Positions 1 through 64,000 of a stretch of 64,000 nt of DNA are shown one piece after another (position 1 is the stretch's first letter; each line of letters starts with the position of its first letter). The notes below the pieces were generated by a model. That model saw nothing but the letters and a program-made list of their open reading frames with translations. It was not told the origin of the DNA and ran no database searches. The DNA comes from a virus. Position numbers and translations under genes: made by a program. The stretch is from positions 1 through 64,000 of IMG/VR virus record IMGVR_UViG_3300023274_000002; one strand, given 5' to 3'.

Positions 1-771
1 TTCCGGCGACGGGATGCGCTCGTAGCCCATCGCGCCGAGCGCGCTGGTATCGACCACGATCGCCGTGCCCGCCGTCGGCAGGTTCGGCGTCGGCATGATG
101 GTCAGACCGGCCAGCACCGGCAGGTCTCCGGACATGGAGATGGTCGTGCCCGACTCGCGGGCCATCGTGCCGAGCAGGTTCAGGTTGCCCATGATGTAGG
201 CGAACGCGAAGTCGTCGACGGCCACCGCGTTGGGCTCGTAGCCCTTGTTGAGCGCGCGGATGGTGGCCTTGGCCCGCAGGAGGTCGAGCAGCATGTTGGC
301 GCCGCCCGCGTTCCAGTTGGCGATCGCCGTCACCGACTGGGTGACGGCCGCCGAGATGATCGCCAGCGCGGTCGAGTCGACCGTGTAGACGATGTAGTTC
401 ACGATCTTCTGAAGGTTGCGCTCGACGACGGGCCCACGGAAGCGCCCGATCTCCTCGTCGGTGATCGGGATCTCCTCGCCCCACTTCACCGGGTTGGCGG
501 TGGCCGCCGTACCGGTCGGCGCGAGCGTGCGCGGGTACTGCGTGCCGGGTGCCACGACCTCGGGGGCCTTGGCGGCGTAGATGGACTCGTCGGTCTCGTA
601 CAGGATCGAAGAGCCCTCGACGCGCTCGGTGAGCAGCGCGTCGGCGATGAAGCGGTTCTCCGCGATCGTGCGCAGCCGACGGGCCACGGCGGTCGGGGTG
701 TTCAGGAACCGCGAGATGGTGAGGACGTCGCCGGACAGCGCTGGCGCTGTGGGCGGGTAGGTCATTGCCAT
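1..771 (-). CDS. Major capsid protein (3' end cut by window edge)
   Basis: Forms the head shell. The 257 visible residues match the actinophage major capsid type: an arm opening MAMTYPPTAPALSGD, then RRLRTIAENRFIADALL near residues 31-47, and VVDTSALGAMG close to the edge. No stop is reached at base 1, so the C-terminus is missing; relatives usually run tens of residues further. ATG 771 is preferred over ATG 765 because AAGGGAG lies 8 bases upstream of it. It is the last visible gene of the leftward head operon, after the decoration protein. The far right edge of the window reads as an in-frame tail and stop for this gene. Confidence 0.85.
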   Translation of the reverse strand, partial: MAMTYPPTAPALSGDVLTISRFLNTPTAVARRLRTIAENRFIADALLTERVEGSSILYETDESIYAAKAPEVVAPGTQYPRTLAPTGTAATANPVKWGEEIPITDEEIGRFRGPVVERNLQKIVNYIVYTVDSTALAIISAAVTQSVTAIANWNAGGANMLLDLLRAKATIRALNKGYEPNAVAVDDFAFAYIMGNLNLLGTMARESGTTISMSGDLPVLAGLTIMPTPNLPTAGTAIVVDTSALGAMGYERIPSPE

Positions 772-784
772 CGGTCAGACTCCC

Positions 785-1156
785 TTACCGGCCGATGAAC
801 CGGCACGTATTGGTGTCAGCGGCAGCGGCCATGGCGACCCCTACGAGCTGCTGGAAAGTGCCCGCGCCGACGGTGGCCACGGCGCCTGCGGCTGCCGCCA
901 CCACGCCGTCGCCGGCTGCGATCGCGCCGGCCGCGGTGCACTCGTGCACCACGCCGGGCAGCGGCCAGACGCCGACCTTTCCGCCGGAGGCGGCGTCGTA
1001 GGCGGCCATGCCGATCGCCTTGGTGCTCGCGGCGCCGGCCGGGCCGACCGTGCCGTTGCCGGTCACCTCAACCAGGCGGCCACCGGTGACGGTTGCGCTG
1101 GCCTGAAGGGTGATCGGAGCTCCGCCGGTGGCAAAGACCGGGGTGTATTCAGGCAC
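785..1156 (-). CDS. Capsid decoration / head-stabilising protein
   Basis: Small Ala/Gly/Val-rich protein of 123 residues (GTG start) with a beta-rich pattern and no Cys/His metal site apart from scattered residues. This composition and its place directly between the protease fusion and the major capsid gene fit the DUF2190-like decoration proteins of siphophages, which bind the expanded capsid. The gap to the upstream gene is 3 bases and to the capsid gene 13 bases, so it is cotranscribed with both. The family call rests mainly on synteny and composition. Confidence 0.65.
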   Translation of the reverse strand: MPEYTPVFATGGAPITLQASATVTGGRLVEVTGNGTVGPAGAASTKAIGMAAYDAASGGKVGVWPLPGVVHECTAAGAIAAGDGVVAAAAGAVATVGAGTFQQLVGVAMAAAADTNTCRFIGR

Positions 1157-1159
1157 GGA

Positions 1160-3496
1160 TCAGCCCTCCGTTCCGTACATGGCGGCGTACGCCATGTCGC
1201 TCTCGTTCTGGCTGATCTCCTGGCCGAGAACACCGGACGCCAGCGTCGGCACCGTGTTCTTCGGCATCAGGTTGATGTAGGCCTCGGTCTCGGCCGGGTT
1301 CTTGTCCCACATCTCCTTGTATGTGGAGAGGCGAGCGACCGGGAACCGGCCGTCCTTGGCGGCCTTCTCGAGCACCTGATCGCGGCGGGTGGCCTCGACG
1401 CGGGCGAACGCCTGCTCGCCCTTGACGGCCATGCCGAGAAGCGCCTTGTAGTTCTCCGGGTCGACCAGGATCGGCCGCTCACCGGCCGGCAGCTTCGCGG
1501 CGAGCGCGGCTACCGGGTCGAGAGACGGTTCGGGCTGCGGGGGGACGAACTGCGCGGCGAATGCCTTCGCGACCTCGTCCTTCGACGCGTCGGGACCGAG
1601 CCCCAACGCCTCCCGCATCTTGACCTCATCCACTGAGGCCTCCTTCGGGGTTGTGGTGGGCCCGGCCGCCGGGTCGGCGTCGGGGGTCTGGTTGTTCTGC
1701 GGAACGGCCTGGCCGATCTTCTCGACCGCGGGGACCTCGGTCTCGATGACTGCGGCGGGCGCGGCTGCCTTCTCGGCGGCCTTGCGGATCGCGGCTCCGG
1801 CCGGGCTCACATCGGGGGCGACGAGGTCCGAGCCGTCCTCCTTTTTGCCGGCCGCGGCGAGAGCGGCCTTGCGGTCGGAGAACCGGACCGGCATCGCGGA
1901 TGCGGCCGCCTTGACGTCCTGGTAGGCGACGGCCACCTCCTGCGGCTCGCCGAAGACGAATTCCTCGCCGGACAGTTCCACCGGGATCCGGAAGAACTTG
2001 CCGGTGGAGTCGTCGGCGGCGATCAGCTCCAGCGGATCGACGTGCATCGCGGTGATGAACATCGAATAACCGGCGGACTCGTAGTAGCGGCGACTGATGT
2101 CCTCCACGGACACCGACGCCTTGACCACGGCCATGTGACCTCCCAGGGTCGTTCGGACGGTTGCCGACGCCCGGGTGGCGCCGAAGACTGCGATGATCTG
2201 GCCGCGGCACCGGGCCCCGCCCGCGCAGCCGATGTACTTGCCGGCCCCGTACGCCGAGTTGGCCTCGTCGAGGGTGTCGAAGCGCCGGCCGTCGATCGAC
2301 TTGCACGGCGCGCACGCCCGGGTGTCGTTCAGCTCGCTGGCGTAGTACGTGACGTTGTCGCCCTCGTAGCCGTCAAGCACCCGGCGCCATCCGGTCATCT
2401 GCGCGGCCGACAGCGCGCCGCCGAGCTGGTCACGCAGGAAGCGGTCGGACAGGCTGGACAGGTAGTCGTCGACGATGCCCGCGACGTGCTTGCCGTCGCC
2501 GGTTCCGAGCGCCTGCGCCGCGGTGCGGGATGCTGCTGACGCCGTGCTGGCAGCCATGGTCGCGGCGACCGCATCGGCCGTCTCGCGCACGTCGTCGTCG
2601 GTGATCTCGGGCAGGGCCAGCGTCACGCCCTGGAGCTGCGCGGCGGCCACCTGCTCTTTGGCGGCCTTCACGGCGACAGAGCGCATCGACGAGATGAGCA
2701 GGGCGGCAGCCACCGCGCTGTCCACCGTGATGTCCCCGAGCGTGTCCGGCGCGCTGTCCACCGCGTCGGACACCTGCGCTGCGAGTTCGTCCCGCTGCGC
2801 TTGCGAAACGTCCGCCCAGTCGTCCACGAGGCTGTCCAGCGCGCTGTCCCACTGTTCGCGCAGCCGGGTGAAGTCGACCCCGGACCGCTTCTCCTCCGCC
2901 GTCGGCTCGCGCGGCTCGTCGGCGGCCAGTTTCACGCTGACCGTCATCAGCCGGCTGCCCACACCCGCCTTGACCGGCTCGGGGGCGGCCGACTGCGTGA
3001 ACGCGGCGTAGACGTCCTGCATGCTCTTGAGCACGCCGACACCCGGCGCATAGACGCCGAGCAGGCTCAGCGCGGTGATGACCGCCGGGTGAGTGTGCCC
3101 GACCTGGCAGACGAACGGGCGCCAGATCTCGATCGACCGGTCCGGGTACGCCGCGGCGAGTACCGAGAGCCCGTTCTCGTCCGCGTCGGCCAGCCACGCC
3201 GGCATCCCGGTCAGGTCGCCCACGATCTTCGGCCCGTCGACACGCATGTTGGCGACCCACCCGACGGCCGGCTCGCCGTCCCACCGCACGCCCGAGTCGG
3301 AGTCCTCCTCGGCGTGCCCCAGCTTGATCACCGGGTTGCGCACGCCGGGACACTCGAGCGCGGCGACCGCCGCGGCGAAGTCTTCGTTCGTGAAGGTCGT
3401 CTCGCCGGTGGAGGCCTTCCACGTCCCGACGGCCGCCAGCTCGATCCCGTGCAGCGTGCGCAGCGGGACCGGTGTGCGGATCTCGAGGTCGGTCAT
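1160..3496 (-). CDS. Capsid maturation protease - MuF-like - scaffold fusion
   Basis: A 778-residue head-assembly protein. Residues about 1-160 resemble the Mu gpI-type protease (VIKLGH, WDGEPAVGWVANMRVDG, YPDRSIEIWRPF). Residues about 210-440 are MuF-like, with the Cys motif RACAPCKSIDGRRF near 393 and CAGGARC near 424. The last 150 residues (REALGLGPDASKDEVAKAF onward) resemble the helical scaffold part of phage I proteins. The MuF part thus appears to sit between protease and scaffold halves. The ATG at 3496 overlaps the upstream stop as ATGA, which decides the start against an in-frame extension. It should cut itself and the capsid subunits during head maturation. Confidence 0.78.
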   Translation of the reverse strand: MTDLEIRTPVPLRTLHGIELAAVGTWKASTGETTFTNEDFAAAVAALECPGVRNPVIKLGHAEEDSDSGVRWDGEPAVGWVANMRVDGPKIVGDLTGMPAWLADADENGLSVLAAAYPDRSIEIWRPFVCQVGHTHPAVITALSLLGVYAPGVGVLKSMQDVYAAFTQSAAPEPVKAGVGSRLMTVSVKLAADEPREPTAEEKRSGVDFTRLREQWDSALDSLVDDWADVSQAQRDELAAQVSDAVDSAPDTLGDITVDSAVAAALLISSMRSVAVKAAKEQVAAAQLQGVTLALPEITDDDVRETADAVAATMAASTASAASRTAAQALGTGDGKHVAGIVDDYLSSLSDRFLRDQLGGALSAAQMTGWRRVLDGYEGDNVTYYASELNDTRACAPCKSIDGRRFDTLDEANSAYGAGKYIGCAGGARCRGQIIAVFGATRASATVRTTLGGHMAVVKASVSVEDISRRYYESAGYSMFITAMHVDPLELIAADDSTGKFFRIPVELSGEEFVFGEPQEVAVAYQDVKAAASAMPVRFSDRKAALAAAGKKEDGSDLVAPDVSPAGAAIRKAAEKAAAPAAVIETEVPAVEKIGQAVPQNNQTPDADPAAGPTTTPKEASVDEVKMREALGLGPDASKDEVAKAFAAQFVPPQPEPSLDPVAALAAKLPAGERPILVDPENYKALLGMAVKGEQAFARVEATRRDQVLEKAAKDGRFPVARLSTYKEMWDKNPAETEAYINLMPKNTVPTLASGVLGQEISQNESDMAYAAMYGTEG

Positions 3497-3768
3497 ACCG
3501 TGATCCGGGCGTGGTTCTCGCGGACGTGCTGCCAGGGGGACGATCCGTCCATCGGGACGCGTGCCGGACACAGTGAGCACAGCCAGAGCACGCCGCAGTC
3601 GCATGCGTTCAATCCGGCCCCACCGATCATCAGGCCGAGTTGGATCACGCCCGCATCGGTCATGGCGATGACCGCCTGCTCTTCACGCAGGTCGCCGCAG
3701 TCCAGGCACAGCGCCGGCCGGACATCCCCGAGCGCCACGTACGAGCCGGCAAGGTTTACGGACGTCAC
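3493..3768 (-). CDS. Cys-rich hypothetical protein in head operon
   Basis: Function not recognised. 91 residues with two paired-Cys clusters (CLDCGD near residue 21; ACDCGVLWLCSLC in the second half) that could hold one zinc. It is locked between the portal and the protease fusion by ATGA overlaps at both ends, so it is translated with them. It may be a minor assembly factor; that is inference from position only. Confidence 0.7.
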   Translation of the reverse strand: MTSVNLAGSYVALGDVRPALCLDCGDLREEQAVIAMTDAGVIQLGLMIGGAGLNACDCGVLWLCSLCPARVPMDGSSPWQHVRENHARITV

Positions 3769-5045
3769 GCCGGCACCTGCTCATTGGTCCGGCCGGCCTC
3801 AATCGCAGGCTGGACCGGTGCGACCGGCTCGGGCTGCGCAGACTCGCGCTGCTGCTCGGTGAGGACCGGCAGGTTGTAGCGCAACCGCAGGTCGTTCTCC
3901 AGCGTCAGCTCCGGCGTCAGTGCCTTGCAGGCGACCAGCGCGCTGATGGCCTCGCTGGTGATCTCCGGGCGGTTGATGTCCGTACACAGCACCGAGGGAA
4001 CGGGTTCGTCCTCGCCCCAGTTGAAATCCACCATCTCGATGTTGAGCCTGGTCATCGGCGCGGTGACCTCTTTGGCGGTCGCCGACCAACTCATCTGGAG
4101 CAGACCGATCACCGTTTCGCCGAGTGCTCGGTTGCCCGTGCTGGCCGAGTCGAGGTTCAGGATCTCGGCGAGCACCGAGGTCGCGATCTGCGCGTCCAGG
4201 TAGTTGATGAACTCCATCGTGTTCGGCACGGATCCGGTCAGGCCGGTGAGGTTGAACTTCCAGCCCTGCGGGATGCCGAGGCCCGCCTGATCGCCCGCCC
4301 GGAATCCGGCCGCGATCTGCGCCGCAGTGGTCACGTCGGCGGGCGCCGGGTTCGGTCCGGTCTCGACGTTGGGCACGCCCATGGCGAAGCGCCGGTTCGA
4401 CTGGGCGAGCACCCGCCACATCTCGTGCTTGATCAGCCATGGCGAGTAGGACGCGCGCAGCATGGAGCGGCCCTGCCACGCCGAGCCCTCGCGCCGGTGG
4501 GAGTACCACAGCAGATCCTTGGCGGCGATCAGCTTCCGGGAGCCGGACTGCTTGACGCCCTTGAGCGAGCCGTCGTCATTGGTCTCGATGTCGGTGATCG
4601 TCTGCGGCAGCCGCTCGGACAGCTCGGCGAGCCGCGCCCGCATCGGGTCGCCGCCGACGTCGTACCGCTTGGCGAACGGGCTGAAGCCGAACGGCAGCAT
4701 GAGCAGCGCCATCCGCAGGTGCTCGTCCCACATCACGCCGCGGCGCCGGGCCGGGCCCGGGCCGTCGTTGTCGCCCGCGATCGGCAGCCCCCACGCGTCC
4801 GCGCAAAAAGCGGCCACCTCGTCACGCACCCCGCGGGGGTTGATGGCGTAGGTGGCCGATTGGAGCGGCAGCGCATAGGAGTCGAGCACCGCGGAAACCT
4901 GCGGGTCGGTGCGCATCTTGGCGTACGTCGCCGTCGACAACGGGAAGGTCAGCGCCGGCACGTTTTCGAACAGGTCCATCGCCATCGCGTCGTACTGCGT
5001 GCCCATGGACCCTGCGGCGGTGCGCGGAGCGTCGGCGATCGGCAC
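3765..5045 (-). CDS. Portal protein
   Basis: Dodecameric portal at the head vertex through which DNA is packaged and ejected. The 426 residues resemble the DUF935/Mu gp29 portal type: an N-terminal MRTDPQVSAVLDSYALPLQS segment, a central region around LPFGFSPFAKRYD, and EMVDFNWGEDEPVPSV in the C-terminal third. Two GTG codons compete for the start: AGGAGG lies 5-6 bases before GTG 5045 but abuts GTG 5051, so 5045 is chosen. It is separated from terminase by the rightward gene 5068-5850, an unusual interruption. Confidence 0.82.
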   Translation of the reverse strand: MPIADAPRTAAGSMGTQYDAMAMDLFENVPALTFPLSTATYAKMRTDPQVSAVLDSYALPLQSATYAINPRGVRDEVAAFCADAWGLPIAGDNDGPGPARRRGVMWDEHLRMALLMLPFGFSPFAKRYDVGGDPMRARLAELSERLPQTITDIETNDDGSLKGVKQSGSRKLIAAKDLLWYSHRREGSAWQGRSMLRASYSPWLIKHEMWRVLAQSNRRFAMGVPNVETGPNPAPADVTTAAQIAAGFRAGDQAGLGIPQGWKFNLTGLTGSVPNTMEFINYLDAQIATSVLAEILNLDSASTGNRALGETVIGLLQMSWSATAKEVTAPMTRLNIEMVDFNWGEDEPVPSVLCTDINRPEITSEAISALVACKALTPELTLENDLRLRYNLPVLTEQQRESAQPEPVAPVQPAIEAGRTNEQVPA

Positions 5046-5067
5046 GGGCACCTCCTACGATCAGGGC

Positions 5068-5850
5068 ATGGAGACGATGGACGTGTACGTGGTGCTGAGC
5101 CTGTGGAAAGAGCGCGCCTCGGTAGTCGGCGTCGGCGCGGACCTGGCCAGCGCCGAAGAGATCGCCGACCGGCTCGGCGTGCCGTACCTGTGGGGCGACT
5201 GGTGGATCAGCGTCAATCCGGACAGCGGCATCAGAGGGAGGGGCGCACGGTGGGCGGACGGTTCGCTACATCCCGATCACCAGCAGAAAATCGTCCGGGT
5301 GCCGTTGGCCGGCATGGTCAAGGTGCCACCGCCCGGCGAGGTGGTCTACGAGACGGGCGGGATCATTGACGTGCCGCTCGGGATGGATCGGATCATCGGC
5401 TCAGCGTCGGCGCCGAACGTCACCCCTCAGCCGGCCATCCCGCCCGGGCTGACCGTGGATCGGCTGAAGCAGGTGATCGCCGAGCTGCACGGGAATCGGG
5501 GAGTCATCGACGAAGCGCGGGTCGGCGACGGGCCCGCGTGGGAGTGGCTGAAGGCCGGGCTGGACCGGCTGACCACCTACCCCAGCGCCGCGCCCATGCC
5601 TGACTCGCGGGCCGCGGCGATGATCTGGGGGATCCCGATCCGGCTTGATCCGAACATGCCGAAGGATGAGATCCACATGGGCGACACGGTGTTCATCGTC
5701 GGCAGCGAGGAGGGCCGGGTCCGTCCGGGCACCGTGGTCCGGATCGACCAGGCCGAACTGCGGCGAGCCGTTCAGGAGAACACCGTGCGCGACCTGCGCA
5801 AGCATCTGCGCCTCGGCCGCGACGATCCCGGGTATCGCCCGGGGGCGTGA
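5068..5850 (+). CDS. Rightward insertion gene between terminase and portal (moron-like), unknown function
   Basis: Function not recognised; 260 residues, no membrane segment or signal peptide. The middle has a helix-rich stretch (TVDRLKQVIAELHGNRGV) and the end holds MIWGIPIRLDPNMP. It runs against the head operon. Its stop TGA at 5848-5850 is followed directly by the terminase stop (TGATCA across both). TACGAT at 5056-5061 lies six bases before ATG 5068, the same -10-to-ATG spacing as the leaderless genes at 41684 and 44621, so the transcript may be leaderless. ATG 5077, preceded by GGAG, is the alternative. It looks like an independently expressed late insertion. Confidence 0.72.
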   Translation: METMDVYVVLSLWKERASVVGVGADLASAEEIADRLGVPYLWGDWWISVNPDSGIRGRGARWADGSLHPDHQQKIVRVPLAGMVKVPPPGEVVYETGGIIDVPLGMDRIIGSASAPNVTPQPAIPPGLTVDRLKQVIAELHGNRGVIDEARVGDGPAWEWLKAGLDRLTTYPSAAPMPDSRAAAMIWGIPIRLDPNMPKDEIHMGDTVFIVGSEEGRVRPGTVVRIDQAELRRAVQENTVRDLRKHLRLGRDDPGYRPGA

Positions 5851-7482
5851 TCACCAGTCCACGGTATCCAGGCTGATGCCGCTCGGCAGGCCGGTAGCGG
5901 CCTCGAACGCGGCGTCGCTGTCGACGCGGTCACGCATCGGGCGGGGCGGCGGCGGCGGCGGGGTCCAGTGGGCGGCCGAGATGCGGGCGGCGTACGCGAG
6001 CGTGTCCACCTGGTCGTCGTTAGCCCACGTCGGGAAGCCCGCGATCTCGTCTTCCCACTCGTCCAGCCATAGCGCGAACTCGGGCCAGAACACCGTGTGC
6101 GCGCGCAGCCGGTTCGCCGCGGGGATGGCCCGGGTCAGCTTGTCCTTGTCCGGCGTGACCATCTGGATCCGGATGCCGGCCTTGGTCGCGTCGCGGATCA
6201 GCGTGGAGCCGATGAATCCCTTCTCCACGTAGACGTCCGGCGCGGCCCACTTGCGGCACATCGGCTGCACCATGTCCCAGTGCGCGCTTTCGCCGACCTT
6301 CTGCCGCTTGCGGTCGAGCAGGACCAGCCGACCGTCCATGGTGATCGCCCACGCGGCGGCCACCGTCCAGTCGGCGGAGCGCTTGGTGCTCTCGGCTAGG
6401 TCCATCGTGATGAACCGCGTCATGTCGCCGAGGAACAGGCGCACGCCGTCGATGCTGATCTGTGCGCCGTGCGTCGGGTCGTGGTGCGAATGGTCCGGAT
6501 CGAGGTACTGCCAGTACCGGAAGTCGGCCCGGGAGAACAGGTTGCCCTCGGCCGCCACCGGCGTCTGCATGTAGATCGAGTTCCAGACGTACAGCGACCG
6601 CTTCGCCTTGAGTCCGAGGAAGTAGCCCGGGGCCCGGCGCTGCACGCTGATCAGCTCGCCCCGCGGGCTGTAGGCCGACGCGCCGTCGCCACCGCGGACC
6701 AGCGGGATCGAGGGGTCGCGGACCGCGGGGATCCGGAGCACCTTCCACTCGCCGGGCTCGCCCTTGAGCAGTTTGCCGGCCAGGTCGTCGGCGTGCCAGC
6801 GGGTCAACATCAGCACGACGCGGGCGCGGCTGGACAACCGGGTCGCCGAGTCGGACTCCCACCAGTCCCACGCCCGCTTGCGGTACGTCGGCGATTCGGC
6901 CTCGGCCCGGCCGTGCAGCGGGTCGTCGATCACGAGCAGATCAACGGGCTCGCCGGTGATGCCCCCCTGCACGCCCACACTCAGCACCCGGCCGCCGGCC
7001 GTGGTCTCGAAGTTGCTCATCGACTTCGAGCCGTACTGGAGCTGGATGCCGAACTCCGGGTGCTGCTCGATCATCCGGTGGATCCACTTCCCCCACCGCT
7101 CGGCCTTCTCCGCCGAGTACGAGACGATGGCGATCCGCAACGTCGGGTCCTGCGCGAGCATCCACAGCGGGAACCAGCACGAGGTGCGGGTGCTCTTGCC
7201 CTCCTGCGGCGGGACGAAAATCATCTGTCGGCCGGTGGCGCCCGGAGCGCTGGCGAGATCCACCAAGGCCTCGTCGATGGCGTCCAGCGCGGGAGTCTGG
7301 CGGGTGCGCGGCTCGTAGGCCTTGGCAAGCGCGCCCGGGGTCGGGTAGCGCTCGCGGAACTCAGACCGACTCAGCGCCGCCGTCTGGACGCGGACCTGCT
7401 TGTACTGCTCCAGCTTGGCTATCAGGGATGCCAGTTCGGCGTCGGAACTCGTCGATAGCATCGCGGAGAAGTCGATCGACAT
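5851..7482 (-). CDS. Terminase large subunit
   Basis: DNA-packaging motor. The 543 residues show an ATPase half with a deviant Walker A (PPQEGKST), Walker B (LLVIDDP), coupling region (VVLMLTRWHADDLAGKLL), and a nuclease half with acidic residues in TMDLAEST, VYVEKGFIGS and QVDTLAYAAR. ATG 7482 has GGAGAGTC upstream and is chosen over further in-frame codons. The gene overlaps the small subunit by about 120 bases, much more than its neighbours, suggesting translational coupling. The stop abuts the convergent gene 5068-5850. Confidence 0.92.
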   Translation of the reverse strand: MSIDFSAMLSTSSDAELASLIAKLEQYKQVRVQTAALSRSEFRERYPTPGALAKAYEPRTRQTPALDAIDEALVDLASAPGATGRQMIFVPPQEGKSTRTSCWFPLWMLAQDPTLRIAIVSYSAEKAERWGKWIHRMIEQHPEFGIQLQYGSKSMSNFETTAGGRVLSVGVQGGITGEPVDLLVIDDPLHGRAEAESPTYRKRAWDWWESDSATRLSSRARVVLMLTRWHADDLAGKLLKGEPGEWKVLRIPAVRDPSIPLVRGGDGASAYSPRGELISVQRRAPGYFLGLKAKRSLYVWNSIYMQTPVAAEGNLFSRADFRYWQYLDPDHSHHDPTHGAQISIDGVRLFLGDMTRFITMDLAESTKRSADWTVAAAWAITMDGRLVLLDRKRQKVGESAHWDMVQPMCRKWAAPDVYVEKGFIGSTLIRDATKAGIRIQMVTPDKDKLTRAIPAANRLRAHTVFWPEFALWLDEWEDEIAGFPTWANDDQVDTLAYAARISAAHWTPPPPPPRPMRDRVDSDAAFEAATGLPSGISLDTVDW

Positions 7483-7840
7483 CCGACTCTCCGATCTCCA
7501 CCTTGACGGGAGCGTTCTCGCCGCGGAGCTCACTGATCTGCCGGATGATCAGACGCGCCTCACGCATCATTTTCTCGTCGCCGTCCATCGCCCGGGGCAT
7601 CGCGGCGGTGAGCAGGGCTTCGAGCCGGTCGAGGCTTTCCTGTACGTAGAGGTCGGTCTCGCGGTAGGCGAGCGTCTGGCGTTCCTTCATCAACGCCTTC
7701 ACCGCGTTGTAGGCGTTCGACCGGTTGGCGTAGCCCGCGCCCTCGGCGACTTCGTCCCAGGTCTTGCCCAGGCGGCGAAGCTTCAGAGCCTCGAGCCGCA
7801 TGCGGTAGCTCTCGGCCTTCTGGTCCGGTCCACCTATCAT
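7361..7840 (-). CDS. Terminase small subunit-like HTH protein
   Basis: 159 residues with an N-terminal helix-turn-helix (LRRLGKTWDEVAEGAGYANRS, residues about 20-40) as expected for DNA recognition by a small terminase, then a long helical stretch with ERQTLAYRETDLYVQESLDRLE. Directly upstream of, and overlapping, the large subunit. ATG 7840 is preferred because GAGAGG lies 8 bases before it. No sequence-level proof of the family beyond the HTH and synteny. Confidence 0.72.
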   Translation of the reverse strand: MIGGPDQKAESYRMRLEALKLRRLGKTWDEVAEGAGYANRSNAYNAVKALMKERQTLAYRETDLYVQESLDRLEALLTAAMPRAMDGDEKMMREARLIIRQISELRGENAPVKVEIGESDVDRLLRDAIDEFRRRTGIPDSQAGAVQAGPRPDGGAESV

Positions 7841-7863
7841 CGGGCACACCTCTCTAGCGCGGA

Positions 7864-7893
7864 ATTCTGGCACACGCTGCGATCATCCGCCAA
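7864..7893 (-). promoter_or_regulatory. Candidate promoter for the terminase/head operon
   Basis: On the minus strand TTGGCG (7888-7893) and CAGAAT (7864-7869) are 18 bases apart, in the 89-base gap upstream of the small terminase, the largest intergenic space between 8.3 kb and the capsid gene. The match is modest and other arrangements are possible. Confidence 0.3.
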
Positions 7894-7929
7894 CAGCCTC
7901 CTGTTCACCGACCGAACCGGAGCGGCAAC

Positions 7930-8139
7930 TCACTCGCTGGAGTCACGCGTGATGTTCGCGCCGAAGATGATCACGAACTCGGCCGCTGCCATCGCCCGAG
8001 CCTCGGCGTCGGTGTAGCCCTGGCTGAGGAAATAGGCGCGCTGACCGGCCAGCCACTCATGGAACGGCTCCACCTGCTCGGTCAGCGACATCAACATGCT
8101 GCGCGTCTGCTGCCGGACGTCGGGCATCTCCGTACTCAT
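7930..8139 (-). CDS. Small hypothetical protein
   Basis: 69 residues, mostly helical, with an EWLAGQRAYFLSQGYTDAEARAMAAAEF core and no known motif beyond this. The ATGA overlap at 8136-8139 fixes the start. Last gene before the terminase unit; a promoter-sized gap of 89 bases follows it. Confidence 0.6.
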   Translation of the reverse strand: MSTEMPDVRQQTRSMLMSLTEQVEPFHEWLAGQRAYFLSQGYTDAEARAMAAAEFVIIFGANITRDSSE

Positions 8140-8333
8140 CCTGCCTCCTGCTCTCGTACCCACTCGGCATGCGCGAGCATGACGGCCTCGACCGGGTAGA
8201 GCGCGGCGCGGCGGCCACGGCGCCCGTACTGCGCCCCGACCGCCGCCACGTTCTTGAGCCGGCGAGCCAGCTCCCTGCGAGGAATGGGCGGCCGCATCGC
8301 CTCGGCCGCCTCGGTGATGGTCAGTCCACGCAT
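8136..8333 (-). CDS. Small HTH-like DNA-binding protein
   Basis: 65 residues reading RGLTITEAAEAM then RRELARRLKNVAAVGAQYGR, a pattern like a winged-helix/excisionase-type reader. ATG 8333 has no clear ribosome site, so the start could be leaderless. It overlaps the next gene as ATGA. Role unknown; a regulator of the adjoining head operon is possible. Confidence 0.5.
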   Translation of the reverse strand: MRGLTITEAAEAMRPPIPRRELARRLKNVAAVGAQYGRRGRRAALYPVEAVMLAHAEWVREQEAG

Positions 8334-8372
8334 GAGGGATGATGAATCGCGTACGAGAAGGGGGGCGGATTC

Positions 8373-8498
8373 GTGGCGTCGTGGTGGGCCAAGCAATGGA
8401 GTGACCAGCACTTTCTCCGCACGCTCCTGATCTCCTTCCTACTCCTTGCGGGATTCGTTGCCGTCGCCGTTCTCGGGATGACGGGCATTCTTCCCTGA
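8373..8498 (+). CDS. Small rightward membrane protein hidden in the leftward cluster
   Basis: 41 residues: a polar, Trp-rich start (MASWWAKQWSDQHFLR) then one hydrophobic segment TLLISFLLLAGFVAVAVLG. GTG 8373 follows an AAGGGGGGCGG ribosome site. It sits in the 105-base gap between two leftward genes and overlaps the 3' end of the next (8439-9065) tail to tail by 60 bases. The sequence looks coding (amphipathic N-terminus plus a clean membrane helix), but there is no homology evidence. Confidence 0.5.
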   Translation: MASWWAKQWSDQHFLRTLLISFLLLAGFVAVAVLGMTGILP

Positions 8499-9065
8499 GG
8501 CCGTCGCAGGGGTAGCCCCCTCACCCAGTTCGCCGATGCCGTGCAGCGCGGTGGTCGCGCCGGACATGCCGTCCGGGCCGAAGCGGGCCTCAACCTCGCC
8601 CACCTCGGCGACGCCGAACCAGGTCCGGCCCCCCTCGACGATCCGGACGGTGACCCGCTCCTGGTTCGGGCCGATCTTGATCCGGCCCTGCGTGGCCTGA
8701 CCCACCAGTCCCTCGACCTCGACCGTCCACGTCCGGCTGACCGTGAAGTGGTGCACGCCGCTGTCGTCCACGCGCCCGGGGTCGATCTTCTCGTTGCAGA
8801 TGCGGCAGTGATAGTCGATCTCGTCGTACCCCTCGCCACCGCAAACGCCACCGCACGTGCCGTCGCAGGGCACGTGACGGGTCACGGTGACCAGCGTCGG
8901 ATAGGTGCCGCCGCGGGCCCACGCGTGGAAGTGGCCGACCGCGTCCACCGTGCTCCACTGCGGATCCGGCTTGGTCGCGTTGTCGGTCTCCACGTCGATC
9001 GACAGCCTGCCCGTTGCCGGCTCACCGTTGTCGACGATGACCTGGACCCCCTCGACCGTGGTCAC
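8439..9065 (-). CDS. Cys-rich hypothetical protein
   Basis: 208 residues. The first 50 form a beta-rich N-terminus; then a metal-binding-looking block CDGTCGGVCGGEG plus HCRICNEKID near residues 83-107, then a beta-rich half (WTVEVEGLVGQATQGRIKIG) and a disordered charged tail. GTG 9065 overlaps the upstream stop as GTGA. Function not recognised; the Cys pairs suggest a zinc site. Confidence 0.6.
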   Translation of the reverse strand: MTTVEGVQVIVDNGEPATGRLSIDVETDNATKPDPQWSTVDAVGHFHAWARGGTYPTLVTVTRHVPCDGTCGGVCGGEGYDEIDYHCRICNEKIDPGRVDDSGVHHFTVSRTWTVEVEGLVGQATQGRIKIGPNQERVTVRIVEGGRTWFGVAEVGEVEARFGPDGMSGATTALHGIGELGEGATPATASGKNARHPENGDGNESRKE

Positions 9066-9295
9066 GGCAGTCTCGCCTCGATCGCGGCGATGCGCTCGGC
9101 GATAGCTTCGAACACCTCGACGCTCATCGTGTCGCTCACGGGCTGACCGAGGATCAGGCACGCCCGGGCCAGCCTCAGCGCCCTGTCGTACTCCATCACC
9201 CCGTTCGTCCGGGTCAGGATCACCGTACCGTTGCCTGCGGGCAGCGACGCCTCGTCCAGGGCCGCACGGACTTCGTCATCTGTTGGTCGCGGCAT
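9062..9295 (-). CDS. Small hypothetical protein
   Basis: 77 residues: MPRPTDDEVRAALDEASL then ILTRTNGVMEYDRALRLARACL, helical, ending in an amphipathic helix (EAIAERIAAIEARLP). No recognised domain. ATG 9295 lies two bases downstream of the previous stop and the 3' end overlaps the next start as GTGA. Confidence 0.62.
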   Translation of the reverse strand: MPRPTDDEVRAALDEASLPAGNGTVILTRTNGVMEYDRALRLARACLILGQPVSDTMSVEVFEAIAERIAAIEARLP

Positions 9296-9297
9296 GA

Positions 9298-9525
9298 TCA
9301 CCCCCACATCGCCCGGAGGGTGGCCACGGCCTTGTCGTAGCCGGCCGGTCGGCGAACGCTGGCGACCTTGACCACCTCCCACATGCCCAGATCCGTATCA
9401 CCGAGGCGGAGCGGGAGGAGCGGTCGCTTTCCGGGGGCGGTGCCCATGTGCTCAGTGAGGAACTGCGCGGCGAAGTCCGGCGGCACCTCTACCTCGATCG
9501 CGGGCACGTCTTTGCTGTTCGCCAT
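9298..9525 (-). CDS. Small hypothetical protein
   Basis: 75 residues, beta-rich middle (KRPLLPLRLGDTDLGMWEVVKVASVRR). ATG 9525 is used because GAGG lies 8 bases before it; GTG 9531, overlapping the upstream stop as GTGA, is an equally formal alternative. No function recognised. Confidence 0.6.
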   Translation of the reverse strand: MANSKDVPAIEVEVPPDFAAQFLTEHMGTAPGKRPLLPLRLGDTDLGMWEVVKVASVRRPAGYDKAVATLRAMWG

Positions 9526-9527
9526 GG

Positions 9528-10853
9528 TCACGACCTCGGGAAGCGGGGGAAAGTGGCCGAGGCGGAACGGTACTGCTCGGCGACCATGACCGCGGCGGCG
9601 TAGTCGTAGGCCTGGCTCCAGCTCGCCGTGTACTCGGGCTTCCACGCGGAACCCGCGGCGGCCACCAGCGTGCGGAAGAGGATCGTCTTGACCGTGGCGT
9701 ACTCCTCCCACGTCGCGCCCTGGACGCTGCCGTCGGGGCGGATGAACGCAGCGTGCGAGCGGCCGAACGCCTTGAGCGCGGTGTCCAGTCGGCCCATCTT
9801 GTCCTCGTCGGCAGGATCGTAGAGCTCCGACAGCGCGATCAGCGCCTTGAGCAACTTGTCCCGCTGACCCCTGATCTTGTCCGCCGTGAGCAGGTCGGAG
9901 GGGAACAGTCCGGCCAGGGCGGGCGCCAGACTCAGCAGCTCGGCGTAGAACGCCTGGACGATCGGGTCACCGGAGTCGCCGACCAGCGCGATCGACGCGC
10001 GCAGGTGGTCGCTGATGCTCGGCATGTAGCCCATCCCCTCGCAGTGCGGGCATGGTTCCCGCTCGACTCGGACCAACGGTGCGGGCACCTTGGCCGCCGC
10101 CATCACCGGCTCGCCGGCCAGGATGTTGCGGCCTGGCTGCGGGCCAGCCAGCACGAATTCCCCGCGCTCGCCGGCAGCGATGTCCCGAAGGGCGCGGCCG
10201 TGATCGTCGGTCAGGCGAGGATAGTCGTCGTCATCGATCGGGATGTCCCCCCGGTGGAATGGGCCGGCCGGGATCGGCGACGGATCGGCGGGGCTGATCG
10301 GCGCGTTCAGCGGGTCGGCGATCAGGCGGGGATCGGTCTGCATGAGGGACTGAAGCCGACGGCTCTCCTCACCCGGCTCGTGGGCGTCGGCGTACCGGTC
10401 CGGTTCGCCGTCGTCCTCGCCGGCCTGCGTCTCCACGGTGACCTTCTCGCCGTCGCGCTGGACGCTGACCACGTCGCTCAGTTCGGTCGCGCCAGGCGGG
10501 TAAGAGCTCTCGGGCACCTCGGGCAGCTTGTCGCCCGGCGTGGCCCATCGCTCGGGGATCTCGCCATGGGCTCGCGAGTCCGCGATCACGCGTTCCGCCG
10601 CAGCCCGGTCGGCGGCCTGCCGGTCGTCCGCGCTCATCACCCAGTTGTCGCCGCCGGCCGGCATGTCATCCGGCCGGCTCGGATTCGGATCGGTCATGGT
10701 CGTCTCCTGCTTTCGTCTCCGGAACATCCTCTGCATCCTGTAGATCAGTTCGAACAGGCCGAACATCACGGCCAGTATCAGAACGAGCATCCCGAGCGCC
10801 CACGGGTTGTCTCGCATCGGATCATTCCACAGGTCGTGCCACCAAGCGCTCAC
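9528..10853 (-). CDS. Membrane-tethered globin-like protein (two possible starts)
   Basis: 441 residues from GTG 10853 (GTGA overlap). Residues about 18-40 form one membrane helix (WALGMLVLILAVMFGLFELI), then a long acidic low-complexity linker, a Cys pair CPHCEGMGY (268-276), and a C-terminal globin-like domain (280-430). Candidate heme-pocket residues match bacterial globins: Tyr303 (FYAELL, B10), Phe317 (LFPSD, CD1), Gln330 (E7), proximal His367 (FGRSHAAF, F8) and Tyr385. An in-frame ATG at 10697 with AGGAG seven bases upstream would give a 389-residue form without the membrane helix. Possible role: oxygen/NO binding or sensing; inference only. Confidence 0.65.
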   Translation of the reverse strand: MSAWWHDLWNDPMRDNPWALGMLVLILAVMFGLFELIYRMQRMFRRRKQETTMTDPNPSRPDDMPAGGDNWVMSADDRQAADRAAAERVIADSRAHGEIPERWATPGDKLPEVPESSYPPGATELSDVVSVQRDGEKVTVETQAGEDDGEPDRYADAHEPGEESRRLQSLMQTDPRLIADPLNAPISPADPSPIPAGPFHRGDIPIDDDDYPRLTDDHGRALRDIAAGERGEFVLAGPQPGRNILAGEPVMAAAKVPAPLVRVEREPCPHCEGMGYMPSISDHLRASIALVGDSGDPIVQAFYAELLSLAPALAGLFPSDLLTADKIRGQRDKLLKALIALSELYDPADEDKMGRLDTALKAFGRSHAAFIRPDGSVQGATWEEYATVKTILFRTLVAAAGSAWKPEYTASWSQAYDYAAAVMVAEQYRSASATFPRFPRS

Positions 10854-11089
10854 CCCTGCGACCTCCCGTGCACGATGAAGCCGGCCACCACTCGGGTCGG
10901 CTCGATCGGCATAGGTAGGTCGTACTCGCGGGCCAGTCGCGCCAGCTCGGTCAGTTCGTCGGCGGCCCGGCGGCGTGCAGCCTCAGCCCGGTGCACTCGA
11001 CGATCAAACTCGCGGTCGCTCATGTTGCGCGCCGGGCGACCGCCCGCCACCCGCACCGCGTTCGCCATCCGGTTCAGGATCTCGTTCAC
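10850..11089 (-). CDS. Small hypothetical protein with LPMP tail motif
   Basis: 79 residues; GTG 11089 (GTGA overlap). Highly charged helix (SDREFDRRVHRAEAARRRA) followed by ELARLAREYDLPMP, a motif also found at the end of the membrane protein 18150-18527, where the encoding DNA is similar too. Function unknown. Confidence 0.6.
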   Translation of the reverse strand: MNEILNRMANAVRVAGGRPARNMSDREFDRRVHRAEAARRRAADELTELARLAREYDLPMPIEPTRVVAGFIVHGRSQG

Positions 11090-11523
11090 GTCGCCCCCAG
11101 TTCCCGGCGCCACTTCTTGCTCCAGCGTGCCGCATGGTAGAGGTCTTGGAACATGGGCGCCTCGTCGGTCTTCGGCGTGCCGTCGGTGCGCCACAGGCGG
11201 TAGGCCGTGGCGTATCGGCCGTTGAGGAAGCCGAGGCCGTAGGACTGCCAGCCGCGGTAGGCCACCGACCGCTCCAGCACGTCGAAGCCGCTCCACACAT
11301 CGCGGGGCAAGGTCCGCAGGATCTCATCGACGACAGCGAACGGGCCGGCCGCCGCGTAGTCCTCGATCGCGTCCAGCAGCACATGCACCCGCCCGTGAGC
11401 GTTCGCGCACATGCCCAGCGTCTGCGCGTCCCCACCGCCGCGCGGGCGCGGCCGGACGTGGTGCTCTTCGATCGGCACCGGCTCGTCGTGCTCGCGGTGC
11501 ACGAGACACTCCCGGCCGAGCAT
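11086..11523 (-). CDS. HNH-like endonuclease
   Basis: 145 residues. The N-terminal part carries an HNH-type metal-finger pattern: CLVHREHD, then EEHHVRPRPRGG, then LGMCANAHGRVHVLL, matching the His-His, Asn and His positions of actinophage HNH proteins. The C-terminal half (GWQSYGLGFLNGRYATAYRLW) is unassigned. ATG 11523 overlaps the previous stop by one base (TGATG). Phage HNH proteins often act near terminase or as DNA-entry nickases; here it lies about 3.6 kb upstream of terminase in the same direction. Confidence 0.65.
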   Translation of the reverse strand: MLGRECLVHREHDEPVPIEEHHVRPRPRGGGDAQTLGMCANAHGRVHVLLDAIEDYAAAGPFAVVDEILRTLPRDVWSGFDVLERSVAYRGWQSYGLGFLNGRYATAYRLWRTDGTPKTDEAPMFQDLYHAARWSKKWRRELGAT

Positions 11524-11645
11524 CACGGCCCGACCAGCGAGATGAGGTAGACGATCAGCATTGCCACGCCGGCCACCATGGCGATCAGGCTGATTCCAGC
11601 GACGCCGAGCAGCAGCGCGATCGCGGTCCGACGAATGATCCACAC
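11523..11645 (-). CDS. Small membrane protein
   Basis: 40 residues starting GTG 11645 with a perfect GGAGG five bases upstream: short basic N-terminus (MWIIRRT) then two closely spaced hydrophobic stretches filling the rest of the protein. The stop overlaps the HNH start as TGATG. Too short for standard gene callers, but the ribosome site and overlap support it. Confidence 0.65.
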   Translation of the reverse strand: MWIIRRTAIALLLGVAGISLIAMVAGVAMLIVYLISLVGP

Positions 11646-11684
11646 GAGCACCTCCCCACCTACGTCGGACGGTACCCGCCGACC

Positions 11685-12041
11685 TCATGTCCGGTGGCGG
11701 CATTCACTCGCTTCGTGGCCCATCGGCCCGCCGCGCAGGTCGCCGCAGTTCGTGCAGTGCGGGTTGCGGCGCCGATCCACCTCGAGCCACGGCGTGACCA
11801 CCTGCCATGCACCATCGACCCAGGCGCGGCAGTGACTCGCGCAGTCGTCGGCCGCCTCCATGGTCGGGTCGCGGTCGCCGCACGCCACCAGCTCGTAGCG
11901 CTCCTCCGACGGGCCCCACGCGATCACCGACCATCCGAGATGCCGGCACTCGGCGTGCGGGCACGGTCCGAGCACCGGGAGCGGTCCGGTGCTCTTGAAC
12001 CACTTCACCTCACCCGGCGCGTCGACGTGCACTTCAGCCAT
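11685..12041 (-). CDS. Cys/His-rich hypothetical protein
   Basis: 118 residues with CPHAECRHLGW near residues 27-37, DDCASHCRAW in the middle and HCTNCGD plus a final CRH; probably zinc-binding. ATG 12041 lies 3 bases after the previous stop. No function recognised. Confidence 0.65.
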   Translation of the reverse strand: MAEVHVDAPGEVKWFKSTGPLPVLGPCPHAECRHLGWSVIAWGPSEERYELVACGDRDPTMEAADDCASHCRAWVDGAWQVVTPWLEVDRRRNPHCTNCGDLRGGPMGHEASECRHRT

Positions 12042-12044
12042 GGA

Positions 12045-12458
12045 TCACTCGTCTCCGCCGCCAGTACCGCGCGACCACTCGGGGTGCGAAGCGAGGAACG
12101 CGATCACGTCCTCGTTGATGCACTCGCCCGTGTCGGCGGCGTAGATGGTGCCGATGTAGCGGACCAGCGACCGCCGTTCATCCGGCTCCGGGTTGGTGTT
12201 CTTCTCGGTGACCACGACGAACGGCCAGCGAATCTTGTGGGCCCGGGCGCGCTCCTCGACCTCGCTCATCGCCAAGTCGAGGAACTTGGCGGACTCGGCG
12301 TATCCGGCCTTGCCACGCTCCGGGGCGAAGCATCCCTTCAGCCTGATCGGCGCCTCGTCCCACGTGCCGCGGCCCAGATCGGAGATGAGCAGGACCGTGT
12401 CCCCGTCGTCGCCGCGCGCCCGCAGCTTGTCAGACCGCCGTGCCCGGTTGTCCCACAT
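12045..12458 (-). CDS. Staphylococcal nuclease-like (SNase/TNase) protein
   Basis: 137 residues matching the SNase fold order: DGDTVLLISDLGRGTW, IRLKGCFAPE, then SLVRYIGTIYAADTGECINEDVI. The Arg and Glu of the R-L-x-G-x-D-x-P-E motif and the later Arg (VRYIGTIY) are kept, but the usual Asp (Ca-binding, Asp40 in the S. aureus enzyme) is Phe in GCFAPE, so activity is uncertain. ATG 12458 has GAGGGGAAA upstream; ATG 12476 is an alternative. It overlaps the next upstream gene by 29 bases. Confidence 0.6.
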   Translation of the reverse strand: MWDNRARRSDKLRARGDDGDTVLLISDLGRGTWDEAPIRLKGCFAPERGKAGYAESAKFLDLAMSEVEERARAHKIRWPFVVVTEKNTNPEPDERRSLVRYIGTIYAADTGECINEDVIAFLASHPEWSRGTGGGDE

Positions 12459-12939
12459 CGGCTTTCCCCTCTGCATCGTCCAGCTCGACGGCATCGCGCA
12501 AGGGCACGCCGGCCTCCCGCTGCTTCTTGGCCACCCCGCCAAGCACCATCAGGGCAAGGTTGACCGCGTCCACCGGCCGCAACTTCTCGGTGTCTTCCAG
12601 GCTGCGCAGCGCGGCGTACGCCTCGGGCATCAGAACCGCTGTCATCTCGATGTTGCCGTTGGGCAGCATCCGGAAGTCGCTCACGGCTGCATTCTTCCTT
12701 CGGCCTGCGGGTTGCAGCATCGCGTGTACGTGGTCGCCGCCGAAAAACGGCGCATGGCCGTTCACGATGCCCTCCCCCGCCAGCCGGTCGAAAAGGTCGG
12801 CCCGGATCACCATCGGCACGCCGCATGCCGTGACCGGCTCGCCGCTGATCAGCGCAATGACCAGTCCGGTCCCGTCACACTCCCATCCCTTGTCCTTGCC
12901 GAACAGAGACGGGAGCCTCGCTCCGCATTCCTGCGTCAC
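12430..12939 (-). CDS. Hypothetical protein
   Basis: 169 residues from GTG 12939 (GTGA overlap). The N-terminal half has scattered Cys and a beta pattern (GTGLVIALISGEPVTACGVPM); the middle has AVSDFRMLPNGNIEMTAVLMP; the C-terminus is helical and charged. No domain recognised. Confidence 0.65.
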   Translation of the reverse strand: MTQECGARLPSLFGKDKGWECDGTGLVIALISGEPVTACGVPMVIRADLFDRLAGEGIVNGHAPFFGGDHVHAMLQPAGRRKNAAVSDFRMLPNGNIEMTAVLMPEAYAALRSLEDTEKLRPVDAVNLALMVLGGVAKKQREAGVPLRDAVELDDAEGKADVGQPGTAV

Positions 12940-13289
12940 GACCGACCCCCGATCGCGCGGCGGCCCTCGATCTCGCCGGCCGGCTCGGTGGCCCAGTCCG
13001 GCCGCGGGGCGTGACGCTCGTTCGCGACCAGCATGCCCTCCATGCTGAAGCGCACGACGGTCAGGCCTAGGGTGCGCACTACTCGGTCCGAGGCGAACAG
13101 GTCAGTCTCGTCGCGCTCCATCTCGACCGTGCCGAACGATCCGGTCATCTGCCAGCTCATGAACTGGTTGGGCGCGAACTCAACCACCACGCCGGCCCGG
13201 CCGCGGAACATGCTGCCGTGCGGCGAGATCGGCTCGGCCGACCACATCCGCTCACTGCCGTAGCCCCACGACATGCGTTCGTTGCTCAC
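12936..13289 (-). CDS. Hypothetical protein
   Basis: 117 residues, GTG 13289 overlapping the upstream stop as GTGA. Aromatic and Met-rich N-terminus (SNERMSWGYGSERMW) and a beta-rich centre. No recognised family. Confidence 0.62.
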   Translation of the reverse strand: MSNERMSWGYGSERMWSAEPISPHGSMFRGRAGVVVEFAPNQFMSWQMTGSFGTVEMERDETDLFASDRVVRTLGLTVVRFSMEGMLVANERHAPRPDWATEPAGEIEGRRAIGGRS

Positions 13290-13513
13290 TGCGTCGTCCC
13301 CTCCTTCGGCACTAGCGTGCCCTCGGCAGGCGGCACGTACTCCAGTTCTTCACGAGCCACGACATGCACGCGCCAGAGTTGGCGCTCACGTGTGTCCACG
13401 GATACCCAGGTGATCGCCTCGGACTCGGAGGCGAACAGTCGCATCAGCGGATCATCAGCCCGCTTGCCCACAATCAGCTCGGCAATCCGCTGGAGGTTCG
13501 GATCCCAGTCCAT
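13286..13513 (-). CDS. Small hypothetical protein
   Basis: 75 residues, ATG 13513 in a TGATG overlap. MDWDPNLQRIAELIVGKR followed by a beta-type stretch EAITWVSVDTRERQLWRVHV. Function unknown. Confidence 0.6.
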   Translation of the reverse strand: MDWDPNLQRIAELIVGKRADDPLMRLFASESEAITWVSVDTRERQLWRVHVVAREELEYVPPAEGTLVPKEGTTQ

Positions 13514-13737
13514 CACGCGCCGTCCCGCTCGGCGATGGCTTGGCGCAGATAGCACGCCAGATCCAGCGCCTCCTCGTACGCATCACGCAGAGCGTCCCGG
13601 CCGTTGTGCGGCTGGAGCGGGGTGCCGTATCGGGCGATGCCGATCTTTTTGCGGACGGCCAGATCGGACATCACCATGTCCTGAACGCTCTGCCGGTCGC
13701 TAGCCACCGGGTCCGGTTGTTCCTCGTCGAGCTTCAC
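13513..13737 (-). CDS. Small MazG-like / nucleotide-pyrophosphatase-like helical protein
   Basis: 74 residues, GTG 13737 (GTGA overlap). The second half RKKIGIARYGTPLQPHNGRD with ALRDAYEEALDLACYLRQA has the acidic helix (EEALD) seen in small all-alpha NTP pyrophosphatase-like phage proteins. The domain is incomplete compared with true MazG, so the activity is uncertain. Confidence 0.55.
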   Translation of the reverse strand: MKLDEEQPDPVASDRQSVQDMVMSDLAVRKKIGIARYGTPLQPHNGRDALRDAYEEALDLACYLRQAIAERDGA

Positions 13738-14117
13738 GCGCCGCCGCCCATCATCGTCTCGATCTCTCGGTTCAGTTGATCCCCGTGCACCCCGGGCATC
13801 CACATTCGCCGCTGGAGCGAGCGCAGCGCACGCCGCTTCGTCCATCCGGTGCCACAGCGTCGGCGGTACTCACCGGCGGGGAACTCCGTCGGCTCGGCGA
13901 GGTAGCCGTTGAAGGTGTTCTTCAGGGCCCGCCAGTCACGATCGCGGACGTGCCGGCCGATCGTCTTCGGGATGTAGCTCAGTGACGTGCGTGCCCGCTT
14001 CAGACGCCACAGGGGCGAGGGTGCGCCGACGGACGCCGGGAACTTCCGCGCGGTCAGGATGTGCCAGGTGTGGATCAACTGCTTGAGCACGCCGACCGGA
14101 TACACGTCCACCGTCAT
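13734..14117 (-). CDS. Hypothetical protein
   Basis: 127 residues, strongly basic, ATG 14117 in an ATGA overlap. Contains KQLIHTWHILTARKFP and RRCGTGWTKRRALRSLQRRMW. It may bind nucleic acid on charge grounds; no family recognised. Confidence 0.6.
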   Translation of the reverse strand: MTVDVYPVGVLKQLIHTWHILTARKFPASVGAPSPLWRLKRARTSLSYIPKTIGRHVRDRDWRALKNTFNGYLAEPTEFPAGEYRRRCGTGWTKRRALRSLQRRMWMPGVHGDQLNREIETMMGGGA

Positions 14118-14743
14118 GCGCCGCCGCCCATCGTCGTGCCGTCTCCGAAGATGAGACGCTCCTCGCCGGTCATGCGGCCCGGTTCCATGCGCGCCCGCGT
14201 GGGATTGCCGTCCGCATCTTTGCAACCGGGGAAGAAGCACCTCACCTCGCCCTTGCGCTTGAGCATACGCAGGCCGTAGGTACCGCAGTAGGGACACGCG
14301 AGCCGCCGGTCGGCGATGCGCGGGAGGTCCACCCACGGCTCGTCCTCGTCGATCGCCGGCACCGACTGCGCGGCCGCAATCCAGCGCTCGAGCTCGCTGG
14401 TCGCCCACCGCAGCGGGGTGTCCGAGACGCTCGGCGCCATGTTGCGCACGATGGCCAGCGCCTCGGCGCCGTAGACGTCCTTGAACAGGGGCAGGTGCAG
14501 CCCGGCCGCCGAGCGCATGCCGCGGGCCAGATTGGCCGCGCCGAAATAGATGTCCCAGTAGGCCGACGCCGCGGCAGGGGCCCACGGCTCGCTCGACTCC
14601 GGCGCGTGCCGGCCGATGGTGCCTGTGTCCGGGCCCGAGTTCTCCGGCTCGGACAGCAGCGGCTCCAGCCGATCGAGCACCGCCTCAGCCTCGCTGATCA
14701 GCTCGTTCAGCCGTTCCATCCGGTCCGTCTCCACGCGCGCCAT
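14114..14743 (-). CDS. Zinc-ribbon hypothetical protein
   Basis: 209 residues. An N-terminal helix (RLNELISEAEAVLDRLEPLL), a central helical domain, and a C-terminal zinc ribbon CPYCGTYGLRMLKRKG ... CFFPGC at about 155-180. ATG 14743 lacks a good ribosome site; ATG 14719 with GGAG upstream is possible. It lies 7 bases after the preceding stop and overlaps the next gene as ATGA. Confidence 0.62.
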   Translation of the reverse strand: MARVETDRMERLNELISEAEAVLDRLEPLLSEPENSGPDTGTIGRHAPESSEPWAPAAASAYWDIYFGAANLARGMRSAAGLHLPLFKDVYGAEALAIVRNMAPSVSDTPLRWATSELERWIAAAQSVPAIDEDEPWVDLPRIADRRLACPYCGTYGLRMLKRKGEVRCFFPGCKDADGNPTRARMEPGRMTGEERLIFGDGTTMGGGA

Positions 14744-14750
14744 GCTCGGA

Positions 14751-14909
14751 TCATGGCACGTCGGGAGGATCAGGGACGATGTCCAGGTGGGGGAAGATCT
14801 CCTTCTCGACCAACTCACCTACGGCTCGCAAGTAGGCGTCACGGCCGCTCGTCTCGTAGGTGTGCATCGTGGCGACGATGTGCAGGAGTCGGTCCCGCAG
14901 TTTGGCCAT
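14751..14909 (-). CDS. Small hypothetical protein, possibly 3' part of a frameshifted gene
   Basis: 52 residues from ATG 14909: MAKLRDRLLHIVATMHTYE then YLRAVGELVEKEIFPHLD. ATG 14909 has no ribosome site. In the same frame, upstream of it, about 24 further coding-looking codons (reading DEATDLEEVHPGTEPP) lack any start codon. Together with the ORF at 14977-15051 in the next frame, this suggests one older gene split by a +1 shift, or a shift used in expression. Confidence 0.5.
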   Translation of the reverse strand: MAKLRDRLLHIVATMHTYETSGRDAYLRAVGELVEKEIFPHLDIVPDPPDVP

Positions 14910-14976
14910 CGAGTACGGCCGATCGACGCGCGGAGGCTCCGTTCCCGGATGAACCTCTTCCAGGTCGGTCGCCTCG

Positions 14977-15051
14977 TCACCCTCGATGCTTCAGCGCCAG
15001 CAGGTGACGCAGGTCTTCGTCGGTCAGCAGGATGATTGCTCGTCTCCTCAT
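14977..15051 (-). CDS. 24-residue ORF, possible 5' part of a frameshifted gene
   Basis: MRRRAIILLTDEDLRHLLAL followed by four residues and TGA. Third codon positions are GC-rich as in real genes here. It ends where the frame of 14751-14909 becomes coding: skipping one base after the AAG codon near 14990 would fuse the two into about 98 residues. It lies just after the terminator at 15069-15106, so a promoter must lie close by. Confidence 0.35.
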   Translation of the reverse strand: MRRRAIILLTDEDLRHLLALKHRG

Positions 15052-15068
15052 GCCCTGATCGTGGCACG

Positions 15069-15106
15069 AAAAAGAACCGCCCACCCCGCTAAGGGTGGGC
15101 GGTTCT
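15069..15106 (-). terminator. Intrinsic terminator after gene 15238-15444
   Basis: Perfect 14-base arms AGAACCGCCCACCC (15073-15086) and its complement (15093-15106). On the minus strand the hairpin is followed by TTTTT. It ends the leftward transcript from 15.5 kb. Confidence 0.85.
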
Positions 15107-15237
15107 ACCCGGCTCCCGCATGGACTTGCGGTGCGTTCGGGCCGCTCGCCGCGACCTGGCGTCGACCCTGCGGCGGGCCGACCGGCGAGCCTTGCCGCCC
15201 GGGTCCGGGGATCAACCGGCCCGGGCGCTCACTCCCG
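15107..15237. other. Noncoding gap between terminator and gene 15238-15444
   Basis: About 130 bases, GC-rich, forming the 3' untranslated part of the leftward gene at 15238. No ORF with a ribosome site, tRNA or clear repeat is seen in it. Confidence 0.5.
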
Positions 15238-15444
15238 CTAGGCGAAGAAGCGGGAAACATCGGGGCAGTAGGGGGCCTCGTCGCCACAGGTCCGGCAGAT
15301 AACCGCCGTGACGTGGAACTCCGCGGCGATCCCCCGCATCTGCTCGGTGGTCATGTCCGAGTAGTCGACGGGGGTGATCACGTCGTCCGCAGCCCGATAG
15401 ACGACGGTGACCGGAACAGCCTTGCGAGTGGCGGTGCGGGCCAT
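15238..15444 (-). CDS. Small hypothetical protein under its own promoter
   Basis: 68 residues: TRKAVPVTVVYRAADDVITP, then a helix TTEQMRGIAAEFHV and ICRTCGDEAPYCPD, a possible zinc pair. ATG 15444 has GGAGGGGAC directly upstream. It is a single-gene unit, with a GGGGGTACAGT promoter in front and an intrinsic terminator behind. Confidence 0.7.
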   Translation of the reverse strand: MARTATRKAVPVTVVYRAADDVITPVDYSDMTTEQMRGIAAEFHVTAVICRTCGDEAPYCPDVSRFFA

Positions 15445-15497
15445 GTCCCCTCCAAGGGACGTGGGGCCCAGCCCTTCCGGGCCCCGGTCATGTCTCT

Positions 15498-15526
15498 ACT
15501 GTACCCCCACTAACCAGGGAACGCAA
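15498..15526 (-). promoter_or_regulatory. Promoter of the GGGGGTACAGT class (leftward)
   Basis: Minus strand TTGCGT (15521-15526), 17-base spacer ending TAGTGGGGG, TACAGT (15498-15503). Same consensus as the rightward cassette promoters at 41-45 kb. It should start transcription near 15490, ahead of gene 15238-15444. Confidence 0.75.
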
Positions 15527-15531
15527 GCACG

Positions 15532-15562
15532 AGAAAGCCCCCGGTCGTGATGGACCGGGGGC
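15532..15562 (-). terminator. Intrinsic terminator after DUF397-like gene
   Basis: GCCCCCGGTC (15537-15546), loop of six, GACCGGGGGC (15553-15562); minus strand continues TTTCTC. It lies directly before the -35 of the promoter at 15498-15526, a terminator-promoter tandem as seen in the rightward cassettes. Confidence 0.8.
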
Positions 15563-15593
15563 CGTTACCGTTGCCGCCGCGCGGCGTGGTAGC

Positions 15594-15815
15594 TCAGCCG
15601 AGCAGGTGATCCCAGCTTCCGGCCTTGACGTCGCCGAAGAACTGGGTGAGCTCGTCGCGGTTGTAGCGCACGCTGCCCTTGTCGGCGCCGAGCGTGCTGG
15701 TGAACAGGAACTCGTCGCCGTCGGCCTTGATGTCCACGCACGCGACGTTCGCGCACGAACCGCCACCGATTCCGCCGGGCTGGATGGGCAGCTCGTGCGG
15801 CTCCATGTTAGGCAT
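15594..15815 (-). CDS. DUF397-like protein
   Basis: 73 residues: an N-terminal GGIGGGSCANVACVDIKADG, a beta strand FLFTSTL, and RDELTQFFGDVKAGSWDHLL. The order Cys-rich turn, strand, then the F-T/R-x-E-L-x-x-F helix resembles DUF397, a family of small actinomycete proteins usually encoded beside XRE/WhiJ-type regulators. No such regulator is adjacent here. ATG 15815 has GAGGAGACGAC upstream. A terminator follows. Confidence 0.45.
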   Translation of the reverse strand: MPNMEPHELPIQPGGIGGGSCANVACVDIKADGDEFLFTSTLGADKGSVRYNRDELTQFFGDVKAGSWDHLLG

Positions 15816-15854
15816 GTCGTCTCCTCTGATCGGGGTGTTGCGCCTACCCGAATC

Positions 15855-16079
15855 CTATCGACCGGTGCCGTTGATCGGAATGTGCCCGTCATTGATCGTT
15901 GCCGATATCCAGCCGTATCCGCAGGTGCACAGGTGACCCACCTTGTCGACCGTGTGCCGCCGCTCCTTGCCGCACCGGTGCGCGCCGTCCGGGAAGTGCG
16001 AGCATGGTGGTCGGCCCTCGCCGGTGGCAGCCGGGCAGGAGGCGAACGAGCTGAGTTTGCCGTAGCGCGTATCGCTCAC
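15855..16079 (-). CDS. Cys/His-rich small protein
   Basis: 74 residues with Cys/His throughout: FASCPAATGEGRPPCSHF, HRCGKERRHTV and HLCTCGYGW. Probably binds zinc. GTG 16079 overlaps the upstream stop as GTGA. Function unknown. Confidence 0.65.
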   Translation of the reverse strand: MSDTRYGKLSSFASCPAATGEGRPPCSHFPDGAHRCGKERRHTVDKVGHLCTCGYGWISATINDGHIPINGTGR

Positions 16080-16405
16080 GGGCCCGGCGCGATCAGGCTG
16101 GAGCCGGCCGGCTCCTCGGGGATCGCCTGCTCGGCGCCGTGCTCGCGGAAGAACGCGTTCATCGACAGGATGTTCAGCGCCACCTGCACCTGCTGCATCT
16201 CGTACGGCCCCAGAAGATCCTGATGCACAGCCACGTGCAGGGCGAACGACTGGATCACCTTGCCGCTGACCGCCTCGGTGATGTGGTTGGTGACCGTCCG
16301 GATCCGGTGCTGCGTCGCTCGCTCGATGTCCAGCCAGACCTTAGTGCCGTCCAGCAGATCCACCATCTCGCCGTGACGGTCGCCACCGATGATCAGCGCC
16401 TTCAT
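16076..16405 (-). CDS. Hypothetical protein
   Basis: 109 residues from ATG 16405 (ATGA overlap). Begins MKALIIGGDRHGEMVDLLDG, a beta-type start common in phage hypothetical proteins, then helices (QVQVALNILSMNAFFREHG). No domain assigned. Confidence 0.65.
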   Translation of the reverse strand: MKALIIGGDRHGEMVDLLDGTKVWLDIERATQHRIRTVTNHITEAVSGKVIQSFALHVAVHQDLLGPYEMQQVQVALNILSMNAFFREHGAEQAIPEEPAGSSLIAPGP

Positions 16406-16827
16406 GCCGTCTCCTTGCTCTTCACCCACACCGGCAGGCCGGATACGGACTGCCACTTCGCCAGCGAATCTCCCGCTTCCAGCCGTTCGCCGGCAACCCC
16501 CGACGTGGGAACGGGGGCAGGACCGAGATCGTCGCATCCGGCCGGGTAGAGCGTGAATCCGTCCGGCCCGAACGCGACCATCGAGCCGGCGTGGATCGTC
16601 TTGCCTGCGGTGTACGTACCGACACTGGATCCGCCGAAAATCGTCTTCTCGGCATCGGTCCGCGACACGCCTCGACGGGACGGCGCCGCCAGCAGCCGAT
16701 CGAGTACGAGATCGATGGCCTCCTTGGCCAGCGCGTCACCCGGCTCCAGCGCCCACTCCACCTCGACGCTCTCGGGCATGCTGCCGTCGGTGGCCGGATA
16801 GGTCGCGCTGATGCGAACAGTGCTCAC
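16402..16827 (-). CDS. Hypothetical protein
   Basis: 141 residues, GTG 16827 (GTGA overlap). Beta strand plus acidic helix at the start (VRISATYPATDG, EAIDLVLDRLLAA) and a beta-rich second half. Function not recognised. Confidence 0.65.
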   Translation of the reverse strand: MSTVRISATYPATDGSMPESVEVEWALEPGDALAKEAIDLVLDRLLAAPSRRGVSRTDAEKTIFGGSSVGTYTAGKTIHAGSMVAFGPDGFTLYPAGCDDLGPAPVPTSGVAGERLEAGDSLAKWQSVSGLPVWVKSKETA

Positions 16828-17096
16828 TGCTCAGCCTCCTTCGGCGTGACCTGCTCGACCTCGCGCCACGGCGTCGCCTCGGTGACCACCGTGCGCTCCA
16901 GAATGACCACCTTGCTCGCCGTCCTAGCCAGGCCCGACCGGATCAGGCTGAGTGCCATGCTTCGCAGGGGATCCTTCTGCGGTGCGCGGCCCGGCTCGCT
17001 GTCGGTTATCGTCCCGTCCTCATGGAGGGTGCGCACGATCGTCTCCGTGCGCTCGGTGCGGCCCTCCGGCACGCTGACCTTGCGGGATTCAGGCAT
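16824..17096 (-). CDS. Hypothetical protein
   Basis: 90 residues, ATG 17096. Thr/Glu-rich start followed by KDPLRSMALSLIRSGLARTA and a beta strand KVVILERTVV. It overlaps the nuclease gene upstream by 8 bases. Confidence 0.62.
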   Translation of the reverse strand: MPESRKVSVPEGRTERTETIVRTLHEDGTITDSEPGRAPQKDPLRSMALSLIRSGLARTASKVVILERTVVTEATPWREVEQVTPKEAEQ

Positions 17097-17436
17097 TGCT
17101 CGTCTCCTTACTCGCCTTACGGATCGCCTTGAGCTCGCGCTCGATCGTGCCGTCGTGCAGGTCGGCCGGGCGCCAGATACCGGCGTCAGCCACCCGGCCC
17201 AGCGTGCGGAGCCAAACCACCTGCTCGGGTTCCATCCGGCCGACGTCGGTCTTCAGTTCGCGGTACAGGATGCCGCCCGGGCCGACGATCACCAGATCCG
17301 GGAAGCCCTTGCCGTCGCCGGCCACCGCCGTGTGCCAGCGACCGGACTGCGACAGCGCCGGGCGGAAGTGCGCCGTCGACAAGCCGAGCAGCCGGGCCAT
17401 GTCGAGTACCACCTTGAGTAGGTGGTCTTCCCTCAT
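17089..17436 (-). CDS. VRR-NUC type nuclease (PD-(D/E)xK family)
   Basis: 115 residues, the usual length for a stand-alone VRR-NUC domain. Catalytic pattern: GKGFPDLVIVG (Asp), LYRELKTDVGRM (Glu-x-Lys) and EQVVWLRTL (Gln). VRR-NUC domains cleave branched or structured DNA in repair and recombination. ATG 17436 is in a TGATG overlap with the upstream membrane protein; ATG 17445 is an alternative. Confidence 0.78.
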   Translation of the reverse strand: MREDHLLKVVLDMARLLGLSTAHFRPALSQSGRWHTAVAGDGKGFPDLVIVGPGGILYRELKTDVGRMEPEQVVWLRTLGRVADAGIWRPADLHDGTIERELKAIRKASKETSNA

Positions 17437-17549
17437 CACCGCCATGCGAGCCACACCTCGATCCCGATCCAGGCCCACAGGCCGAACATGATGCCGAGGC
17501 CGATCAGCACCGCACACAGGGCCAGTCCGTACAGGATGCGGCCCATCAT
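17436..17549 (-). CDS. Small membrane protein
   Basis: 37 residues, essentially one or two membrane passes (RILYGLALCAVLIGLGIMFG, then WAWIGIEVWLAW). Start at ATG 17549 or 17546; both overlap the upstream stop. First of four membrane-protein genes in 17.4-18.7 kb. Confidence 0.65.
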   Translation of the reverse strand: MMGRILYGLALCAVLIGLGIMFGLWAWIGIEVWLAWR

Positions 17550-17761
17550 CGGGCACGATCCTCGGGCAACGTACCGCCCTGCGCGTGACCCACGTTGGCG
17601 ATCCAGTCGGCAGACAGGATGACCACGATCAGCACGGCGCCGACCACCGCGAGCGCGGTCAGCTCGCCGAGCGTCACACCGTCGTGCTCGAGCCCCCAGG
17701 CCAGGACCGTGTAGCCGACCACGATCGCCCATCGCAGGCCGGTGACCGCGGCCGGGCTCAC
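17546..17761 (-). CDS. Small membrane protein
   Basis: 71 residues, GTG 17761 (GTGA overlap), two predicted membrane helices (LRWAIVVGYTVLAWGL; LTALAVVGAVLIVVILSADW) and a short polar tail. Function unknown. Confidence 0.65.
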   Translation of the reverse strand: MSPAAVTGLRWAIVVGYTVLAWGLEHDGVTLGELTALAVVGAVLIVVILSADWIANVGHAQGGTLPEDRAR

Positions 17762-18153
17762 GACTCGACCAGCGGGTAGATGCGGACGTGGATGCCTGCG
17801 GCGGCGGCCTTGCGGATGCAGTCCCACGTGCCGGTCGACTGCGCGTTCGGGAACGCCAGGCAGATCTCCGCGCCCGCGGCGACCATCTCCCCGTTACGCA
17901 TCATGCCCGCCTTTCGGCCAAGACGCTTCCAGTCCGCCGGGTGCCCCTCGTTGATCAGGCCCTTGGTCGATGTGGCCAGATTCTCGGCCACCTTGTCCAC
18001 GCCGCCGTACGGGCACTCGCCCTGCACGACGATGACCGCATCGCCGCGGGACATCGGCGCATAGGCCGCTGCATAGATCACGTTCTCGACATACAACGCC
18101 TGCTGCTGCGTGCACGACCGCGCGCCGGTCACGAGGATGCGGTAGCTCGTCAC
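17758..18153 (-). CDS. YspA/DUF2493-like SLOG family protein
   Basis: 131 residues covering one Rossmann-like SLOG domain: RILVTGARSCT start, AVIVVQGECPYGGVD, PADWKRLGRKAGMMRNGEMV, and GAEICLAFPNAQSTGTWDCI, the family's hallmark order. SLOG proteins bind nucleotides or nucleotide-derived ligands; in phages and mobile elements their targets are mostly unknown. GTG 18153 overlaps upstream as GTGA. It sits among membrane-protein genes. Confidence 0.82.
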   Translation of the reverse strand: MTSYRILVTGARSCTQQQALYVENVIYAAAYAPMSRGDAVIVVQGECPYGGVDKVAENLATSTKGLINEGHPADWKRLGRKAGMMRNGEMVAAGAEICLAFPNAQSTGTWDCIRKAAAAGIHVRIYPLVES

Positions 18154-18527
18154 GGCTTCACCTCGGGCATCGGCAGGTTGTGCTGGCGGGCCAGGTCGCG
18201 CAACCGGGCCAGCTCGTCGCGGTCGGCGAACTCACGCTCGATCGGGGTCCGGAACAAGCCGCGAGACGTGGCCAGACGGTAGACGCCGTAGACCAGGCCG
18301 ACCACTGGCCAGCAGAGACCCAGTGCCATACCGCTGGCCATGCACACACCGCGGTTCTCATCCGCTATCTTGGCTGCCCCGTGCGCGTTCGGGGGGTACA
18401 GGCGCGGATATCGCCTCATATTGCTCCGAACGCTGGCGTCCAGGAACTGAACCGACAGCCACCTGCCGTAGACCAGCCAGACGGCGATATAGATCCCCGG
18501 GATACCCCACTGGATCAAGGTGCCCAT
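18150..18527 (-). CDS. Membrane protein with LPMP tail motif
   Basis: 125 residues: N-terminal membrane helix (IPGIYIAVWLVYGRWL), a second hydrophobic segment (MALGLCWPVVGLVYGVY), then a cytosolic tail ELARLRDLARQHNLPMP that matches the tail of 10850-11089. ATG 18527 in a TGATG overlap. Confidence 0.65.
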   Translation of the reverse strand: MGTLIQWGIPGIYIAVWLVYGRWLSVQFLDASVRSNMRRYPRLYPPNAHGAAKIADENRGVCMASGMALGLCWPVVGLVYGVYRLATSRGLFRTPIEREFADRDELARLRDLARQHNLPMPEVKP

Positions 18528-18679
18528 CAGTCGTCAGCCCCGTTCCAGTCGATCGACTCCCAGAGGTTGCGGGCGCGGTCGCTGGCGACGGCCAGGATCA
18601 CGCCGATGCCGACGCCGGCCGCAGACCCGACGGTGACCGCAAGTACGACGATCACGGCGAACGACTTGCGGCCGATCAT
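18527..18679 (-). CDS. Small membrane protein
   Basis: 50 residues, ATG 18679 (ATGA overlap): one long Val/Gly-rich membrane helix (VIVVLAVTVGSAAGVGIGVI) and a short acidic tail. Confidence 0.65.
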   Translation of the reverse strand: MIGRKSFAVIVVLAVTVGSAAGVGIGVILAVASDRARNLWESIDWNGADD

Positions 18680-18966
18680 TGCGGTCGTCCGGGATGCGGA
18701 AGGGGCATCCTGCGGTTGACCGAGCGCAGGTCCCGGCACTGTTCGTCACCGGTCGCACCGCAAGTCCGGCAGGCCTGCGGGTCTGCGGGCGGGTTTGCGG
18801 AGCCCGGGTCTGCGCCCCACTTGCGGGGCACGCACCGATGCTCGGCTTGCGGGATCGGCGACGGGAACGGCCACGTCCCGTTGCAGAACTCGCAGCGCCA
18901 GAACGAACCGTCGCGATGCACCCGGTGATTGTCCAGCACCATGTCGACAGTGCCGAGGATGCTCAC
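18676..18966 (-). CDS. Cys-rich hypothetical protein
   Basis: 96 residues, GTG 18966 (GTGA overlap). Two likely zinc-binding pieces: WRCEFCNGTWPF with a later HRC,VP segment, and ACRTCGATGDEQCRDLR. The latter resembles the short C-x-x-C-x(6)-C knuckles found in several actinophage small proteins. Confidence 0.62.
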   Translation of the reverse strand: MSILGTVDMVLDNHRVHRDGSFWRCEFCNGTWPFPSPIPQAEHRCVPRKWGADPGSANPPADPQACRTCGATGDEQCRDLRSVNRRMPLPHPGRPQ

Positions 18967-19364
18967 CACGGCAGATCCTCCATCCCGCGCAGCTCGGCCA
19001 GCTTGTAGGCGATCTCCTTGTCGGTGCGATGCGGCGACGCCAGCCAACGCCACAGGTTGACACGCTGGCCGGCCGGTAACTTGCGCATCGCCAGCGAGCG
19101 CAGCTCGGAACGCATCGCGGTCCGGTCCCCGGCGTCGGCCCGGTGCTGCGTCAGTGCGGGCGACCTCCTCGGCGCGTGGAAGCCCTTGAGCGTCTTGGCG
19201 AAGAATCCGTCGCGCCCGTTCTCCGGCTCGACCCACGACTTCAGCACGACGCACTTCTCCCACTTCTTCGCCCCGCACTCCGGGCACGGCCGCGAAATCG
19301 GGCCCCGCGTCGGGGTGGCCACCGCGACGGGGTTCTGTCGGCCCTTGCCCCGATGGGTCTTCAC
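18963..19364 (-). CDS. Zinc-knuckle hypothetical protein
   Basis: 133 residues with RPCPECGAKKWEKCVV near residues 26-41 and a helical C-terminal half (LRSLAMRKLPAGQRVNLWRW). GTG 19364 overlaps upstream as GTGA. Function unknown. Confidence 0.62.
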   Translation of the reverse strand: MKTHRGKGRQNPVAVATPTRGPISRPCPECGAKKWEKCVVLKSWVEPENGRDGFFAKTLKGFHAPRRSPALTQHRADAGDRTAMRSELRSLAMRKLPAGQRVNLWRWLASPHRTDKEIAYKLAELRGMEDLPW

Positions 19365-19714
19365 GACGTGACCTCCTGGGCCGACTCGGGCGGGGTGTCA
19401 CACCGGGTCAGGTGCTGCACGTGAATCCAGTTGCCGTCAGGCATGATCCGCATCGCCGTCCGGGCGTGCCCGCACGCGCCGATCATCACGGTGGCCGCCC
19501 GGGCGCGCGGCACCTCAACCGGCAGTACCGCGGCGACCGCGGCCCACGCCTGCGCCGAGTGCGCCCGGGCGATGCCGGCGTCCGGCGAGATCGTGTTGTC
19601 GGCCGACGCCGACGCGCACTCCACGGCCTTGCGGATCGCCTCGGCCCGGGTCGGCGGCCGGTCCAGGTCCCACCGGCCGGCGTCGGGGTTGTAGGTCCAT
19701 GGCTCATCGGTCAT
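19361..19714 (-). CDS. Hypothetical protein
   Basis: 117 residues from ATG 19714 (ATGA overlap). Helical Ala-rich middle (AIRKAVECASASADN, ARAHSAQAWAAVAAVL) and a short C-terminal Cys/His region (GACGHARTAMRIMPDGNWIH). No family recognised. Confidence 0.62.
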   Translation of the reverse strand: MTDEPWTYNPDAGRWDLDRPPTRAEAIRKAVECASASADNTISPDAGIARAHSAQAWAAVAAVLPVEVPRARAATVMIGACGHARTAMRIMPDGNWIHVQHLTRCDTPPESAQEVTS

Positions 19715-19950
19715 CGCCACACCGCCCTAATCCGCACGCCGTCGCCCGCCGCGTGCCGGCCGGTGTGCCTGACCGGCCGAGTACACTGCCACGATCGATG
19801 AAGGCCGCCCGTGGGGGCGCGACTGGCGCCGATGCCCGTGTCTACCCGCCAGCATGCGGGGCGGTCGGGCAGGCCTCCGGGGGTCAGGTCCAGAGGGAGG
19901 CGGTTGTAGGCCCACACCTCGCCGATCGAATCCCATTCGCGTTCAGGCAT
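19711..19950 (-). CDS. Small hypothetical protein
   Basis: 79 residues from ATG 19950; overlaps the upstream gene by 8 bases (ATGCCTGA). Ends with WQCTRPVRHTGRHAAGDG, a Cys/His-containing tail seen in many short actinomycete and phage proteins. Function unknown. Confidence 0.6.
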   Translation of the reverse strand: MPEREWDSIGEVWAYNRLPLDLTPGGLPDRPACWRVDTGIGASRAPTGGLHRSWQCTRPVRHTGRHAAGDGVRIRAVWR

Positions 19951-20194
19951 CGTCGATCTCCCCCGTGTAAATCTCACCGAGGCGGACGACGAGCTGGTCC
20001 GACAGGCTGTCGTAGTACAGCGGCTCCCGCGCACCATCGGCCCGGAGATCCGGATCGATCGTCTCGTCATCGGCCAGCAGTCGCACTGTCGTCTGCTGAT
20101 ACGTCTCCGTACCGCCATCGTCGAGGTGCACGAGGAACGTCAGGTCGTTGTCCCGGCGCGCCAGCAGCAGCCGAGCCAGCTCGTGGCTAGTCAT
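19943..20194 (-). CDS. Small hypothetical protein
   Basis: 83 residues, ATG 20194, overlapping the upstream stop by 8 bases. Helical start (SHELARLLLARRDND), a beta strand LTFLVHLDDGG, acidic end. Possibly a phage-type small regulator; no motif proves it. Confidence 0.6.
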   Translation of the reverse strand: MTSHELARLLLARRDNDLTFLVHLDDGGTETYQQTTVRLLADDETIDPDLRADGAREPLYYDSLSDQLVVRLGEIYTGEIDDA

Positions 20195-20723
20195 CGGTCG
20201 GCCCCATCACTTCGTCACCGAGCGGCACGCCCGTGTCGGCGTGCAGCCGGTAGTCGTCGAGCAGATCGTCCAGCGCATACCAGGCTTCATCGATATGGCC
20301 CGAGTCCGGACCGTCGTGCTCGTCCCGCTTGCGCTTGAGCCACACCTCGACGTCGCTGCCACGGCACGGGACGTGCGGGTGGGGCATCGCCAGCACGGCG
20401 GTCAGGCCCTCGCGGATGCCGCTGTCGTCGTGCTGCACGAAGTCGATCCGGCTGTAGATCTCGTTCACCATCTCCGCGGTGACCCCCGCCCGGTCGATCG
20501 CCTCCAGTTCATCCAGTCGAGCTCGGCCGGCCGAGGTCAGGACAACGCGAATGATCCGGTCACCGTCAACGTGGGGGGCGAATCCGATCTTGCTCGGGAC
20601 CTGCCACGCCTCGGTGATAAAAGACCCGATCTCCTTGTCGCCGATCCGGTAGGCGCTCGCTTCCCTGTCCCATACCAGCTCGCCGGCCGCGGCCGCCCGG
20701 ATCAGGCTGTCCACGTCAGGCAT
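20187..20723 (-). CDS. Hypothetical protein
   Basis: 178 residues, ATG 20723. N-terminal helix (DSLIRAAAAGELVWDRE), beta-type middle, then HVPCRGSDVEVWLKRKRDEHD. A winged-helix-like piece RIIRVVLTSAGRARLDELE lies near residues 57-75. Function unknown. Confidence 0.6.
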   Translation of the reverse strand: MPDVDSLIRAAAAGELVWDREASAYRIGDKEIGSFITEAWQVPSKIGFAPHVDGDRIIRVVLTSAGRARLDELEAIDRAGVTAEMVNEIYSRIDFVQHDDSGIREGLTAVLAMPHPHVPCRGSDVEVWLKRKRDEHDGPDSGHIDEAWYALDDLLDDYRLHADTGVPLGDEVMGPTDD

Positions 20724-21270
20724 CCTCGTCCTCCCGGGTGATGAACGAAGCCAGCTTCTCGGCCACCCCGCGGTCGGTGATTAGGCACCCGCCGAGCCAC
20801 AGGCCGTCGGTGTCCCATCGGGCGATCAGCTTCCGGTGGTTGGCGCCGATCACCAGCGCCATGTGCGGCGTGACGTCCTCGTACGTCTGCGGCACGTCGG
20901 CGGCCACCTCGTACGTGTTCAGCGCCTGATGCACCTCGAACGCAGCGGCCGAAGCGCGCAGCGCGGTCACGCCGGCCGAATCCACGCGCTCCCACTCGGT
21001 GGCCAGCCGGGCCCGGGCGTCAGCCTCCTCGGCAACGGCAACCGGGCAGTCGTCGCAGCACTGGATGTCCTCAACGCCGTCCGGGTCGTGGTCGGGGCAG
21101 CACAGCTCGGGCATCGGCCATCGGCACCCGCTCACCGGACACGGCGAGCCAAGCGTGTGTGCATGCTGCGGCTCGGTCGGGATGTGCTGCGCGGCGGCGG
21201 CCGAGCCGACCACGGCGGCGGCCACCTGCATCAGCGAGTTGCCGTCGCCGCGGCCCTTGCGGTACCTCAC
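20716..21270 (-). CDS. Hypothetical protein with Cys cluster
   Basis: 184 residues, GTG 21270 (GTGA overlap). Contains SPCPVSGCRWPMPELCCPDHD followed by CCDDCP, a likely zinc or metal cluster, then a helical and beta C-terminal half (TPHMALVIGANHRKLIARW). Confidence 0.6.
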   Translation of the reverse strand: MRYRKGRGDGNSLMQVAAAVVGSAAAAQHIPTEPQHAHTLGSPCPVSGCRWPMPELCCPDHDPDGVEDIQCCDDCPVAVAEEADARARLATEWERVDSAGVTALRASAAAFEVHQALNTYEVAADVPQTYEDVTPHMALVIGANHRKLIARWDTDGLWLGGCLITDRGVAEKLASFITREDEDA

Positions 21271-21482
21271 GACGCATCTCCGATCTTTGCCCGCAGGTCC
21301 GCTGCCAGTTGAGGGAGATCCGTCTCGCAAGCGTCGGCATATGCAGCCACCGCCGCGCGTGCATATGGATCATGCACGTAGTCCAGAACGAAGTAGCCGG
21401 CATCGGCCTTGTCCCCACCGGGCCTATCGCGCCGATCCAGACGCTCGACGTGGAACTTTGCGCGCAGTCCGTCGTTCGTCAC
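21267..21482 (-). CDS. Conserved small actinophage-type protein
   Basis: 71 residues, GTG 21482 (GTGA overlap). The pattern KFHVERL ... GYFVLDYVHDPYARAA ... ADLRAKIGD is one I recognise as recurrent in actinobacteriophage small proteins; no biochemical function is known to me. Confidence 0.65.
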   Translation of the reverse strand: MTNDGLRAKFHVERLDRRDRPGGDKADAGYFVLDYVHDPYARAAVAAYADACETDLPQLAADLRAKIGDAS

Positions 21483-21883
21483 GACCGGGCCTCCTCAACG
21501 AACTCGGGGTGCTGACCCTTCATGTGGCCCGCCAGGTCAGCGAACGTCCGCGTGCAGCATGGGCAGGTGCCGGCCGCCGCGCGCTTGCGCAGCTTGGTCA
21601 GCTTGCCCTTGGTCGCCGCATGCGAGCGCCGCTCCGCCTCGGCCTGATCCCGCGCGGCCTGCGCCGACGTGTTGGCCCAGTCGCGCGCCCGCTCGGCCTG
21701 CTTGAGCCGCTGCTCCAGCATGTTGCCGCTGTAGACCAGTGAGTGACCGTTCGGGCACCAGAACGTCTTGCCGTCGTCGTGCCGCGCCCGATCCCATTCC
21801 GCCGGGACGCCGAACGTGATGCCGCAGTTCGCGCACGAGGTGCGCTTGAGCTGCACGGTGATCTGATCCACGATGCCGGTCAC
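21479..21883 (-). CDS. Zinc-finger coiled-coil protein
   Basis: 134 residues, GTG 21883 (GTGA overlap). N-terminal metal site (SCANCGITFGVP ... FWCPNGHS), a central charged helix (MLEQRLKQAERARDW onward, coiled coil), and a C-terminal C2H2-type finger CPCCTRTFADLAGHMKGQHP. This two-finger plus coil layout recurs in bacterial and phage proteins; DNA or RNA binding is likely but unproven. Confidence 0.7.
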   Translation of the reverse strand: MTGIVDQITVQLKRTSCANCGITFGVPAEWDRARHDDGKTFWCPNGHSLVYSGNMLEQRLKQAERARDWANTSAQAARDQAEAERRSHAATKGKLTKLRKRAAAGTCPCCTRTFADLAGHMKGQHPEFVEEARS

Positions 21884-22071
21884 AGTGGGACCTGATCCCT
21901 CTTGCGCCGCTCTGCGCGAACGGCGGCCATCGTGCACTGGATCGTGATGGTCGCGGCCAGACCCAGCAGCAGGCTGGCCAGCACGTCCGGCAGATCGGCC
22001 CGCCACCTCGTCCAGGTGAGTCCGGCGATCAATGCCAATGTTGCGATCAACTCGTAGAGCTTGCTGCTCAT
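21880..22071 (-). CDS. Small membrane protein, first gene of the 22-kb operon
   Basis: 63 residues with two membrane helices (LYELIATLALIAGLTW; VLASLLLGLAATITIQ) and a basic tail RAERRKRDQ. ATG 22071 has GAGGAGACGAG upstream and is the first gene after the promoter at 22100-22128. Confidence 0.68.
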   Translation of the reverse strand: MSSKLYELIATLALIAGLTWTRWRADLPDVLASLLLGLAATITIQCTMAAVRAERRKRDQVPL

Positions 22072-22099
22072 CTCGTCTCCTCAATTCCCGGTTGGGTCT

Positions 22100-22128
22100 A
22101 CTGTACCCCCATCGCGCCACTACCTCAA
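22100..22128 (-). promoter_or_regulatory. Promoter of the GGGGGTACAGT class (leftward operon)
   Basis: Minus strand TTGAGG (22123-22128), 17-base spacer ending ATGGGGG, TACAGT (22100-22105). It should drive the long leftward operon 22071-15594 (about 21 genes), which ends at the terminator 15532-15562. Confidence 0.72.
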
Positions 22129-22247
22129 GCGGCTGAGAGGCTTTCTCCGGGCCCGGGATCCGCTACCCACCCTGACCCCTGCACGAGGGCTGGCTAGCGG
22201 CTCCTGGCCTCACGTGGGGCGGCCGGATGGGTCATCCTGGCGCACGG
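22129..22247. other. Noncoding gap upstream of promoter
   Basis: About 120 GC-rich bases between the stop of 22248-22775 and the promoter. No convincing hairpin terminator, ORF or repeat was seen. Confidence 0.4.
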
Positions 22248-22775
22248 TCATCCGGCATCGTTGTTTCGTCGCGCGTTGTGTGCCGTCTTCCGGGCGTGCC
22301 GCTGCTTCAGCCCCCAGTCCCGCCGGGCCTTGTGCCCGCGCTGGAACTCGGCGTTCTGCGCTCGCTGACGGCTCCGGACCGTGCTCGTCTCCAACTGCGC
22401 ACCGAGGGCAGCCGTCGCCAGCCTCTCCGCCTCGCTCACGCCCAGATCCCGCCTTCCCCGGTAAGCCGACGTCCACCGCGTCGGCACCACGGTCACGAGC
22501 GATCCGGGCCGGGTCGGCGGCAGCATCAGCTCGAACGGCTTGGCCGGCGTCCCCTTCCGGATCGCCAGCTCGACCTCTGCCGCGATCAGCTCCGGCTCGA
22601 ACGCGTACGCCGTCCACGAGTGCGCATCGTCCCAGGACTCCATGCCCTCGAGTCTCGGCGCCGGGCGCACCCGGTAGAGCCCGTAGCCCGCCTTGCCCGG
22701 CGTCCGCACCCGGCTCTTCGAGATCTCCACCCCGATCCACCCGGCCATCGTCCGCACCCGCTGCTCGTCGCTCAT
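22248..22775 (-). CDS. Hypothetical protein
   Basis: 175 residues, ATG 22775 (ATGA overlap). N-terminal IGVEISKSRVRTPGKAGYGL, an Ala/Glu helix in the middle (ELIAAEVELAIRKG) and a strongly basic, helical end (GHKARRDWGLKQRHARK) that could bind nucleic acid. No family recognised. Confidence 0.62.
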   Translation of the reverse strand: MSDEQRVRTMAGWIGVEISKSRVRTPGKAGYGLYRVRPAPRLEGMESWDDAHSWTAYAFEPELIAAEVELAIRKGTPAKPFELMLPPTRPGSLVTVVPTRWTSAYRGRRDLGVSEAERLATAALGAQLETSTVRSRQRAQNAEFQRGHKARRDWGLKQRHARKTAHNARRNNDAG

Positions 22776-22912
22776 ACCGGCACGTCCCCTTCCCAGATCT
22801 CGCCCTTGCCGTCGCACAGCGTGCACTCCGTCGTGTGACACCCCTGATCACACACGAACTCCCCGAGCCCGTGGCACCCCGGGCAGGTCACCATCACCGG
22901 CTCATCGCTCAC
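22772..22912 (-). CDS. DnaJ-type zinc-finger microprotein
   Basis: 46 residues from GTG 22912, overlapping both neighbours (GTGA and ATGA). Two C-x-x-C-x-G-x-G-type knuckles, CPGCHGLGEFVC and CTLCDGKGEIW, as in the DnaJ central zinc domain. DnaJ-like fingers alone often occur in phage and bacterial operons with unknown partners. It is too short for standard gene callers. Confidence 0.72.
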   Translation of the reverse strand: MSDEPVMVTCPGCHGLGEFVCDQGCHTTECTLCDGKGEIWEGDVPV

Positions 22913-23184
22913 AACTCCTCCGGATGCGGATGGTCGGTCCGGTGATGCCAGTCCTCATGCGCCCACTGCTGATCCCCGTACGCATGCTTCTCGTCCGCGA
23001 TCACCAAGGCGTGGCATCGGGGGCAGGTGGCCAGCCCCAGCCATTCCCCGGTGCGGCCCGGGGCGCCATCGGGAGTCGGCAGGCTTCCGGTATTGATCGC
23101 CGTGTGCATCCAGCCGGCCATGTGCCACCGGCCCGCACGGCTCGAGTCGGCCATCGCGATACGGAACCACTCGCCTGCCTTCAC
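22909..23184 (-). CDS. Cys/His-rich hypothetical protein
   Basis: 91 residues, GTG 23184 (GTGA overlap). Contains ATCPRCHALVIADEKH then a His/Trp-rich acidic end (WAHEDWHHRTDHPHPEEL), probably zinc-binding. Confidence 0.62.
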   Translation of the reverse strand: MKAGEWFRIAMADSSRAGRWHMAGWMHTAINTGSLPTPDGAPGRTGEWLGLATCPRCHALVIADEKHAYGDQQWAHEDWHHRTDHPHPEEL

Positions 23185-23720
23185 CGCTCGCCCCCGATCC
23201 GCTTGAGCCGCTCCATCACCCGAGGGTCCACGCGCTGAGCAACCGTCAGCCCCGCCCTGGTGGCCGAGGCCCGCTCAGCTCTGGTCCGGTCCATGCTGGC
23301 CTGCTTGGCGGCCTGACCTTCCTCCGTCTCGGGATGTCCGGCGTGCCAGTACCGTTGCATCGTCACCGGACTGCGCGGGCAGATCTTGCACCGGTAGACG
23401 TGGAGGTCACCCACCTGCCCGCCGGTCTTCTGCTCGATCTGCGCCGCCCACAGCAGCGCCTCGTCGCGGTAGTGCAGCCGCACCTTGCCGCACCCGTCAC
23501 GCCGCTCGGGCTCGACGGCCAGCGCAAGTTTCTGCCGGGTCACGCGCAACTGCTCGCTCAGGTTGTGCACCTCGGCACGCAGCGGCCCGACCTCCCTGCG
23601 CAGCTCCGCAATCCGGCGGTGCGCATCCCGCTCGGCACGGTCCTTGCGCTCGCACCGCTGCCGCCAGAGCTCCACCTCGGCCCGCAGTTCCGCCCGGCTC
23701 GGCCCGAACCACCGCCGCAT
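23181..23720 (-). CDS. Coiled-coil protein with zinc site
   Basis: 179 residues, ATG 23720 (TGATG overlap). Residues about 8-75 form a long charged coil (ELRAEVELWRQRCERKDRAE, IAELRREVGPLRAEVHNLS), then VYRCKICPRSPVTMQRYWHA with a C-x-x-C and later His, then another helix. Function unknown. Confidence 0.63.
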   Translation of the reverse strand: MRRWFGPSRAELRAEVELWRQRCERKDRAERDAHRRIAELRREVGPLRAEVHNLSEQLRVTRQKLALAVEPERRDGCGKVRLHYRDEALLWAAQIEQKTGGQVGDLHVYRCKICPRSPVTMQRYWHAGHPETEEGQAAKQASMDRTRAERASATRAGLTVAQRVDPRVMERLKRIGGER

Positions 23721-23914
23721 CACGACGCGAACCCCACGACCGGTGCCGTCGGGTCGATCGTGGTGAAGGTCAGACCGTCACCGAGTTCACGGGGGTACGG
23801 GTCGGCGAGCGCCGTTCCCAGCTCCATGCCGATCGGCCGCATGCCTAGCCACCCGATCACCGCCCACACCTGCTCGCCCTGCGTCGCCCACAGCGGCCAT
23901 CCCTGCTGGATCAT
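23720..23914 (-). CDS. Small hypothetical protein
   Basis: 64 residues, ATG 23914 (ATGA overlap): MIQQGWPLWATQGEQVWAVI followed by GMRPIGMELGTALADPYPRE. Hydrophobic, no clear membrane span. Unknown function. Confidence 0.6.
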   Translation of the reverse strand: MIQQGWPLWATQGEQVWAVIGWLGMRPIGMELGTALADPYPRELGDGLTFTTIDPTAPVVGFAS

Positions 23915-24099
23915 CTCGTCTCCCGCCCCTCGGTCATCTTGCGTTCCCACGTGATCGTCGTGATGCCGGCCTTGACCGCGGTCACTGCCCGCCAGTCGGC
24001 CGAGCACACCGTGCACGTCCATCCCTCCGGGTCCGCCCCGCGCCCCGCCGGCCGGCACTCGTGCCCGCCGTTGCCCACCCGTACCGGGCTCCGCTCCAT
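23911..24099 (-). CDS. Small zinc-binding hypothetical protein; first gene left of the AT-rich tract
   Basis: 62 residues, ATG 24099 with GAGAGGAGACGGCA upstream. Contains GGHECRPAG and WTCTVCSADWRAVTAVKAG. A promoter for this operon should lie in 24100-24388 but none of the GGGGGTACAGT class is present there. Confidence 0.63.
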   Translation of the reverse strand: MERSPVRVGNGGHECRPAGRGADPEGWTCTVCSADWRAVTAVKAGITTITWERKMTEGRETR

Positions 24100-24138
24100 T
24101 GCCGTCTCCTCTCGCCCCCACCTAATCGGGGTATCAGT

Positions 24139-24375
24139 GTGGGGGACCTCCAAGCCCTTGGGGGACCAGAATTTCTTGGTCCCCCAGGGGGTAAGCGCGC
24201 CGCAAAACAACCTCTATACGCGAGTCAAACAACTCTCTTCTTCTTTTTATATATTTTCCCAGCTCACACCGTGTTTTTTGAGATCTTGAGCTTTTCCAAG
24301 ATATTTGCGCGTGCAATCAATTTTGCGTTCCGCGCGACACCCCGTGGGGGACCGTGGTCCCACTTGGTCCCCCAC
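24139..24375. other. Candidate replication origin: AT-rich tract flanked by GGGGGACC dyads
   Basis: Noncoding (24100-24388) and strikingly AT-rich between about 24205 and 24330, with runs such as TTCTTCTTTTTATATATTTT, in an otherwise GC-rich genome. Five copies of GGGGGACC or its complement occur: 24141, 24160, 24178 (inverted), 24346, 24366 (inverted). They form two hairpin-capable dyads: TGGGGGACCA/TGGTCCCCCA at 24159-24186 on one side and GTGGGGGACC/GGTCCCCCAC at 24344-24375 on the other. Iterons beside an AT-rich unwinding tract next to a replication ATPase gene are typical of origins. It may also hold the promoter for the operon at 24099. Confidence 0.5.
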
Positions 24376-24388
24376 GAAGTTGATCATG

Positions 24389-25894
24389 TCAAACCGGCCT
24401 CGACGGGCCCAGCTCGAGATGCCCGTCAACGTCGTCCGCAGCGATCCAACCCATCGACCGGGCGTGGGCAAGCCCGGCATCGAAGTAGGGCTTGAGCCTC
24501 CCGAAGTTCTTCTTCAGCACGTACCGCTTGACCCGCTCGAACTTCTCGTCCGACTCGGCCACGGTGCGTGCGATCCGCCGGGCCACTTGCTCCACCTCGG
24601 CTGTGACCGACGCGCGCATGACCTCGATCTCGGTGGCCTCGGTAAGCCTGGCCGTGCGCTTCTCCTCCACCTGGCGCGCCTGCTCGGCGTCGCGGTGCCG
24701 GATCAGCCGGTCGCGGATCGCGCACGAGACGCTCCAGATCATGCCGCCGAGCACCCAGTCCGAGCGGTCCACCTCCCACCGTCCGTCCAGCCAGCAGAGC
24801 AGCGCGGCCAGCTTGCACCGCATCAACGGCTCGTGGGAGTCCATCGGGTCCACCTCGATCTCGCCGCGGTGCTTGCCCCGGGTCTGTGCCCGCAGCCACC
24901 GCTTGATCTCGATAGGGAACCGGATGATGCCCTCGGTCATGCCCTCCGGCGGCAGCACGAGCGGCTCAGGCCACTCGTACATCTCCTCGGGCATCTCGGT
25001 GTCCTGCGCGCCGAACCACAGGAACCGTTGCGGTGTGCCCGGCCCGACGTCGGACAGCATGGCCACCGCCGTGTCGGGCTGGTAGCCGATCACGATGCCG
25101 CAGGAGTAGGTGCGCGCCGGCACGAACCGGAACCGGTCCTCCGACGCGTTGGCCTGCCCGAGCGTGCCTCCTGACCATGCGGTGCGCAGCGTCGGGCCGA
25201 TGGTGGAGCCCTGGCGCTCGCGCATCATCTTGGTCAGGGTCTCGCCCTCGTCGACGAAGAAGAACGCCCGGTGCCGTACGACCGCGCGGACCGTCTTCAT
25301 CTCCGGCTCGGGCTGCGCGTTGCGACCCCGCCCCTTCATGACCATCTTGCCGGTCTCGCGCTCCACCATGCCCATGTACGCCTCGGCCAGGCCCTCGCCG
25401 GTACCGATCCCCAGGCCGTCGCGGAAGATCTCTTGGTCGGCGTAGCCCGAGTCGTCGGTCAGGTGCGACGGCAGCCGGACCAGCGTGCTGGCCGCCCCGT
25501 ACGCCTCGCTCTTGCCGATGCCCGACGGTGCGAGCAGGCACGCGAACAGGCTCAGCGTGCCCGGTGCGCCCTTGCCCGAGTCGAACAGCACCTCATGGCC
25601 GGCGGCGCCCGCGGCTCGGGCCAGCACGCAGGCGAGCACCGCGTCCGGGTGCGTCTGGCTGGCCCACGCCGCCTGCCGGACGGCCTTGAACATCTCCCGC
25701 GCGCCCCAGAACTCCTCAGGCAGCCGGTACCGTGCCGCGATCGTCTCCTCCGGCGTCGCGCCGGCCACTTCGGCGGGCGCGATGTGCGGCGCCGTGTTGT
25801 CGCTGTACACCTCGTCCGGGTCTATCGGGTACCCGTCCGCGTCCAGGTCGCCCGCCCACAGATCGTCAGGCACCTCGGCGTCGGACGGCGTCAC
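24389..25894 (-). CDS. Replication ATPase (DUF3987-like primase-helicase)
   Basis: 501 residues. P-loop LLAPSGIGKSEAYG near residue 125, Walker B-like AFFFVDEGETLTKMM near 215, an arginine-containing motif later (GTPQRFLWFGAQD) and a helical C-terminus. Matches the layout of DUF3987/YfjI-type ATPases that load or act as helicase in phages and islands. GTG 25894 is chosen because it overlaps the upstream stop as GTGA; ATG 25921 has no ribosome site. It lies beside the AT-rich candidate origin. Confidence 0.7.
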   Translation of the reverse strand: MTPSDAEVPDDLWAGDLDADGYPIDPDEVYSDNTAPHIAPAEVAGATPEETIAARYRLPEEFWGAREMFKAVRQAAWASQTHPDAVLACVLARAAGAAGHEVLFDSGKGAPGTLSLFACLLAPSGIGKSEAYGAASTLVRLPSHLTDDSGYADQEIFRDGLGIGTGEGLAEAYMGMVERETGKMVMKGRGRNAQPEPEMKTVRAVVRHRAFFFVDEGETLTKMMRERQGSTIGPTLRTAWSGGTLGQANASEDRFRFVPARTYSCGIVIGYQPDTAVAMLSDVGPGTPQRFLWFGAQDTEMPEEMYEWPEPLVLPPEGMTEGIIRFPIEIKRWLRAQTRGKHRGEIEVDPMDSHEPLMRCKLAALLCWLDGRWEVDRSDWVLGGMIWSVSCAIRDRLIRHRDAEQARQVEEKRTARLTEATEIEVMRASVTAEVEQVARRIARTVAESDEKFERVKRYVLKKNFGRLKPYFDAGLAHARSMGWIAADDVDGHLELGPSRPV

Positions 25895-26388
25895 GATCGG
25901 GCCATCCTTTCCTCGTCCCATGAGCCATCAGTGCGCACGTACAGGCGACCGCGCGGTACGACCGGATCCGGTCGTGTCGCCTCCCATCCGTAGCGAGCCA
26001 TCGCCGCGCCGGCCGCGGTCCACGGCGGTCGCGGCCCGTCCCATTGCTCGGGCGGGCGGCCGTACCGCCGCAGGTGCGCGATCTCGTGCGCCTCGGCCAT
26101 CTCTGCCATGCGCCGCGCGATTCGGGCGTCCCGGGTCTCGCGCGGCACGAAGTGCGCCTCGCGCGCCGACTCGAGCTCGGCAGCGTCACCGGCCGTGCGC
26201 GCCGCCGCTCCGGCCGCGAACGCTAGTGCCGCGACGTAGGCGAGCTGCGCCCGACTGAACGTCTCCTGCGTGCGCATCGCCTCGACGGCGTTCAAGGTGA
26301 CCCCTGCGCTGCGCGGGTACGCATCCGTGTCGATCAGCGCGGCCAGCCAGCAGCATGCGTGAGCGGGGGTTCCGTTAGAATCTGTCAC
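25891..26388 (-). CDS. Hypothetical protein
   Basis: 165 residues, Ala-rich and helical (QLAYVAALAFAAGAAARTAG, EMAEAHEIAHLRRYG). GTG 26388 follows AAGGAGTTGTC, a strong ribosome site. The HEIAHL piece looks like a zinc-protease HExxH motif but lacks the second glutamate arrangement and is probably fortuitous. Confidence 0.6.
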   Translation of the reverse strand: MTDSNGTPAHACCWLAALIDTDAYPRSAGVTLNAVEAMRTQETFSRAQLAYVAALAFAAGAAARTAGDAAELESAREAHFVPRETRDARIARRMAEMAEAHEIAHLRRYGRPPEQWDGPRPPWTAAGAAMARYGWEATRPDPVVPRGRLYVRTDGSWDEERMARS

Positions 26389-26420
26389 GACAACTCCTTG
26401 TGATACTCCGGTGACCAGAG

Positions 26421-26442
26421 ACCCCGCCTGCCCCGGCGGGGT
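26421..26442. terminator. GC-rich hairpin, possible terminator
   Basis: ACCCCGCC (26421-26428), loop TGCCCC, GGCGGGGT (26435-26442), in the gap after the stop of 26483-27109. TTTCG follows on the plus strand; the minus side continues CTCTGG, so it is only a modest terminator for the leftward gene. Confidence 0.45.
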
Positions 26443-26482
26443 TTCGCCGTCTGTGCAGCCTATGCAGCGCGGTCCGCCCGGA

Positions 26483-27109
26483 CTAGCGCCCGCGCTCGAT
26501 CGCCCGCTGGACCCGCTCCGCCTTGCGCTGCACGTCGGCGAGCCGGCGTAGGTGCCGCTCGGCCCGCAGCTTGTCCACGGTGCGCTTGTACCGGTAGATG
26601 GTCCGGTCGTTGACGCCGATCCGCTCGCCGACCTCTGCCCGGGTCAGGTGGCGCCAGGTGCGCGGCCCGTCGGACACGATCCGCTGCGACAGTTTGAGGC
26701 TGGCCACGATCCGCTCACCCGGTGTCGGGTTGTCGGGGTAGCCGTGCATCAGCATCATCAGGCTGATGCGGCCGACCACCAGACGGCGACCGTCGACGAA
26801 GAGTTCCAGCCGGGTGGTCTTCTTCGGCTTGCGCGCCACCCATGCGTCGTTGAGCTTGACGGCCAGCGGGCAGCGGCACCCGAGGTCGGTGTACGCCCGG
26901 CGCGAGTCGTGGGAGCTGGCAGTGCACTCACCGGTGGATTCGAAGTGGGCCACGACCTTGCGCCGGGCTTCCCGCCGCCGGGCCTTGGCCTGTTCGTGCG
27001 CGGACAGCGCCCCCTTGCACCGGCACCTGCGGGTCCAGGCGTACTCGGTGGCGCTGTGCAGTTCCCCGCGGCACTGCGGATTGGTAGGGGCGATCGTCCG
27101 GACCGTCAT
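26483..27109 (-). CDS. HTH DNA-binding protein with Cys-rich N-terminus
   Basis: 208 residues. N-terminal CRGELHSATEYAWTRRCRCK, central CTASSHDSRRAYTDLGCRCP (likely zinc), then a C-terminal helix-turn-helix HLTRAEVGERIGVNDRTIYR and a basic helix. ATG 27109 has GAGAGGAGACGACG directly upstream. Probable regulator or DNA-binding accessory of the replication operon. Confidence 0.68.
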   Translation of the reverse strand: MTVRTIAPTNPQCRGELHSATEYAWTRRCRCKGALSAHEQAKARRREARRKVVAHFESTGECTASSHDSRRAYTDLGCRCPLAVKLNDAWVARKPKKTTRLELFVDGRRLVVGRISLMMLMHGYPDNPTPGERIVASLKLSQRIVSDGPRTWRHLTRAEVGERIGVNDRTIYRYKRTVDKLRAERHLRRLADVQRKAERVQRAIERGR

Positions 27110-27159
27110 CGTCGTCTCCTCTCGGTGCGCGGGGCGGCCGGAGCCGCCCCGCAAGAACG

Positions 27160-27420
27160 CTACTTCTGTGCCTGCGGGTCGACCCGCCACGGCCCGGTGA
27201 TCACGATGCGCCGCATCGGCACGATGTTCTTGTCCGGGTCCTTGCTGTCGCCGGTCTCGAACTGCACGTACATGCCGATCTGATCGAGCAGCTTCCGGCC
27301 GGCCTCGGTCGGCTCGTGCAGGGCGCTGTCGATCAGCCCGAGCGCTTCCAGTTCGTCACCGACGGCCCTCTCCGCCTCGGTCCGGGCCAGGACATCCTCG
27401 GTTGCCTTGCGCGTTGCCAT
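27160..27420 (-). CDS. Small hypothetical protein
   Basis: 86 residues, ATG 27420 with GGGAGACGAA upstream. Acidic helix DELEALGLIDSALHEPTEAG, then a beta C-terminus PMRRIVITGPWRVDPQ. Unknown function; a gap of about 50 bases separates it from the HTH gene. Confidence 0.6.
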   Translation of the reverse strand: MATRKATEDVLARTEAERAVGDELEALGLIDSALHEPTEAGRKLLDQIGMYVQFETGDSKDPDKNIVPMRRIVITGPWRVDPQAQK

Positions 27421-27429
27421 TTCGTCTCC

Positions 27430-28332
27430 CTACTTCTCGTCGGCCTGCACGATGCTGACCGAGTACTCACCCTTGCAGATCTCGAACCCGTCGTTGTCGA
27501 TGGCGCTCGCATTGGCCATGTCCACCAGCGCCGCGGCGTATCGCACGTCGGTGCACCACAGCGTCAGCCGCTCCCCGGTGGCATCGTGCAGCGTCAGCGT
27601 CGGCATGTCCTGCCGGAACCACTGCTCGATGAACACGTCCACTTCCTCGCTGGTCCACCAGCCCCGCGGGTCGTCCGGCAGCGTCATCCACAGCGTGTTG
27701 TACCGCATGGTCCCGCTCGTGTCGCTCGGAGCCAGGCCAGGATCGGCCGGCTCCGCCTCGGCCAGCGTCCGCCCGCCGTGCTGGAACGCCCGCGTCCGGT
27801 TGTACGCGATCTTCCGCGCGTACTCGACGTCCAGGTCGATGCCGTATCGCCTAGCCACCGTGACCAGCGTCCGGAGCACGACGGCGAGCCGGTCGGCCGA
27901 CATCAGTGCCCCGCCGATCTCGTAGTGCAACCAGGCCATCCAGTCGCCGAACGTGGTCACCATGATCCGCGGGTCCGGCCGATGCTCGCGGATATCGCTC
28001 AGGTACTCGTATCCGCTGACGCGGACCCCGAACACGTCGGCCATGTCCAGCAGTCGGATCAGCACGTCCGCCAGCTCCGATCCGACACCCTCGGGCTTCG
28101 CCGGATGGTTGTCGCACTCGCCGAATGCGCACGTGCCGACGGGGGTCGCATCCTCCAGCCGGTGATCCCGGTACGCCTCCAGCGCCTCGCTCACCTCGCT
28201 GTGCAGCAGGGCGATGTAGTCGCCGAGCGTGTTGGATCCGGGACCGCCGCCGGCCGGCCGCCAGCCCTTCTCGACGTTGACCACGCGGATCTCCTCGGTC
28301 ATCTGCCGCAGCGTCTTGCGCTCGCTCGTCAT
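27430..28332 (-). CDS. Tandem MazG-like nucleotide pyrophosphohydrolase
   Basis: 300 residues. The first domain holds the MazG acidic pattern LHSEVSEALEAYRD (ExxE) and GSELADVLIRLLDMAD (ExxD), which binds Mg and hydrolyses NTPs to NMPs. A second copy (WLHYEIGGALMSADRLA, then YARKIAYNRTRAFQHGG) lacks part of the acidic set and is probably structural. The last 110 residues are unassigned. ATG 28332 lies 2 bases after the clamp stop. Confidence 0.75.
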   Translation of the reverse strand: MTSERKTLRQMTEEIRVVNVEKGWRPAGGGPGSNTLGDYIALLHSEVSEALEAYRDHRLEDATPVGTCAFGECDNHPAKPEGVGSELADVLIRLLDMADVFGVRVSGYEYLSDIREHRPDPRIMVTTFGDWMAWLHYEIGGALMSADRLAVVLRTLVTVARRYGIDLDVEYARKIAYNRTRAFQHGGRTLAEAEPADPGLAPSDTSGTMRYNTLWMTLPDDPRGWWTSEEVDVFIEQWFRQDMPTLTLHDATGERLTLWCTDVRYAAALVDMANASAIDNDGFEICKGEYSVSIVQADEK

Positions 28333-28334
28333 CG

Positions 28335-29465
28335 TCAGCCCTTCAACGGCATGAGCACGTGCCGCCACGACTCGTTGCCAGGCACGGTGACCACGACGCC
28401 GGTGACGACGTCGGTGCGCATCGCGATGTCCACCTCGTCGCCCGGCGCCGAGGCAAGCGCGTCGGCGAAGAACCGCGGGTTGAACGCCAGCGTGACCTCC
28501 GGCCCGGAGTACTGGGCGTCCACCTCCTCGGCCCCATCCTGCTTCAGTGTCTCGGCCTTGGCGTTAATGGTGATCAGATCCTCGGAGAAGGCGATCCGCA
28601 CCGGCCCCTCCTTGTCCCGCACGATCCCCGCGCGCTTGAGTGGTCCGGCCAGGTCACCGACCTTGACGACCACGTGCTCCGGGTGCTGGTGCCGGAAGAA
28701 TCCCCGGACCGCCTCGAGCATCGGGTACGGGTCGGCCACCTGCCGCAGCGTGATCGCCCGCGTCGGCGACGCCAGCGAGATCGAGCCGCCGTCCAGCCCG
28801 ATCTCCACCTCGTCAGGCCCGGTGAACGCCTCGGCCACGTCCACCATCGTCTGCGCCATCACCAGCGCGGTCGCCTCGACGGAGTCGAGGCCGGCGTGGT
28901 CATGATCGAACGGTGCGATGTCCCGCGCAGCACGGAACGAGTTGGTCGCCATCGCGGTCACCTCATTCTCGCCGAACGTGAGGTGCATCAGGTGCAGGGC
29001 AAGCGGCTGCTTCGGGTCCACCGACCGCGCCGCGCCGGCCCGGTGGATCGCCGAGGCGAGCCGGTCGCCAGGTGCCCGGCCGAGGATCGGCAGCTTGTCC
29101 GGCAGCGGCGGGAAGTCGTCCGCGTCAAACGTCGGCAGGGTGTACGTGAACCGGCTTGCGGTCAGGATCATCCCGTCCTTGTCGTCCTGGCGCAGCTCCA
29201 CCGGCTTAGCCGGGAACGTGCCCACGAGCGCGTCCAGCAGCCGGCCGGACACGACGGTCCGGCCGGATCCGTCGCCGTCGACCGGCACGATCGCCCGGGC
29301 GGTCACCGTCTCGTTGTACGCGGTGATGGCCATCGACCCGTCGCCGACGTCGATCAGCAGGCCACCCTGGATCGGGACGGTCGGCTTGGCGTCCAGGAAC
29401 TTGGCCGCCCACTTGACGGCCGCCGCGAATACCTGCGGCTTCGCCGTGATGGTTCCCTCGATCAC
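28335..29465 (-). CDS. dnaN: DNA polymerase III beta subunit (sliding clamp)
   Basis: 376 residues, the normal length for DnaN, covering three clamp domains: GLLIDVGDGSMAITAYNETV early, LTASRFTYTLPTFDADDFP in domain 1, the central VTAMATNSFRAARD, and the C-terminal SWRHVLMPLKG, matching the usual end around the peptide-binding pocket. It would tether a polymerase, likely the host's since no phage polymerase gene is visible. GTG 29465 overlaps as GTGA. Confidence 0.85.
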   Translation of the reverse strand: MIEGTITAKPQVFAAAVKWAAKFLDAKPTVPIQGGLLIDVGDGSMAITAYNETVTARAIVPVDGDGSGRTVVSGRLLDALVGTFPAKPVELRQDDKDGMILTASRFTYTLPTFDADDFPPLPDKLPILGRAPGDRLASAIHRAGAARSVDPKQPLALHLMHLTFGENEVTAMATNSFRAARDIAPFDHDHAGLDSVEATALVMAQTMVDVAEAFTGPDEVEIGLDGGSISLASPTRAITLRQVADPYPMLEAVRGFFRHQHPEHVVVKVGDLAGPLKRAGIVRDKEGPVRIAFSEDLITINAKAETLKQDGAEEVDAQYSGPEVTLAFNPRFFADALASAPGDEVDIAMRTDVVTGVVVTVPGNESWRHVLMPLKG

Positions 29466-29926
29466 TTGCTCGTCCCCTCTCGGTTGATCTCGTGCGCCAG
29501 GAAGGCGTCGAAGTCCGGGTAGACCTCGGTCGCCGGGTGGCAGTGAAACACGTGCTCGCGCGGGCCGACGAGGATGAGCCGCATCGGCGCGTCGGTGGAC
29601 TCACCGAGCCATGGATATTCGTCGTGCACGGTGATCGCGACACCGTGCTCAACGTGCCGCCCACCGCGCCCGCCCTCGCCGGTGAACGAGACGATGGCGT
29701 GGCACATGCTCAGGTCTTCCAGGTCTTTCTGCGCGTACCTCCACGCCCGGGCGACCATGGCGGGGCTCCCCAGGTTCTCGGCACTGAATCCCGCGTCCAC
29801 GGCGGTAAGATCCGGCTCCAGCCAGCGCGAAACCACGACCGCGCCGATCTGCGCGGCGTGCATCCGGTCGGCGTTCGCCTTGAGCTCGGCCCGTCGCGTG
29901 TACGCGCCCGCGAAGTAGTAGCGCAT
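29462..29926 (-). CDS. Nucleoside 2-deoxyribosyltransferase-like protein
   Basis: 154 residues opening MRYYFAGAYTRRAELKANAD, the start expected for the family's nucleoside-binding fold, with RGGRHVEHGVAI carrying the likely catalytic Glu in the right place. Probably salvages or exchanges nucleobases, or a related role; the family is often encoded in phage nucleotide modules. ATG 29926 in a TGATG overlap. Confidence 0.68.
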   Translation of the reverse strand: MRYYFAGAYTRRAELKANADRMHAAQIGAVVVSRWLEPDLTAVDAGFSAENLGSPAMVARAWRYAQKDLEDLSMCHAIVSFTGEGGRGGRHVEHGVAITVHDEYPWLGESTDAPMRLILVGPREHVFHCHPATEVYPDFDAFLAHEINREGTSK

Positions 29927-30900
29927 CACGACTCCACGTCGAACAGGGTCTCGGGCTCCTCGGCCGCCTTGACGTCCACCGCGGCGAGGTTGCGCAGGGT
30001 CTGCTTGTAGTAGCTGGTCTTGAGCTCGGCGCCGATGCCGCGCCGGCCGCACCGGACGGCCTCGTACACCTCGCTGCCGACGCCCATGAACGGCGTGAAC
30101 ACCGTCTCGCCGGGGTTGCTCCAGAGCTGCACGCCGCGGTGAATCACGTCGAGCTGAAGCGGGTGGACGTGCTTCTCGTCGTCGTCCTCCCGGCTCTCCC
30201 GGAACGGCAGCACGTTGTCCAGCCGCACGTCGTCCCAGAAGGCCGACGCGTACTGCCGCCACACCCAGTGCGAGAACCGGTTCTCAGTCTGCTTGCCGGT
30301 CCACCCGCGGTAGGGCAGCAGCTCGGCCGGCATCTCGCGCTCGCCTGCGTACTCGGTCAGCCCGATCGGGTTGGCGATCGGCACCGGGTTGTCGCCGCGC
30401 TTGCGGAACGCCAGCAGGTAATCGGCCGACGCCACCGAGCAGTTGCTGGCATCCTCCACGATCGTCTTGTGCGCGAGGCCTTTCGTCATGGTCCGGTTCC
30501 GCACGGTCAGCGGTTCTTTCCAGACGTGGTAGCGCCCGACGTAGGCGAACCCCAGCTTGTCGTGCATCCGGATGATGTCGCCGGGGAAGTCGCGCAGCGC
30601 GTCGTTGCGTCCGGAGTTGGACAGCGGCACGTCCATGCAGTGCACCAGCGACCGACGGCCCGGCATGGTGATCCGGTGCAGCTCGCGGGTCAGCATCTCG
30701 TAGTGCGCGAAGAACTCCTCGTACGACCGGTTGTTGCTCAGGTCCCGCTCGCTGGACGAGTAGTGGTAGAGGCCGGCGAACGGCGGTGAGTAGATCGACA
30801 GGTGGATGCTGTCGTCCGGGTAGCTCTGCATGACCTCCATCGAGTCGCCGTTGTAGACCGCCCACCGGTCGGTGATCTGCTGGTCGAGCACGTTGCCCAT
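29926..30900 (-). CDS. DNA methyltransferase (beta-type N6A/N4C)
   Basis: 324 residues. Catalytic motif IV (HLSIYSPPFAG, SPPF) comes early and motif I (FTPFMGVGSEVYEAVRCG) late, the beta-group order. SPPF favours N4-cytosine but N6-adenine cannot be excluded. ATG 30900 has AGAGGACGACG upstream; GTG 30921, overlapping the upstream stop, would add seven residues. It could protect phage DNA from host restriction. No cognate nuclease is adjacent. Confidence 0.85.
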   Translation of the reverse strand: MGNVLDQQITDRWAVYNGDSMEVMQSYPDDSIHLSIYSPPFAGLYHYSSSERDLSNNRSYEEFFAHYEMLTRELHRITMPGRRSLVHCMDVPLSNSGRNDALRDFPGDIIRMHDKLGFAYVGRYHVWKEPLTVRNRTMTKGLAHKTIVEDASNCSVASADYLLAFRKRGDNPVPIANPIGLTEYAGEREMPAELLPYRGWTGKQTENRFSHWVWRQYASAFWDDVRLDNVLPFRESREDDDEKHVHPLQLDVIHRGVQLWSNPGETVFTPFMGVGSEVYEAVRCGRRGIGAELKTSYYKQTLRNLAAVDVKAAEEPETLFDVES

Positions 30901-30917
30901 CGTCGTCCTCTCGGTTG

Positions 30918-31139
30918 TCACTGGATGATTCCGCGGCGCCGAGCCTCGGCCCGTCCGTCGTCGGTGATGGTCACTTCGGTCTGGTTGCCCTCGACCCATT
31001 CCAGCTTGGCAAGGCCGCGTGATCGAAGCGCCTCAGCGGTTCTCCCCCATCGGCCGTAGGTGCCTACGTACATCTGAGGATGAGTGGCGATGTCGGTCAG
31101 CAGCTCCGCTTGCGGAGCCGTCAGTCTCACCGAAGCCAT
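30918..31139 (-). CDS. Small winged-helix-like protein
   Basis: 73 residues, ATG 31139, overlapping the helicase stop by 13 bases. Short wHTH pattern: LTAPQAELLTDIATHPQMYV, TAEALRSRGLAKLEWVEGNQ, VTITDDGRAEARRRG. No regulator role proven. Confidence 0.55.
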   Translation of the reverse strand: MASVRLTAPQAELLTDIATHPQMYVGTYGRWGRTAEALRSRGLAKLEWVEGNQTEVTITDDGRAEARRRGIIQ

Positions 31140-32518
31140 GGCGGCACCTGCACGGGGTTCGGGTAGTCGCTGACGGCATGCACGGCGAGCGCGTTGCGCA
31201 TGTGTCGGGTGAGCGAGTCGAACATCTTGTCGGCGGCCTCGGCCTTGCGTCGCAGGCTGGCAAACGTCCGCCCGCCGCCGGGCGTGGTCACGATGTCGAC
31301 GGTGACCGGGTGCTGCTGGCCGAACCGCCACGAGCGGCGTACAGCCTGGTAGTACTGCTCGTAGGAGTGCGAGGGGAAGTAGGTCATGCGGTTGCAGTGC
31401 TGCCAGTTCAGGCCCCAGGCGCCCAGCTTCGGCTTGGTCACCAGCACCCGGATCTCCCCGCGGCTGAACGCGTGAAGCTTCTCCTCCTTGGCCTCCGGCG
31501 AGTCCGAGCCGGCCACCTGCACTGCGCCGTCGATCAGCTTGGTGAGCAGGTCACCCTCGTCGTTCAGGTGACACCATGCCACCGCGGATGGCGCGGTGGC
31601 GAGCAGGTCGGCCGCCTTCTCGCACCGCTCGTGCAGGGTGCGCCGGATCTCCTCGCGCTCCTCGTGCAGCCCGACAGCCGGCACGTCGAACAGCCGGCCC
31701 TCGGCCACCGACTGCACCTCGATCTTGTGCCGCCTCTCGATCAGCTCGGGCAGTACGTACCCGTCATCGGGGAAGCCGAGGTCGGACGGCCGCCGTACGG
31801 CCCGGGCCCACGACACGACCCAGCGCCAGAACGCGTCTTCCGCGTGACCCTTGAAGCGCCATTGCTGACCCTCCCAGACCCGCGGCGCGCCGTGCCCCTT
31901 CCATCGACCCTTCGTGTCGGCGGTTTTGTTGGCGTTGATGAAGAACCGCCCGAGCATGTCCATGTGCCCGAGGTAGCCCAGTGCCTCGCTCGAGGTGCCC
32001 AGCTCCACGTAGTCGTTGGGCGCCGCCGTGGCGGTGGCCAGCATCCGGTAGGGCACGGTGCGCAGGAACTCGGTCACCAGCGCCTTGCGCTTGCCGTCGA
32101 AGTTCTTGATCGCCGACGACTCGTCGCAGACCACCGCGCCGAAGTCGGCCGGCGAGAACTTCTCGAGCTGCTCATAGTTGGTGATGACGATCGGCGCGCC
32201 GATCTTTCCGTCGCGCGAGGTGGCCGCCTCGATCCCGAACTTCGCCGCCTCGTCCTCGGTCTGGAATGCCACCGCCAGCGGCGTCAGCACGAGCACCGGC
32301 TTGCCGGTGGCAAGGTGCGCGTTCTGCGCCCACGTCAACTGCATCGGCGTCTTGCCCAGACCGCAGTCGGCGAACAGGGCGCCACGCCCGAGACGGCACG
32401 CCCACTCGGTCAGCGAGCGCTGGAAGCCGAACAGGAAGTCCGGCTGCCACGCGAACGGGAACCCGTCGTCGCTGCCGTACTGGCTCTTACCGGCCAGGAA
32501 GTCGATGTACTCGCTCAC
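31127..32518 (-). CDS. SNF2-like DEAD/DEAH-box helicase
   Basis: 463 residues. Motif I FADCGLGKTPMQL, motif II VVCDESSAIKN, motif III MLATATAAPNDY, and late motifs YYQAVRRSWRFGQQHPV matching the SNF2 superfamily's Arg finger region. Common in actinophage replication modules, with a role in remodelling or repair of replicating DNA. GTG 32518 (GTGA overlap). Confidence 0.85.
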   Translation of the reverse strand: MSEYIDFLAGKSQYGSDDGFPFAWQPDFLFGFQRSLTEWACRLGRGALFADCGLGKTPMQLTWAQNAHLATGKPVLVLTPLAVAFQTEDEAAKFGIEAATSRDGKIGAPIVITNYEQLEKFSPADFGAVVCDESSAIKNFDGKRKALVTEFLRTVPYRMLATATAAPNDYVELGTSSEALGYLGHMDMLGRFFINANKTADTKGRWKGHGAPRVWEGQQWRFKGHAEDAFWRWVVSWARAVRRPSDLGFPDDGYVLPELIERRHKIEVQSVAEGRLFDVPAVGLHEEREEIRRTLHERCEKAADLLATAPSAVAWCHLNDEGDLLTKLIDGAVQVAGSDSPEAKEEKLHAFSRGEIRVLVTKPKLGAWGLNWQHCNRMTYFPSHSYEQYYQAVRRSWRFGQQHPVTVDIVTTPGGGRTFASLRRKAEAADKMFDSLTRHMRNALAVHAVSDYPNPVQVPPWLR

Positions 32519-32754
32519 GCTGTCGCCCGGGGTCGCGGCGCACGGTACTGCCGGACCGGTCCGTCGGCGCGCTCCAGGCCCAGCCGATCGGCCGTCTCCT
32601 GGACCGTCTCGTCGACGAACTGGTCTACCGCCCTCGCGACCACCTTGGTCATGTCGACGTCGTAGCCGGCTTCCCGCATGACCTCGGCCTTGGAGATGCC
32701 GAGCTTCCACCGCTCCTTCGGGTACCGCACGTTCTGCTTGTCGGTGTTGGCCAC
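32515..32754 (-). CDS. Small DNA-binding-like protein (RHH-like)
   Basis: 79 residues from GTG 32754 with GGGAGGTTCCG upstream. RYPKERWKLGISKAEVMREA and VARAVDQFVDETVQETADRL suggest a strand-helix-helix arrangement like ribbon-helix-helix dimers, but this is not conclusive. It follows the GGGGGTACAGT dyad at 32783-32810. Confidence 0.5.
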   Translation of the reverse strand: MANTDKQNVRYPKERWKLGISKAEVMREAGYDVDMTKVVARAVDQFVDETVQETADRLGLERADGPVRQYRAPRPRATA

Positions 32755-32782
32755 CGGAACCTCCCTCGTCAGTCAATAAAAA

Positions 32783-32810
32783 ACTGTACCCCCATTATCG
32801 GGGGTACAGT
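32783..32810 (-). terminator. Combined terminator and GGGGGTACAGT operator dyad
   Basis: Perfect 11-base arms ACTGTACCCCC (32783-32793) and GGGGGTACAGT (32800-32810) with a six-base loop. On the minus strand the hairpin is followed by TTTTTT, a good intrinsic terminator for gene 32833-33306. Each arm is also the promoter-class core, so the minus-strand TACAGT (32783-32788, with TGACTG 18 bases upstream) may start transcription of the operon 32754-30918. Confidence 0.75.
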
Positions 32811-32832
32811 CACCATTTAGCAAGCGCCCAGC

Positions 32833-33306
32833 TCAGTCCGCCTGAGTCGGCTCCACCAGCGCGGTCGGGCCGAGGTAGTCGGCCGACTCCTCCCACAGGG
32901 TGACCTCGGCGGTCAGCGATCCCACCTGGTGCTCCAGGTCGTCGATCCGCCCGAGGAGCACCTGCTGCTCCTCCTCGGCCTTGGCTGCCCGATCCATCGC
33001 GCTCTCGTGCGCCCGGGCGACGTCGTTGGTCATCCCGCGCTGCGCCTCCAGCGATCCGGTCAGCCGTTCGATCTCGGCCCGCTGGCGGGACATCTCGCCG
33101 ACAGCTACCAGGACCAGCGAGGTAGCGAACCCCTGATCCAGCGAGCATGCCACGCCGAGGCGGATCATCGGCGCGGGGCCGATGCACAGCGGCTCCCCGC
33201 CGCAGTCCGGAAGTTCCCGAACGTGCTCTTCCCGCGCCTCGATCAGCTCGTTCAGTACCTGCGCTGAATCCCGGTATTCCTTCTCGCGCTCTTCGCGTGA
33301 GTGCAT
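32833..33306 (-). CDS. Coiled-coil hypothetical protein
   Basis: 157 residues, ATG 33306 (TGATG overlap). Charged helices at both ends: HSREEREKEYRDSAQVLNEL and SRQRAEIERLTGSLEAQRG, AEEEQQVLLGRIDDLEHQVG (coiled coil). Middle LPDCGGEPLCIGPAPMIRLG. Directly downstream of the ERF gene; could be its partner, unproven. Confidence 0.62.
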   Translation of the reverse strand: MHSREEREKEYRDSAQVLNELIEAREEHVRELPDCGGEPLCIGPAPMIRLGVACSLDQGFATSLVLVAVGEMSRQRAEIERLTGSLEAQRGMTNDVARAHESAMDRAAKAEEEQQVLLGRIDDLEHQVGSLTAEVTLWEESADYLGPTALVEPTQAD

Positions 33307-34136
33307 CAGGCCCCGCCCCCCTCTGTCGTCTTCTGCTTGGCGAGCCGCGCGGCGCCGACCCTGCGCACCAGCCGCCACAGCTCGATCTCTTCGTCGTCCA
33401 GTCCCTTGACCACGGCATTGGCCAAGCTCTGATCGCCGGCCAGCTCGTCGCGGATCTGCTGAAGCCGGGGGATCGTCGTACGTTCATCGATGATCTCGGC
33501 GTGATACTGAGCCGGCGTAGGCCGCGGCGGCCCGGCGAGTTCATGCTGCGGGCCGTTTTCGGTGTCCCGCTCCGGCTGGTTGGTGGGGATGGCCAGTGCC
33601 TTGATGTAGAACTCCCGGAGAGCCACCGACTGCGCCTTGGTGGACGCCTTGTCGCCGGTATCGAAGGCCTCCCCCAGCGACTCAAACATCAGCGGCACGA
33701 CGGTCCCCGCGTCGTTGGGCGCCGACAGCATGTCGCCACGCGGCCCCATGATGATGTAGCTGACCACGGCGCGGCAGTAGTTCATGACGGCGCCGGACTT
33801 GGCTGTCACCACCGTGTACTCCGGCCTCACCCGAGCCGGCATCACCGAGATGCCGTGCTTGCGCACCGCGGGTCCGACGACGTTGAGCACGGCATCGATG
33901 CCCCGGAACTCGTAGTTGAGCCCCTTGCTCGTGCCCTTCTTGACGTACTCAACCTCGGCCTGCACTCGCGTCCACGCCACGTGCACCGGCACGTCCAGGT
34001 TCGCCTCGATGTCCGACTCTGCCAGCTCGGCGACCGCCTGGCCGTTCTGCTCCGGCGTCGGCGGTACCCACTGCGGATCCGGCCCGTCGGGCAGTTGTGT
34101 TCGCTCCGCCGCCTCGACCCTGTCCTTCAATCCCAT
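33306..34136 (-). CDS. ERF-family ssDNA-annealing recombinase
   Basis: 276 residues. Central ERF core: KGLNYEFRGIDAVLNVVGPA then RKHGISVMPARVRPEY, FESLGEAFDTGDKASTKAQS and LREFYIKALAIP, ending in an acidic C-terminal tail. ERF proteins anneal single strands and work with a 5'-3' exonuclease; a YqaJ-type exonuclease is encoded at 35634-36677. ATG 34136 has GAGAGGAGACGAC upstream. Confidence 0.85.
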   Translation of the reverse strand: MGLKDRVEAAERTQLPDGPDPQWVPPTPEQNGQAVAELAESDIEANLDVPVHVAWTRVQAEVEYVKKGTSKGLNYEFRGIDAVLNVVGPAVRKHGISVMPARVRPEYTVVTAKSGAVMNYCRAVVSYIIMGPRGDMLSAPNDAGTVVPLMFESLGEAFDTGDKASTKAQSVALREFYIKALAIPTNQPERDTENGPQHELAGPPRPTPAQYHAEIIDERTTIPRLQQIRDELAGDQSLANAVVKGLDDEEIELWRLVRRVGAARLAKQKTTEGGGA

Positions 34137-34147
34137 GTCGTCTCCTC

Positions 34148-35071
34148 TCAGACCAGCTCGGTAGAGATGTCCTCCACCGGGCCCGCGCCGTCGGTCAGCG
34201 TACGCACCGGCCACGACCCGTCCACGGTGGCCGCGTCCCCCTTCTTGCCCTGCGAGAGGAAGTAGTCCCTCAGCCCGTCGGCCTGCTCGCGCGCCCACCG
34301 CACCTGCGCGGCGTGCAGTTCGGGCAGGCTCATGGCGCTGACCGCGGCGAACGACCGGACCAGGTCGAGCGGGTCTTTGCGCCCGGCGTAGTGCTGCATG
34401 AAGGGGTGCATCTGGAAGCTCATCGGCGGCCCGCCGAACTGCTCGATGTAGTCCGCCGCGGCGGCCGATCGCCGGCTGATCCGGAAGGCGATCCGCAGTG
34501 CTGCGAACACGTCGGCCGTAGCCCCGTGCGCCGACCCCTCCGCCATCGGCACGCCGTAGTGCGCGGCGACCGCCTCGAGCTTCCGACTTCCCCTGCGGTA
34601 CCGGTCCACCGCCTTGTCCAGCACGTATGTGTCGATGACGGGGAACCGGGACACCTCCTGGCCACCGATGACCACTCCGACCATGCTGTCTCCGAACGTC
34701 ACCGGATCGCAGATCAGGAATCCGACCTCGGTCCGCCGCATCTCGCGATCAAGGATGGTCAGGTCATAGCTGAGGTTGTGCCCGGTGATCGGCCGCTCGG
34801 GCCCCGCCAGGTCGGCGATGGTTGCCGCGATCAGCGCCACCCCCGGCGCCCGGTCAGTGCCTTCCTCCCGTGCCCGCTCGGTCGTGATGCCGTGGACGCC
34901 GGTCGCCTCGTCAGGGATGTTCCGCTCCGGCTTGAGCATCAGCTCCATCGCCTGCGGCTCCACCCCCGGCGCCAGCGACACGTGCGCCGCCGTGATGATC
35001 CGCGCGTCGAGCGGTTCCTTGCCATCGGTCTCGAGGTCGAACCCGAGCGCCCCGCCGGTCCACCACGTCAC
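34148..35071 (-). CDS. DnaQ-like DEDD 3'-5' exonuclease
   Basis: 307 residues. ExoI ALGFDLETDGKEP, ExoII GHNLSYDLTILDREM, ExoIII SAHGATADVFAALRIA, the DEDDh order. The C-terminal 120 residues (ADYIEQFGGPP onward) are unassigned and may be a partner or DNA-binding part. GTG 35071 (GTGA overlap). Probably proofreading or repair in the recombination module. Confidence 0.82.
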   Translation of the reverse strand: MTWWTGGALGFDLETDGKEPLDARIITAAHVSLAPGVEPQAMELMLKPERNIPDEATGVHGITTERAREEGTDRAPGVALIAATIADLAGPERPITGHNLSYDLTILDREMRRTEVGFLICDPVTFGDSMVGVVIGGQEVSRFPVIDTYVLDKAVDRYRRGSRKLEAVAAHYGVPMAEGSAHGATADVFAALRIAFRISRRSAAAADYIEQFGGPPMSFQMHPFMQHYAGRKDPLDLVRSFAAVSAMSLPELHAAQVRWAREQADGLRDYFLSQGKKGDAATVDGSWPVRTLTDGAGPVEDISTELV

Positions 35072-35637
35072 GGGTGCTCCTCCCCCGAGCATCCGCACGC
35101 GGGAATCTCGCACACCCGCTTGAACGGCGGCGGCACCTCGCACGGCTCGCCGGTGACCGGGTCTCTCCCCTCCGCCTGCCACGGCCGCGTCCCGTGGCCC
35201 TGCACGGTCAGCCCCGCGGTGAGCGCCTTGTAAAGACTGGTCTCGCGCAGCCATCCTAGGGGGTCGTTGATGGACTGCTCGTTGACCTCGTCCAGTGCCC
35301 GCTCCAGCGAGGAGTGCGCTACCTCCCCGCCGTCGTGCGCGTCGACTTCATCGGCGAATCCCCACGCGTACCGGAAGGCGTGCAGCGCTGCTCCTCGCAT
35401 CAGCATCGCCGCCGTGTTGTAGCGGTGCCCCGCGCTCATCTCCGCGATCCGCAGCCACCGCCCGTCCCGTGTCCGCCACCACTCGCCTTGAGTGAACCGC
35501 GCCGTCACGCTCAGCGGCTTGCCGTCCGGGCTGTAGCCGATCGACGCCGCATAGGTCGCGCGGCTCATGATGGTGGGGCCACCGCTGATGACTCCGCCGC
35601 TGTCGAGGAACCCCTCTACGCTGTTCTTGCCCGTCAC
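35068..35637 (-). CDS. Hypothetical recombination-module protein
   Basis: 189 residues, GTG 35637 (GTGA overlap). Beta-rich N-terminal half (GKPLSVTARFTQGEWWRTRD), helix MLMRGAALHAFRYAWGFAD, and a Cys-containing tail CEIPACGCSGEE. Between the exonuclease genes; recurrent neighbour of YqaJ/ERF genes in actinophages as far as I recall. Function unknown. Confidence 0.62.
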   Translation of the reverse strand: MTGKNSVEGFLDSGGVISGGPTIMSRATYAASIGYSPDGKPLSVTARFTQGEWWRTRDGRWLRIAEMSAGHRYNTAAMLMRGAALHAFRYAWGFADEVDAHDGGEVAHSSLERALDEVNEQSINDPLGWLRETSLYKALTAGLTVQGHGTRPWQAEGRDPVTGEPCEVPPPFKRVCEIPACGCSGEEHP

Positions 35638-36677
35638 TCTTTCTCCTTCCTCGGCTTGAACGCCTTGTCGATGTAGAGCACGGGGTACGTGGTCTCGCTG
35701 ACCACCGCGTCGTAGGCCTCCGGCCAGCGCTCCTTGAGCATCTCGAGGTTGACTTTCGGCCGGCTGCCGCTGCGATACCAGTACGCCCGCTCGCCGCTGA
35801 ACGTCGCGACCTCGGCGCCCGCAGCGGCCTTGCGCAGCAGCGCCTTGGCCGCGTCCTGCTTCTTGCCGAGCGCGGTGATCTGTGCGGCCAGGTCGGCGGC
35901 CTCCATCACCTCGCCGATGGTGTCCATATCCACCTCGGCGACGCCGGTCCGTTTCGGGTGCGTGGCGTTGTCGAGGTCGATCAGCTTGTCGGCCTTCTCG
36001 ACGTTCCACTCCGGTTCGATGCCGGGGATCAGGTGCTCGCGCCGGAACCGGTCGACCTCGCCGACCACGTAGTCCATGAGCCGCTGGTCACGGTCGCGGT
36101 AGATGATCCCCTGCCGGAAGTCGCCGGGCACGTCGACCATGTAGTGCATGTGGTGGTAGCCGGTGACGTAGAGCTGATGCAAGATCTGCGCCTTGATCCG
36201 GTCAGGTTCGTCGTCACGCCACAGTTTGGCGGATGCCTCCTCCATCCGCTTCGTCTCCAGCCCGCAGTCCCCATACGTGTCGCCGTAGACCGGGCACTCG
36301 CGCACCCGCCGGTCGATGGTGGTCTGATGCCACGGTGCACCGTCGCGGGAGACCAGCCCGATCTCGTCGATGACGGCCCGGTTGCGCCGGCACCACTCCA
36401 TGGCGATGTACGGCTCGGACACCGTGCCCTTCACCATGGCCGGCGTCGGCTCCCGCTCAATGCCGTACATCTTGTCCCGGTAGACGTGCACCGCCGTGTC
36501 GACGTGCTCCAGGTCGAGGATCGACGGCACGTCCGACGACCCGATGCAGTAGTTCAGCGAGTGCGGCCCGATCGTGTGCCCGCGCCACCGCCGCGCCTGC
36601 AACCACTCCGCCGTCTTTAGCCCCTCCGCTCCGAGCACCAACCGCCCGGTGGGCGTGACCAGATCCCCGACCTTCAC
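35634..36677 (-). CDS. YqaJ-like viral recombinase exonuclease
   Basis: 347 residues. Catalytic PD-(D/E)xK core: GTVSEPYIAMEWCRR, GLETKRMEEASAKLWRD (Glu-x-Lys), RIKAQILHQLYVTGYHHMHY (Gln), as in the lambda-exonuclease/YqaJ family that resects duplex ends for the annealase. GTG 36677 overlaps as GTGA. The C-terminal third is a charged helix plus KVNLEMLKERWPEAYDA. Confidence 0.85.
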   Translation of the reverse strand: MKVGDLVTPTGRLVLGAEGLKTAEWLQARRWRGHTIGPHSLNYCIGSSDVPSILDLEHVDTAVHVYRDKMYGIEREPTPAMVKGTVSEPYIAMEWCRRNRAVIDEIGLVSRDGAPWHQTTIDRRVRECPVYGDTYGDCGLETKRMEEASAKLWRDDEPDRIKAQILHQLYVTGYHHMHYMVDVPGDFRQGIIYRDRDQRLMDYVVGEVDRFRREHLIPGIEPEWNVEKADKLIDLDNATHPKRTGVAEVDMDTIGEVMEAADLAAQITALGKKQDAAKALLRKAAAGAEVATFSGERAYWYRSGSRPKVNLEMLKERWPEAYDAVVSETTYPVLYIDKAFKPRKEKE

Positions 36678-36838
36678 CGCCGCCTCCGCTCCCACGCGTC
36701 GCCGTGGGGGTCGTAGTGCGTACCCCCGTGCCACCGCCCGCGCATGCACCTGTACCGCTCTTCCGAAAACTCGGGCCATACGCGCTCAGGGCATCGCAGC
36801 CCCAGGGCGAGCATCACCAGCGTCACAGCCCGCCTCAC
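36674..36838 (-). CDS. Small basic hypothetical protein
   Basis: 54 residues from GTG 36838, overlapping both neighbours as GTGA. VRRAVTLVMLALGLRCP start, then WHGGTHYDPHGDAWERRRR. Too short for standard callers, but the overlaps and GC3 support it. The C-terminal HYDPHGD pattern recurs in short phage proteins; function unknown. Confidence 0.62.
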   Translation of the reverse strand: MRRAVTLVMLALGLRCPERVWPEFSEERYRCMRGRWHGGTHYDPHGDAWERRRR

Positions 36839-37314
36839 CACGTCGGCTCCACGGCGGGGAAGCTGACGTTCTTCGGATCGTGGAACGCCTTGATGAAGGC
36901 CTCCGATCGGGGATCAACCTCAGGGTCATGCCACAGCAGGCTCGCCTCCCAGCCGGCCCGGTACGCCGAGGAGAATCGCGGCGGGAGGTAGCCGTAGGCC
37001 ACGAGCAGGTCCACCGCCTCCCGCACCGACGTGACGCGGTGATGGGAGAAGGTGCCGTACCGGTAGTTGCGCGCCTCGCTGATATCCCCGGGCGACTCCC
37101 GCTCGATCGTCACGATGCTGCGCACCCGTCCGGGCCATCCGTCCGCCGGGACGCCCCAACGGTCCCACTGAAGGAACCCGTGCGCTCCGCCGAGGCCCTG
37201 CCCGCGTCGGGTCAGGTAGAACGTCACGTCGTGGTTGCGCCGCCACCGGGCGACCTCCTTGAGCAGGCCGATCTCCTCGGCGCTCAGGTGCCGCACCTCG
37301 TCTTCGTCGCTCAT
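36835..37314 (-). CDS. Hypothetical protein
   Basis: 159 residues, ATG 37314 (ATGA overlap). Acidic helix start (DEDEVRHLSAEEIGLLKEV), then beta/aromatic stretches FLQWDRWGVPADGW and RYGTFSHHRVTSVREAVDLL. No function recognised. Confidence 0.65.
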   Translation of the reverse strand: MSDEDEVRHLSAEEIGLLKEVARWRRNHDVTFYLTRRGQGLGGAHGFLQWDRWGVPADGWPGRVRSIVTIERESPGDISEARNYRYGTFSHHRVTSVREAVDLLVAYGYLPPRFSSAYRAGWEASLLWHDPEVDPRSEAFIKAFHDPKNVSFPAVEPTW

Positions 37315-37661
37315 CGGATCTCGTGCTCCTTCCTCGTCCAGCCCATGCTCAGGTAGGTGCCCACGACGGATTCGAACCGATCGCGGAGCCGATCCGGTGA
37401 ACCCATGTCCCGAGAAGAGATGGGGATCTCCTGAACGAATCCGGGCAGGTCCCGGCCTCCGGGGATCACCACGGCCGGATGGCTGACAAAGATGCGCTTG
37501 ATCTGCGGGTACGAGTGGATCCAGACGATATCGGTGTAGGTCGGGAACGCCCGGTGCAGCAGCGCCGTGTATGCCGGCCGGTTCTGCGCCTGGTGCTCGG
37601 CGTCGATCTCTCCGGCGATCTCATCGTCGGTCATGTCCCAGTACTCATCGTGGGTCATCAT
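37311..37661 (-). CDS. First gene of the leftward operon; hypothetical
   Basis: 116 residues, ATG 37661 (or 37658), GAGAGAGGGG upstream. Acidic start (HDEYWDMTDDEIAGEIDAEH) and a beta-type middle (YTDIVWIHSYPQIKRIFVSH). First gene from the divergent promoter region, so probably expressed early. Function unknown. Confidence 0.65.
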   Translation of the reverse strand: MMTHDEYWDMTDDEIAGEIDAEHQAQNRPAYTALLHRAFPTYTDIVWIHSYPQIKRIFVSHPAVVIPGGRDLPGFVQEIPISSRDMGSPDRLRDRFESVVGTYLSMGWTRKEHEIR

Positions 37662-37690
37662 CCCACCAGCCCCTCTCTCGGTGTACGTAC

Positions 37691-37741
37691 AGTATGCCCT
37701 TGCCCAAGGCCTTGCGCAAGGCTGGTCCGGTCGGGCAGACT
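37691..37741. promoter_or_regulatory. Divergent promoter region sharing one TTGCGCAA -35 palindrome
   Basis: Leftward: TTGCGC (37714-37719), 17 bases, CATACT (37691-37696) toward gene 37661. Rightward: TTGCGC (37712-37717), 18 bases, CAGACT (37736-37741) toward gene 37778. The palindrome TTGCGCAA at 37712-37719 provides both -35 boxes, so the two directions may exclude each other. The leftward -10 is the better match. Confidence 0.55.
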
Positions 37742-37777
37742 GCAAGAGGACAAGCCGAACCAACGGAAGGAGGGCAG

Positions 37778-38104
37778 ATGCCGACCGCGCATACTCGCCC
37801 GAACGAGACGCGTGAAATGCGTCTGTTCTCCAAAATCATCTTGCTCTCGCGCACGAAAGTGGCTGCGGGAGCCCAGTCGTTGCCGCAGTTCCTGGCCCGC
37901 CGCCGGATGCCCGGCGAGGGATGGCGCGGCTGGGACGAGATCCGCTACGAGCTCCGCGACGTCTCAGGCGAGATCGTCAGCGACGGCTCGATCCGCAAGT
38001 GGGCCGAGCGCTACGGCATCCCGGAGAACACGCAGGCCGACGGGACGGACGAACAGATTCAGGAGTACGTCGATACCCTGCGTGAGGCAGGCATCGAGCT
38101 GTAG
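37778..38104 (+). CDS. HTH DNA-binding protein at the divergent switch region
   Basis: 108 residues, ATG 37778 with GGAAGGAGGGCAG upstream. Basic N-terminus, then RRRMPGEGWRGWDEIRYELR and EIVSDGSIRKWAERYGIPEN, a helix-turn-helix of the kind that reads one DNA half-site. Its position at the divergence point of leftward replication and rightward accessory genes makes it a candidate repressor or early regulator. No integrase is visible, so lysogeny control is not established. Confidence 0.7.
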   Translation: MPTAHTRPNETREMRLFSKIILLSRTKVAAGAQSLPQFLARRRMPGEGWRGWDEIRYELRDVSGEIVSDGSIRKWAERYGIPENTQADGTDEQIQEYVDTLREAGIEL

Positions 38105-38118
38105 AGGAGGTGACCACC

Positions 38119-38154
38119 ATGCGCCCCACCTACCGCACGATCGACTGGGACTAG
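38119..38154 (+). CDS. 11-residue ORF with perfect ribosome site
   Basis: MRPTYRTIDWD, ATG 38119, with AGGAGG (38105-38110) eight bases upstream, the strongest ribosome site in the window, directly after the HTH gene. Either a leader peptide, a microprotein or a ribosome-loading site; not testable from sequence alone. Confidence 0.4.
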   Translation: MRPTYRTIDWD

Positions 38155-38668
38155 TCCCCGAGCGCCGAGAGTGGTTTGTGAGTGACACGCAGGCAAAACG
38201 GTTGATCGAAGTCTCCGGACGGGATGGATAGACGGGCAGCTTCCCCCCGGATCAGCCGACGCGCAGGAACTCACCGAAGACGGTCTGACAGCGCCGTGAC
38301 GGTCACCAGAGGTGGCGGTGTTCGGAAGCCCGAAAGGGTCACGGTACGGCGGGGCAGGAGCCTTTCCGTCGGCGGGTTCGATTCCCGCCCCGAGCGCGAG
38401 CGTGACGAACGACGACCATCACGATGGGCCGCTCCGGTGCAAGGCCGGATCGTTCGCCACCTCAGGGACGGCGAGCCGTTTAGCCGCGGGTGGATAGAAC
38501 TAGCAGCCGAAGCCGCGCGGTGGCCTGGCAGTGACCAGCTCGCCGTTCCACCGGTCGGGCGGGGCAGCCGCATCAACGACCGCAGGGAGCGCCACGGGCT
38601 GATCGGTGGCGGAAGTCTTGGAGTCCCTGCGGTGGCCCGGCCGGCATCACCACCCGAGAGGAGACGAC
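38155..38668 (+). ncRNA. Long noncoding region containing a tRNA-like element
   Basis: About 514 bases without a convincing gene. Hairpins include CACC-AGA-GGTG near 38305-38315. The best frame (around 38438-38668) lacks a start with a ribosome site and would run 155 bases into the next gene. Because it lies in a transcribed rightward unit and contains a strict T-arm, a large structured RNA of the kind some phages carry beside tRNAs is possible. Nothing else is recognised in it. Confidence 0.4.
38320..38396 (+). tRNA. tRNA-like element with intact T-arm, degenerate body
   Basis: T-arm GCGGG-TTCGATT-CCCGC at 38372-38388 is canonical. GTTCGGA (38320-38326) pairs with CCCGAGC (38389-38395) at six of seven positions (one G-T), with a discriminator G next. 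A D-arm-like CCC-GAAA-GGG follows, but no regular anticodon stem-loop can be drawn between 38340 and 38371. Likely a degenerate or derived tRNA. Confidence 0.4.
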
Positions 38669-39043
38669 GTGTCCGACGAGACCCGGTGCGGCATCTGCGG
38701 TGTCGACATGCTGGCCCAGTGGATTCGCATGCGCCAGACCAATCCGCGCATCGAGGTCACCTGGCAGCTCACGAGCGGGTTCTGCGCCTCCTGTCACCTG
38801 GCCCGCCGAGCAGCCGCCCATGAGTACGACCTGGCCGCTGCCGAGGTCCGGCTGTGGGACATGCTCGGCGCTGCGACGAAAGGTCGCGGTCGCAATGCGT
38901 CCGGCGCGAGCGCGCTGTCTGCCGCCATCCGCCGGGTGTCGGCCGCCGATGAGCTCTGCATCCGGTTGAAGATCTGGTCCGCCGCACGGTCCACCCGTAG
39001 GCCGTCCTGGTTCTACGGCGACGAGAGGAGCAATACCGAATGA
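38669..39043 (+). CDS. Cys-containing hypothetical protein
   Basis: 124 residues, GTG 38669 with GAGAGGAGACGAC upstream. SDETRCGICGVDMLAQW and SGFCASCHLARRAAAHEYD give two C-x-x-C pairs (zinc), then helices AEVRLWDMLGAA and ALSAAIRRVSAADEL. Overlaps the next gene as ATGA. Function unknown. Confidence 0.65.
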   Translation: MSDETRCGICGVDMLAQWIRMRQTNPRIEVTWQLTSGFCASCHLARRAAAHEYDLAAAEVRLWDMLGAATKGRGRNASGASALSAAIRRVSAADELCIRLKIWSAARSTRRPSWFYGDERSNTE

Positions 39044-39786
39044 TCACCACGCCCACCACCGAGCTGATCGGCTGCCTGTCCGACGTGCTCCCGCAGATCT
39101 CCGACGAGAGGGGCGCCCTGGCCGGCGTCAAGGTCGCCTGGAACGGCGAGTCCCTGCACTTCACCACGTACGACGTCTACTCCGGCGCGACCATCGAGTG
39201 GACCCCCGGCGAGGGCGCCGAGGGCGACATGCAGAACGGCCCCAAGGGCAGTCAGTGGGACGACGACATCGTCTGGGGCGGCGAGGACGATCCGTGGGAG
39301 ACGTGGATTTGGCTGCCGCACGCCAAGGACATCGTCAAGCTGTTCAACCTGCCGGCGAAGCTCTGGCGCTTCCCGGTCACCCTGAAGTGCACGGCGGTCG
39401 GCGACCTGATCGTCGAGCGCGTCGACAGCCCTCGCGGCAACCGCGAGCTTCGCCTTCCCGGCGACCGCGACATGCTCAAGAAGATCCCCGATGTGCGCGC
39501 CGAGGTTGACAAGGTGGTCCGCCTGCTGGCGTCGCATCAGACCGAAGCGAAGTTCAATCACCAGCGCCTCGGCGCGTTCGGCGGGGTTCGTCCGCACGGC
39601 ACGATGGTAATGACGTTCGGGGCCGATGACGTCCCGACCGCCGTGCACATCGGCTCGCGGTTCGCCGGATTCCTCTACCCGGTCGGCGCCAAGAACGTCC
39701 GCCCCTACAGCTTCCTGCGCGACGCCACCGGCTTCCACGCCGGACAGACCTCGAGCGGCAAGACGGAGCCGGACGAGGAGTTCTGA
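39040..39786 (+). CDS. Clamp-fold-like hypothetical protein (second clamp-like protein)
   Basis: 248 residues. The start TELIGCLSDVLPQISDERGA followed by LAGVKVAWNGESLHFTTYDV resembles the first domain of beta clamps, and VHIGSRFAGFLYPVG near the end resembles the clamp C-terminus; the central part is short, about two domains. A real DnaN is encoded at 28335-29465. It could be a divergent clamp or clamp mimic; homology is not certain. Confidence 0.45.
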   Translation: MITTPTTELIGCLSDVLPQISDERGALAGVKVAWNGESLHFTTYDVYSGATIEWTPGEGAEGDMQNGPKGSQWDDDIVWGGEDDPWETWIWLPHAKDIVKLFNLPAKLWRFPVTLKCTAVGDLIVERVDSPRGNRELRLPGDRDMLKKIPDVRAEVDKVVRLLASHQTEAKFNHQRLGAFGGVRPHGTMVMTFGADDVPTAVHIGSRFAGFLYPVGAKNVRPYSFLRDATGFHAGQTSSGKTEPDEEF

Positions 39787-40073
39787 TGGTCGATCAGGCC
39801 CCCGAGTCGACGCGCTTCGCACGCCGACATCTGATCCGTAAGGTCAACGACGAGTTTGCTATGCGCATCGAACGCGCCGAGGTCGCTACGCGTGTGACTG
39901 CGGACCACAGGGCGCACACCGAGGTCAGCCTCAGGCATGCCCCCGTATGGGATTGGGACAAGGAGGCCGTGGCCGCGCTCCGCGAGCTGCCGGGCGCCGA
40001 TCCGGGCGTCCCGATCGGATCGCCGGGACGCACCTACACCGTTTACTGGGACGGCGTCCGAGCGCCCATCTGA
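39786..40073 (+). CDS. Small hypothetical protein
   Basis: 95 residues, ATG 39786 in a TGATG overlap. Basic, Arg/His-rich first half (RFARRHLIRKVNDEFAMRIE), then HAPVWDWDKEAVAALRELPG. An intrinsic terminator follows. Function unknown. Confidence 0.62.
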   Translation: MVDQAPESTRFARRHLIRKVNDEFAMRIERAEVATRVTADHRAHTEVSLRHAPVWDWDKEAVAALRELPGADPGVPIGSPGRTYTVYWDGVRAPI

Positions 40074-40078
40074 CGCAG

Positions 40079-40106
40079 AAGGCCCCGGGCGCTGACCCGG
40101 GGCCTT
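40079..40106 (+). terminator. Intrinsic-type hairpin after gene 39786-40073
   Basis: AAGGCCCCGGG (40079-40089), loop CGCTGA, CCCGGGGCCTT (40096-40106). Perfect 11-base stem followed by CC rather than a T run, so termination may be weak. Confidence 0.6.
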
Positions 40107-40177
40107 CCTACCGAGAGGAGCGGTGACGAGCCGCCCCACCTGGACCTTGCGGTCCGAGAGGAGCCCTGATCATAGCC

Positions 40178-41257
40178 ATGACCACTGACAATCTCCTGGA
40201 CATCGTGCGCACGGCGCCGCCGTGGGCGACCGGCGCAGCCGCGGGACTGGCCCTGCTGGTACTGATCCTGCTGGCCCGGGCGATCCGCAAGCGCGGCAAG
40301 GGCAAGGCCGCGAAGTGGGCCACCGGCGCGGCCACCGTGCTCGGTATGGCGTGGTCTGCGCAGGGCATGTGGGACACCGCGACGCGCCGCTACGGTCAGC
40401 CCGAACAGGTGGCCGTGGTGCTCTTCGTCGTGTTCGAGGCCTTCCTGGCCGGCCGCATGCTGCGCGCCCACCAGTACCGCGCGGACTTCGCCCGCCGCGG
40501 CCGGTTCGTGCAGGCCGTGTGGATCGGTGCCTGCATCATGGCGCTGGTGGTCGCCCTCGGCGAGGGCTGGCAGCAGGCTCCCGGCCGCCTGGCCATCCCG
40601 CTACTGGTGGCCTATGGCTGGTACACCGACCTGACCGCCGACGACGACCCCGGGCTCAAGCCGAAGACCTCGTGGCGACTGACCCCGCGCCGGATCGGCC
40701 TGGCGATCGGCCTGCTTGAGCCTGGCGAGCGTGACGCGCTGACGATCGACCGCGACCGGCTGCGCGCCAGGATGACCAGACTCGCCTTCCGCATCGAGTT
40801 CGGGGCGGACCCGATCAACGACCTGCTGCACCGGGACGTGCGGCTCGCCAAGCTCAAGACGATCGCTGACGATGCCGACCTGGCCGAGGTCCGCGCCCGA
40901 CTGGCCCGGATGCGGACCGCGCTGATCGGGCCGACGCCGGCCGCGACGACCACGCCCGAGGCGAAGCCGAAGGATCCCGCTCGCCCGGGCCGGCCCACCG
41001 ACGACCGCCTACCGCAGGGTGTGCACAAGCGGCTAGGCCGACTGCTGCGCGGCGCGGAGCTGGAGGCGGACGCGGTCGCTGTCATGACGAAGTCGATCGG
41101 ACCGGACCGCCCTCGCGGGTACTCCTGGGTGGAACTGGCAGGCCTCTACGATCCGGCGCTGCGCCAGCGCAAGGCCGAAGAGTTCGTGGCAGCAGGCCGC
41201 AGGCAGGTTCGCTCCGTACAGATCAACGGCGAGCGCCCGAAAATCACCGTCCCGTAG
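40178..41257 (+). CDS. Multipass membrane protein (plasmid-transfer-like, DUF2637-type resemblance)
   Basis: 359 residues, ATG 40178 with GAGAGGAGCCC upstream. Four or five membrane helices in the first 150 residues (AAAGLALLVLILLARAI, VAVVLFVVFEAFLAG, VWIGACIMALVVALG, LAIPLLVAYGWYT), then a charged cytosolic half ending in a helical domain (RGYSWVELAGLYDPALRQRK). Membrane proteins of this layout accompany TraB/FtsK genes on Streptomyces conjugative plasmids, and such a translocase gene lies 4 kb downstream. The family call is a resemblance, not a proof. Confidence 0.5.
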   Translation: MTTDNLLDIVRTAPPWATGAAAGLALLVLILLARAIRKRGKGKAAKWATGAATVLGMAWSAQGMWDTATRRYGQPEQVAVVLFVVFEAFLAGRMLRAHQYRADFARRGRFVQAVWIGACIMALVVALGEGWQQAPGRLAIPLLVAYGWYTDLTADDDPGLKPKTSWRLTPRRIGLAIGLLEPGERDALTIDRDRLRARMTRLAFRIEFGADPINDLLHRDVRLAKLKTIADDADLAEVRARLARMRTALIGPTPAATTTPEAKPKDPARPGRPTDDRLPQGVHKRLGRLLRGAELEADAVAVMTKSIGPDRPRGYSWVELAGLYDPALRQRKAEEFVAAGRRQVRSVQINGERPKITVP

Positions 41258-41280
41258 CCAAACCTTCTCCACTATCCATT

Positions 41281-41342
41281 ACTGTACCCCCAGTAAATCC
41301 TTCCGTCTAGGGGTTGCGGTAGGTGAAAACTGGGGGTACAGT
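41281..41342. promoter_or_regulatory. Paired GGGGGTACAGT promoters, inverted (41281 and 41337)
   Basis: Rightward: TTGCGG (41314-41319), 17 bases, TACAGT (41337-41342) ahead of gene 41370. Leftward copy: ACTGTACCCCCAGT at 41281-41294, the inverted repeat of ACTGGGGGTACAGT (41329-41342), perfect over 14 bases; its -35 (TAGACG at 41304-41309) is weak. The leftward element would be antisense to 40178-41257. Confidence 0.68.
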
Positions 41343-41369
41343 ATGAGTAACGGCAACGAGGGGGACGAG

Positions 41370-41600
41370 ATGAACGCCACTAGCCCGGACGGAACGCAGA
41401 CGGTCACTTACACCGGAAAGCGCGCCGTGCAGTTCGCGACGTGGGCCAAGGATCGCAAGTCGATCGACGGCGGGGCCGGCCCGAAGACCGGATGGATTCA
41501 CCTCGGCTGGACGTCCGCCACCGACCCGATGAAGGCCGTAGCCGCCGGGCGCAGTACGAACAAATACTTCATGACTTACGAGATCACCCCCGCCGAGTAG
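41370..41600 (+). CDS. Cassette gene 1, hypothetical
   Basis: 76 residues. ATG 41370 (GAGGGGGACGAG upstream) is used because the earlier in-frame ATG at 41343 lies only one base after the -10 and cannot be on the transcript. Beta-type TVTYTGKRAVQFATWAKDRK, then TDPMKAVAAGRSTNKYF. Function unknown. It ends in a strong terminator. Confidence 0.65.
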   Translation: MNATSPDGTQTVTYTGKRAVQFATWAKDRKSIDGGAGPKTGWIHLGWTSATDPMKAVAAGRSTNKYFMTYEITPAE

Positions 41601-41606
41601 GCGCCG

Positions 41607-41636
41607 AATCCCCGCCCCTGAAGGGGGGCGGGGATT
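41607..41636 (+). terminator. Intrinsic terminator (cassette 1)
   Basis: AATCCCCGCCCC (41607-41618), short loop, GGGGCGGGGATT (41625-41636), then TTCT. The next promoter's -35 begins 13 bases downstream. Confidence 0.8.
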
Positions 41637-41648
41637 TTCTCGCTCCCC

Positions 41649-41677
41649 TTGCGCGCATGGTGTTCTGGGGGTACAGT
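41649..41677 (+). promoter_or_regulatory. Cassette promoter 2 (leaderless type)
   Basis: TTGCGC (41649-41654), 17 bases ending TGGGGG, TACAGT (41672-41677), then six bases and ATG 41684, placing the start codon at or next to +1. Confidence 0.75.
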
Positions 41678-41683
41678 AAGAGC

Positions 41684-41851
41684 ATGACCTACACGATGAT
41701 CCTCACCGTTGAGAACGCCACCGGCTCCACCGCCTACCCCGCCGTCAAGGGAGTGCCCGCCGAGATGATCGAGATCGAGAAGGCCGAGACGGAGCGGGCA
41801 CTGGTCAAGACCGGCGACATGCGGACATGGAAGGTCATCGCGGACATTTGA
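41684..41851 (+). CDS. Cassette gene 2, probably leaderless, hypothetical
   Basis: 55 residues: MTYTMILTVENATGSTAYPA, then a helix PAEMIEIEKAETERALVKTG. ATG six bases after the -10 implies a leaderless mRNA. A hairpin terminator follows. Function unknown. Confidence 0.65.
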   Translation: MTYTMILTVENATGSTAYPAVKGVPAEMIEIEKAETERALVKTGDMRTWKVIADI

Positions 41852-41867
41852 ATCTCACACCGCCGAG

Positions 41868-41893
41868 CCCCCGCCGACACAGGTCGGCGGGGG
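41868..41893 (+). terminator. Intrinsic terminator (cassette 2)
   Basis: CCCCCGCCGAC (41868-41878), loop ACAG, GTCGGCGGGGG (41883-41893), then TTTGTG. Confidence 0.8.
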
Positions 41894-41917
41894 TTTGTGC
41901 CATCCGGGTCCACGGGA

Positions 41918-41947
41918 TTGCGGCCCACTCCTTAGTGGGGGTACAGT
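41918..41947 (+). promoter_or_regulatory. Cassette promoter 3
   Basis: TTGCGG (41918-41923), 18 bases ending TGGGGG, TACAGT (41942-41947); leader of about 24 bases with GAGAGAGAGCGAGAGG ribosome site before gene 41978. Confidence 0.72.
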
Positions 41948-41977
41948 AATAGCATACCGAGAGAGAGCGAGAGGCCA

Positions 41978-42385
41978 ATGTCCACCGTCCCGAACTGGAT
42001 CCCGCGAGCGTGGGTGCTGCTGCCGTCCAGTAGCCGCCTGCGGCCCGACGAGATCGTCCGCACCCTCTCCTGGCGCGCCACGCACACGCAGGTCGTGGTC
42101 AGGCTGGACAACCCGAAGCAGACCGCGATGCGGTTCTGGCTGGATGGCCTGCGTCCGCTCGGGAATGAGAACCACGGGGCCAAGCTGCTCGACGGCGACG
42201 ACCCGGAGACGCAGGCGATGATCGCCCGCATCCGCGCGGACGAGGCCGTCGCCGACTTCGAGACGGCCCTGAACACCACGCGCATGGATCGCGTGCGTGG
42301 CGACCGCGAGGCTCAGGCTCGCCTGATCGGGCAGGTGCGCGACGCCGCGACCGCCGCTCTCGCCGCGCTGGAGCCGCTGCTATGA
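41978..42385 (+). CDS. Hypothetical protein
   Basis: 135 residues. Beta start (VPNWIPRAWVLLPSSSRL, TQVVVRLDNPKQTAMRFWLD) then a long acidic helix (ARIRADEAVADFETALNTTR, QARLIGQVRDAATAALAALE). Ends ATGA with the GIY-YIG gene. Might act with it. Confidence 0.62.
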   Translation: MSTVPNWIPRAWVLLPSSSRLRPDEIVRTLSWRATHTQVVVRLDNPKQTAMRFWLDGLRPLGNENHGAKLLDGDDPETQAMIARIRADEAVADFETALNTTRMDRVRGDREAQARLIGQVRDAATAALAALEPLL

Positions 42386-43095
42386 GCGACGTCAGTTGGG
42401 GGTCCGACGAGCCGACAGTGCGCATGGAGCCTGTTGACCCCTGGGCGGGAGCGCCTGGCGACCGGTCGGCCGCCCCCGAGCCGCGACGGCGCAGAATGGC
42501 TTTCGGTCGGGTGTACGAGACGATCGAGGCGGGCCAGCGCGACGGCGAGCACCGGTACGTGGGGATGACCGAGAAGACCCTTCACCAACGCGTGCACGGC
42601 CCGAGCGGCCACACCTCGCCGGCCAGCGTCGCCAAGGATCCGTGGAAGGCCGGCATCCTGCCGGGCCGAGCCGGGTACCGGCTGCTCGAAACCGTCTACG
42701 ACACCGGTGACCCCGCCGAGAACGACCGGGCCCTGCGGCGCGCCGAGGCGTTCTGGATCGACCGTCTGCGCCCCTCGCGCAACGACGTCCGCCCGGTCCG
42801 CCCCCCGGTGTCCGCGCGCCCGGTCGCGCCGCCCCCGCGAGCAGCCCGACCGACGGCCCCCTCGCTGACGTACCGCGAGCGCGCGGCCCGGCGTAAGCGC
42901 CGGATGGCCGCCCTGAAGTTCTTCGCCCTGATCGCGGCGATGGCCTTGTCCGTGGCCCTGGCGATCCGCGCCGCCGCGCTGCTCGATCTGCCCTGGACGC
43001 AAGGTCCCGCGATCCTCGCCGCGGCGGCCGGCGCGTACGTGGGCTGGAACGTCTTCTGGTTCCTGCACAAGCACCTGCGGAAGCTGACGCGGTGA
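42382..43095 (+). CDS. GIY-YIG-like nuclease with C-terminal membrane anchor
   Basis: 237 residues, ATG 42382 (ATGA). Residues about 38-135 match the GIY-YIG order: FGRVYETIEAG, HRYVGMTEKTLHQRVHG (YVG, Arg), GYRLLETVYDTGDPAEND, RRAEAFWIDRLRPSRNDV (catalytic Glu, Asn). After a Pro/Arg linker come two membrane helices (FFALIAAMALSVALAI; AILAAAAGAYVGWNVFWFLH). A nuclease held at the membrane is unusual and suggests action on entering or exiting DNA, or a role in exclusion; inference. Confidence 0.7.
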   Translation: MSDVSWGSDEPTVRMEPVDPWAGAPGDRSAAPEPRRRRMAFGRVYETIEAGQRDGEHRYVGMTEKTLHQRVHGPSGHTSPASVAKDPWKAGILPGRAGYRLLETVYDTGDPAENDRALRRAEAFWIDRLRPSRNDVRPVRPPVSARPVAPPPRAARPTAPSLTYRERAARRKRRMAALKFFALIAAMALSVALAIRAAALLDLPWTQGPAILAAAAGAYVGWNVFWFLHKHLRKLTR

Positions 43096-43100
43096 CCCTC

Positions 43101-43130
43101 TTGCGCTCCCTGGCTTAGTGGGGGTACAGT
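43101..43130 (+). promoter_or_regulatory. Cassette promoter 4
   Basis: TTGCGC (43101-43106), 18 bases ending TAGTGGGGG, TACAGT (43125-43130), leading gene 43159; the leader holds a GAGAGAGGCACCGAG ribosome site. Confidence 0.75.
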
Positions 43131-43158
43131 AAGGGCATACCAAGAGAGAGGCACCGAG

Positions 43159-43386
43159 ATGCGGATCCGGATCACGACCACCGACAACGCCTTTGCCGCC
43201 GAGATCGGCTCGGGGCTGGCCGAGGACAAGTCCACCGTGATCACGATCGCCGACGACAAGGTGGAACGCCTGACGTTCGCAGGCCGGGACATGATCCGGT
43301 TCGACATGGCCGCCGTGGCCAGCGGGCGCCTCCCGAAGGACTGGGGCAACCGCTACACGATGTACCCCGCCACCCGGATCTCCTGA
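43159..43386 (+). CDS. Cassette gene 4, hypothetical
   Basis: 75 residues, beta-rich: MRIRITTTDNAFAAEIGSGL, STVITIADDKVERLTFAGRD, ending GNRYTMYPATRIS. No terminator hairpin is obvious before the next promoter. Function unknown. Confidence 0.65.
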   Translation: MRIRITTTDNAFAAEIGSGLAEDKSTVITIADDKVERLTFAGRDMIRFDMAAVASGRLPKDWGNRYTMYPATRIS

Positions 43387-43418
43387 GCCAGAGATCGAGA
43401 GATTTTCGGCATCCCCTC

Positions 43419-43447
43419 TTGCGGTCCGAATGAAGTGGGGGTACAGT
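43419..43447 (+). promoter_or_regulatory. Cassette promoter 5
   Basis: TTGCGG (43419-43424), 17 bases ending AGTGGGGG, TACAGT (43442-43447), ahead of the four- to five-gene unit 43477-44544. Confidence 0.75.
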
Positions 43448-43476
43448 AAGAGCATACCGAGAGAGCGGAGAGCACG

Positions 43477-43671
43477 ATGAACCGGAAGATGAAGGCCCTG
43501 CGGAACCGACGGACCATTCTTCAGGCCCTGCGCATGGATGCCCGCTTCACGCTGCCCTCCGGTGCGATCACGCAGGCCGAGCTGGACGCCCGGATCGTCT
43601 CGGCTGAGACCCTGTTCGCCGACCGCGGGTGCCCGATGACCGCCGCCGACCGTGCCTTTATCGGTCACTGA
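43477..43671 (+). CDS. Small hypothetical protein
   Basis: 64 residues, ATG 43477. Basic start (NRKMKALRNRRTILQALRMD) and ITQAELDARIVSAETLFADR. No family recognised; GAGAGCGGAGAGCACG upstream. Confidence 0.62.
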   Translation: MNRKMKALRNRRTILQALRMDARFTLPSGAITQAELDARIVSAETLFADRGCPMTAADRAFIGH

Positions 43672-43685
43672 GAAAGGGGAACGGG

Positions 43686-43982
43686 ATGTACACCTCGGGG
43701 CGCACCGTCAAGGGCAACGCCAAGCCGACAACGGTTGCCAGGGCGACCACCGACGCGCGGCGACTGATCGGCAAGCACCTGCCGACGACTGAGGGGGTCA
43801 CGGTGAAGACCACGCTGACCGCCGACCCCGTCACGCTGGCGCCGCAGTTGCGAACCGTCATCACCTGGCCCGGTTCCATCACTCCCGCGCACGTCCAGTT
43901 GGGAATGGCGATCACCCTGCTGCCCGGGTACCTCTCCGCGATCAACGACGACTGTTCGATCACCTACCTGCGCTCCGCCTGA
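43686..43982 (+). CDS. Hypothetical protein
   Basis: 98 residues, ATG 43686 with AAGGGGAACGGG. Thr-rich beta layout (VTVKTTLTADPVTLAPQLRT) then QLGMAITLLPGYLSAINDD. Function unknown. Confidence 0.63.
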   Translation: MYTSGRTVKGNAKPTTVARATTDARRLIGKHLPTTEGVTVKTTLTADPVTLAPQLRTVITWPGSITPAHVQLGMAITLLPGYLSAINDDCSITYLRSA

Positions 43983-43997
43983 CCGAGAGGAACTCCC

Positions 43998-44189
43998 ATG
44001 GCCAAGCTCATCACCGACCACGACATGCGTGACCAGGTCCACGAAACGCTCGGCGACGAGGATGCCTACTTCGACATCACCGCGATCGTGTCCGAGATCC
44101 AAAGCATCTACGGCACTGTCGCCATCGACACGATCTCCGGCGAGGAGTTCTGGGAGATCGTCAACCGCCACTACATTGACGCCTACTGA
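43998..44189 (+). CDS. Small acidic hypothetical protein
   Basis: 63 residues, ATG 43998 with GAGAGGAACTCCC. Acidic: KLITDHDMRDQVHETLGDED, AIVSEIQSIYGTVAIDTISG, EEFWEIVNRHYIDAY. A DNA-mimic-like acidic composition, but no motif. Confidence 0.62.
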   Translation: MAKLITDHDMRDQVHETLGDEDAYFDITAIVSEIQSIYGTVAIDTISGEEFWEIVNRHYIDAY

Positions 44190-44209
44190 CCGAGAGAGAG
44201 ACGACGATC

Positions 44210-44365
44210 ATGGCCACGAAGACCAGCCCCCGCCGTTCCGCCCGCCGCGCCGCCCGCATGCTGGAGCGCGCCGAACTGACCGGGTACGCCACGTTCGGCG
44301 CGCCCGACCGGGCCGGCAAGTACGCGACGTTCGGCCTTCCGTACACCGCCCGGGCCACGCGCTGA
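44210..44365 (+). CDS. Microprotein with internal YATFG repeat
   Basis: 51 residues: Arg/Ala-rich N-terminus (TKTSPRRSARRAARMLERAE) then GYATFGAPDRAGKYATFGLP, a near-duplicate YATFG block. Stop overlaps the next start as TGATG. Function unknown. Confidence 0.6.
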   Translation: MATKTSPRRSARRAARMLERAELTGYATFGAPDRAGKYATFGLPYTARATR

Positions 44366-44544
44366 TGGCAGGTCAGGGAGTGTGCGCCGCCAAGCTCGGT
44401 AAGCCGTACCAGATGCGCGAGTGCGGCAAGCCGGCCATCTACCTGACCGCCGAGGATCTGAGCGGCGTCAAGTACTCCGGGTGGTTTCACGTCGATCCCG
44501 AGGACGATCGCGATCACTGGCCCGTCCCGAAGCACGAACTCTGA
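44365..44544 (+). CDS. Small hypothetical protein
   Basis: 59 residues, ATG 44365 (TGATG): AGQGVCAAKLGKPYQMRECG, KPAIYLTAEDLSGVKYSG, WFHVDPEDDRDHWPVP. Single Cys pair; unknown. Confidence 0.62.
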   Translation: MAGQGVCAAKLGKPYQMRECGKPAIYLTAEDLSGVKYSGWFHVDPEDDRDHWPVPKHEL

Positions 44545-44554
44545 AGCGCCACCC

Positions 44555-44579
44555 GCCCCCGGTCACCGCGACCGGGGGC
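44555..44579 (+). terminator. Intrinsic terminator abutting cassette promoter 6
   Basis: GCCCCCGGTC (44555-44564), loop, GACCGGGGGC (44570-44579), then CTTCTCT; the -35 TTGCGG of the next promoter starts seven bases later. Confidence 0.82.
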
Positions 44580-44585
44580 CTTCTC

Positions 44586-44614
44586 TTGCGGTTGGGGGGT
44601 AGTGGGGGTACAGT
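44586..44614 (+). promoter_or_regulatory. Cassette promoter 6 (leaderless type)
   Basis: TTGCGG (44586-44591), 17 bases ending TAGTGGGGG, TACAGT (44609-44614), six bases then ATG 44621. Confidence 0.78.
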
Positions 44615-44620
44615 AGGAGC

Positions 44621-44785
44621 ATGACCGAAACGATGCAGCGAATGGCCCTTCCGAGCGTCAAGAACGTGACCGGACTTCCCGTCGCGCACTGGGTAGACAG
44701 GATGATCCTGATGCGCGCGGTCCGTCGGCGCATGACCAGCATCGAGTACATCGCCTACTGCAAGAGCGCCACGTCCATCCGGTAA
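44621..44785 (+). CDS. Leaderless microprotein
   Basis: 54 residues, Met-rich: TETMQRMALPSVKNVTGLPV, then HWVDRMILMRAVRRRMTSIE. The only gene in its cassette, between a leaderless promoter and a perfect terminator, which strongly supports expression. Unknown function; too short for standard callers. Confidence 0.7.
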   Translation: MTETMQRMALPSVKNVTGLPVAHWVDRMILMRAVRRRMTSIEYIAYCKSATSIR

Positions 44786-44797
44786 GCCAGCGCCACC

Positions 44798-44824
44798 AGC
44801 CCCCGGCCCACGCGGCCGGGGGCT
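44798..44824 (+). terminator. Intrinsic terminator (cassette 6)
   Basis: AGCCCCCGGCC (44798-44808), loop CACGC, GGCCGGGGGCT (44814-44824), then TTCTCT, running into the next -35. Confidence 0.85.
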
Positions 44825-44829
44825 TTCTC

Positions 44830-44858
44830 TTGCGTCCTGTGGGTAGTGGGGGTACAGT
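44830..44858 (+). promoter_or_regulatory. Cassette promoter 7
   Basis: TTGCGT (44830-44835), 17 bases ending TAGTGGGGG, TACAGT (44853-44858); leader of about 25 bases before ATG 44888. Confidence 0.78.
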
Positions 44859-44887
44859 AGAGATACGCCGAGCGAGGGAGACGGAAC

Positions 44888-45055
44888 ATGAAGCACTTCG
44901 ATCACGAGCACAGCAACGCGTTCGATCTGCTGACCTGCACCGCCGTTGACGGCCTCGTGGTGCGCGTGGCGCCGACCGAGCGCCCGCATCGTCCGATCGT
45001 CGACCGTCCCGCCGTTCCGGGCGCCGCCTCCCGTCACCGGAGCCGCCGTCGCTGA
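44888..45055 (+). CDS. Cassette gene 7, microprotein
   Basis: 55 residues, ATG 44888 with GAGGGAGACGGAAC. His/Asp-rich start KHFDHEHSNAFDLLTC, then a basic tail SRHRSRRR. Possibly nucleic-acid or metal-binding; unknown. A perfect-palindrome terminator follows. Confidence 0.68.
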   Translation: MKHFDHEHSNAFDLLTCTAVDGLVVRVAPTERPHRPIVDRPAVPGAASRHRSRRR

Positions 45056-45068
45056 TTCCGATTCCCGC

Positions 45069-45094
45069 AACCCCCACCCGATCGGGTGGGGGTT
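45069..45094 (+). terminator. Intrinsic terminator (perfect palindrome)
   Basis: AACCCCCACCCGA immediately followed by its complement TCGGGTGGGGGTT, then TTCG (TTTT overall). Closes the cassette region. Confidence 0.85.
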
Positions 45095-45125
45095 TTCGTG
45101 CGCCTAGATCGGACATGGTTGGCAC

Positions 45126-45154
45126 GTGACGCATGCGATGCGTCGTGCGATAAT
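45126..45154 (+). promoter_or_regulatory. Promoter of a different class for the TraB-like operon, with palindrome operator
   Basis: GTGACG (45126-45131), 17 bases, extended TGC-GATAAT (45149-45154). The spacer region holds the palindrome GACGCAT-GCG-ATGCGTC (45128-45144), and two ATCTAGG copies follow. It lacks the GGGGGTACAGT core, so this operon may be controlled separately. Confidence 0.5.
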
Positions 45155-45185
45155 CTAGGTCATCTAGGGAATGGAGGTTGAACCG

Positions 45186-45407
45186 ATGGATGACGGCGAG
45201 AGTGTGGGCGGTGACCACCTGATGACCACGGCCGAGGTGGCTCGGAGGTTCCGAGTGGACCCGACCACGGTGAACCGGTGGGCCAAGGCCGGCCGGCTCG
45301 CCGGCATCCAGGTCTTCCCCGGCGCGCACCGGCGCTTCCGGGAATCCGAGATCCGTGCACTCCTGGAGGGGGGCGACGATGGCAACGACGACCAGGGTTC
45401 GCGGTAG
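45186..45407 (+). CDS. MerR/BldC-like HTH regulator
   Basis: 73 residues, ATG 45186 (GGAGG eight bases upstream; ATG 45171 is an alternative). LMTTAEVARRFRVDPTTVNR, WAKAGRLAGIQVFPGAHRRF, RESEIRALLEG is a complete winged helix of the BldC/excisionase type. Directly upstream of, and overlapping, the TraB-like gene; the palindrome at 45128-45144 is a candidate operator. Could regulate the transfer-like operon. Confidence 0.78.
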   Translation: MDDGESVGGDHLMTTAEVARRFRVDPTTVNRWAKAGRLAGIQVFPGAHRRFRESEIRALLEGGDDGNDDQGSR

Positions 45408-47649
45408 TTCGGCCGCGGCAGAGCGCGAGCACCACCGGACCAATCTGTGGGCGCAGCTCGCCCGCTTCGTCGGCCTGTTCCTCTCGCCCGCCCTCGGCCT
45501 GCTCGTCGCCTGGCTGCTGCACATCTGGGTGATGGGCGTCAGCCTGCACTGGGGACCGATCGACGTCGAGCGCCGGACGCCGGCCGCCGCGCCGTTCGTC
45601 GCCGTCGCGATCGTGACCGCGGCGACCATCGGTCTGTCCGTGCTGGGCTGGCACATGGTCGAGCACCGTAAGCCGGTCCTGCGGTACGCGCTCGCCGGCT
45701 CGATCGCCACCGTCGGCGTGCTGTTCGCCGTCAACCTCGGCGCCGGTCCGACCTACTGGTGGGGCCCGCTGTTCATCGTCGGCTCGTGGGCGGTCGCCGT
45801 CGTGTGGGCGATCAACCGGCTCGACGTAGCCCGCAACGACAAGGGCGGCGACGAGAACCGGGAGGACGGCTTCCTGGAGCGTCACGGCCTGAAGGGCTGG
45901 CGCGCCCGCGAGGTGAGGCACGTCGCCGACGCCAAGGGCCGCCCGGTGGCCACCGAGATCGAGTTCGAGCACGCCGAAGGCGATACGGTCGATCAGCTCC
46001 AGGACGCGGTGCCCGCGTTCGAGTCGGCGACCGGCAGTCCCACCGGCATGTCGGACGCCACCGGCGACGACCGCGCGGACCGCTCGCGTCTGCGCGTCAT
46101 GCACGTCGACCCGCTCAAGGAGTCGCCGGAGCTTCCGCCGTTGTCCTGCCCGGGCGGCTCGATCGCCGAGGCGCTGATGATCGGTATGTACAAGACCGGG
46201 GATCCGGTCAGGCTCAACATCGCCGGTGGCCCGGGATTCACGCCTACCTCGATCCTGTGGATGGGCATGACCCGCTCGGGCAAGACGTCCACCGAGAACG
46301 AAGCCATCACCGAGATGGAGTCCCGCCGTGACGTGGTGCTTCTCTACCTGAACCGCGCCAAGGGCATGCAGGACATCCGCACCGTGATCCCCGGCATCGA
46401 GGCCGCCGTGATCGCCGACGAGGCGGACGAGGGTGGCCTCTATCGGGAAGCGATGGTCCAGCTCAAGAAGATCTTCGGTTACCGCCAGCGCCAGCTCGCC
46501 CTGTTCGCCGTCGATGCCTGGACGCCGGAGTGCTACAGCTCGCCGCCGTGGCGCACCGACGAGAACGGCCGGCGTGTGCAGATGGAGCCGATGCCGTTCC
46601 TGTTCGTCCACTTCGGCGAGGCCGACGACATCCTGCGGGAGGATCGGCGCGGCGAGTCCGTCTACCTCGCCAGCAAGGGCCTGTCGCTCGGCGTGGCCAC
46701 CTCGTGGTCGCTCCAGCGCGCCGACCACACGATGATGCCGACCGGCCTGCGCTACAACATCGGCGCCCGGCTGTGCTTCGGGATCGGCGACAGCGAGTCG
46801 GCCGAGTTCGCCCTGACCGACGACGTGATCAAGGCGGGCGCCCACCCGGAGTACTGGCGCGCGTTCAAGCCCGGCTATTTCTATTTCATCGGCCCGAATG
46901 TCGACCCTACCCTCTTCCCCGTTTTCGCCCGCTCCTACGGCCGCACCGACGACGGCGGTTCGGTGAGCGCGGAATTGCTGCGCCGCAATATGACGTGGGG
47001 TCCGAGAATGGCGAAACTGGACGCCGGCTCGGTGGCCTCCACCGACGGTTGGTGGGAGAAGACGGTGGCCGAGACGGACGCGCTCCGGGCGCGGCTGCTG
47101 ACTGGCGCCGCACCGCAAGTTGCTCCGCAAACCCGTCCCGCAACTCCGCAGACCGAGGAGGAGCAGGATGCGCAAACCGACCGCGAGACCCGAGAGGAGA
47201 CGGACAAGGAGATGCGCGAAACCACGCAGGTCGAGGGGGTGGAGCTGTACCCGGACGTCGAGGGGGGTGGCGCGACACCCGAGCACGCAAAGAAGGTCTT
47301 CCCGCCCCTGCCCGCAAACGAGGAACTGACGTGGGAGTCGGAGAAGCCGGCCCCGCGGGACCGCAATGCCGCAGTCGAGGCGCTCCGGCGCGCGCTGCTC
47401 GAGCTGTCCCAGGACGCGACTCTGCGGGATCCGTCTGACCCGACCGGGCGGACCGTGATCCTCAAGCCGGGGATGGTGCACGACCGGTACCCGTTCCGGT
47501 CGCGGCCCTGGTTCACCGAGGCCCTGATCGACATGGCCACGGGCAAGCTCGACGCCGGCAACGGGCTGGTGCTGACGGCCATCACGGAGCCCGGTTTCGA
47601 GCCTGGTTCGTACCGGCTCCAAATCGTTCCCGATGGGCACATTCGGTGA
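45379..47649 (+). CDS. FtsK/TraB-like DNA translocase
   Basis: 756 residues, ATG 45379 with GGAGGGGGGCGACG. Two to four N-terminal membrane helices (FVGLFLSPALGLLVAWLLHI, VAVAIVTAATIGLSVLGWHM, ALAGSIATVGVLFAV), then the translocase core: P-loop LWMGMTRSGKTSTENEAI near residue 295, Walker B region PMPFLFVHFGEADDIL, and ATSWSLQRADHTMMPTGLR typical of FtsK. The C-terminal 100 residues may be a DNA-binding domain. TraB-type translocases of actinomycete plasmids pump double-stranded DNA between hyphae and bind repeats downstream of their own gene, which occur here (47647-47788). Confidence 0.82.
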   Translation: MATTTRVRGSSAAAEREHHRTNLWAQLARFVGLFLSPALGLLVAWLLHIWVMGVSLHWGPIDVERRTPAAAPFVAVAIVTAATIGLSVLGWHMVEHRKPVLRYALAGSIATVGVLFAVNLGAGPTYWWGPLFIVGSWAVAVVWAINRLDVARNDKGGDENREDGFLERHGLKGWRAREVRHVADAKGRPVATEIEFEHAEGDTVDQLQDAVPAFESATGSPTGMSDATGDDRADRSRLRVMHVDPLKESPELPPLSCPGGSIAEALMIGMYKTGDPVRLNIAGGPGFTPTSILWMGMTRSGKTSTENEAITEMESRRDVVLLYLNRAKGMQDIRTVIPGIEAAVIADEADEGGLYREAMVQLKKIFGYRQRQLALFAVDAWTPECYSSPPWRTDENGRRVQMEPMPFLFVHFGEADDILREDRRGESVYLASKGLSLGVATSWSLQRADHTMMPTGLRYNIGARLCFGIGDSESAEFALTDDVIKAGAHPEYWRAFKPGYFYFIGPNVDPTLFPVFARSYGRTDDGGSVSAELLRRNMTWGPRMAKLDAGSVASTDGWWEKTVAETDALRARLLTGAAPQVAPQTRPATPQTEEEQDAQTDRETREETDKEMRETTQVEGVELYPDVEGGGATPEHAKKVFPPLPANEELTWESEKPAPRDRNAAVEALRRALLELSQDATLRDPSDPTGRTVILKPGMVHDRYPFRSRPWFTEALIDMATGKLDAGNGLVLTAITEPGFEPGSYRLQIVPDGHIR

Positions 47650-47788
47650 CACCTGTCAGGTGACACCCGGACGCCCGCCCCGGCCGTCTGGCGTATAGGG
47701 GGGATCGCTTCTGACACCCCCCTATCTGACACCTGACACCCCCTATCTGACACCCGGCACTGATCACACCCCGTATACATCTGACACC
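47647..47788 (+). repeat. Seven TGACACC repeats downstream of the TraB-like gene (clt/TRS-like)
   Basis: Exact TGACACC at 47647, 47661, 47712, 47727, 47734, 47748 and 47782 (spacings 14, 51, 15, 7, 14, 34), some inside CTATCTGACACC. The first overlaps the stop codon. On Streptomyces plasmids the cis transfer locus clt carries short direct repeats beside traB that TraB itself recognises; position and repeat style match, but the sequence is different, as expected for plasmid-specific recognition. Confidence 0.65.
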
Positions 47789-47801
47789 CCGAGGAGAGGG
47801 C

Positions 47802-48146
47802 ATGGTTGACGGTTACGAGGGCATCTGGACGCCCCACAACTCCAAGGAGTTCGAGGCTCGGCAGGCGGACATCCGGCACCACTTCCTAGGCAACTCGATG
47901 CGCCTGGTGGAAGTCGGCGTGGACCTGCGGCGCGAGCTGCCCCGCGCCAAGAACGTCTCCGGCTCGCCGTGGGCGTTCGGTGCCGATCTGAAGATCGCGG
48001 CATGGCAGATCAATCGGCAGTTTGCGCAAGCCGCCGCATCGCAGGTCGCCAGCGCCGCGGCCATCGCCCGGGCGTACGAGATCTTCCTGGGCAGCTTCCA
48101 CAACCGCAAGTCCGGCTCGAGTCAGGGCCGGTTCGACGCAGCCTGA
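47802..48146 (+). CDS. Hypothetical transfer-module protein
   Basis: 114 residues, ATG 47802 with GAGGAGAGGGC. IWTPHNSKEFEARQADIRHH, NSMRLVEVGVDLRRELPRA, then an Ala/Gln helix. No family proven; proteins with a similar IWTPHN start follow transfer genes on actinomycete elements as far as I recall. First gene after the repeats. Confidence 0.58.
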   Translation: MVDGYEGIWTPHNSKEFEARQADIRHHFLGNSMRLVEVGVDLRRELPRAKNVSGSPWAFGADLKIAAWQINRQFAQAAASQVASAAAIARAYEIFLGSFHNRKSGSSQGRFDAA

Positions 48147-48153
48147 TCACGCA

Positions 48154-48172
48154 AACCTGCGGACCGCAGGTT
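48154..48172 (+). repeat. 19-base palindrome with partial second copy
   Basis: AACCTGCGG-A-CCGCAGGTT (48154-48172); CCTGCGGTCCGCA repeats at 48177-48189. In the 69-base gap before gene 48216. Could be an operator or a weak terminator. Confidence 0.5.
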
Positions 48173-48215
48173 CGTGCCTGCGGTCCGCAAACCTCACCGA
48201 GAAGGAGTCCGCAAC

Positions 48216-48533
48216 ATGGCTAAGACGTTCGCGCAACTGTCCGCAGAGATGCAGGCCGTCCAGACCGAGGTCGTCAAGCTGATCGGTCGGGTGGAGGCGA
48301 TGTACAGCCACGGCCGCACCCCCGACCTGTTCGACGCCGCGCTGCGCACCGCTGGCATGACAGAGGGGCAGATCGGCGAATACGGCAGTGCCCTGCGGTC
48401 GTATTTCCGATCGCTGGACGATGAATTGACAAGCGCGTCGAAAACGCTCGGCGCCCTGGCCCACATCGTTTCGGCCGCCGACCACAAAGCGCGCCGCGGC
48501 AATTCGGGGTCGCTGGTTCTGGAAAGCCGATGA
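48216..48533 (+). CDS. Helical hypothetical protein
   Basis: 105 residues, ATG 48216 with AAGGAG. Long helices AKTFAQLSAEMQAVQTEVVK, SYFRSLDDELTSASKTLGAL; coiled coil likely. Overlaps the next gene as ATGA. Function unknown. Confidence 0.63.
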   Translation: MAKTFAQLSAEMQAVQTEVVKLIGRVEAMYSHGRTPDLFDAALRTAGMTEGQIGEYGSALRSYFRSLDDELTSASKTLGALAHIVSAADHKARRGNSGSLVLESR

Positions 48534-48829
48534 GCACCCGCACGACCGCCGAAGCTACGGCGTGGGCGGCAGCCTGGGTCCGGCGACTGAAGGTGATCCA
48601 GGAGGAGATCGAGCAGTTCTTGCCGACCGTCGCGGCCGACGGTCTGGCCGATGGACTGGTGGCAGCCGGCGTGCGGCCCAGCCTGGCCAATCAGTACGCC
48701 GGGGCGATGGCGCGCCACCGCCGGTCCGCTGTCGGCAATCTGTCCGACGCGGTGCGTGACCTGGACGCCGTGATCACGGAACTGCGAGACGCACAGGGGC
48801 GCGCGGGGAGAGTGATGCCGCTGAGGTGA
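48530..48829 (+). CDS. Helical hypothetical protein
   Basis: 99 residues, ATG 48530 (ATGA). Helical throughout: AWAAAWVRRLKVIQEEIEQF, LSDAVRDLDAVITELRDAQG. Similar style to 48216-48533; the pair may form one complex. Confidence 0.62.
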   Translation: MSTRTTAEATAWAAAWVRRLKVIQEEIEQFLPTVAADGLADGLVAAGVRPSLANQYAGAMARHRRSAVGNLSDAVRDLDAVITELRDAQGRAGRVMPLR

Positions 48830-48872
48830 GCCGCCTCCGTGCTGTAATGGGCGTGACGAGAGGCAGGAGACG

Positions 48873-49253
48873 ATGCTCAGCAAGGGCGAGTGGAAGCAGG
48901 AAGCGGAGCGGGCCGCGGCGCGCAAGATGGGCGAGGACAACGCCGGCTGGTTCTTCTTTCGGCGCTTCCTGGCCGCACCGCTCGCGGTGGTCGGTCTGGC
49001 TGCGGCGGTCGCGCTCGGCGTGAGGTGGCTGTGGAGCCGGGCGACGGATGCGGTGGGAGGCTTCTCCGCTCCCGACAGCTCCACCAGTTCCGCCGCCTGG
49101 TTCGTTCTCGGTGGCCTGGTCATCGTCACGGCGGTGGCGTTCCGTCCGCGCGAGATGCCGACCCCCGCACACATCCTGCTGCTGAAGCTGATCGTGTTCG
49201 GCCTGGCCTGGCTGGGCACGTTGGCCTACCTGATCGCCTACTGGCTTTCCTGA
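48873..49253 (+). CDS. Membrane protein of the transfer-like operon
   Basis: 126 residues, ATG 48873 (AGGCAGGAGACG upstream). Basic N-terminus, then helices LAAPLAVVGLAAAVALGV, AWFVLGGLVIVTAVAF, LLLKLIVFGLAWLGTLAYLI. Small multi-pass proteins (Spd-type) follow traB on actinomycete plasmids; resemblance only. A 14-base perfect-stem terminator follows. Confidence 0.62.
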   Translation: MLSKGEWKQEAERAAARKMGEDNAGWFFFRRFLAAPLAVVGLAAAVALGVRWLWSRATDAVGGFSAPDSSTSSAAWFVLGGLVIVTAVAFRPREMPTPAHILLLKLIVFGLAWLGTLAYLIAYWLS

Positions 49254-49262
49254 TCCCCCTGA

Positions 49263-49297
49263 CGAAAGCCCCCCGCTCACCGGGCGGGGGGCTTTCG
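49263..49297 (+). terminator. Intrinsic terminator
   Basis: CGAAAGCCCCCCGC (49263-49276), loop of seven, GCGGGGGGCTTTCG (49284-49297). A 14-base perfect stem with the T run inside the stem end. Confidence 0.75.
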
Positions 49298-49362
49298 CAT
49301 GGGCGCACCCGTCACCTAGCATGAGACGCATCCGATGCGAATCGGGCACGAGAGGAGACGAC

Positions 49363-49830
49363 GTGACGAGTAGGGAACTGGTGCCCCGGGTGGAGACCAT
49401 CGTGGGCACCCAGCATGACCTGGAGATGGTGCTGCGTGTCGCCGCGCATCGCGGCCGCCTGCTGACCGAGGTGGAGAAGATCCCCGTCCGCGAGATCGGC
49501 CCGGGTCTGTACGCGATCAAGGCTCGCATGCTGATGCCCGACGTGAAGGTGCCGCTGCGCACCCGCCTGCGCAAGTGGGATCGGTCGCACCCGATCATGT
49601 CGGCGATGCTGAAGGCGATGGCGTTCGCGGTCGCCTCCTGCGCCCTGATCGTCGGCGCGATCCTGGCCGCCATCGCGATGGTCCGCCACGCGATGGCGGG
49701 TGTCGACGCCCGCCCCATCGTCGGGGGATTCGTCTTCGCCGTGATCGTGCTGCTCATCCTGGCCAACCGTCTCAACCACGCCGGCGCATGCCCCGGCGTT
49801 GCCGTGCACTGCCAGGGGTGCAAGCACTAG
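49363..49830 (+). CDS. Two-pass membrane protein
   Basis: 155 residues, GTG 49363 with GAGAGGAGACGAC. N-terminal soluble half (LVPRVETIVGTQHDLEMVLR), then two membrane helices (MAFAVASCALIVGAILAAIA; GGFVFAVIVLLILA) and a Cys-rich tail GACPGVAVHCQGCK. Last gene of the rightward arm. Unknown. Confidence 0.66.
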   Translation: MTSRELVPRVETIVGTQHDLEMVLRVAAHRGRLLTEVEKIPVREIGPGLYAIKARMLMPDVKVPLRTRLRKWDRSHPIMSAMLKAMAFAVASCALIVGAILAAIAMVRHAMAGVDARPIVGGFVFAVIVLLILANRLNHAGACPGVAVHCQGCKH

Positions 49831-49928
49831 CTTGCGATACCATCGCAGGACGGCGATGGTCGAGCCCGCTGGTCCCCCCGGGGGAGCGGTGGGTCTACCC
49901 GGAAAGGCCGGGCGTCGTAGAGCGCAAG
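49831..49928 (+). ncRNA. Candidate structured RNA with closing helix and three hairpins
   Basis: Directly after the stop of 49363-49830. Closing helix CTTGCG (49831-49836)/CGCAAG (49923-49928) encloses three hairpins: ACCATCGC-AGGACG-GCGATGGT (49839-49860, perfect), CCGCT...AGCGG with an inner CCCCC/GGGGG (49866-49889), and CCCGG-AAAGG-CCGGG (49898-49912). It is not a tRNA: no T-loop consensus. No ORF. Could be a stable 3' RNA or an RNA with a regulatory or packaging role; only the folding pattern supports it. Confidence 0.5.
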
Positions 49929-49944
49929 TCGACCAGCTAAAGAC

Positions 49945-49980
49945 GAAAAAGAAGCCGCCCCCGACCTGAGCCGGGGGCGG
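49945..49980 (-). terminator. Terminator between the two arms (mainly leftward)
   Basis: CCGCCCCCG (49955-49963)/CGGGGGCGG (49972-49980); on the minus strand CTTCTTTTTCG follows, a T run for the leftward lysis operon. The same hairpin may also halt rightward transcription. Confidence 0.8.
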
Positions 49981-49996
49981 TCCTGCGTGCGGTGGG

Positions 49997-50248
49997 TCAG
50001 AGGTTGGCGCGAGCCTTCTCCCGCTTGGCCTTGAACGCGGTCACGGCGCCGAGCGCGGTCGCCAGCGCAGCGGATGCCACGGTGGTCCACCATCCGCTCC
50101 AGCCGGACGTGTCCACGTTGGTCAGCGCGTCGATCACGCCGTCAAGCACGCCGTCGAACACGACGGTGAGCCCGCCGGTGACGAGCAGGCCGAGCTTGGA
50201 GTCGTTGAAGAGTCGGTTCTTCCCGTTGGGCTGTTCCGTGCTGGGCAT
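49997..50248 (-). CDS. Holin candidate
   Basis: 83 residues, ATG 50248 in a TAATG overlap. Two hydrophobic segments (GLLVTGGLTVVFDGVLDGVI; WTTVASAALATALGAVTAF) and a short basic end KAKREKARANL, the usual layout of small holins. Next to the endolysin operon and last before the terminator. Confidence 0.58.
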   Translation of the reverse strand: MPSTEQPNGKNRLFNDSKLGLLVTGGLTVVFDGVLDGVIDALTNVDTSGWSGWWTTVASAALATALGAVTAFKAKREKARANL

Positions 50249-50850
50249 TACGCCTCCTGTGGTTTGCGGCCCCGCCAGGGCCGGCGCCCGGTGAAAGGCC
50301 AGGCGAGTATGAGAGAGATCAGCGCGCCGAGCGCGCCCGGGATCAGGATCGGCGCCGACGCGAGCAGGATCCCGAAGACGGCCGGCGCGTCCCGCCAGAA
50401 CTGCCGGCCGTACGACCGGCGCGAGTTGAAGCACGACGCGAGCCGGACCGCGGCCCACATCTGCCACCGCGTCAGCCACGACACCCCGAGGTCTTCCATC
50501 GCTCGCCGGAAGATCCCATCCGTCTCGCGAGACGTGGCGGGAGGCCGGGGCAGGTAGCCGGTCGGCCGCCCGCGGAAGCGGTACTCCCGTGCCCACGCGG
50601 CCAGCTCGACCAGCAACCAGTCGTGCAGCACAGCCGCGCGGGTGTACGGGCCGTACGGGCGGACCTTCCAGATCAGGAACCGCGGCACCGTGGCGAAGTC
50701 GGTCACGAAGCCGACGGGCACGGTGAACGTGTCGCCCTCGGTGCCGGTCCAGATCAGCGGCGCCAGCACCCGCCACGTGTCGTCGGTGCACTCCTGGACG
50801 CTGAGCCGCGAGTCGAACGCGTCCGGCCGCGGTGTGGTCAACATAGTCAC
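50248..50850 (-). CDS. DUF1353-like phage protein with C-terminal membrane helix
   Basis: 200 residues (GTG 50850; ATG 50844 alternative). FTVPVGFVTDFATVPRFLIW and YTRAAVLHDWLLVELAAW are the DUF1353 hallmarks. The C-terminal third holds a hydrophobic segment (VFGILLASAPILIPGALGAL). DUF1353 proteins recur in phage tail/lysis regions; role unknown, possibly membrane-linked here. Confidence 0.7.
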   Translation of the reverse strand: MTMLTTPRPDAFDSRLSVQECTDDTWRVLAPLIWTGTEGDTFTVPVGFVTDFATVPRFLIWKVRPYGPYTRAAVLHDWLLVELAAWAREYRFRGRPTGYLPRPPATSRETDGIFRRAMEDLGVSWLTRWQMWAAVRLASCFNSRRSYGRQFWRDAPAVFGILLASAPILIPGALGALISLILAWPFTGRRPWRGRKPQEA

Positions 50851-50865
50851 GGGTCTATCTTCCCA

Positions 50866-51252
50866 TCACGTCCGGCCGGCGTGCGGGGTGATCTCCGGCG
50901 GGGTCTGATCGAAGTGCCGGAGCCAGTCTTCGATCGTCACGCCGGGCATGCGCGCGTACATAAGCATCTCGGTGTGCCGCCGGTAGGCGTCCGACAGCGC
51001 CTCGTTCATGGCGTTGACCTGAACGCTCAGTTCGGTCGCCTGATTCTTGACCCGGTGCAACTCCTGCCGGGTCTCGGCGAGTTCGGCCTTGGTCTCGGCC
51101 ACCTCGTGCCGCAGGTCCCGGATCCGAGTGACGTCCAGGTTCTGCGCCTGCACGGCGGTCGCCCGGCGCGCGTTGCGGCTGACCAGGAGGATGCTCGCCG
51201 CGGCGATCAGGAGTGAGATCAGGGTCAGGACATCCTTGGTCTCAAGCGTCAT
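50866..51252 (-). CDS. Membrane-anchored coiled-coil protein (lysis region)
   Basis: 128 residues, ATG 51252. One membrane helix (TLISLLIAAASILLV), then coiled coil (EVAETKAELAETRQELHRVK) and a soluble end (DWLRHFDQTPPEITPHAG). Layout fits a spanin- or holin-accessory protein; host has no outer membrane, so a classic spanin role is unlikely. Confidence 0.58.
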   Translation of the reverse strand: MTLETKDVLTLISLLIAAASILLVSRNARRATAVQAQNLDVTRIRDLRHEVAETKAELAETRQELHRVKNQATELSVQVNAMNEALSDAYRRHTEMLMYARMPGVTIEDWLRHFDQTPPEITPHAGRT

Positions 51253-51643
51253 GATCCTGATCCTTACCCATCCCGGTCGGCTCGGGCCATCCCGCGATCC
51301 GCCACACCGCCCACGCGAAAAAGCCCCAGATGCCGATCGAGCTGAGCGGTACGTCGCCGAGCACGCAGCCGAAGACGCAGCCGAGCCCCCACACGACCTT
51401 GATGCTGATCGCTGCGTAGAAGCCGGGCAGGCTCGGCCGCCGGAACGCGTAGAACAGGCAGATGACCCCGACCGCGGCCCACGCCACGGCCCAGAAGAAG
51501 ATGGGCACCACGGCGTCGAACCAGCGCGAGGTGCCCGACGGCGGCCCGGTCAGCAGCCAGGTTGCGTACACGAAGTCCACCAGCGAGAACGCCACCAGGA
51601 ACGATCCCCGGAAGCCGACGCTCCGGTGGAGCTTGAGGATCAC
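51242..51643 (-). CDS. Multipass membrane protein (lysis region)
   Basis: 133 residues, GTG 51643 (GTGA). About four helices (GSFLVAFSLVDFVYATWLL, VVPIFFWAVAWAAVGVICLF, FYAAISIKVVWGLG, GIWGFFAWAVWRIAG). Could be a holin-like partner; unproven. Confidence 0.58.
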   Translation of the reverse strand: MILKLHRSVGFRGSFLVAFSLVDFVYATWLLTGPPSGTSRWFDAVVPIFFWAVAWAAVGVICLFYAFRRPSLPGFYAAISIKVVWGLGCVFGCVLGDVPLSSIGIWGFFAWAVWRIAGWPEPTGMGKDQDHDA

Positions 51644-53259
51644 CCGGCCATCCGCGCGATGCGCGGCCACCGGTCGCCGAACAGAGCGGCGAGCGCCTGC
51701 GCGGCCTGCTCGTCGCTGACGCTGGAATCGCCAAGCGCGTTGAGCACCTCGAGCGGTACGCCGGCCACGGCGCGCGACAGTTCATCGGATCGCCGGTTCA
51801 CCTCGGCCATGATGCGATCGGCTTCGGCGTCGTCGTCGGTGACTTTGCGAAGCGTGGCCTGCGCGGTGGCGCCCACGGTGCGCAGAGCGATCCCCAGGTC
51901 GCGGATGACCGCCCACGCGTTGTCGCGGGGCGCTCCGTCCTTCATCCCGTTGGGGATGCCCTGATCGAGGGTGAGCCGGCCGATCAGCGATGTCGGAGTG
52001 CCGTCCGCCTGCTTGGACGACGCGAGCACCGCCCTGAGCCGAGCCTCGAACTCGTCGCCGATCTGATCCAGGGTGATGGCCATCTCGTCGTCCTCCAATA
52101 CGCCGATCTCCGTGAAGTATCGCTTGAGCAGCCGGGTGAGCGAATCGCTCTTCTCTGCGTCGCGGAACCGGCTGAGGTGCGTGTGGCTCGTGTGGCTGCT
52201 GTCGCCGGTCGTGCGGTGGCCGAGCCGGTCGTACCGCTTGACCACATCGCCGTCGGGCGAGTAGATCACCTCGCGGATGTCCGCCGTGTCCGCAGTCCCG
52301 GCCTTGCACTGCGCGACGACCCAGATCGAGAACGTCCGCAGGTTGTGCCTCTTGCCGTCCACCGTGATCTCGAACCAGCCGAGGTCGAGCGCCGCAGCGG
52401 CGTTGGTCAGCCCGTTGCGGTCGCGCGAGGATTCGACGATGGAGTACGCCGTCTCCTTCAGCGCGTCCTTGCCGAGGTGGTACGACGTGCCGGACTTCGC
52501 GTGCGAGTCGTCGCCGACGATGCCCACGGCCGCCGGTGCGATCGTGAATCCCGCCTTCTTGAGCGTGGTGATGTAGAACGTCCGGGCGTCGAGCAACGAC
52601 TGTGGCGCGTAGCTCATGCCGGGCCTCCCGAGTGTGAGATCGCGCCACACCGTCTCGTCGCGGATGGCGCTCTTGCTGACCTTTATCGTGCCACCCGGCA
52701 GCGGACCGACGGCGTACTGCATAACGGCCAGCGTCGGCCATCCACCGTAGCCCGCCGTCCAGTGCTCCGATGCGTCGCCGGGGTAAGTGCCGAGATAGCT
52801 GGTGTTCGGCGGCGCCCACAGGTACGGGCTGAGGTCGTGCACGTCCCAGCCCTTGCGGGCCGCCCACCACCAGTCGCCGGTGTAGAGCGCGACCGGCCGG
52901 CCGAGTAGCTGCGTCATCCGCTCCAGGTAACTCCGCACCGAGGCCAGCGTTGGTGCCGGGTCGGACTCGACGTCCATCTGGTGAGCGGTCCCGCCGAGCA
53001 GGCCGAGCGACACGATCCGCCGGTATGCGTACTCGGCCTGATCCTCGCCGGGCGCGTCGGCGGTCAGGTAGTGGAACGTCGAGATGCCGAGGCCGATTCG
53101 GCGCGCGTCGAGCGCCCACCATGCGACGTTGGGATGCACGCTCTTCACGCCGAGCCCGTGGGAGATCTTCAGGTTTACCGCGCCGAATCCGGCCGCCTTG
53201 ACGTCCTCGGCCCGCAGGGCGCCCTGGTAGCTGGCGACGTCGACCAGGTGAAGGGTCAC
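51640..53259 (-). CDS. Endolysin: GH25-like muramidase plus M15-like peptidase
   Basis: 539 residues, GTG 53259 (GTGA). N-terminal GH25 pattern: HLVDVASYQGALRAEDVKAA (Asp), LKISHG, HQMDVESDPAPTL (Asp-x-Glu), YTGDWWWAARK. Middle part (about 220-390) carries KSGTSYHLGKDAL and SSHTSHTHLSRFRD, the zinc-His pattern of M15 D,D-peptidases. The last 140 residues are helical and unassigned. It would cut sugar and peptide bonds of the host wall. It overlaps gene 51242-51643 and lies in the tail-to-lysis operon. Confidence 0.82.
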   Translation of the reverse strand: MTLHLVDVASYQGALRAEDVKAAGFGAVNLKISHGLGVKSVHPNVAWWALDARRIGLGISTFHYLTADAPGEDQAEYAYRRIVSLGLLGGTAHQMDVESDPAPTLASVRSYLERMTQLLGRPVALYTGDWWWAARKGWDVHDLSPYLWAPPNTSYLGTYPGDASEHWTAGYGGWPTLAVMQYAVGPLPGGTIKVSKSAIRDETVWRDLTLGRPGMSYAPQSLLDARTFYITTLKKAGFTIAPAAVGIVGDDSHAKSGTSYHLGKDALKETAYSIVESSRDRNGLTNAAAALDLGWFEITVDGKRHNLRTFSIWVVAQCKAGTADTADIREVIYSPDGDVVKRYDRLGHRTTGDSSHTSHTHLSRFRDAEKSDSLTRLLKRYFTEIGVLEDDEMAITLDQIGDEFEARLRAVLASSKQADGTPTSLIGRLTLDQGIPNGMKDGAPRDNAWAVIRDLGIALRTVGATAQATLRKVTDDDAEADRIMAEVNRRSDELSRAVAGVPLEVLNALGDSSVSDEQAAQALAALFGDRWPRIARMAG

Positions 53260-53615
53260 GGGTGCGCGATGTCGTAATCCCGGATCTTCTGCTGAAGCAC
53301 TTCCAGGGAGTCGGACATGGTCGCGCCGTACATCGCCAGGTCTTCCGGTCGCACCTGGCCGAGGATCCAGCCGGGCCACCCGCCGGTCATGTCGATGGCC
53401 GCGTTGAGCCTGGCTTGCCACGCGGCATCGGTGGCCACGGCGGGATTGAGATCTTGGATCACCTTCATCACCATCGCGATCAGCGACAGCGTGGACAGGT
53501 TCGTGTTGTAGAGCGACTTCTCGCCACCCATGATGTCGGTTCCCAGACCGTCGCGGACGACGGTGCGCTGAGCGCCGAGCAGGTACGGCACGAAGTCGGC
53601 CGACTTGGCTACCAC
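53256..53615 (-). CDS. Hypothetical tail/lysis-operon protein
   Basis: 119 residues, GTG 53615 with GAAGGAGAACATC. LVPYL-type start (AKSADFVPYLLGAQRTVVRD), Met-rich middle (LSLIAMVMKVIQDL) and GPGW-like GGWPGWILGQVRPEDLAM. Recurrent between minor tail and endolysin genes; function unknown. Confidence 0.6.
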   Translation of the reverse strand: MVAKSADFVPYLLGAQRTVVRDGLGTDIMGGEKSLYNTNLSTLSLIAMVMKVIQDLNPAVATDAAWQARLNAAIDMTGGWPGWILGQVRPEDLAMYGATMSDSLEVLQQKIRDYDIAHP

Positions 53616-53627
53616 GATGTTCTCCTT

Positions 53628-54164
53628 CTAGAAGGGGAGCACGACCATGTTGCGCTGCGACCACGTGCCGTTGGTGCTGGTCACGCGGTACTTCGAGGTG
53701 AACGTGTTGGATCCGGCGGTCAGCGTGGGCATGCTTACCCGGCTGGCGCCGATGATTTTGCTGGCCGCCGATGCGTCGTTGACCACAGCCACGTCGTCGG
53801 CCGCCGCGACCGTCGTCGCCCCGGAGACGGCGTAGCTCATGTACGCCCGGATGCCGGTCGTGTCGGTGGTCAGCACGCAGCCGATCGCCACCAGCGCCTT
53901 GGGCCCGGTGGTCACGGTGACCGCGGGGCCCGCGGTGGCCAGGTCGCCGTACGACGTGATCGCGCTGCTCTGGCCGGTGCTCACCGTGGCCGTCGACGGG
54001 ATGCGCTCGGCGATCGAGTTCGCGGCCGTGCTGGCGAACATCGAGCCGGCCGCGGTCGCCTTGGCGGCCGGCGTCTCCAGCATGTTGTCCCGGACGCTGG
54101 CGTTCCACTGCGCCGCCGTCAAGGTCGCGTTGCTGACCGCAGTCAGCGGGGTAGACCAGGCCAT
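53628..54164 (-). CDS. Tail-fibre-like protein
   Basis: 178 residues, ATG 54164 (TGATG). WSTPLTAVSNATLTAAQWNA and NMLETPAAKATAAGSMFAS at the N-terminus, then a beta-rich, Thr/Ser/Val-heavy body (GATTVAAADDVAVVNDASAA) typical of tail appendage proteins. Probably binds the tail tip or host surface. Confidence 0.6.
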   Translation of the reverse strand: MAWSTPLTAVSNATLTAAQWNASVRDNMLETPAAKATAAGSMFASTAANSIAERIPSTATVSTGQSSAITSYGDLATAGPAVTVTTGPKALVAIGCVLTTDTTGIRAYMSYAVSGATTVAAADDVAVVNDASAASKIIGASRVSMPTLTAGSNTFTSKYRVTSTNGTWSQRNMVVLPF

Positions 54165-54619
54165 CAGTTCTCCTCGGGAGGTCGTGGCAACGCCGCGGCC
54201 GGGCCCGCCTCGGCGATCAGTGCCCGCGCCCGTTCGATGGCCGGCAGCAGCACGCCGGACACCACGCGGCCGTCCACCTCGGTCAGCACGTCGTCGGTAC
54301 CCGGCTCGAGCTCGTCGGGCACGATGCCGTGCTGAGCGTTCTCCATCAATAGATCGGTGATCGTCTCGCCCGGCTCCCAGTTGCGGGTGATCGGGTCCGG
54401 CCGCTGCGCCAGCACGTACGCGATGGCTCCGGGGTCGGCGGGCCAGGTCGCCCGGTTGACCGCCCAGCAGTCGCGGCACATCCACAGGATGGTCGCGATC
54501 TCCACCTGCCACGCGTTGCGGCAGCCGGGCCCGGGGCACCGGGAGATCCAGCGGCTCCAGTTGACGACGACCGGCGCGGTCGTGTCGGGTGGCTGTTCGA
54601 GCAGTACGGGAAGCGTCAT
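54164..54619 (-). CDS. Hypothetical tail-operon protein
   Basis: 151 residues, ATG 54619 with TAGGAGACGAG. Central metal-looking CPGPGCRNAWQVEIATILWM then CRDCW, so a C...C...C-x-x-C zinc ribbon. The rest is acidic. Function unknown. Confidence 0.6.
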   Translation of the reverse strand: MTLPVLLEQPPDTTAPVVVNWSRWISRCPGPGCRNAWQVEIATILWMCRDCWAVNRATWPADPGAIAYVLAQRPDPITRNWEPGETITDLLMENAQHGIVPDELEPGTDDVLTEVDGRVVSGVLLPAIERARALIAEAGPAAALPRPPEEN

Positions 54620-54627
54620 CTCGTCTC

Positions 54628-56688
54628 CTAGGTCGCGAACACGCCTTGGTCGAAGCCCTGGCCCGCCTGGTCGAACACAAACATCGTCGACGGGTTGTCG
54701 ATGCCCGGCGTGACGAATGCGCCCTGGTCGAAGCCCTTGCCGGCCACCCCGAACGTGATGGCGTTGCTCGGCTGCACGGGGTCGGCGCGCACGCAGGACA
54801 CCCGCAGCCGGTGCACCTGCAACCGGGTCACGATGTGCTCCAGCCGTTCCACCTGGAAGTCGCCGAGCACCCCCAGCACGTCGTTGCGGACGGTGATCCG
54901 GTCGGAGATCCGCAGGGACAGAATTCTGCTGGAGTACCGGTCGTTGAAGGCGGGCACGGTGAAGCTGATCCGCGGGCGGTTGTCGGCGTAGATCGAGACG
55001 GTCCGGTCGGCGATGGCCTGCGCGTCGTAGACGTTGGCCCATTCCGGCGCCGACTCGCTCGGCCACTTCGCCGCCTGGTACCGGCTGATCGAGGCAGGGT
55101 CGGAGGCCGAGGCCTGGACGGTCCGGGCCACCGGCAGCGCGTTGCCGCGCAGCGCGAGCCGGCTGATCGTGCCGGTCCCGGTGCACGTGATGACAACGAT
55201 GAACTTGTGCCCCGAGGTCCGATCGATGGTGGCGGTGAACGATCCGCTGAGCACCTGGATGTCCCCGTTGTCGGTGCTCGGGGTGATCGCGTTGATGACC
55301 GGGTCGCTCGGCTCGGCGAAGATGGTGCGCGTCTCGGACGCCGTCATGGAGATCGGGTCTTCCGACGACCACACCTCGATGATGTCTGTCGGCCTGCGCT
55401 GATCCACCGAGAACGTGGCCACGTTGTAGATGCTCTTCAGCCCATGGTCGTATTCGAAGGAGTCCTTCTCCACCTTGAAGTCGATCGTGTCCCGGATGCC
55501 GGCCGGGAAGATGTAGCTGAATGTGGCTTGCGACGTGTTGGAGGCTGCGGACCGGATCCGGTGATGCCGGTCGCGGAAGACAAACGTCCCCGCCTCGACG
55601 TACGCGATGGCCGGCCAGCCCTCGGAGTTGACCAGCTTGGCGATAGCCGCCGCCGGCTCGGTGCCCTCCTCCCACCAGTACGGGATCACCGTCGCGCCCG
55701 GGTCGAGCGACCGCCCACCGGTCCATCCGGCGGCGGTCAGCACGAGGTCGATCGCCGCGCCGGTGCGCACGCCTTGGTAAACCTGCGTCGACAGCGAGTC
55801 GCCGGTGGGCCCGTTCCACGAGTCGATCAGCTTCCCGCTGAACGTCCGGGCCGCCGACTGGCTGTCCACGCTCAGGTCGTCGAGCACACCGGAGAACAGG
55901 GTGTACGTCTTGCCGTCGTCGGCCGGCGTGCTCATCAGCGACATGTTGTCGACGGTGATCTGGAGCGTGTTGGGCGGAGTGGAGCCGAGCCGCAGTCGCA
56001 GCAGTGCCTTGGTCGCCGTGGCGGGCGGCACGAGCGCCGTGCTCTGGATCGTCGTCCAGGTGGTTGCGGGCAACGCCACCGCGCCGGTCGATGCGCTGGA
56101 CAGGTAGGTGCTCGACGAGTCGTACCAGTCGATGACGGCCGTCGTGTCCGCCCACGCCGTGCTGCCGTAGACGCGGAACGCCAGGATATAGCTCCCCGCC
56201 GGCTGATCGGCGATGCTCACGTACGACGAGGTGATGATGCCGACCGTGGCGACCGCGCCGGGCGGGACGTACCGCAGCGCACCATCCCCGTCCTCGGTCG
56301 GCGTGGTCACCCGGCTGACCGAGCCGCCGAACTGCGCGGCCCATCCGGCGACCCCCGCCGCGGCGTCGGCCCACGACTCGCTCTTGACCGTGCTCGCGCC
56401 GCGAACCGTCTTGGTCAGGGTCGCCGTCTTGCCCGGCGTGATCTTCCCGTAGATCGGCGACGCCGCGTTCTCCGGGCTGAAGTACCGATCCCACGTGCGG
56501 GTGCGGTTGATCAGTCCGAACGAGCCGTCAGACGCGGGGGTGTCCAGGTCTACCTTGTCGACCGGGCGCCCCCACGCGACGGTGATCGGTTCGCGGTTGA
56601 CGTAGTTGGTCACGTCCTCGAGCGGCCCGGTCAGCCCCCCGCCGCCGGACCAGTCGATCGTGAGCTGCCACCCGCGGACCGCGCTCAT
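54628..56688 (-). CDS. Minor tail protein with carbohydrate-binding-like region
   Basis: 686 residues, ATG 56688 (ATGA). N-terminal actinophage minor-tail pattern (VTNYVNREPITVAWGRPVDK, GSFGLINRTRTWDRYFSPEN). Residues about 90-245 form a beta-sandwich resembling a carbohydrate-binding module. The end carries a tandem motif GKGFDQGAFVTPG and GQGFDQGVFAT. Acts at the tail tip. Confidence 0.75.
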   Translation of the reverse strand: MSAVRGWQLTIDWSGGGGLTGPLEDVTNYVNREPITVAWGRPVDKVDLDTPASDGSFGLINRTRTWDRYFSPENAASPIYGKITPGKTATLTKTVRGASTVKSESWADAAAGVAGWAAQFGGSVSRVTTPTEDGDGALRYVPPGAVATVGIITSSYVSIADQPAGSYILAFRVYGSTAWADTTAVIDWYDSSSTYLSSASTGAVALPATTWTTIQSTALVPPATATKALLRLRLGSTPPNTLQITVDNMSLMSTPADDGKTYTLFSGVLDDLSVDSQSAARTFSGKLIDSWNGPTGDSLSTQVYQGVRTGAAIDLVLTAAGWTGGRSLDPGATVIPYWWEEGTEPAAAIAKLVNSEGWPAIAYVEAGTFVFRDRHHRIRSAASNTSQATFSYIFPAGIRDTIDFKVEKDSFEYDHGLKSIYNVATFSVDQRRPTDIIEVWSSEDPISMTASETRTIFAEPSDPVINAITPSTDNGDIQVLSGSFTATIDRTSGHKFIVVITCTGTGTISRLALRGNALPVARTVQASASDPASISRYQAAKWPSESAPEWANVYDAQAIADRTVSIYADNRPRISFTVPAFNDRYSSRILSLRISDRITVRNDVLGVLGDFQVERLEHIVTRLQVHRLRVSCVRADPVQPSNAITFGVAGKGFDQGAFVTPGIDNPSTMFVFDQAGQGFDQGVFAT

Positions 56689-59600
56689 GGCTTGATCCGC
56701 CGCTTGCTGACCGCCGAGTTGTAGGCGGTCACGACGAGGTCTTCCGCCTGCCTGCTGTTGGCGATGACCGCGCCGGAGAACGCGCCCTCGTGGATGTTGA
56801 TGGTCACCCCGCCGCCTCCCTGGCCTTTCGGATCAACGTACTCTGTGCGGCCGGACAGATTCGCTCCCAGAGTTCCGGACGGCCAGTACCCGCCGGAGTC
56901 GAAGAGCTGGATCTTCTCGCCGAACAGTCCGCCGCCCGCGAACCGCGCCCCGCCCTTGCTGGCGAAGTCGCTGATCCGCCGGGCCCGGGCGCCGACGCGC
57001 ACGCCACCGGATCCAGTGGACTCGAACGGCAGCGCGCCGATCTGGCCGGCCATGTGCCCGACCGACGCGGACGCCGGCCGCTGGCCCGGGTGCGACCATC
57101 CGGCCATGAGCGGCCCGGTCTTGCCCGGCCGGAACCAGGGGCCGGGAAGGCTGCCGGTGGAGAAGGTGTGCGAGTACGGGTTCTTGCCGGCCATCATGTT
57201 GTAGACCGCCGACACGATGCCGGAGCAGTCGTAGCCGTCCGGGCCGGCGTCGGCCCAGATGTACGGCTTGCCGGCCTGGGACCGGACGAAGTTCATCGCC
57301 TTGCCGACGTTGCCGCCGCCGCCCCCGGATCCGATCTTCGTGAGCCACGAGACTGCGCCGTTGAGCAGCCGCTTGCCCGCGCCGGCCACCATGTCGCGCA
57401 GCAGGCCGCCGCCGGGGATCCGCTTGAGCGCCGCCTCGAACGGCTTCTTCAGCAGTTCGCCGGGGTTGGTGACCGCGCCCCACACGTCCTTGACCCAGCC
57501 GACGATGCCGCCGTCCTTGAACGCGTAGCCCTCGCTGCCGTCGCCCGGCTCGCGCGCCACCTTGCGGCCGAGGAACTGCGAGAGCAGCCGGCCGCCGCCC
57601 TTCATGCCGGCGTTGATCCAGCGCAGCAGCGGCAGTGCCGCGGCGGTCATCGAGCGGCGGACGATGAACTCGCCGCCCTGGAGCTGCACGGCGCCCTGAC
57701 CGGGAACCCACGCCTGACGGTTGTCGGTGAACGACCCCGCACCGGAGATCTTGCCGCCGGACGCCTTGCCGTACTCGCCGCCCTTGACGAAGCCCGAGAT
57801 CTCGCTGACCCGATCCTTGACCCCGACGATCGAGGCCGCCTTGTTCAGCCCGCGGATGAACGGGTTGATCACCGAGTTGACCACGAAGCTGACCGGCTTC
57901 TTGGCCACCTCCTTGACCTTGTCCCACGCGCGCCCGATCAGGCTGACGCCCTCGCCGAATCCGCCGACGACGTTCTTCTTGATGAAGTCGACGAACCGCT
58001 GGAAGAGCGGCCGGATCTTCGTGTTGTAGACCGTGCTGAAGCCGTTGGCGAGCGCGTCCCACCCGCGGCGCACCTGCGCGAAGATCGGCGACACGTAGGT
58101 ACGCCACCATCCGGTGACCGTGTTGGCGATGGCCGTGAAGATCCGCGCGAAGAACGACCGCACGGTGTTGAGCGCGGTCTGGAGCGGTCCGAGCACGTAG
58201 GTGCGGAACAGGTTGAAGATGCCCTTGGCCACACCCCACCAGAACTGAATCGACCGGCTGATCTGCGCGAACACGACGTCCCACACCCCGCGCAGCCAGG
58301 TGACCGCGCGGCCGACGACGTTGGTGATGATGTTGGCGATCAGCTTGAAGACCACCTGGATCACGAGCCAGGTGATCTCGACGATCTTCGCGATGCCCTT
58401 GAATACCGGCGAGAACACGTTCTGCCACAGCCAGGTCGCGACGGTGGCGACCGCCTTGAAGATGCCGATGACCAAGCCGATCTGGAACTTCACCACGGCG
58501 ACGGCCACGCTAATGATGCTCTTGATGCCCTCCCACACCGGCTGAATGATGTTCTTCCACAGCCAGACCGAGGCCGCTGCGATGGCGTCCCACGCCCGCT
58601 TGAGTGCCGGCCACGCCGTGCCGACGATCCAATCCACGGTGGCCGATATCGCCTTCTTGATCGCGCCCCACACCGCCTGCACAATCTTCCGGAACGTCTC
58701 GTTGTGCCGGTAGAGCAGCACGAGCCCAGCAACGAGCGCGGTGATCGCGATGATGACCGCACCGATCGGGTTGGCGATCAGCGTCGCGTTGAGCAGCACC
58801 TGAGCGGCCGCCCACGCCCGGGTGATCCGGGTGATGATGCTGACGCCCTTGAAGAACTGGAGCAGCCCGCCGGCCGCCTGCACGGCCAGCATCGCCGAGT
58901 TGATTTTCAGCGCCAGCGTCACGGCGCCGATGGCCAGCGCCCAGTCCCGGATCGTCCCGATGTTGTCCCGGACGAAGGTGAAGACCTTGCCGATCTTGTC
59001 GAAGATCCCGGGCAGTGCGGCGGCCAGGCCGTTGAGCCCCTGCGTCAGAGGTCCCTTGACGACGTTGTAGATCGCAATCGCCGCGTTCTCGAGCTGGCTC
59101 TTGACGTTGTCGATCGCGCCGCCGAGCCCCGCATTCTTGGCCGCGGCAAAGTCGGCCGCCGCGCCGCTCTTGGTGATCGCCGCCCGCATTTTGTCGTAGA
59201 CCGGAACTCCGCCCTTGAGCAGGGCCAGCACCGACCGCGTGGCGTCGGCGCCGAAGACCTGCGTGATGGCGTAGTTCTTCTCCTCCTGCGTCATGTTGGC
59301 GGTGCCCTTGGCCACCAGGTCGATGATGTCGCGCAGGGGGCGCATCTTGCCGTTGGCGTCGTAGGCGATGTCGCCCATGTGCTCCAGTTGCGGATTCATC
59401 TTGTACAACTGGTTGATGGCCGTGCCGCGGACCTTGGCGCCGCCGTGCAGGATGTCGTTCTGCTGCTTGAGCGAGACGTTGACGCCGAACGCCTCGGCGG
59501 CCAGCTCACGCATGATGCCCTTGGCCTGATCCGACGGGCCGGTGAGCTGGAGCAACATCTGCTTCAGGCTGGTGCCCGCGTCGGACCCCTTGATCCCGTT

Positions 59601-60434
59601 GTTGCCGAGGATCGCGATAGCGGTGTTCAGCTCGGTAATCGCTTCCTTGCTGCCGACCGCCGGGCCGAGCAGACCGGAGAAGGCCGCCGCCGCCTGCTTG
59701 AACGAGAACGATGCCTCGGTCACTTCGATCGACGACGAGTTGGCCGCGGCCGCGAGCTGATCGACGACGAAGCCCGTCTCCTTGGCCTGGATGCCGAACG
59801 CGTTGACGGCATTCGCCGCGATCTCCGCCGCCTCGGCCTCGGAGATGTTGGCGATGCGCGCGAGCTGGAGCGTGCCGCGCGCAGCGTCCATCGACTCTTG
59901 CACGCTGAAGCCCGCCTTGGCGAGCTCCGTCATCGCCGCCGCCGCGCCGGCCGCCGAGACGCCGGGAAGCTGGACATCGGCGCCGAGTTTGCGCGCCTGG
60001 TCGGCGACCTGCTTCATCTGATCGCCGGTGGCCTGCGAGACGGACTTGAAGATATTCAGGTTGTCCTCGTAGGCGATGCCGATCTTCCCGATTTCGCCGA
60101 CCGCGGCAGCCAGTCCGAGCGGGACGAAGACGCCGGCCGCCAACTTGAGGTTGCTCTTGATCGCGCCGACGATGCCCGACGAGCCCTTGGTGAAGCCGTC
60201 AGCGAAGCCCTGGCCCGAGCGCTGACCGCCCTCGAGCATGGCCTTCTGCGCGTCGGTGGCAAACCGGCCATTGGCCTGCCGCAACTTGCCGTTGGCGTCG
60301 CGGTAGAACCCGTCACCGAATGCCTTTCCGGCGCCCTTGCCCGCGGCGTCGCCCATCTCCTTGCCGGTCTTCTCGAACTCGCGCTTGTTGGGGTCCGGCC
60401 GCAGACGCACAAAAGCAGAGGCGAGAGCCACCAT
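56685..60434 (-). CDS. Tape measure protein with C-terminal NlpC/P60-like domain
   Basis: 1249 residues, the longest gene in the window, placed after the tail chaperones. N-terminal coil and TP901-type Ala/Gly segments, several hydrophobic stretches (LKLAAGVFVPLGLAAAVGEI; VLLNATLIANPIGAVIIAIT), and repeated Trp-rich blocks around 620-820. Near 1041-1165 AGKPYIWADAGPDGYDCSGI gives the catalytic Cys and SVGHMAG a His, the NlpC/P60 pattern. It sets tail length and probably cuts the wall during DNA entry. ATG 60434 overlaps the chaperone stop. Confidence 0.88.
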   Translation of the reverse strand: MVALASAFVRLRPDPNKREFEKTGKEMGDAAGKGAGKAFGDGFYRDANGKLRQANGRFATDAQKAMLEGGQRSGQGFADGFTKGSSGIVGAIKSNLKLAAGVFVPLGLAAAVGEIGKIGIAYEDNLNIFKSVSQATGDQMKQVADQARKLGADVQLPGVSAAGAAAAMTELAKAGFSVQESMDAARGTLQLARIANISEAEAAEIAANAVNAFGIQAKETGFVVDQLAAAANSSSIEVTEASFSFKQAAAAFSGLLGPAVGSKEAITELNTAIAILGNNGIKGSDAGTSLKQMLLQLTGPSDQAKGIMRELAAEAFGVNVSLKQQNDILHGGAKVRGTAINQLYKMNPQLEHMGDIAYDANGKMRPLRDIIDLVAKGTANMTQEEKNYAITQVFGADATRSVLALLKGGVPVYDKMRAAITKSGAAADFAAAKNAGLGGAIDNVKSQLENAAIAIYNVVKGPLTQGLNGLAAALPGIFDKIGKVFTFVRDNIGTIRDWALAIGAVTLALKINSAMLAVQAAGGLLQFFKGVSIITRITRAWAAAQVLLNATLIANPIGAVIIAITALVAGLVLLYRHNETFRKIVQAVWGAIKKAISATVDWIVGTAWPALKRAWDAIAAASVWLWKNIIQPVWEGIKSIISVAVAVVKFQIGLVIGIFKAVATVATWLWQNVFSPVFKGIAKIVEITWLVIQVVFKLIANIITNVVGRAVTWLRGVWDVVFAQISRSIQFWWGVAKGIFNLFRTYVLGPLQTALNTVRSFFARIFTAIANTVTGWWRTYVSPIFAQVRRGWDALANGFSTVYNTKIRPLFQRFVDFIKKNVVGGFGEGVSLIGRAWDKVKEVAKKPVSFVVNSVINPFIRGLNKAASIVGVKDRVSEISGFVKGGEYGKASGGKISGAGSFTDNRQAWVPGQGAVQLQGGEFIVRRSMTAAALPLLRWINAGMKGGGRLLSQFLGRKVAREPGDGSEGYAFKDGGIVGWVKDVWGAVTNPGELLKKPFEAALKRIPGGGLLRDMVAGAGKRLLNGAVSWLTKIGSGGGGGNVGKAMNFVRSQAGKPYIWADAGPDGYDCSGIVSAVYNMMAGKNPYSHTFSTGSLPGPWFRPGKTGPLMAGWSHPGQRPASASVGHMAGQIGALPFESTGSGGVRVGARARRISDFASKGGARFAGGGLFGEKIQLFDSGGYWPSGTLGANLSGRTEYVDPKGQGGGGVTINIHEGAFSGAVIANSRQAEDLVVTAYNSAVSKRRIKP

Positions 60435-60586
60435 CAGCTCTCACCTCCGCCTGTGAGTTCCTGGTTGGCCCGATCGTTGATCTCGGACCATCCGTACAGT
60501 TTGTCGTCGAACTCCTTGCGCCCCTTTTCGTCACGCTTCTCGATGGCCATGGCGTAGACCATGTTCAGCACCGCCCGGGCCGGCAT
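60434..60586 (-). CDS. Tail assembly chaperone, second frame (G-T frameshift part)
   Basis: 50 residues from ATG 60586 (ARAVLNMVYAMAIEKRDEKG, FDDKLYGWSEINDR), but the frame is also coding-like upstream (ALGPLDVMPARAVL). That is what a programmed -1 shift from the upstream chaperone gene would produce, as in most siphophages. Shift likely at CCC-GGG-GGC (60629-60637). The fusion product would then read into this ORF and end at the tape-measure start. Confidence 0.65.
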   Translation of the reverse strand: MPARAVLNMVYAMAIEKRDEKGRKEFDDKLYGWSEINDRANQELTGGGES

Positions 60587-60591
60587 GACGT

Positions 60592-61188
60592 CTAGTGGCC
60601 CAAGTGCGCCACGGGGGTCAGCCCATCCGCCCCCGGGATGGTGGCCGGCAAGGATGAGACGTCCCTCGACTTCTCCGATGTTCGCCGCGAGGAGCCCGAG
60701 GAGAGCCCTCGCGGCTTGCGGGGGCGGGCTGCGATCACCGACATGGCCTCAGAGACGAAGTCCATCACGTCTTCGCCTTCCGCCTGCTCGTCGTCGGCAA
60801 GCCGGGCGAACCGGTCCCACTCGCGCTCGTCGCGCTGCGGGTGGCCGTCGTCGTCGACTACCCGCTGGCCGTTCTCGTACAGCGGCGGTCGCCAGATGAC
60901 CGACCTGATCAGCGAGTACATCGCCGCCAGGCCTTCCATGTCGTCGGAGTCGAGGCCCTTTTTGCTGGCGTTGGCGAACGCCAACATCGGCATGATCCCG
61001 ACCTTGTCAGCGAGCCGGAACTTCTCGCCCATGAACTCGACGTGATCGCCCTCGACGACACCTTCCGCCGCGGCCTGCACGGACTGCGTGGTGTGCTCGA
61101 CGGGGTACGGCTGACCAGCGCTCGGCTGATCGGGCAGGGGTGGCCAGTTCGCGGAAGCCGCGCCCGGCACCATCGCGAGATCAGCCAC
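60592..61188 (-). CDS. Tail assembly chaperone, first frame (G)
   Basis: 198 residues, GTG 61188. HTTQSVQAAAEGVVEGDHVE, FRLADKVGIMPMLAFANAS and YSLIRSVIWRPPLYENGQRV, helical and acidic toward the end, like gpG-type chaperones, between major tail protein and tape measure. It coats the tape measure before tail polymerisation. Confidence 0.75.
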   Translation of the reverse strand: MADLAMVPGAASANWPPLPDQPSAGQPYPVEHTTQSVQAAAEGVVEGDHVEFMGEKFRLADKVGIMPMLAFANASKKGLDSDDMEGLAAMYSLIRSVIWRPPLYENGQRVVDDDGHPQRDEREWDRFARLADDEQAEGEDVMDFVSEAMSVIAARPRKPRGLSSGSSRRTSEKSRDVSSLPATIPGADGLTPVAHLGH

Positions 61189-61762
61189 GGGTCGTACCCG
61201 CCGCCGCGAAGTAGACCGGCTGCGAGCTCGCGTCCGGCTCGAGCGTGAAGGTCAGCGGCAGCGAGGCGTTGTCGGCGCCCTTCTGCCGCTGGATGCCGAC
61301 GCCACCGGTCTGGAAGCACTGCATCCCCCACCAGCGTTCGGTGTTGTCCACCGACTCCCACCCGATCTGCTGGCGCACCTCGGCGCCGATCGCCGGCAGG
61401 GTGTACGTGGTGAGCAGCGTCGTACCCGAGCCGGTCGGCGTCTTCGTGCCGCCGTTGAATGCCCGCTTGAAGTTGGTCAGGTGGATCTGCATGATCTCGA
61501 ACTCGACCGTGATGGTGCGGCCGGTCGTGACGTTGAGCAGCGGGTCCAGGTACTCGGCCGCCTCCACGGCCTCGCTGTCGATCTCAATGTTGAGCGTGTG
61601 GCCCTCGCGGGTCACGCCCCACAGGTTCCAGCCCGCGGGCCAAGTGTCGGTGAAGACCGAGCCGACGACCGTGTTGGTCGGCGCGGCCGTGCCGGAGTCG
61701 GCAACGAGCAGGTATCCGGCGCCGAAAGAGAGGGCACTCTTCGGCACGGTCATTGCGGGCAT
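61181..61762 (-). CDS. Major tail protein
   Basis: 193 residues, ATG 61762 with AGGAGTGATCC. Beta-rich tail-tube layout: LSFGAGYLLVADSGTAAPTN, GWNLWGVTREGHTLNIEIDS, TGRTITVEFEIMQIHLTNFK, then QCFQTGGVGIQRQKGADNAS. Synteny with the chaperones supports it. Stacks to form the tail tube. Confidence 0.8.
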   Translation of the reverse strand: MPAMTVPKSALSFGAGYLLVADSGTAAPTNTVVGSVFTDTWPAGWNLWGVTREGHTLNIEIDSEAVEAAEYLDPLLNVTTGRTITVEFEIMQIHLTNFKRAFNGGTKTPTGSGTTLLTTYTLPAIGAEVRQQIGWESVDNTERWWGMQCFQTGGVGIQRQKGADNASLPLTFTLEPDASSQPVYFAAAGTTRG

Positions 61763-61823
61763 GGATCACTCCTAGGGTTCGGCCCCTCTGGGGGCACACC
61801 GAAGGCCCGATCCCGCTCGTGCG

Positions 61824-61882
61824 GGTCGGGTGGTCTAATGGGTGCGGACCGGAAGTCGCGGGTTCAAATCCCGACCCAGCCG
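61824..61882 (+). tRNA. tRNA-like element lacking an anticodon arm
   Basis: Acceptor GGTCGGG (61824-61830) pairs with CCCAGCC (61875-61881) at six of seven positions; D-arm GTC-TAATGGGTGCG-GAC (61833-61849) contains the usual AATGGG; T-arm GCGGG-TTCAAAT-CCCGA (61858-61874) is consensus. Only seven bases lie between D- and T-arms, so the anticodon arm is absent. Either a truncated tRNA relic or a tRNA-mimic RNA. Confidence 0.5.
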
Positions 61883-61886
61883 CAAC

Positions 61887-61969
61887 GCGGCGAGGTACCT
61901 CAGCTCGGTAGAGGGCCGGTCAAGCGGCAGGGCTCTGCGAGTGGACGCGCCTGCATCCCTGTCGCCGCT
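61887..61969 (+). tRNA. tRNA-like cloverleaf with non-standard T-arm
   Basis: Perfect acceptor GCGGCGA/TCGCCGC (61887-61893, 61962-61968), classic D-arm CCTC-AGCTCGGTA-GAGG (61898-61914), anticodon-like GCCG-GTCAAG-CGGC (61915-61928), then CAGGG...CCCTG enclosing 24 bases instead of a normal T-loop. The anticodon loop has six bases, so no decoding assignment is offered. Confidence 0.45.
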
Positions 61970-61997
61970 TCACTCGATCTCTCGTTGGGGGTACAGT
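61969..61997 (+). promoter_or_regulatory. Promoter of the GGGGGTACAGT class in the tail region
   Basis: TTCACT (61969-61974), 17 bases ending TTGGGGG, TACAGT (61992-61997), then a 20-base leader with GAGAGGGGAC before GTG 62024. The -35 differs from TTGCG of the cassettes. Confidence 0.6.
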
Positions 61998-62023
61998 CAG
62001 CCGTACCGACGAGAGGGGACGAC

Positions 62024-62329
62024 GTGGAGACGACCGAATTTCTGCTCAAGCTGAGCCGCGACGCTCAGAACCAGGCAGACGACCTGCGCGGGCTGGTGGC
62101 TCGCATGCGCGGCCTTCCGGTGCGCACCGGCGAGCGCAGCGTCTGCGCCGAGGTGACCGGCGGCCACGCGATGAACGCAGCGGCCGAGGCCGCGGCACTG
62201 AAGGCGTGCGGTCAGATCATGGAAGCCGTAGCCTCCATGGACCAGTTGATCGGTCAGTTCCGGGCTGAGGCGGAAGTGGTCGCCGATATCACCGACGACC
62301 TGATCGCCGGGGCGGGGCGCCTGTTCTAG
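62024..62329 (+). CDS. Rightward insertion gene in the tail operon, hypothetical
   Basis: 101 residues, GTG 62024. Helical, charged: EFLLKLSRDAQNQADDLRGL, AAEAAALKACGQIMEAVASM. Its TAG at 62327-62329 shares CTAG with the convergent stop of 62326-62754. It has its own promoter and was probably inserted as a unit. Confidence 0.68.
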   Translation: METTEFLLKLSRDAQNQADDLRGLVARMRGLPVRTGERSVCAEVTGGHAMNAAAEAAALKACGQIMEAVASMDQLIGQFRAEAEVVADITDDLIAGAGRLF

Positions 62330-62754
62330 GCCGGCCGCATCCGCACGGTGAAGTTGACGATGAGGCGGGGTAGGTCGCCATCGGGCACCCAAGACGGTCC
62401 GGTGATGTCGTCGGACACCATCAGCACGGCGCCGCCGACGGTGACCCCCCGCCCTTCCATCTGAGTGCTGATCTCCTCGGCCAGCGCGACCGCCGCCGTG
62501 GTGGCAGCCTCTCGCGTCCCGCCGTAGACCTGCGCGCTGAGCGCGGCCATCATGTCCGGGTTCTCGCCGGAGTCCTGCGACCGGCTGGAGTACTGCTCCT
62601 CGATGAAGGCGTACGTCTTGGGCTCACCGCCGCCGAGCTTGCGCATGTGCGCGCCGAGCCAGAGCGGGTTGCCCGGACCGCACAGCGTGTCCGTCCGCGA
62701 GTTGATCCAGGCTGCCATCGCGCCGACCGCGTCGACGTACGTCCGGGCGCTCAC
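62326..62754 (-). CDS. Tail terminator / head-tail joining protein candidate
   Basis: 142 residues, GTG 62754 (GTGA). ARTYVDAVGAMAAWINSRTD and DLPRLIVNFTVRMRP; acidic helical middle. Fits the tail-terminator position between connector genes and major tail protein, but sequence support is weak. Confidence 0.55.
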   Translation of the reverse strand: MSARTYVDAVGAMAAWINSRTDTLCGPGNPLWLGAHMRKLGGGEPKTYAFIEEQYSSRSQDSGENPDMMAALSAQVYGGTREAATTAAVALAEEISTQMEGRGVTVGGAVLMVSDDITGPSWVPDGDLPRLIVNFTVRMRPA

Positions 62755-63035
62755 GCCGGCACCCATCGTCCGTCACGGATGAAGCCGTGGTGGTCGCACT
62801 GCTGGCAGGCAAGCGATGGGCTCAGCGTGAGCGGATCTTCGCTCAGGACTTCCCACGTCGGCGAGGTGGGCGACCACCATTCCGGCCGGGTGCGTCCGGT
62901 GAACGCGATGAAGCCCGCTTCGTATTCGCCGCGCTCCTTGTGCCACTCGTGGATGCCGATCCACTCGTCGTCGCGGAAGACTTTCGTGTAAAACGTCTCG
63001 TGACCGAGGTCGATCGCGCCATCGGGGAGCGTCAC
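62751..63035 (-). CDS. Conserved actinophage hypothetical protein
   Basis: 94 residues, GTG 63035 (GTGA). TLPDGAIDLGHETFYTKVFR, EWHKERGEYEAGFIAFTGRT, and a Cys end DPLTLSPSLACQQCDHHGFI. The terminal pattern recurs in short actinomycete phage proteins; function unknown. Confidence 0.62.
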   Translation of the reverse strand: MTLPDGAIDLGHETFYTKVFRDDEWIGIHEWHKERGEYEAGFIAFTGRTRPEWWSPTSPTWEVLSEDPLTLSPSLACQQCDHHGFIRDGRWVPA

Positions 63036-63466
63036 CGGAACACCCTGCCGGCCAGGTCGCCGAGTGCCGCGCGGCACCACGGGAACGGCGGGTTGCCGGG
63101 GTGCTGCACGCTGCGACCGAAGATCTGGCCGGTCTTGCGGTTGCGCAGCGGATAGTCGCCGTGGCTCTCGATGGTGTGCGGCGGAGTGCCGAGTTCCAGG
63201 CCGAGGGGGTAGTTGTACCCCTCGGGCGTGGTCGCGTCGGAGCCTACGTCCCAGAACGGCCCGATCGTGTCGCCGCCCCGCTCCACCTGGACGCGGTCAC
63301 GGGCGTAGCCGGGCGTGCGGCCGTAGCTGCCGTCCTCGCTCACCGGCATCCGGCGCTTCTGTCCAGCGGCCACAACAACGGCCGCCTGTTCCATCGCGGG
63401 CGCGCCGACGGCGAGCAGGCCGACCTCCCATCGCGGGTCCATCTGGAAGCGCACCGGCGCGGACAT
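63032..63466 (-). CDS. Head-tail connector (HK97 gp10-like)
   Basis: 144 residues, ATG 63466. Basic N-terminal region (VVVAAGQKRRMP), then LELGTPPHTIESHGDYPLRN, HPGNPPFPWCRAALGDLAG, which resembles gp10-type neck proteins. Two bases after the upstream stop. Confidence 0.6.
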   Translation of the reverse strand: MSAPVRFQMDPRWEVGLLAVGAPAMEQAAVVVAAGQKRRMPVSEDGSYGRTPGYARDRVQVERGGDTIGPFWDVGSDATTPEGYNYPLGLELGTPPHTIESHGDYPLRNRKTGQIFGRSVQHPGNPPFPWCRAALGDLAGRVFR

Positions 63467-63468
63467 GG

Positions 63469-63975
63469 TCAGCCGTTCGCCTGCTCGGTCGCTGCCTCGG
63501 CCACCGGGTCACCCGAGCGCGCCGGCCCGGGCTGCCACGCCTGAAGGTCGGCCTTGGTGGTCGCGTCGTCGCCGGCCCACGCCTGATCCTCGGCGGTCGC
63601 CTGCGGGTGCTTGCTGACGTACGTGACCCACTCGGCCTTCTTGGCGGAGTCAGCCGGGCGGACTGGGCCGCTCTCCACGCGCTCGTCGTTGGCCGCCGGC
63701 TCGAACGATTCGAGGTCGTCCTGCGTGGCCGCCGCGGCATCCTCCTCGCTCATGCCGTTGGCGCGGGCCCACGTCTCCCACGCCACGCGGTTATCGCCCG
63801 GGCCCGGCCGGGGCACGACCGGGGCGGGCGGCTCGAGGTCGGGCCGCTCCTCGCTGACGTCCTCGCCGAGCACGAGTTCCCAGGCCTCGGCGACCTCCTC
63901 GCGGATCTCGTCGCCGCGCTGGTATCCGGCCACCAGCGTGCCGGGTGCCGAAAGCCTGTGCAGTGCGTACAGCAT
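63469..63975 (-). CDS. Head-tail adaptor / head protein candidate
   Basis: 168 residues, ATG 63975 (GAGGAGACGATC). LHRLSAPGTLVAGYQRGDEI at the N-terminus then a long acidic Pro/Ala-rich part. The bases preceding it read, on the minus strand, as GAC-TGA-type end of another gene in frame with the capsid gene at the other window edge. Function by position. Confidence 0.55.
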   Translation of the reverse strand: MLYALHRLSAPGTLVAGYQRGDEIREEVAEAWELVLGEDVSEERPDLEPPAPVVPRPGPGDNRVAWETWARANGMSEEDAAAATQDDLESFEPAANDERVESGPVRPADSAKKAEWVTYVSKHPQATAEDQAWAGDDATTKADLQAWQPGPARSGDPVAEAATEQANG

Positions 63976-64000
63976 GATCGTCTCCTCAATCAGTCACGTA

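Follow-up and report, generated by a model that had tools for sequence, protein, structure and literature searches.

The chimeric globins described so far fall into two classes, both with an N-terminal globin: the flavohaemoglobins, in which a reductase follows at the C-terminus, and the globin-coupled sensors, whose C-terminus varies (PMC1457004). Vitreoscilla haemoglobin (VHb) shows that a reductase-less bacterial globin can work near the membrane with terminal oxidases (PMC8306070). Single-domain oxy-globins catalyse nitric oxide (NO) dioxygenation in vitro, for which they require an electron donor, and membrane association may aid their reduction (PMC3820574). NO is also a signal in Streptomyces, and Streptomyces coelicolor, which cycles nitrogen between NO and nitrate, clears the NO it makes by means of its own flavohaemoglobin (PMC10552308). 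Phages carry genes of heme and bilin metabolism (PMC11480375), and a search of open-access full text (PMC; subscription papers lay outside its scope) found no phage globin.

In this study, we analysed a stretch of 64,000 nucleotides (the window) from a 70,632-base IMG/VR virus record (IMGVR_UViG_3300023274_000002), for which an earlier note had proposed a phage-encoded globin-like domain on a membrane anchor, with NO detoxification, oxygen sensing or altered host respiration as conceivable roles. The gene lies on the minus strand, which the note had not given, and the large terminase subunit, portal and head maturation protease are encoded nearby (Table 1). The position of one small downstream gene before terL suggests that it encodes the small terminase subunit. 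A search of 7000-15000 revealed no sigma-70-like promoter, and the globin gene overlaps the upstream ORF, so it is probably read together with the packaging genes, late in infection.

Table 1. Features of the globin gene and its neighbours in the window.
Feature	Position	Strand	Basis or remark
Whole globin gene, 441 aa	9528..10853	-	ORF from GTG at 10853 to stop at 9528; start overlaps the stop (10850) of the preceding ORF; homologues in nine further IMG/VR contigs
Membrane helix, residues 19-39	10737..10799	-	hydropathy; in 6/10 homologues
RRRK after the helix	10710..10721	-	sequence; topology predicted from it
Acidic linker of variable length, residues 52-262	10068..10700	-	
CxxCxGxG motif, residues 268-275	10029..10052	-	invariant in 10/10
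Globin domain, residues 280-430	9564..10016	-	Pfam, AlphaFold2 model, PDB fold match
Tyr303, B10	9945..9947	-	alignment
Phe317, CD1	9903..9905	-	alignment
Gln330, E7	9864..9866	-	alignment
Leu334, E11	9852..9854	-	alignment
His367, F8, proximal heme ligand by alignment	9753..9755	-	
Tyr385, G5-type tyrosine	9699..9701	-	alignment
C-terminal tail PRFPR	9534..9548	-	PRxxR invariant in eight aligned homologues
HNH-like gene	11086..11502	-	assigned by eye, without Pfam match; upstream neighbour in 9/10 contigs
Small-terminase candidate (terS), downstream neighbour	7361..7873	-	PHROG label 'RNase E'; sits before terL
Terminase large subunit (terL)	5851..7482	-	

The protein matched one Pfam family only, Globin (PF00042), over residues 301-423, with an E-value of 5.1e-5 and a score of 24.2 bits, above the cut-off of 22. 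Its homologues L001 and L002 likewise exceeded this cut-off (25.4 and 23.6 bits), and seven of eight aligned phage members matched Globin at E <= 0.01. A profile of eight members matched PDB entry 3wfw (1.4e-7) and the flavohaemoglobins 3ozu/1cqx (5.7e-7), and tblastn against a Micromonospora flavohaemoglobin gave 5e-10. The NCBIfam family NF009805 (NO-inducible flavohaemoprotein) scored 25 of 432 bits, far below its cut-off, and its match was confined to the globin part, which is what a missing reductase would lead one to expect.

Tyr B10, Phe CD1, Gln E7, Leu E11, His F8 and the G5 tyrosine are invariant in all ten phage globins, although identity among the homologues is as low as 39%, and they occupy the same invariant columns in a 21-sequence alignment including cellular globins. 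The alignment of the phage globins has 153 ungapped columns, of which 29 do not vary, and the hypergeometric probability that all six pocket positions fall among these 29 is 3e-5 when the kinship of the sequences is ignored. At the helix-H column that holds the glutamate of the classical Hmp/VHb proximal His-Tyr-Glu triad, the window protein has Gln427, with Glu426 adjacent, while His367 and Tyr385 are kept; related actinobacterial flavohaemoglobins are likewise without the triad glutamate. Comparison of close homologues gave a dN/dS of about 0.3 for the globin domain, which indicates purifying selection between them.

The AlphaFold2 model of residues 263-441, built with 20 homologues, reached a pLDDT of 85.9 and a pTM of 0.80. 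It has helices at 18-47, 69-82, 88-104, 120-141 and 144-171 (model numbering), in which the A, B, E, F, G and H helices of the globin fold were recognised. The best PDB match in VIA-align was Hell's Gate globin I (Z 17.8; 130 residues superposed at an rmsd of 1.8 A). Flavohaemoglobins, thermoglobin, neuroglobin and VHb ranked next. Helical proteins give inflated Z values, yet the best 50 VIA-align matches were all globins and Foldseek agreed. A full-length model from three sequences (pLDDT 43) was left out of the fold comparison. Sequence and model both indicate that the C-terminal domain is a 3-over-3 globin, which presumably binds heme. The globin domain of the earlier note was thus borne out by Pfam, profile and fold: a profile search against globin families placed PF00042 above its cut-off, and the five residues that had been named (Tyr B10, Phe CD1, Gln E7, His F8 and the later Tyr) are all present and invariant in 10/10. 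The note had also named a structural model without a heme pocket as grounds for refutation; this check, run in part, did not refute it, as the model, which comprises the protein chain only, has the full globin fold.

Outside the globin domain, mean hydropathy peaks at 2.57 around residues 19-39, and the positive-inside rule, applied to the RRRK that follows, predicts a cytoplasmic globin at the inner membrane face. Six of the ten phages have the helix (the window phage, L001, L002, L064, L065 and L105) and four lack it (L062, L066, L067 and L106); in L062, the flanking WWNDPM and MFRRRQKQET directly adjoin each other. The proposed membrane anchor therefore holds for the window phage but not as a constant feature. 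Sequence comparison indicates that the anchor is optional, the constant parts being the globin and the cysteine motif, and that the family can do without acting at the membrane, as four homologues have no helix. Linker residues 162-262 are conserved in the three closest phages only, and the whole protein has 69 acidic against 46 basic residues.

The DnaJ-like cysteine motif reported earlier was found as a single copy, CPHCEGMG (268-275), just before helix A; it is the one CxxCxGxG motif of the protein and holds its only two cysteines. In DnaJ, two such motifs form one zinc site, and our guess, with one motif per chain, is that a zinc site is shared in a dimer. In addition, AGGAG followed by ATG occurs directly after the membrane helix (window 10680-10725, minus strand), also in most homologues; internal initiation there could possibly give a second, soluble form, or the letters may just reflect Lys-Gln-Glu codons.

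Direct scans of IMG/VR yielded two homologues, L001 with 60% and L002 with 55% identity in the best segment. A terminase-based scan yielded five further related phages with a globin domain upstream of the terminase (L062 and L064-L067), and L105 and L106 came from a scan in which eight phage globins served as queries, which makes ten with the window phage. Nine of the ten contigs have a common order of HNH-like gene, globin, small genes, terS candidate and terL; L106 carries tail-type phage genes, but shares no other gene in the compared stretch. The contig with the next closest terminase (L068) ends before the locus and was left out of the count. The globin is present in every clade contig with a readable locus, unlike the sporadic occurrence typical of a moron or auxiliary metabolic gene; by these comparisons, it is a regular gene of the phage clade and not a stray one. 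Contamination by host genes was ruled out by the occurrence of the same gene in the same phage synteny in nine contigs.

Neither the phage globin nor three bacterial flavohaemoglobin-type globin probes matched any PHROG, and Foldseek against BFVD gave no viral match at E<=1e-3. One divergent query found no counterpart in INPHARED, where the matches over the globin at E<=10 were unrelated phage proteins and the record 'Acinetobacter phage MD-2021a' (L008; CAKLQH020000003.1, 240 kb). The latter was rejected as a phage globin; the part of it that was read encodes ribosomal and housekeeping proteins, and the record seems to be a bacterial chromosome misnamed as phage. With the whole protein as query, no match was obtained in bacterial genome contigs, and an alignment-based scan found cellular flavohaemoglobins and single-domain globins only.

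In the tree, the phage globins form one clade (100/100) on a long stem, which groups with actinobacterial flavohaemoglobins (94/92; the sister group is left vague by the tree) and away from the Acidithiobacillus/Methylacidiphilum single-domain globins and classical Hmp. The simplest reading of these sequences would be that the globin was acquired once, from an actinobacterial flavohaemoglobin whose reductase was not taken along. The GC content (0.66-0.70), a terminase and portal nearest to those of Arthrobacter and Microbacterium phages (35-39%), and a TraB-like gene related to plasmid genes of Streptomyces, Nonomuraea and Amycolatopsis together point to a putative actinomycete host; a terminase search of 396 actinobacterial genomes gave partial matches only and no host.

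The TraB-like gene (window 45379-47649, plus strand; L108-L114) encodes a DNA translocase of the Streptomyces conjugative-plasmid type. It matched NCBIfam plasmid_TraB with E 1.7e-73, yet with 248 bits against a cut-off of 800, and resembles an FtsK-type translocase. It was present in five of the five clade genomes searched, 26-31% identical to plasmid TraB, and absent from INPHARED phages at 1e-5. Since six near-full-length clade genomes also gave no match to a tyrosine or large serine integrase, the clade may consist of phage-plasmids that spread also by conjugation-like DNA transfer. In one record (L064/L112/L113; IMGVR_UViG_3300046715_000149), the gene is split across both contig ends, which suggests a circular or circularly permuted genome. 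Near TraB, 40178-41257 (plus strand) encodes a protein for which membrane helices are predicted and whose C-terminal half has many charged residues; it matched nothing in Pfam or NCBIfam. Elsewhere in the window, 28335-29465 (minus strand) encodes a homologue of the DNA polymerase III beta sliding clamp and lies close to recombination genes of the ERF and YqaJ types.

The phage globin probably acts on NO or O2 during infection of the cell. Given the chemistry of single-domain globins, VHb and the Streptomyces NO cycle, NO removal is our first choice, with oxygen support and gas or redox sensing as its rivals. As a tentative best explanation, to which we give somewhat less than an even chance, the protein would be a reductase-less globin that binds heme and O2, sits in this phage at the inner membrane face and removes NO late in infection. 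First, a phage ancestor would have taken the globin from an actinobacterial flavohaemoglobin and left the reductase part behind. Second, the N-terminal helix would tether the globin of the window phage to the inner face of the host membrane, where the lone CxxCxGxG half-site may let two copies share one zinc ion. Third, the globin would be made late, together with the packaging genes, and would bind O2 in its Tyr B10/Gln E7 pocket; NO would most likely be converted to nitrate, and the globin re-reduced by host, perhaps membrane, reductases. With NO removed, the terminal oxidases would be unblocked and the energy supply would last until lysis. In favour of this explanation are the globin domain seen by profile, sequence and fold, the invariant pocket, the purifying selection, the constant locus beside the terminase genes in nine contigs, the single clade on the actinobacterial flavohaemoglobin side of the tree, and six near-full-length clade genomes in which PF00175, the NAD-binding reductase domain, had no match. 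Against it stand the lack of a phage-encoded electron donor, the replacement of the triad glutamate at the aligned column (Gln427), and the absence of a recognised NO-related partner gene among the genes examined; the four homologues without the helix count against NO removal at the membrane.

NO-related globin genes were also seen in other records. The sole such match in an Hmp scan of IMG/VR was a complete nsrR-hmp pair at L012 7498-9206 (IMGVR_UViG_2843642491_000001), between RdgC/recombination genes and an integrase, which is a candidate prophage-carried NO-detoxification cassette. This pair on one prophage-like contig, and the use of a single INPHARED query, mean that other phage globin types may exist. 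A NOS-FHb pair lies on a plasmid of the actinomycete Micromonospora zamorensis (L005 227-2649), where the gene for the nearest cellular flavohaemoglobin of the plasmid search overlaps a gene for a nitric oxide synthase oxygenase at the latter's end.

Alternatively, the protein could act like VHb as an oxygen helper, storing O2 or delivering it to terminal oxidases at the membrane, so that more ATP is available for phage production when O2 is short. The single globin domain, Tyr B10 with Gln E7, the membrane helix in 6/10 and the fold match to VHb (Z 15.7) agree with this, as does the finding of VHb near the membrane, where it binds cytochrome bo subunit I (PMC8306070). We nevertheless hold this role to be doubtful, as four homologues have no membrane helix and the domain is related to flavohaemoglobins of the NO-dioxygenase type. 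Moreover, pockets with Tyr B10 and Gln E7 often bind O2 tightly, which disfavours delivery.

The invariance of CxxCxGxG beside helix A, a tail conserved beyond the fold, the constant position among packaging genes and the six genomes without a reductase for turnover would also suit a gas or redox sensor, in which a change at the heme or the CxxC alters partner binding through the PRxxR tail or the linker and so times packaging or lysis. However, nothing in the protein was recognised as an output domain of the known sensor classes, and the globin of globin-coupled sensors is N-terminal (PMC1457004), whereas that of the phage is C-terminal; we therefore think this unlikely. A broader and speculative proposal, which we do not expect to hold, is that a family of heme globins belongs permanently to the packaging operon of the phage clade and ties the late phase of infection to the infected cell's NO, O2 or redox state by means of a possible zinc-shared dimer and the optional anchor.

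The position in nine contigs, with the HNH-like gene on one side and terS/terL on the other, and the conserved tail might also be explained by a packaging or assembly scaffold built on the globin fold, its heme structural or lost; this appears quite improbable, because B10, E7 and F8 are invariant while most of the domain varies, and a heme-free scaffold would not need them. Even smaller is the chance of a peroxidase-like enzyme against peroxide stress: the proximal His-Tyr pair is present and VHb has reported peroxidase activity (PMC8306070), but the glutamate that completes the Hmp/VHb proximal triad is Gln at the aligned column. A chance match, for which the modest Pfam score of the single sequence and nothing else speaks, has next to no probability and was ruled out by the agreement of profile, fold, tree and pocket conservation.

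The presence of an intact-pocket globin in every readable clade member would imply that the handling of NO, O2 or redox state matters to these infections. Furthermore, NO signalling in Streptomyces together with a phage globin makes it testable whether phages face NO or poor oxygen in the infected cell.

Compared with known globins, the phage domain is closest to the actinobacterial flavohaemoglobins (Hmp/FHb; e.g., WP_328384182 of the Micromonospora zamorensis plasmid), its tree neighbours, with whose globins it shares about 33-36% identity, the same pocket residues and a QRDKLLKAL stretch at the start of helix E. The Tyr B10 and Gln E7 distal pocket of Hmp occurs in 10/10. In flavohaemoglobins, however, the globin is N-terminal and followed by an FAD/NAD reductase, whereas here it is C-terminal and the protein ends 11 residues past it, which leaves no C-terminal FAD/NAD(P) reductase domain; the phage protein adds CxxCxGxG, the linker, the optional membrane helix and longer CD and FG loops.

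Like single-domain bacterial globins of the VHb/Hell's Gate type, it has no fused reductase or output domain, with an N-terminal extension of about 280 residues. Among these, Hell's Gate globin I of Methylacidiphilum infernorum (3s1i) is the best fold match and HGbRL (3wfw) the best profile match; both are cellular and about 26% identical, and the results used here describe no membrane helix or Cys motif for them. VHb (1vhb) is also single-domain, has Tyr B10 and Gln E7 and acts near the membrane (PMC8306070), but it is soluble, has no anchor, keeps the triad glutamate and is about 19% identical to the phage globin. The DnaJ cysteine-rich zinc domain has four CxxCxGxG motifs, whereas the phage protein has one per chain and no Pfam DnaJ match. 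Globin-coupled sensors likewise hold a globin within a longer chain, but the globin is N-terminal with a C-terminal output domain (PMC1457004), whereas that of the phage is C-terminal with no recognised output domain. Sequence and model accordingly place the protein in the globin superfamily as neither a flavohaemoglobin nor a globin-coupled sensor. What appears new, by the searches made, is the phage setting and a C-terminal globin behind a lone CxxCxGxG motif and an optional helix, an arrangement unlike both described chimeric classes.
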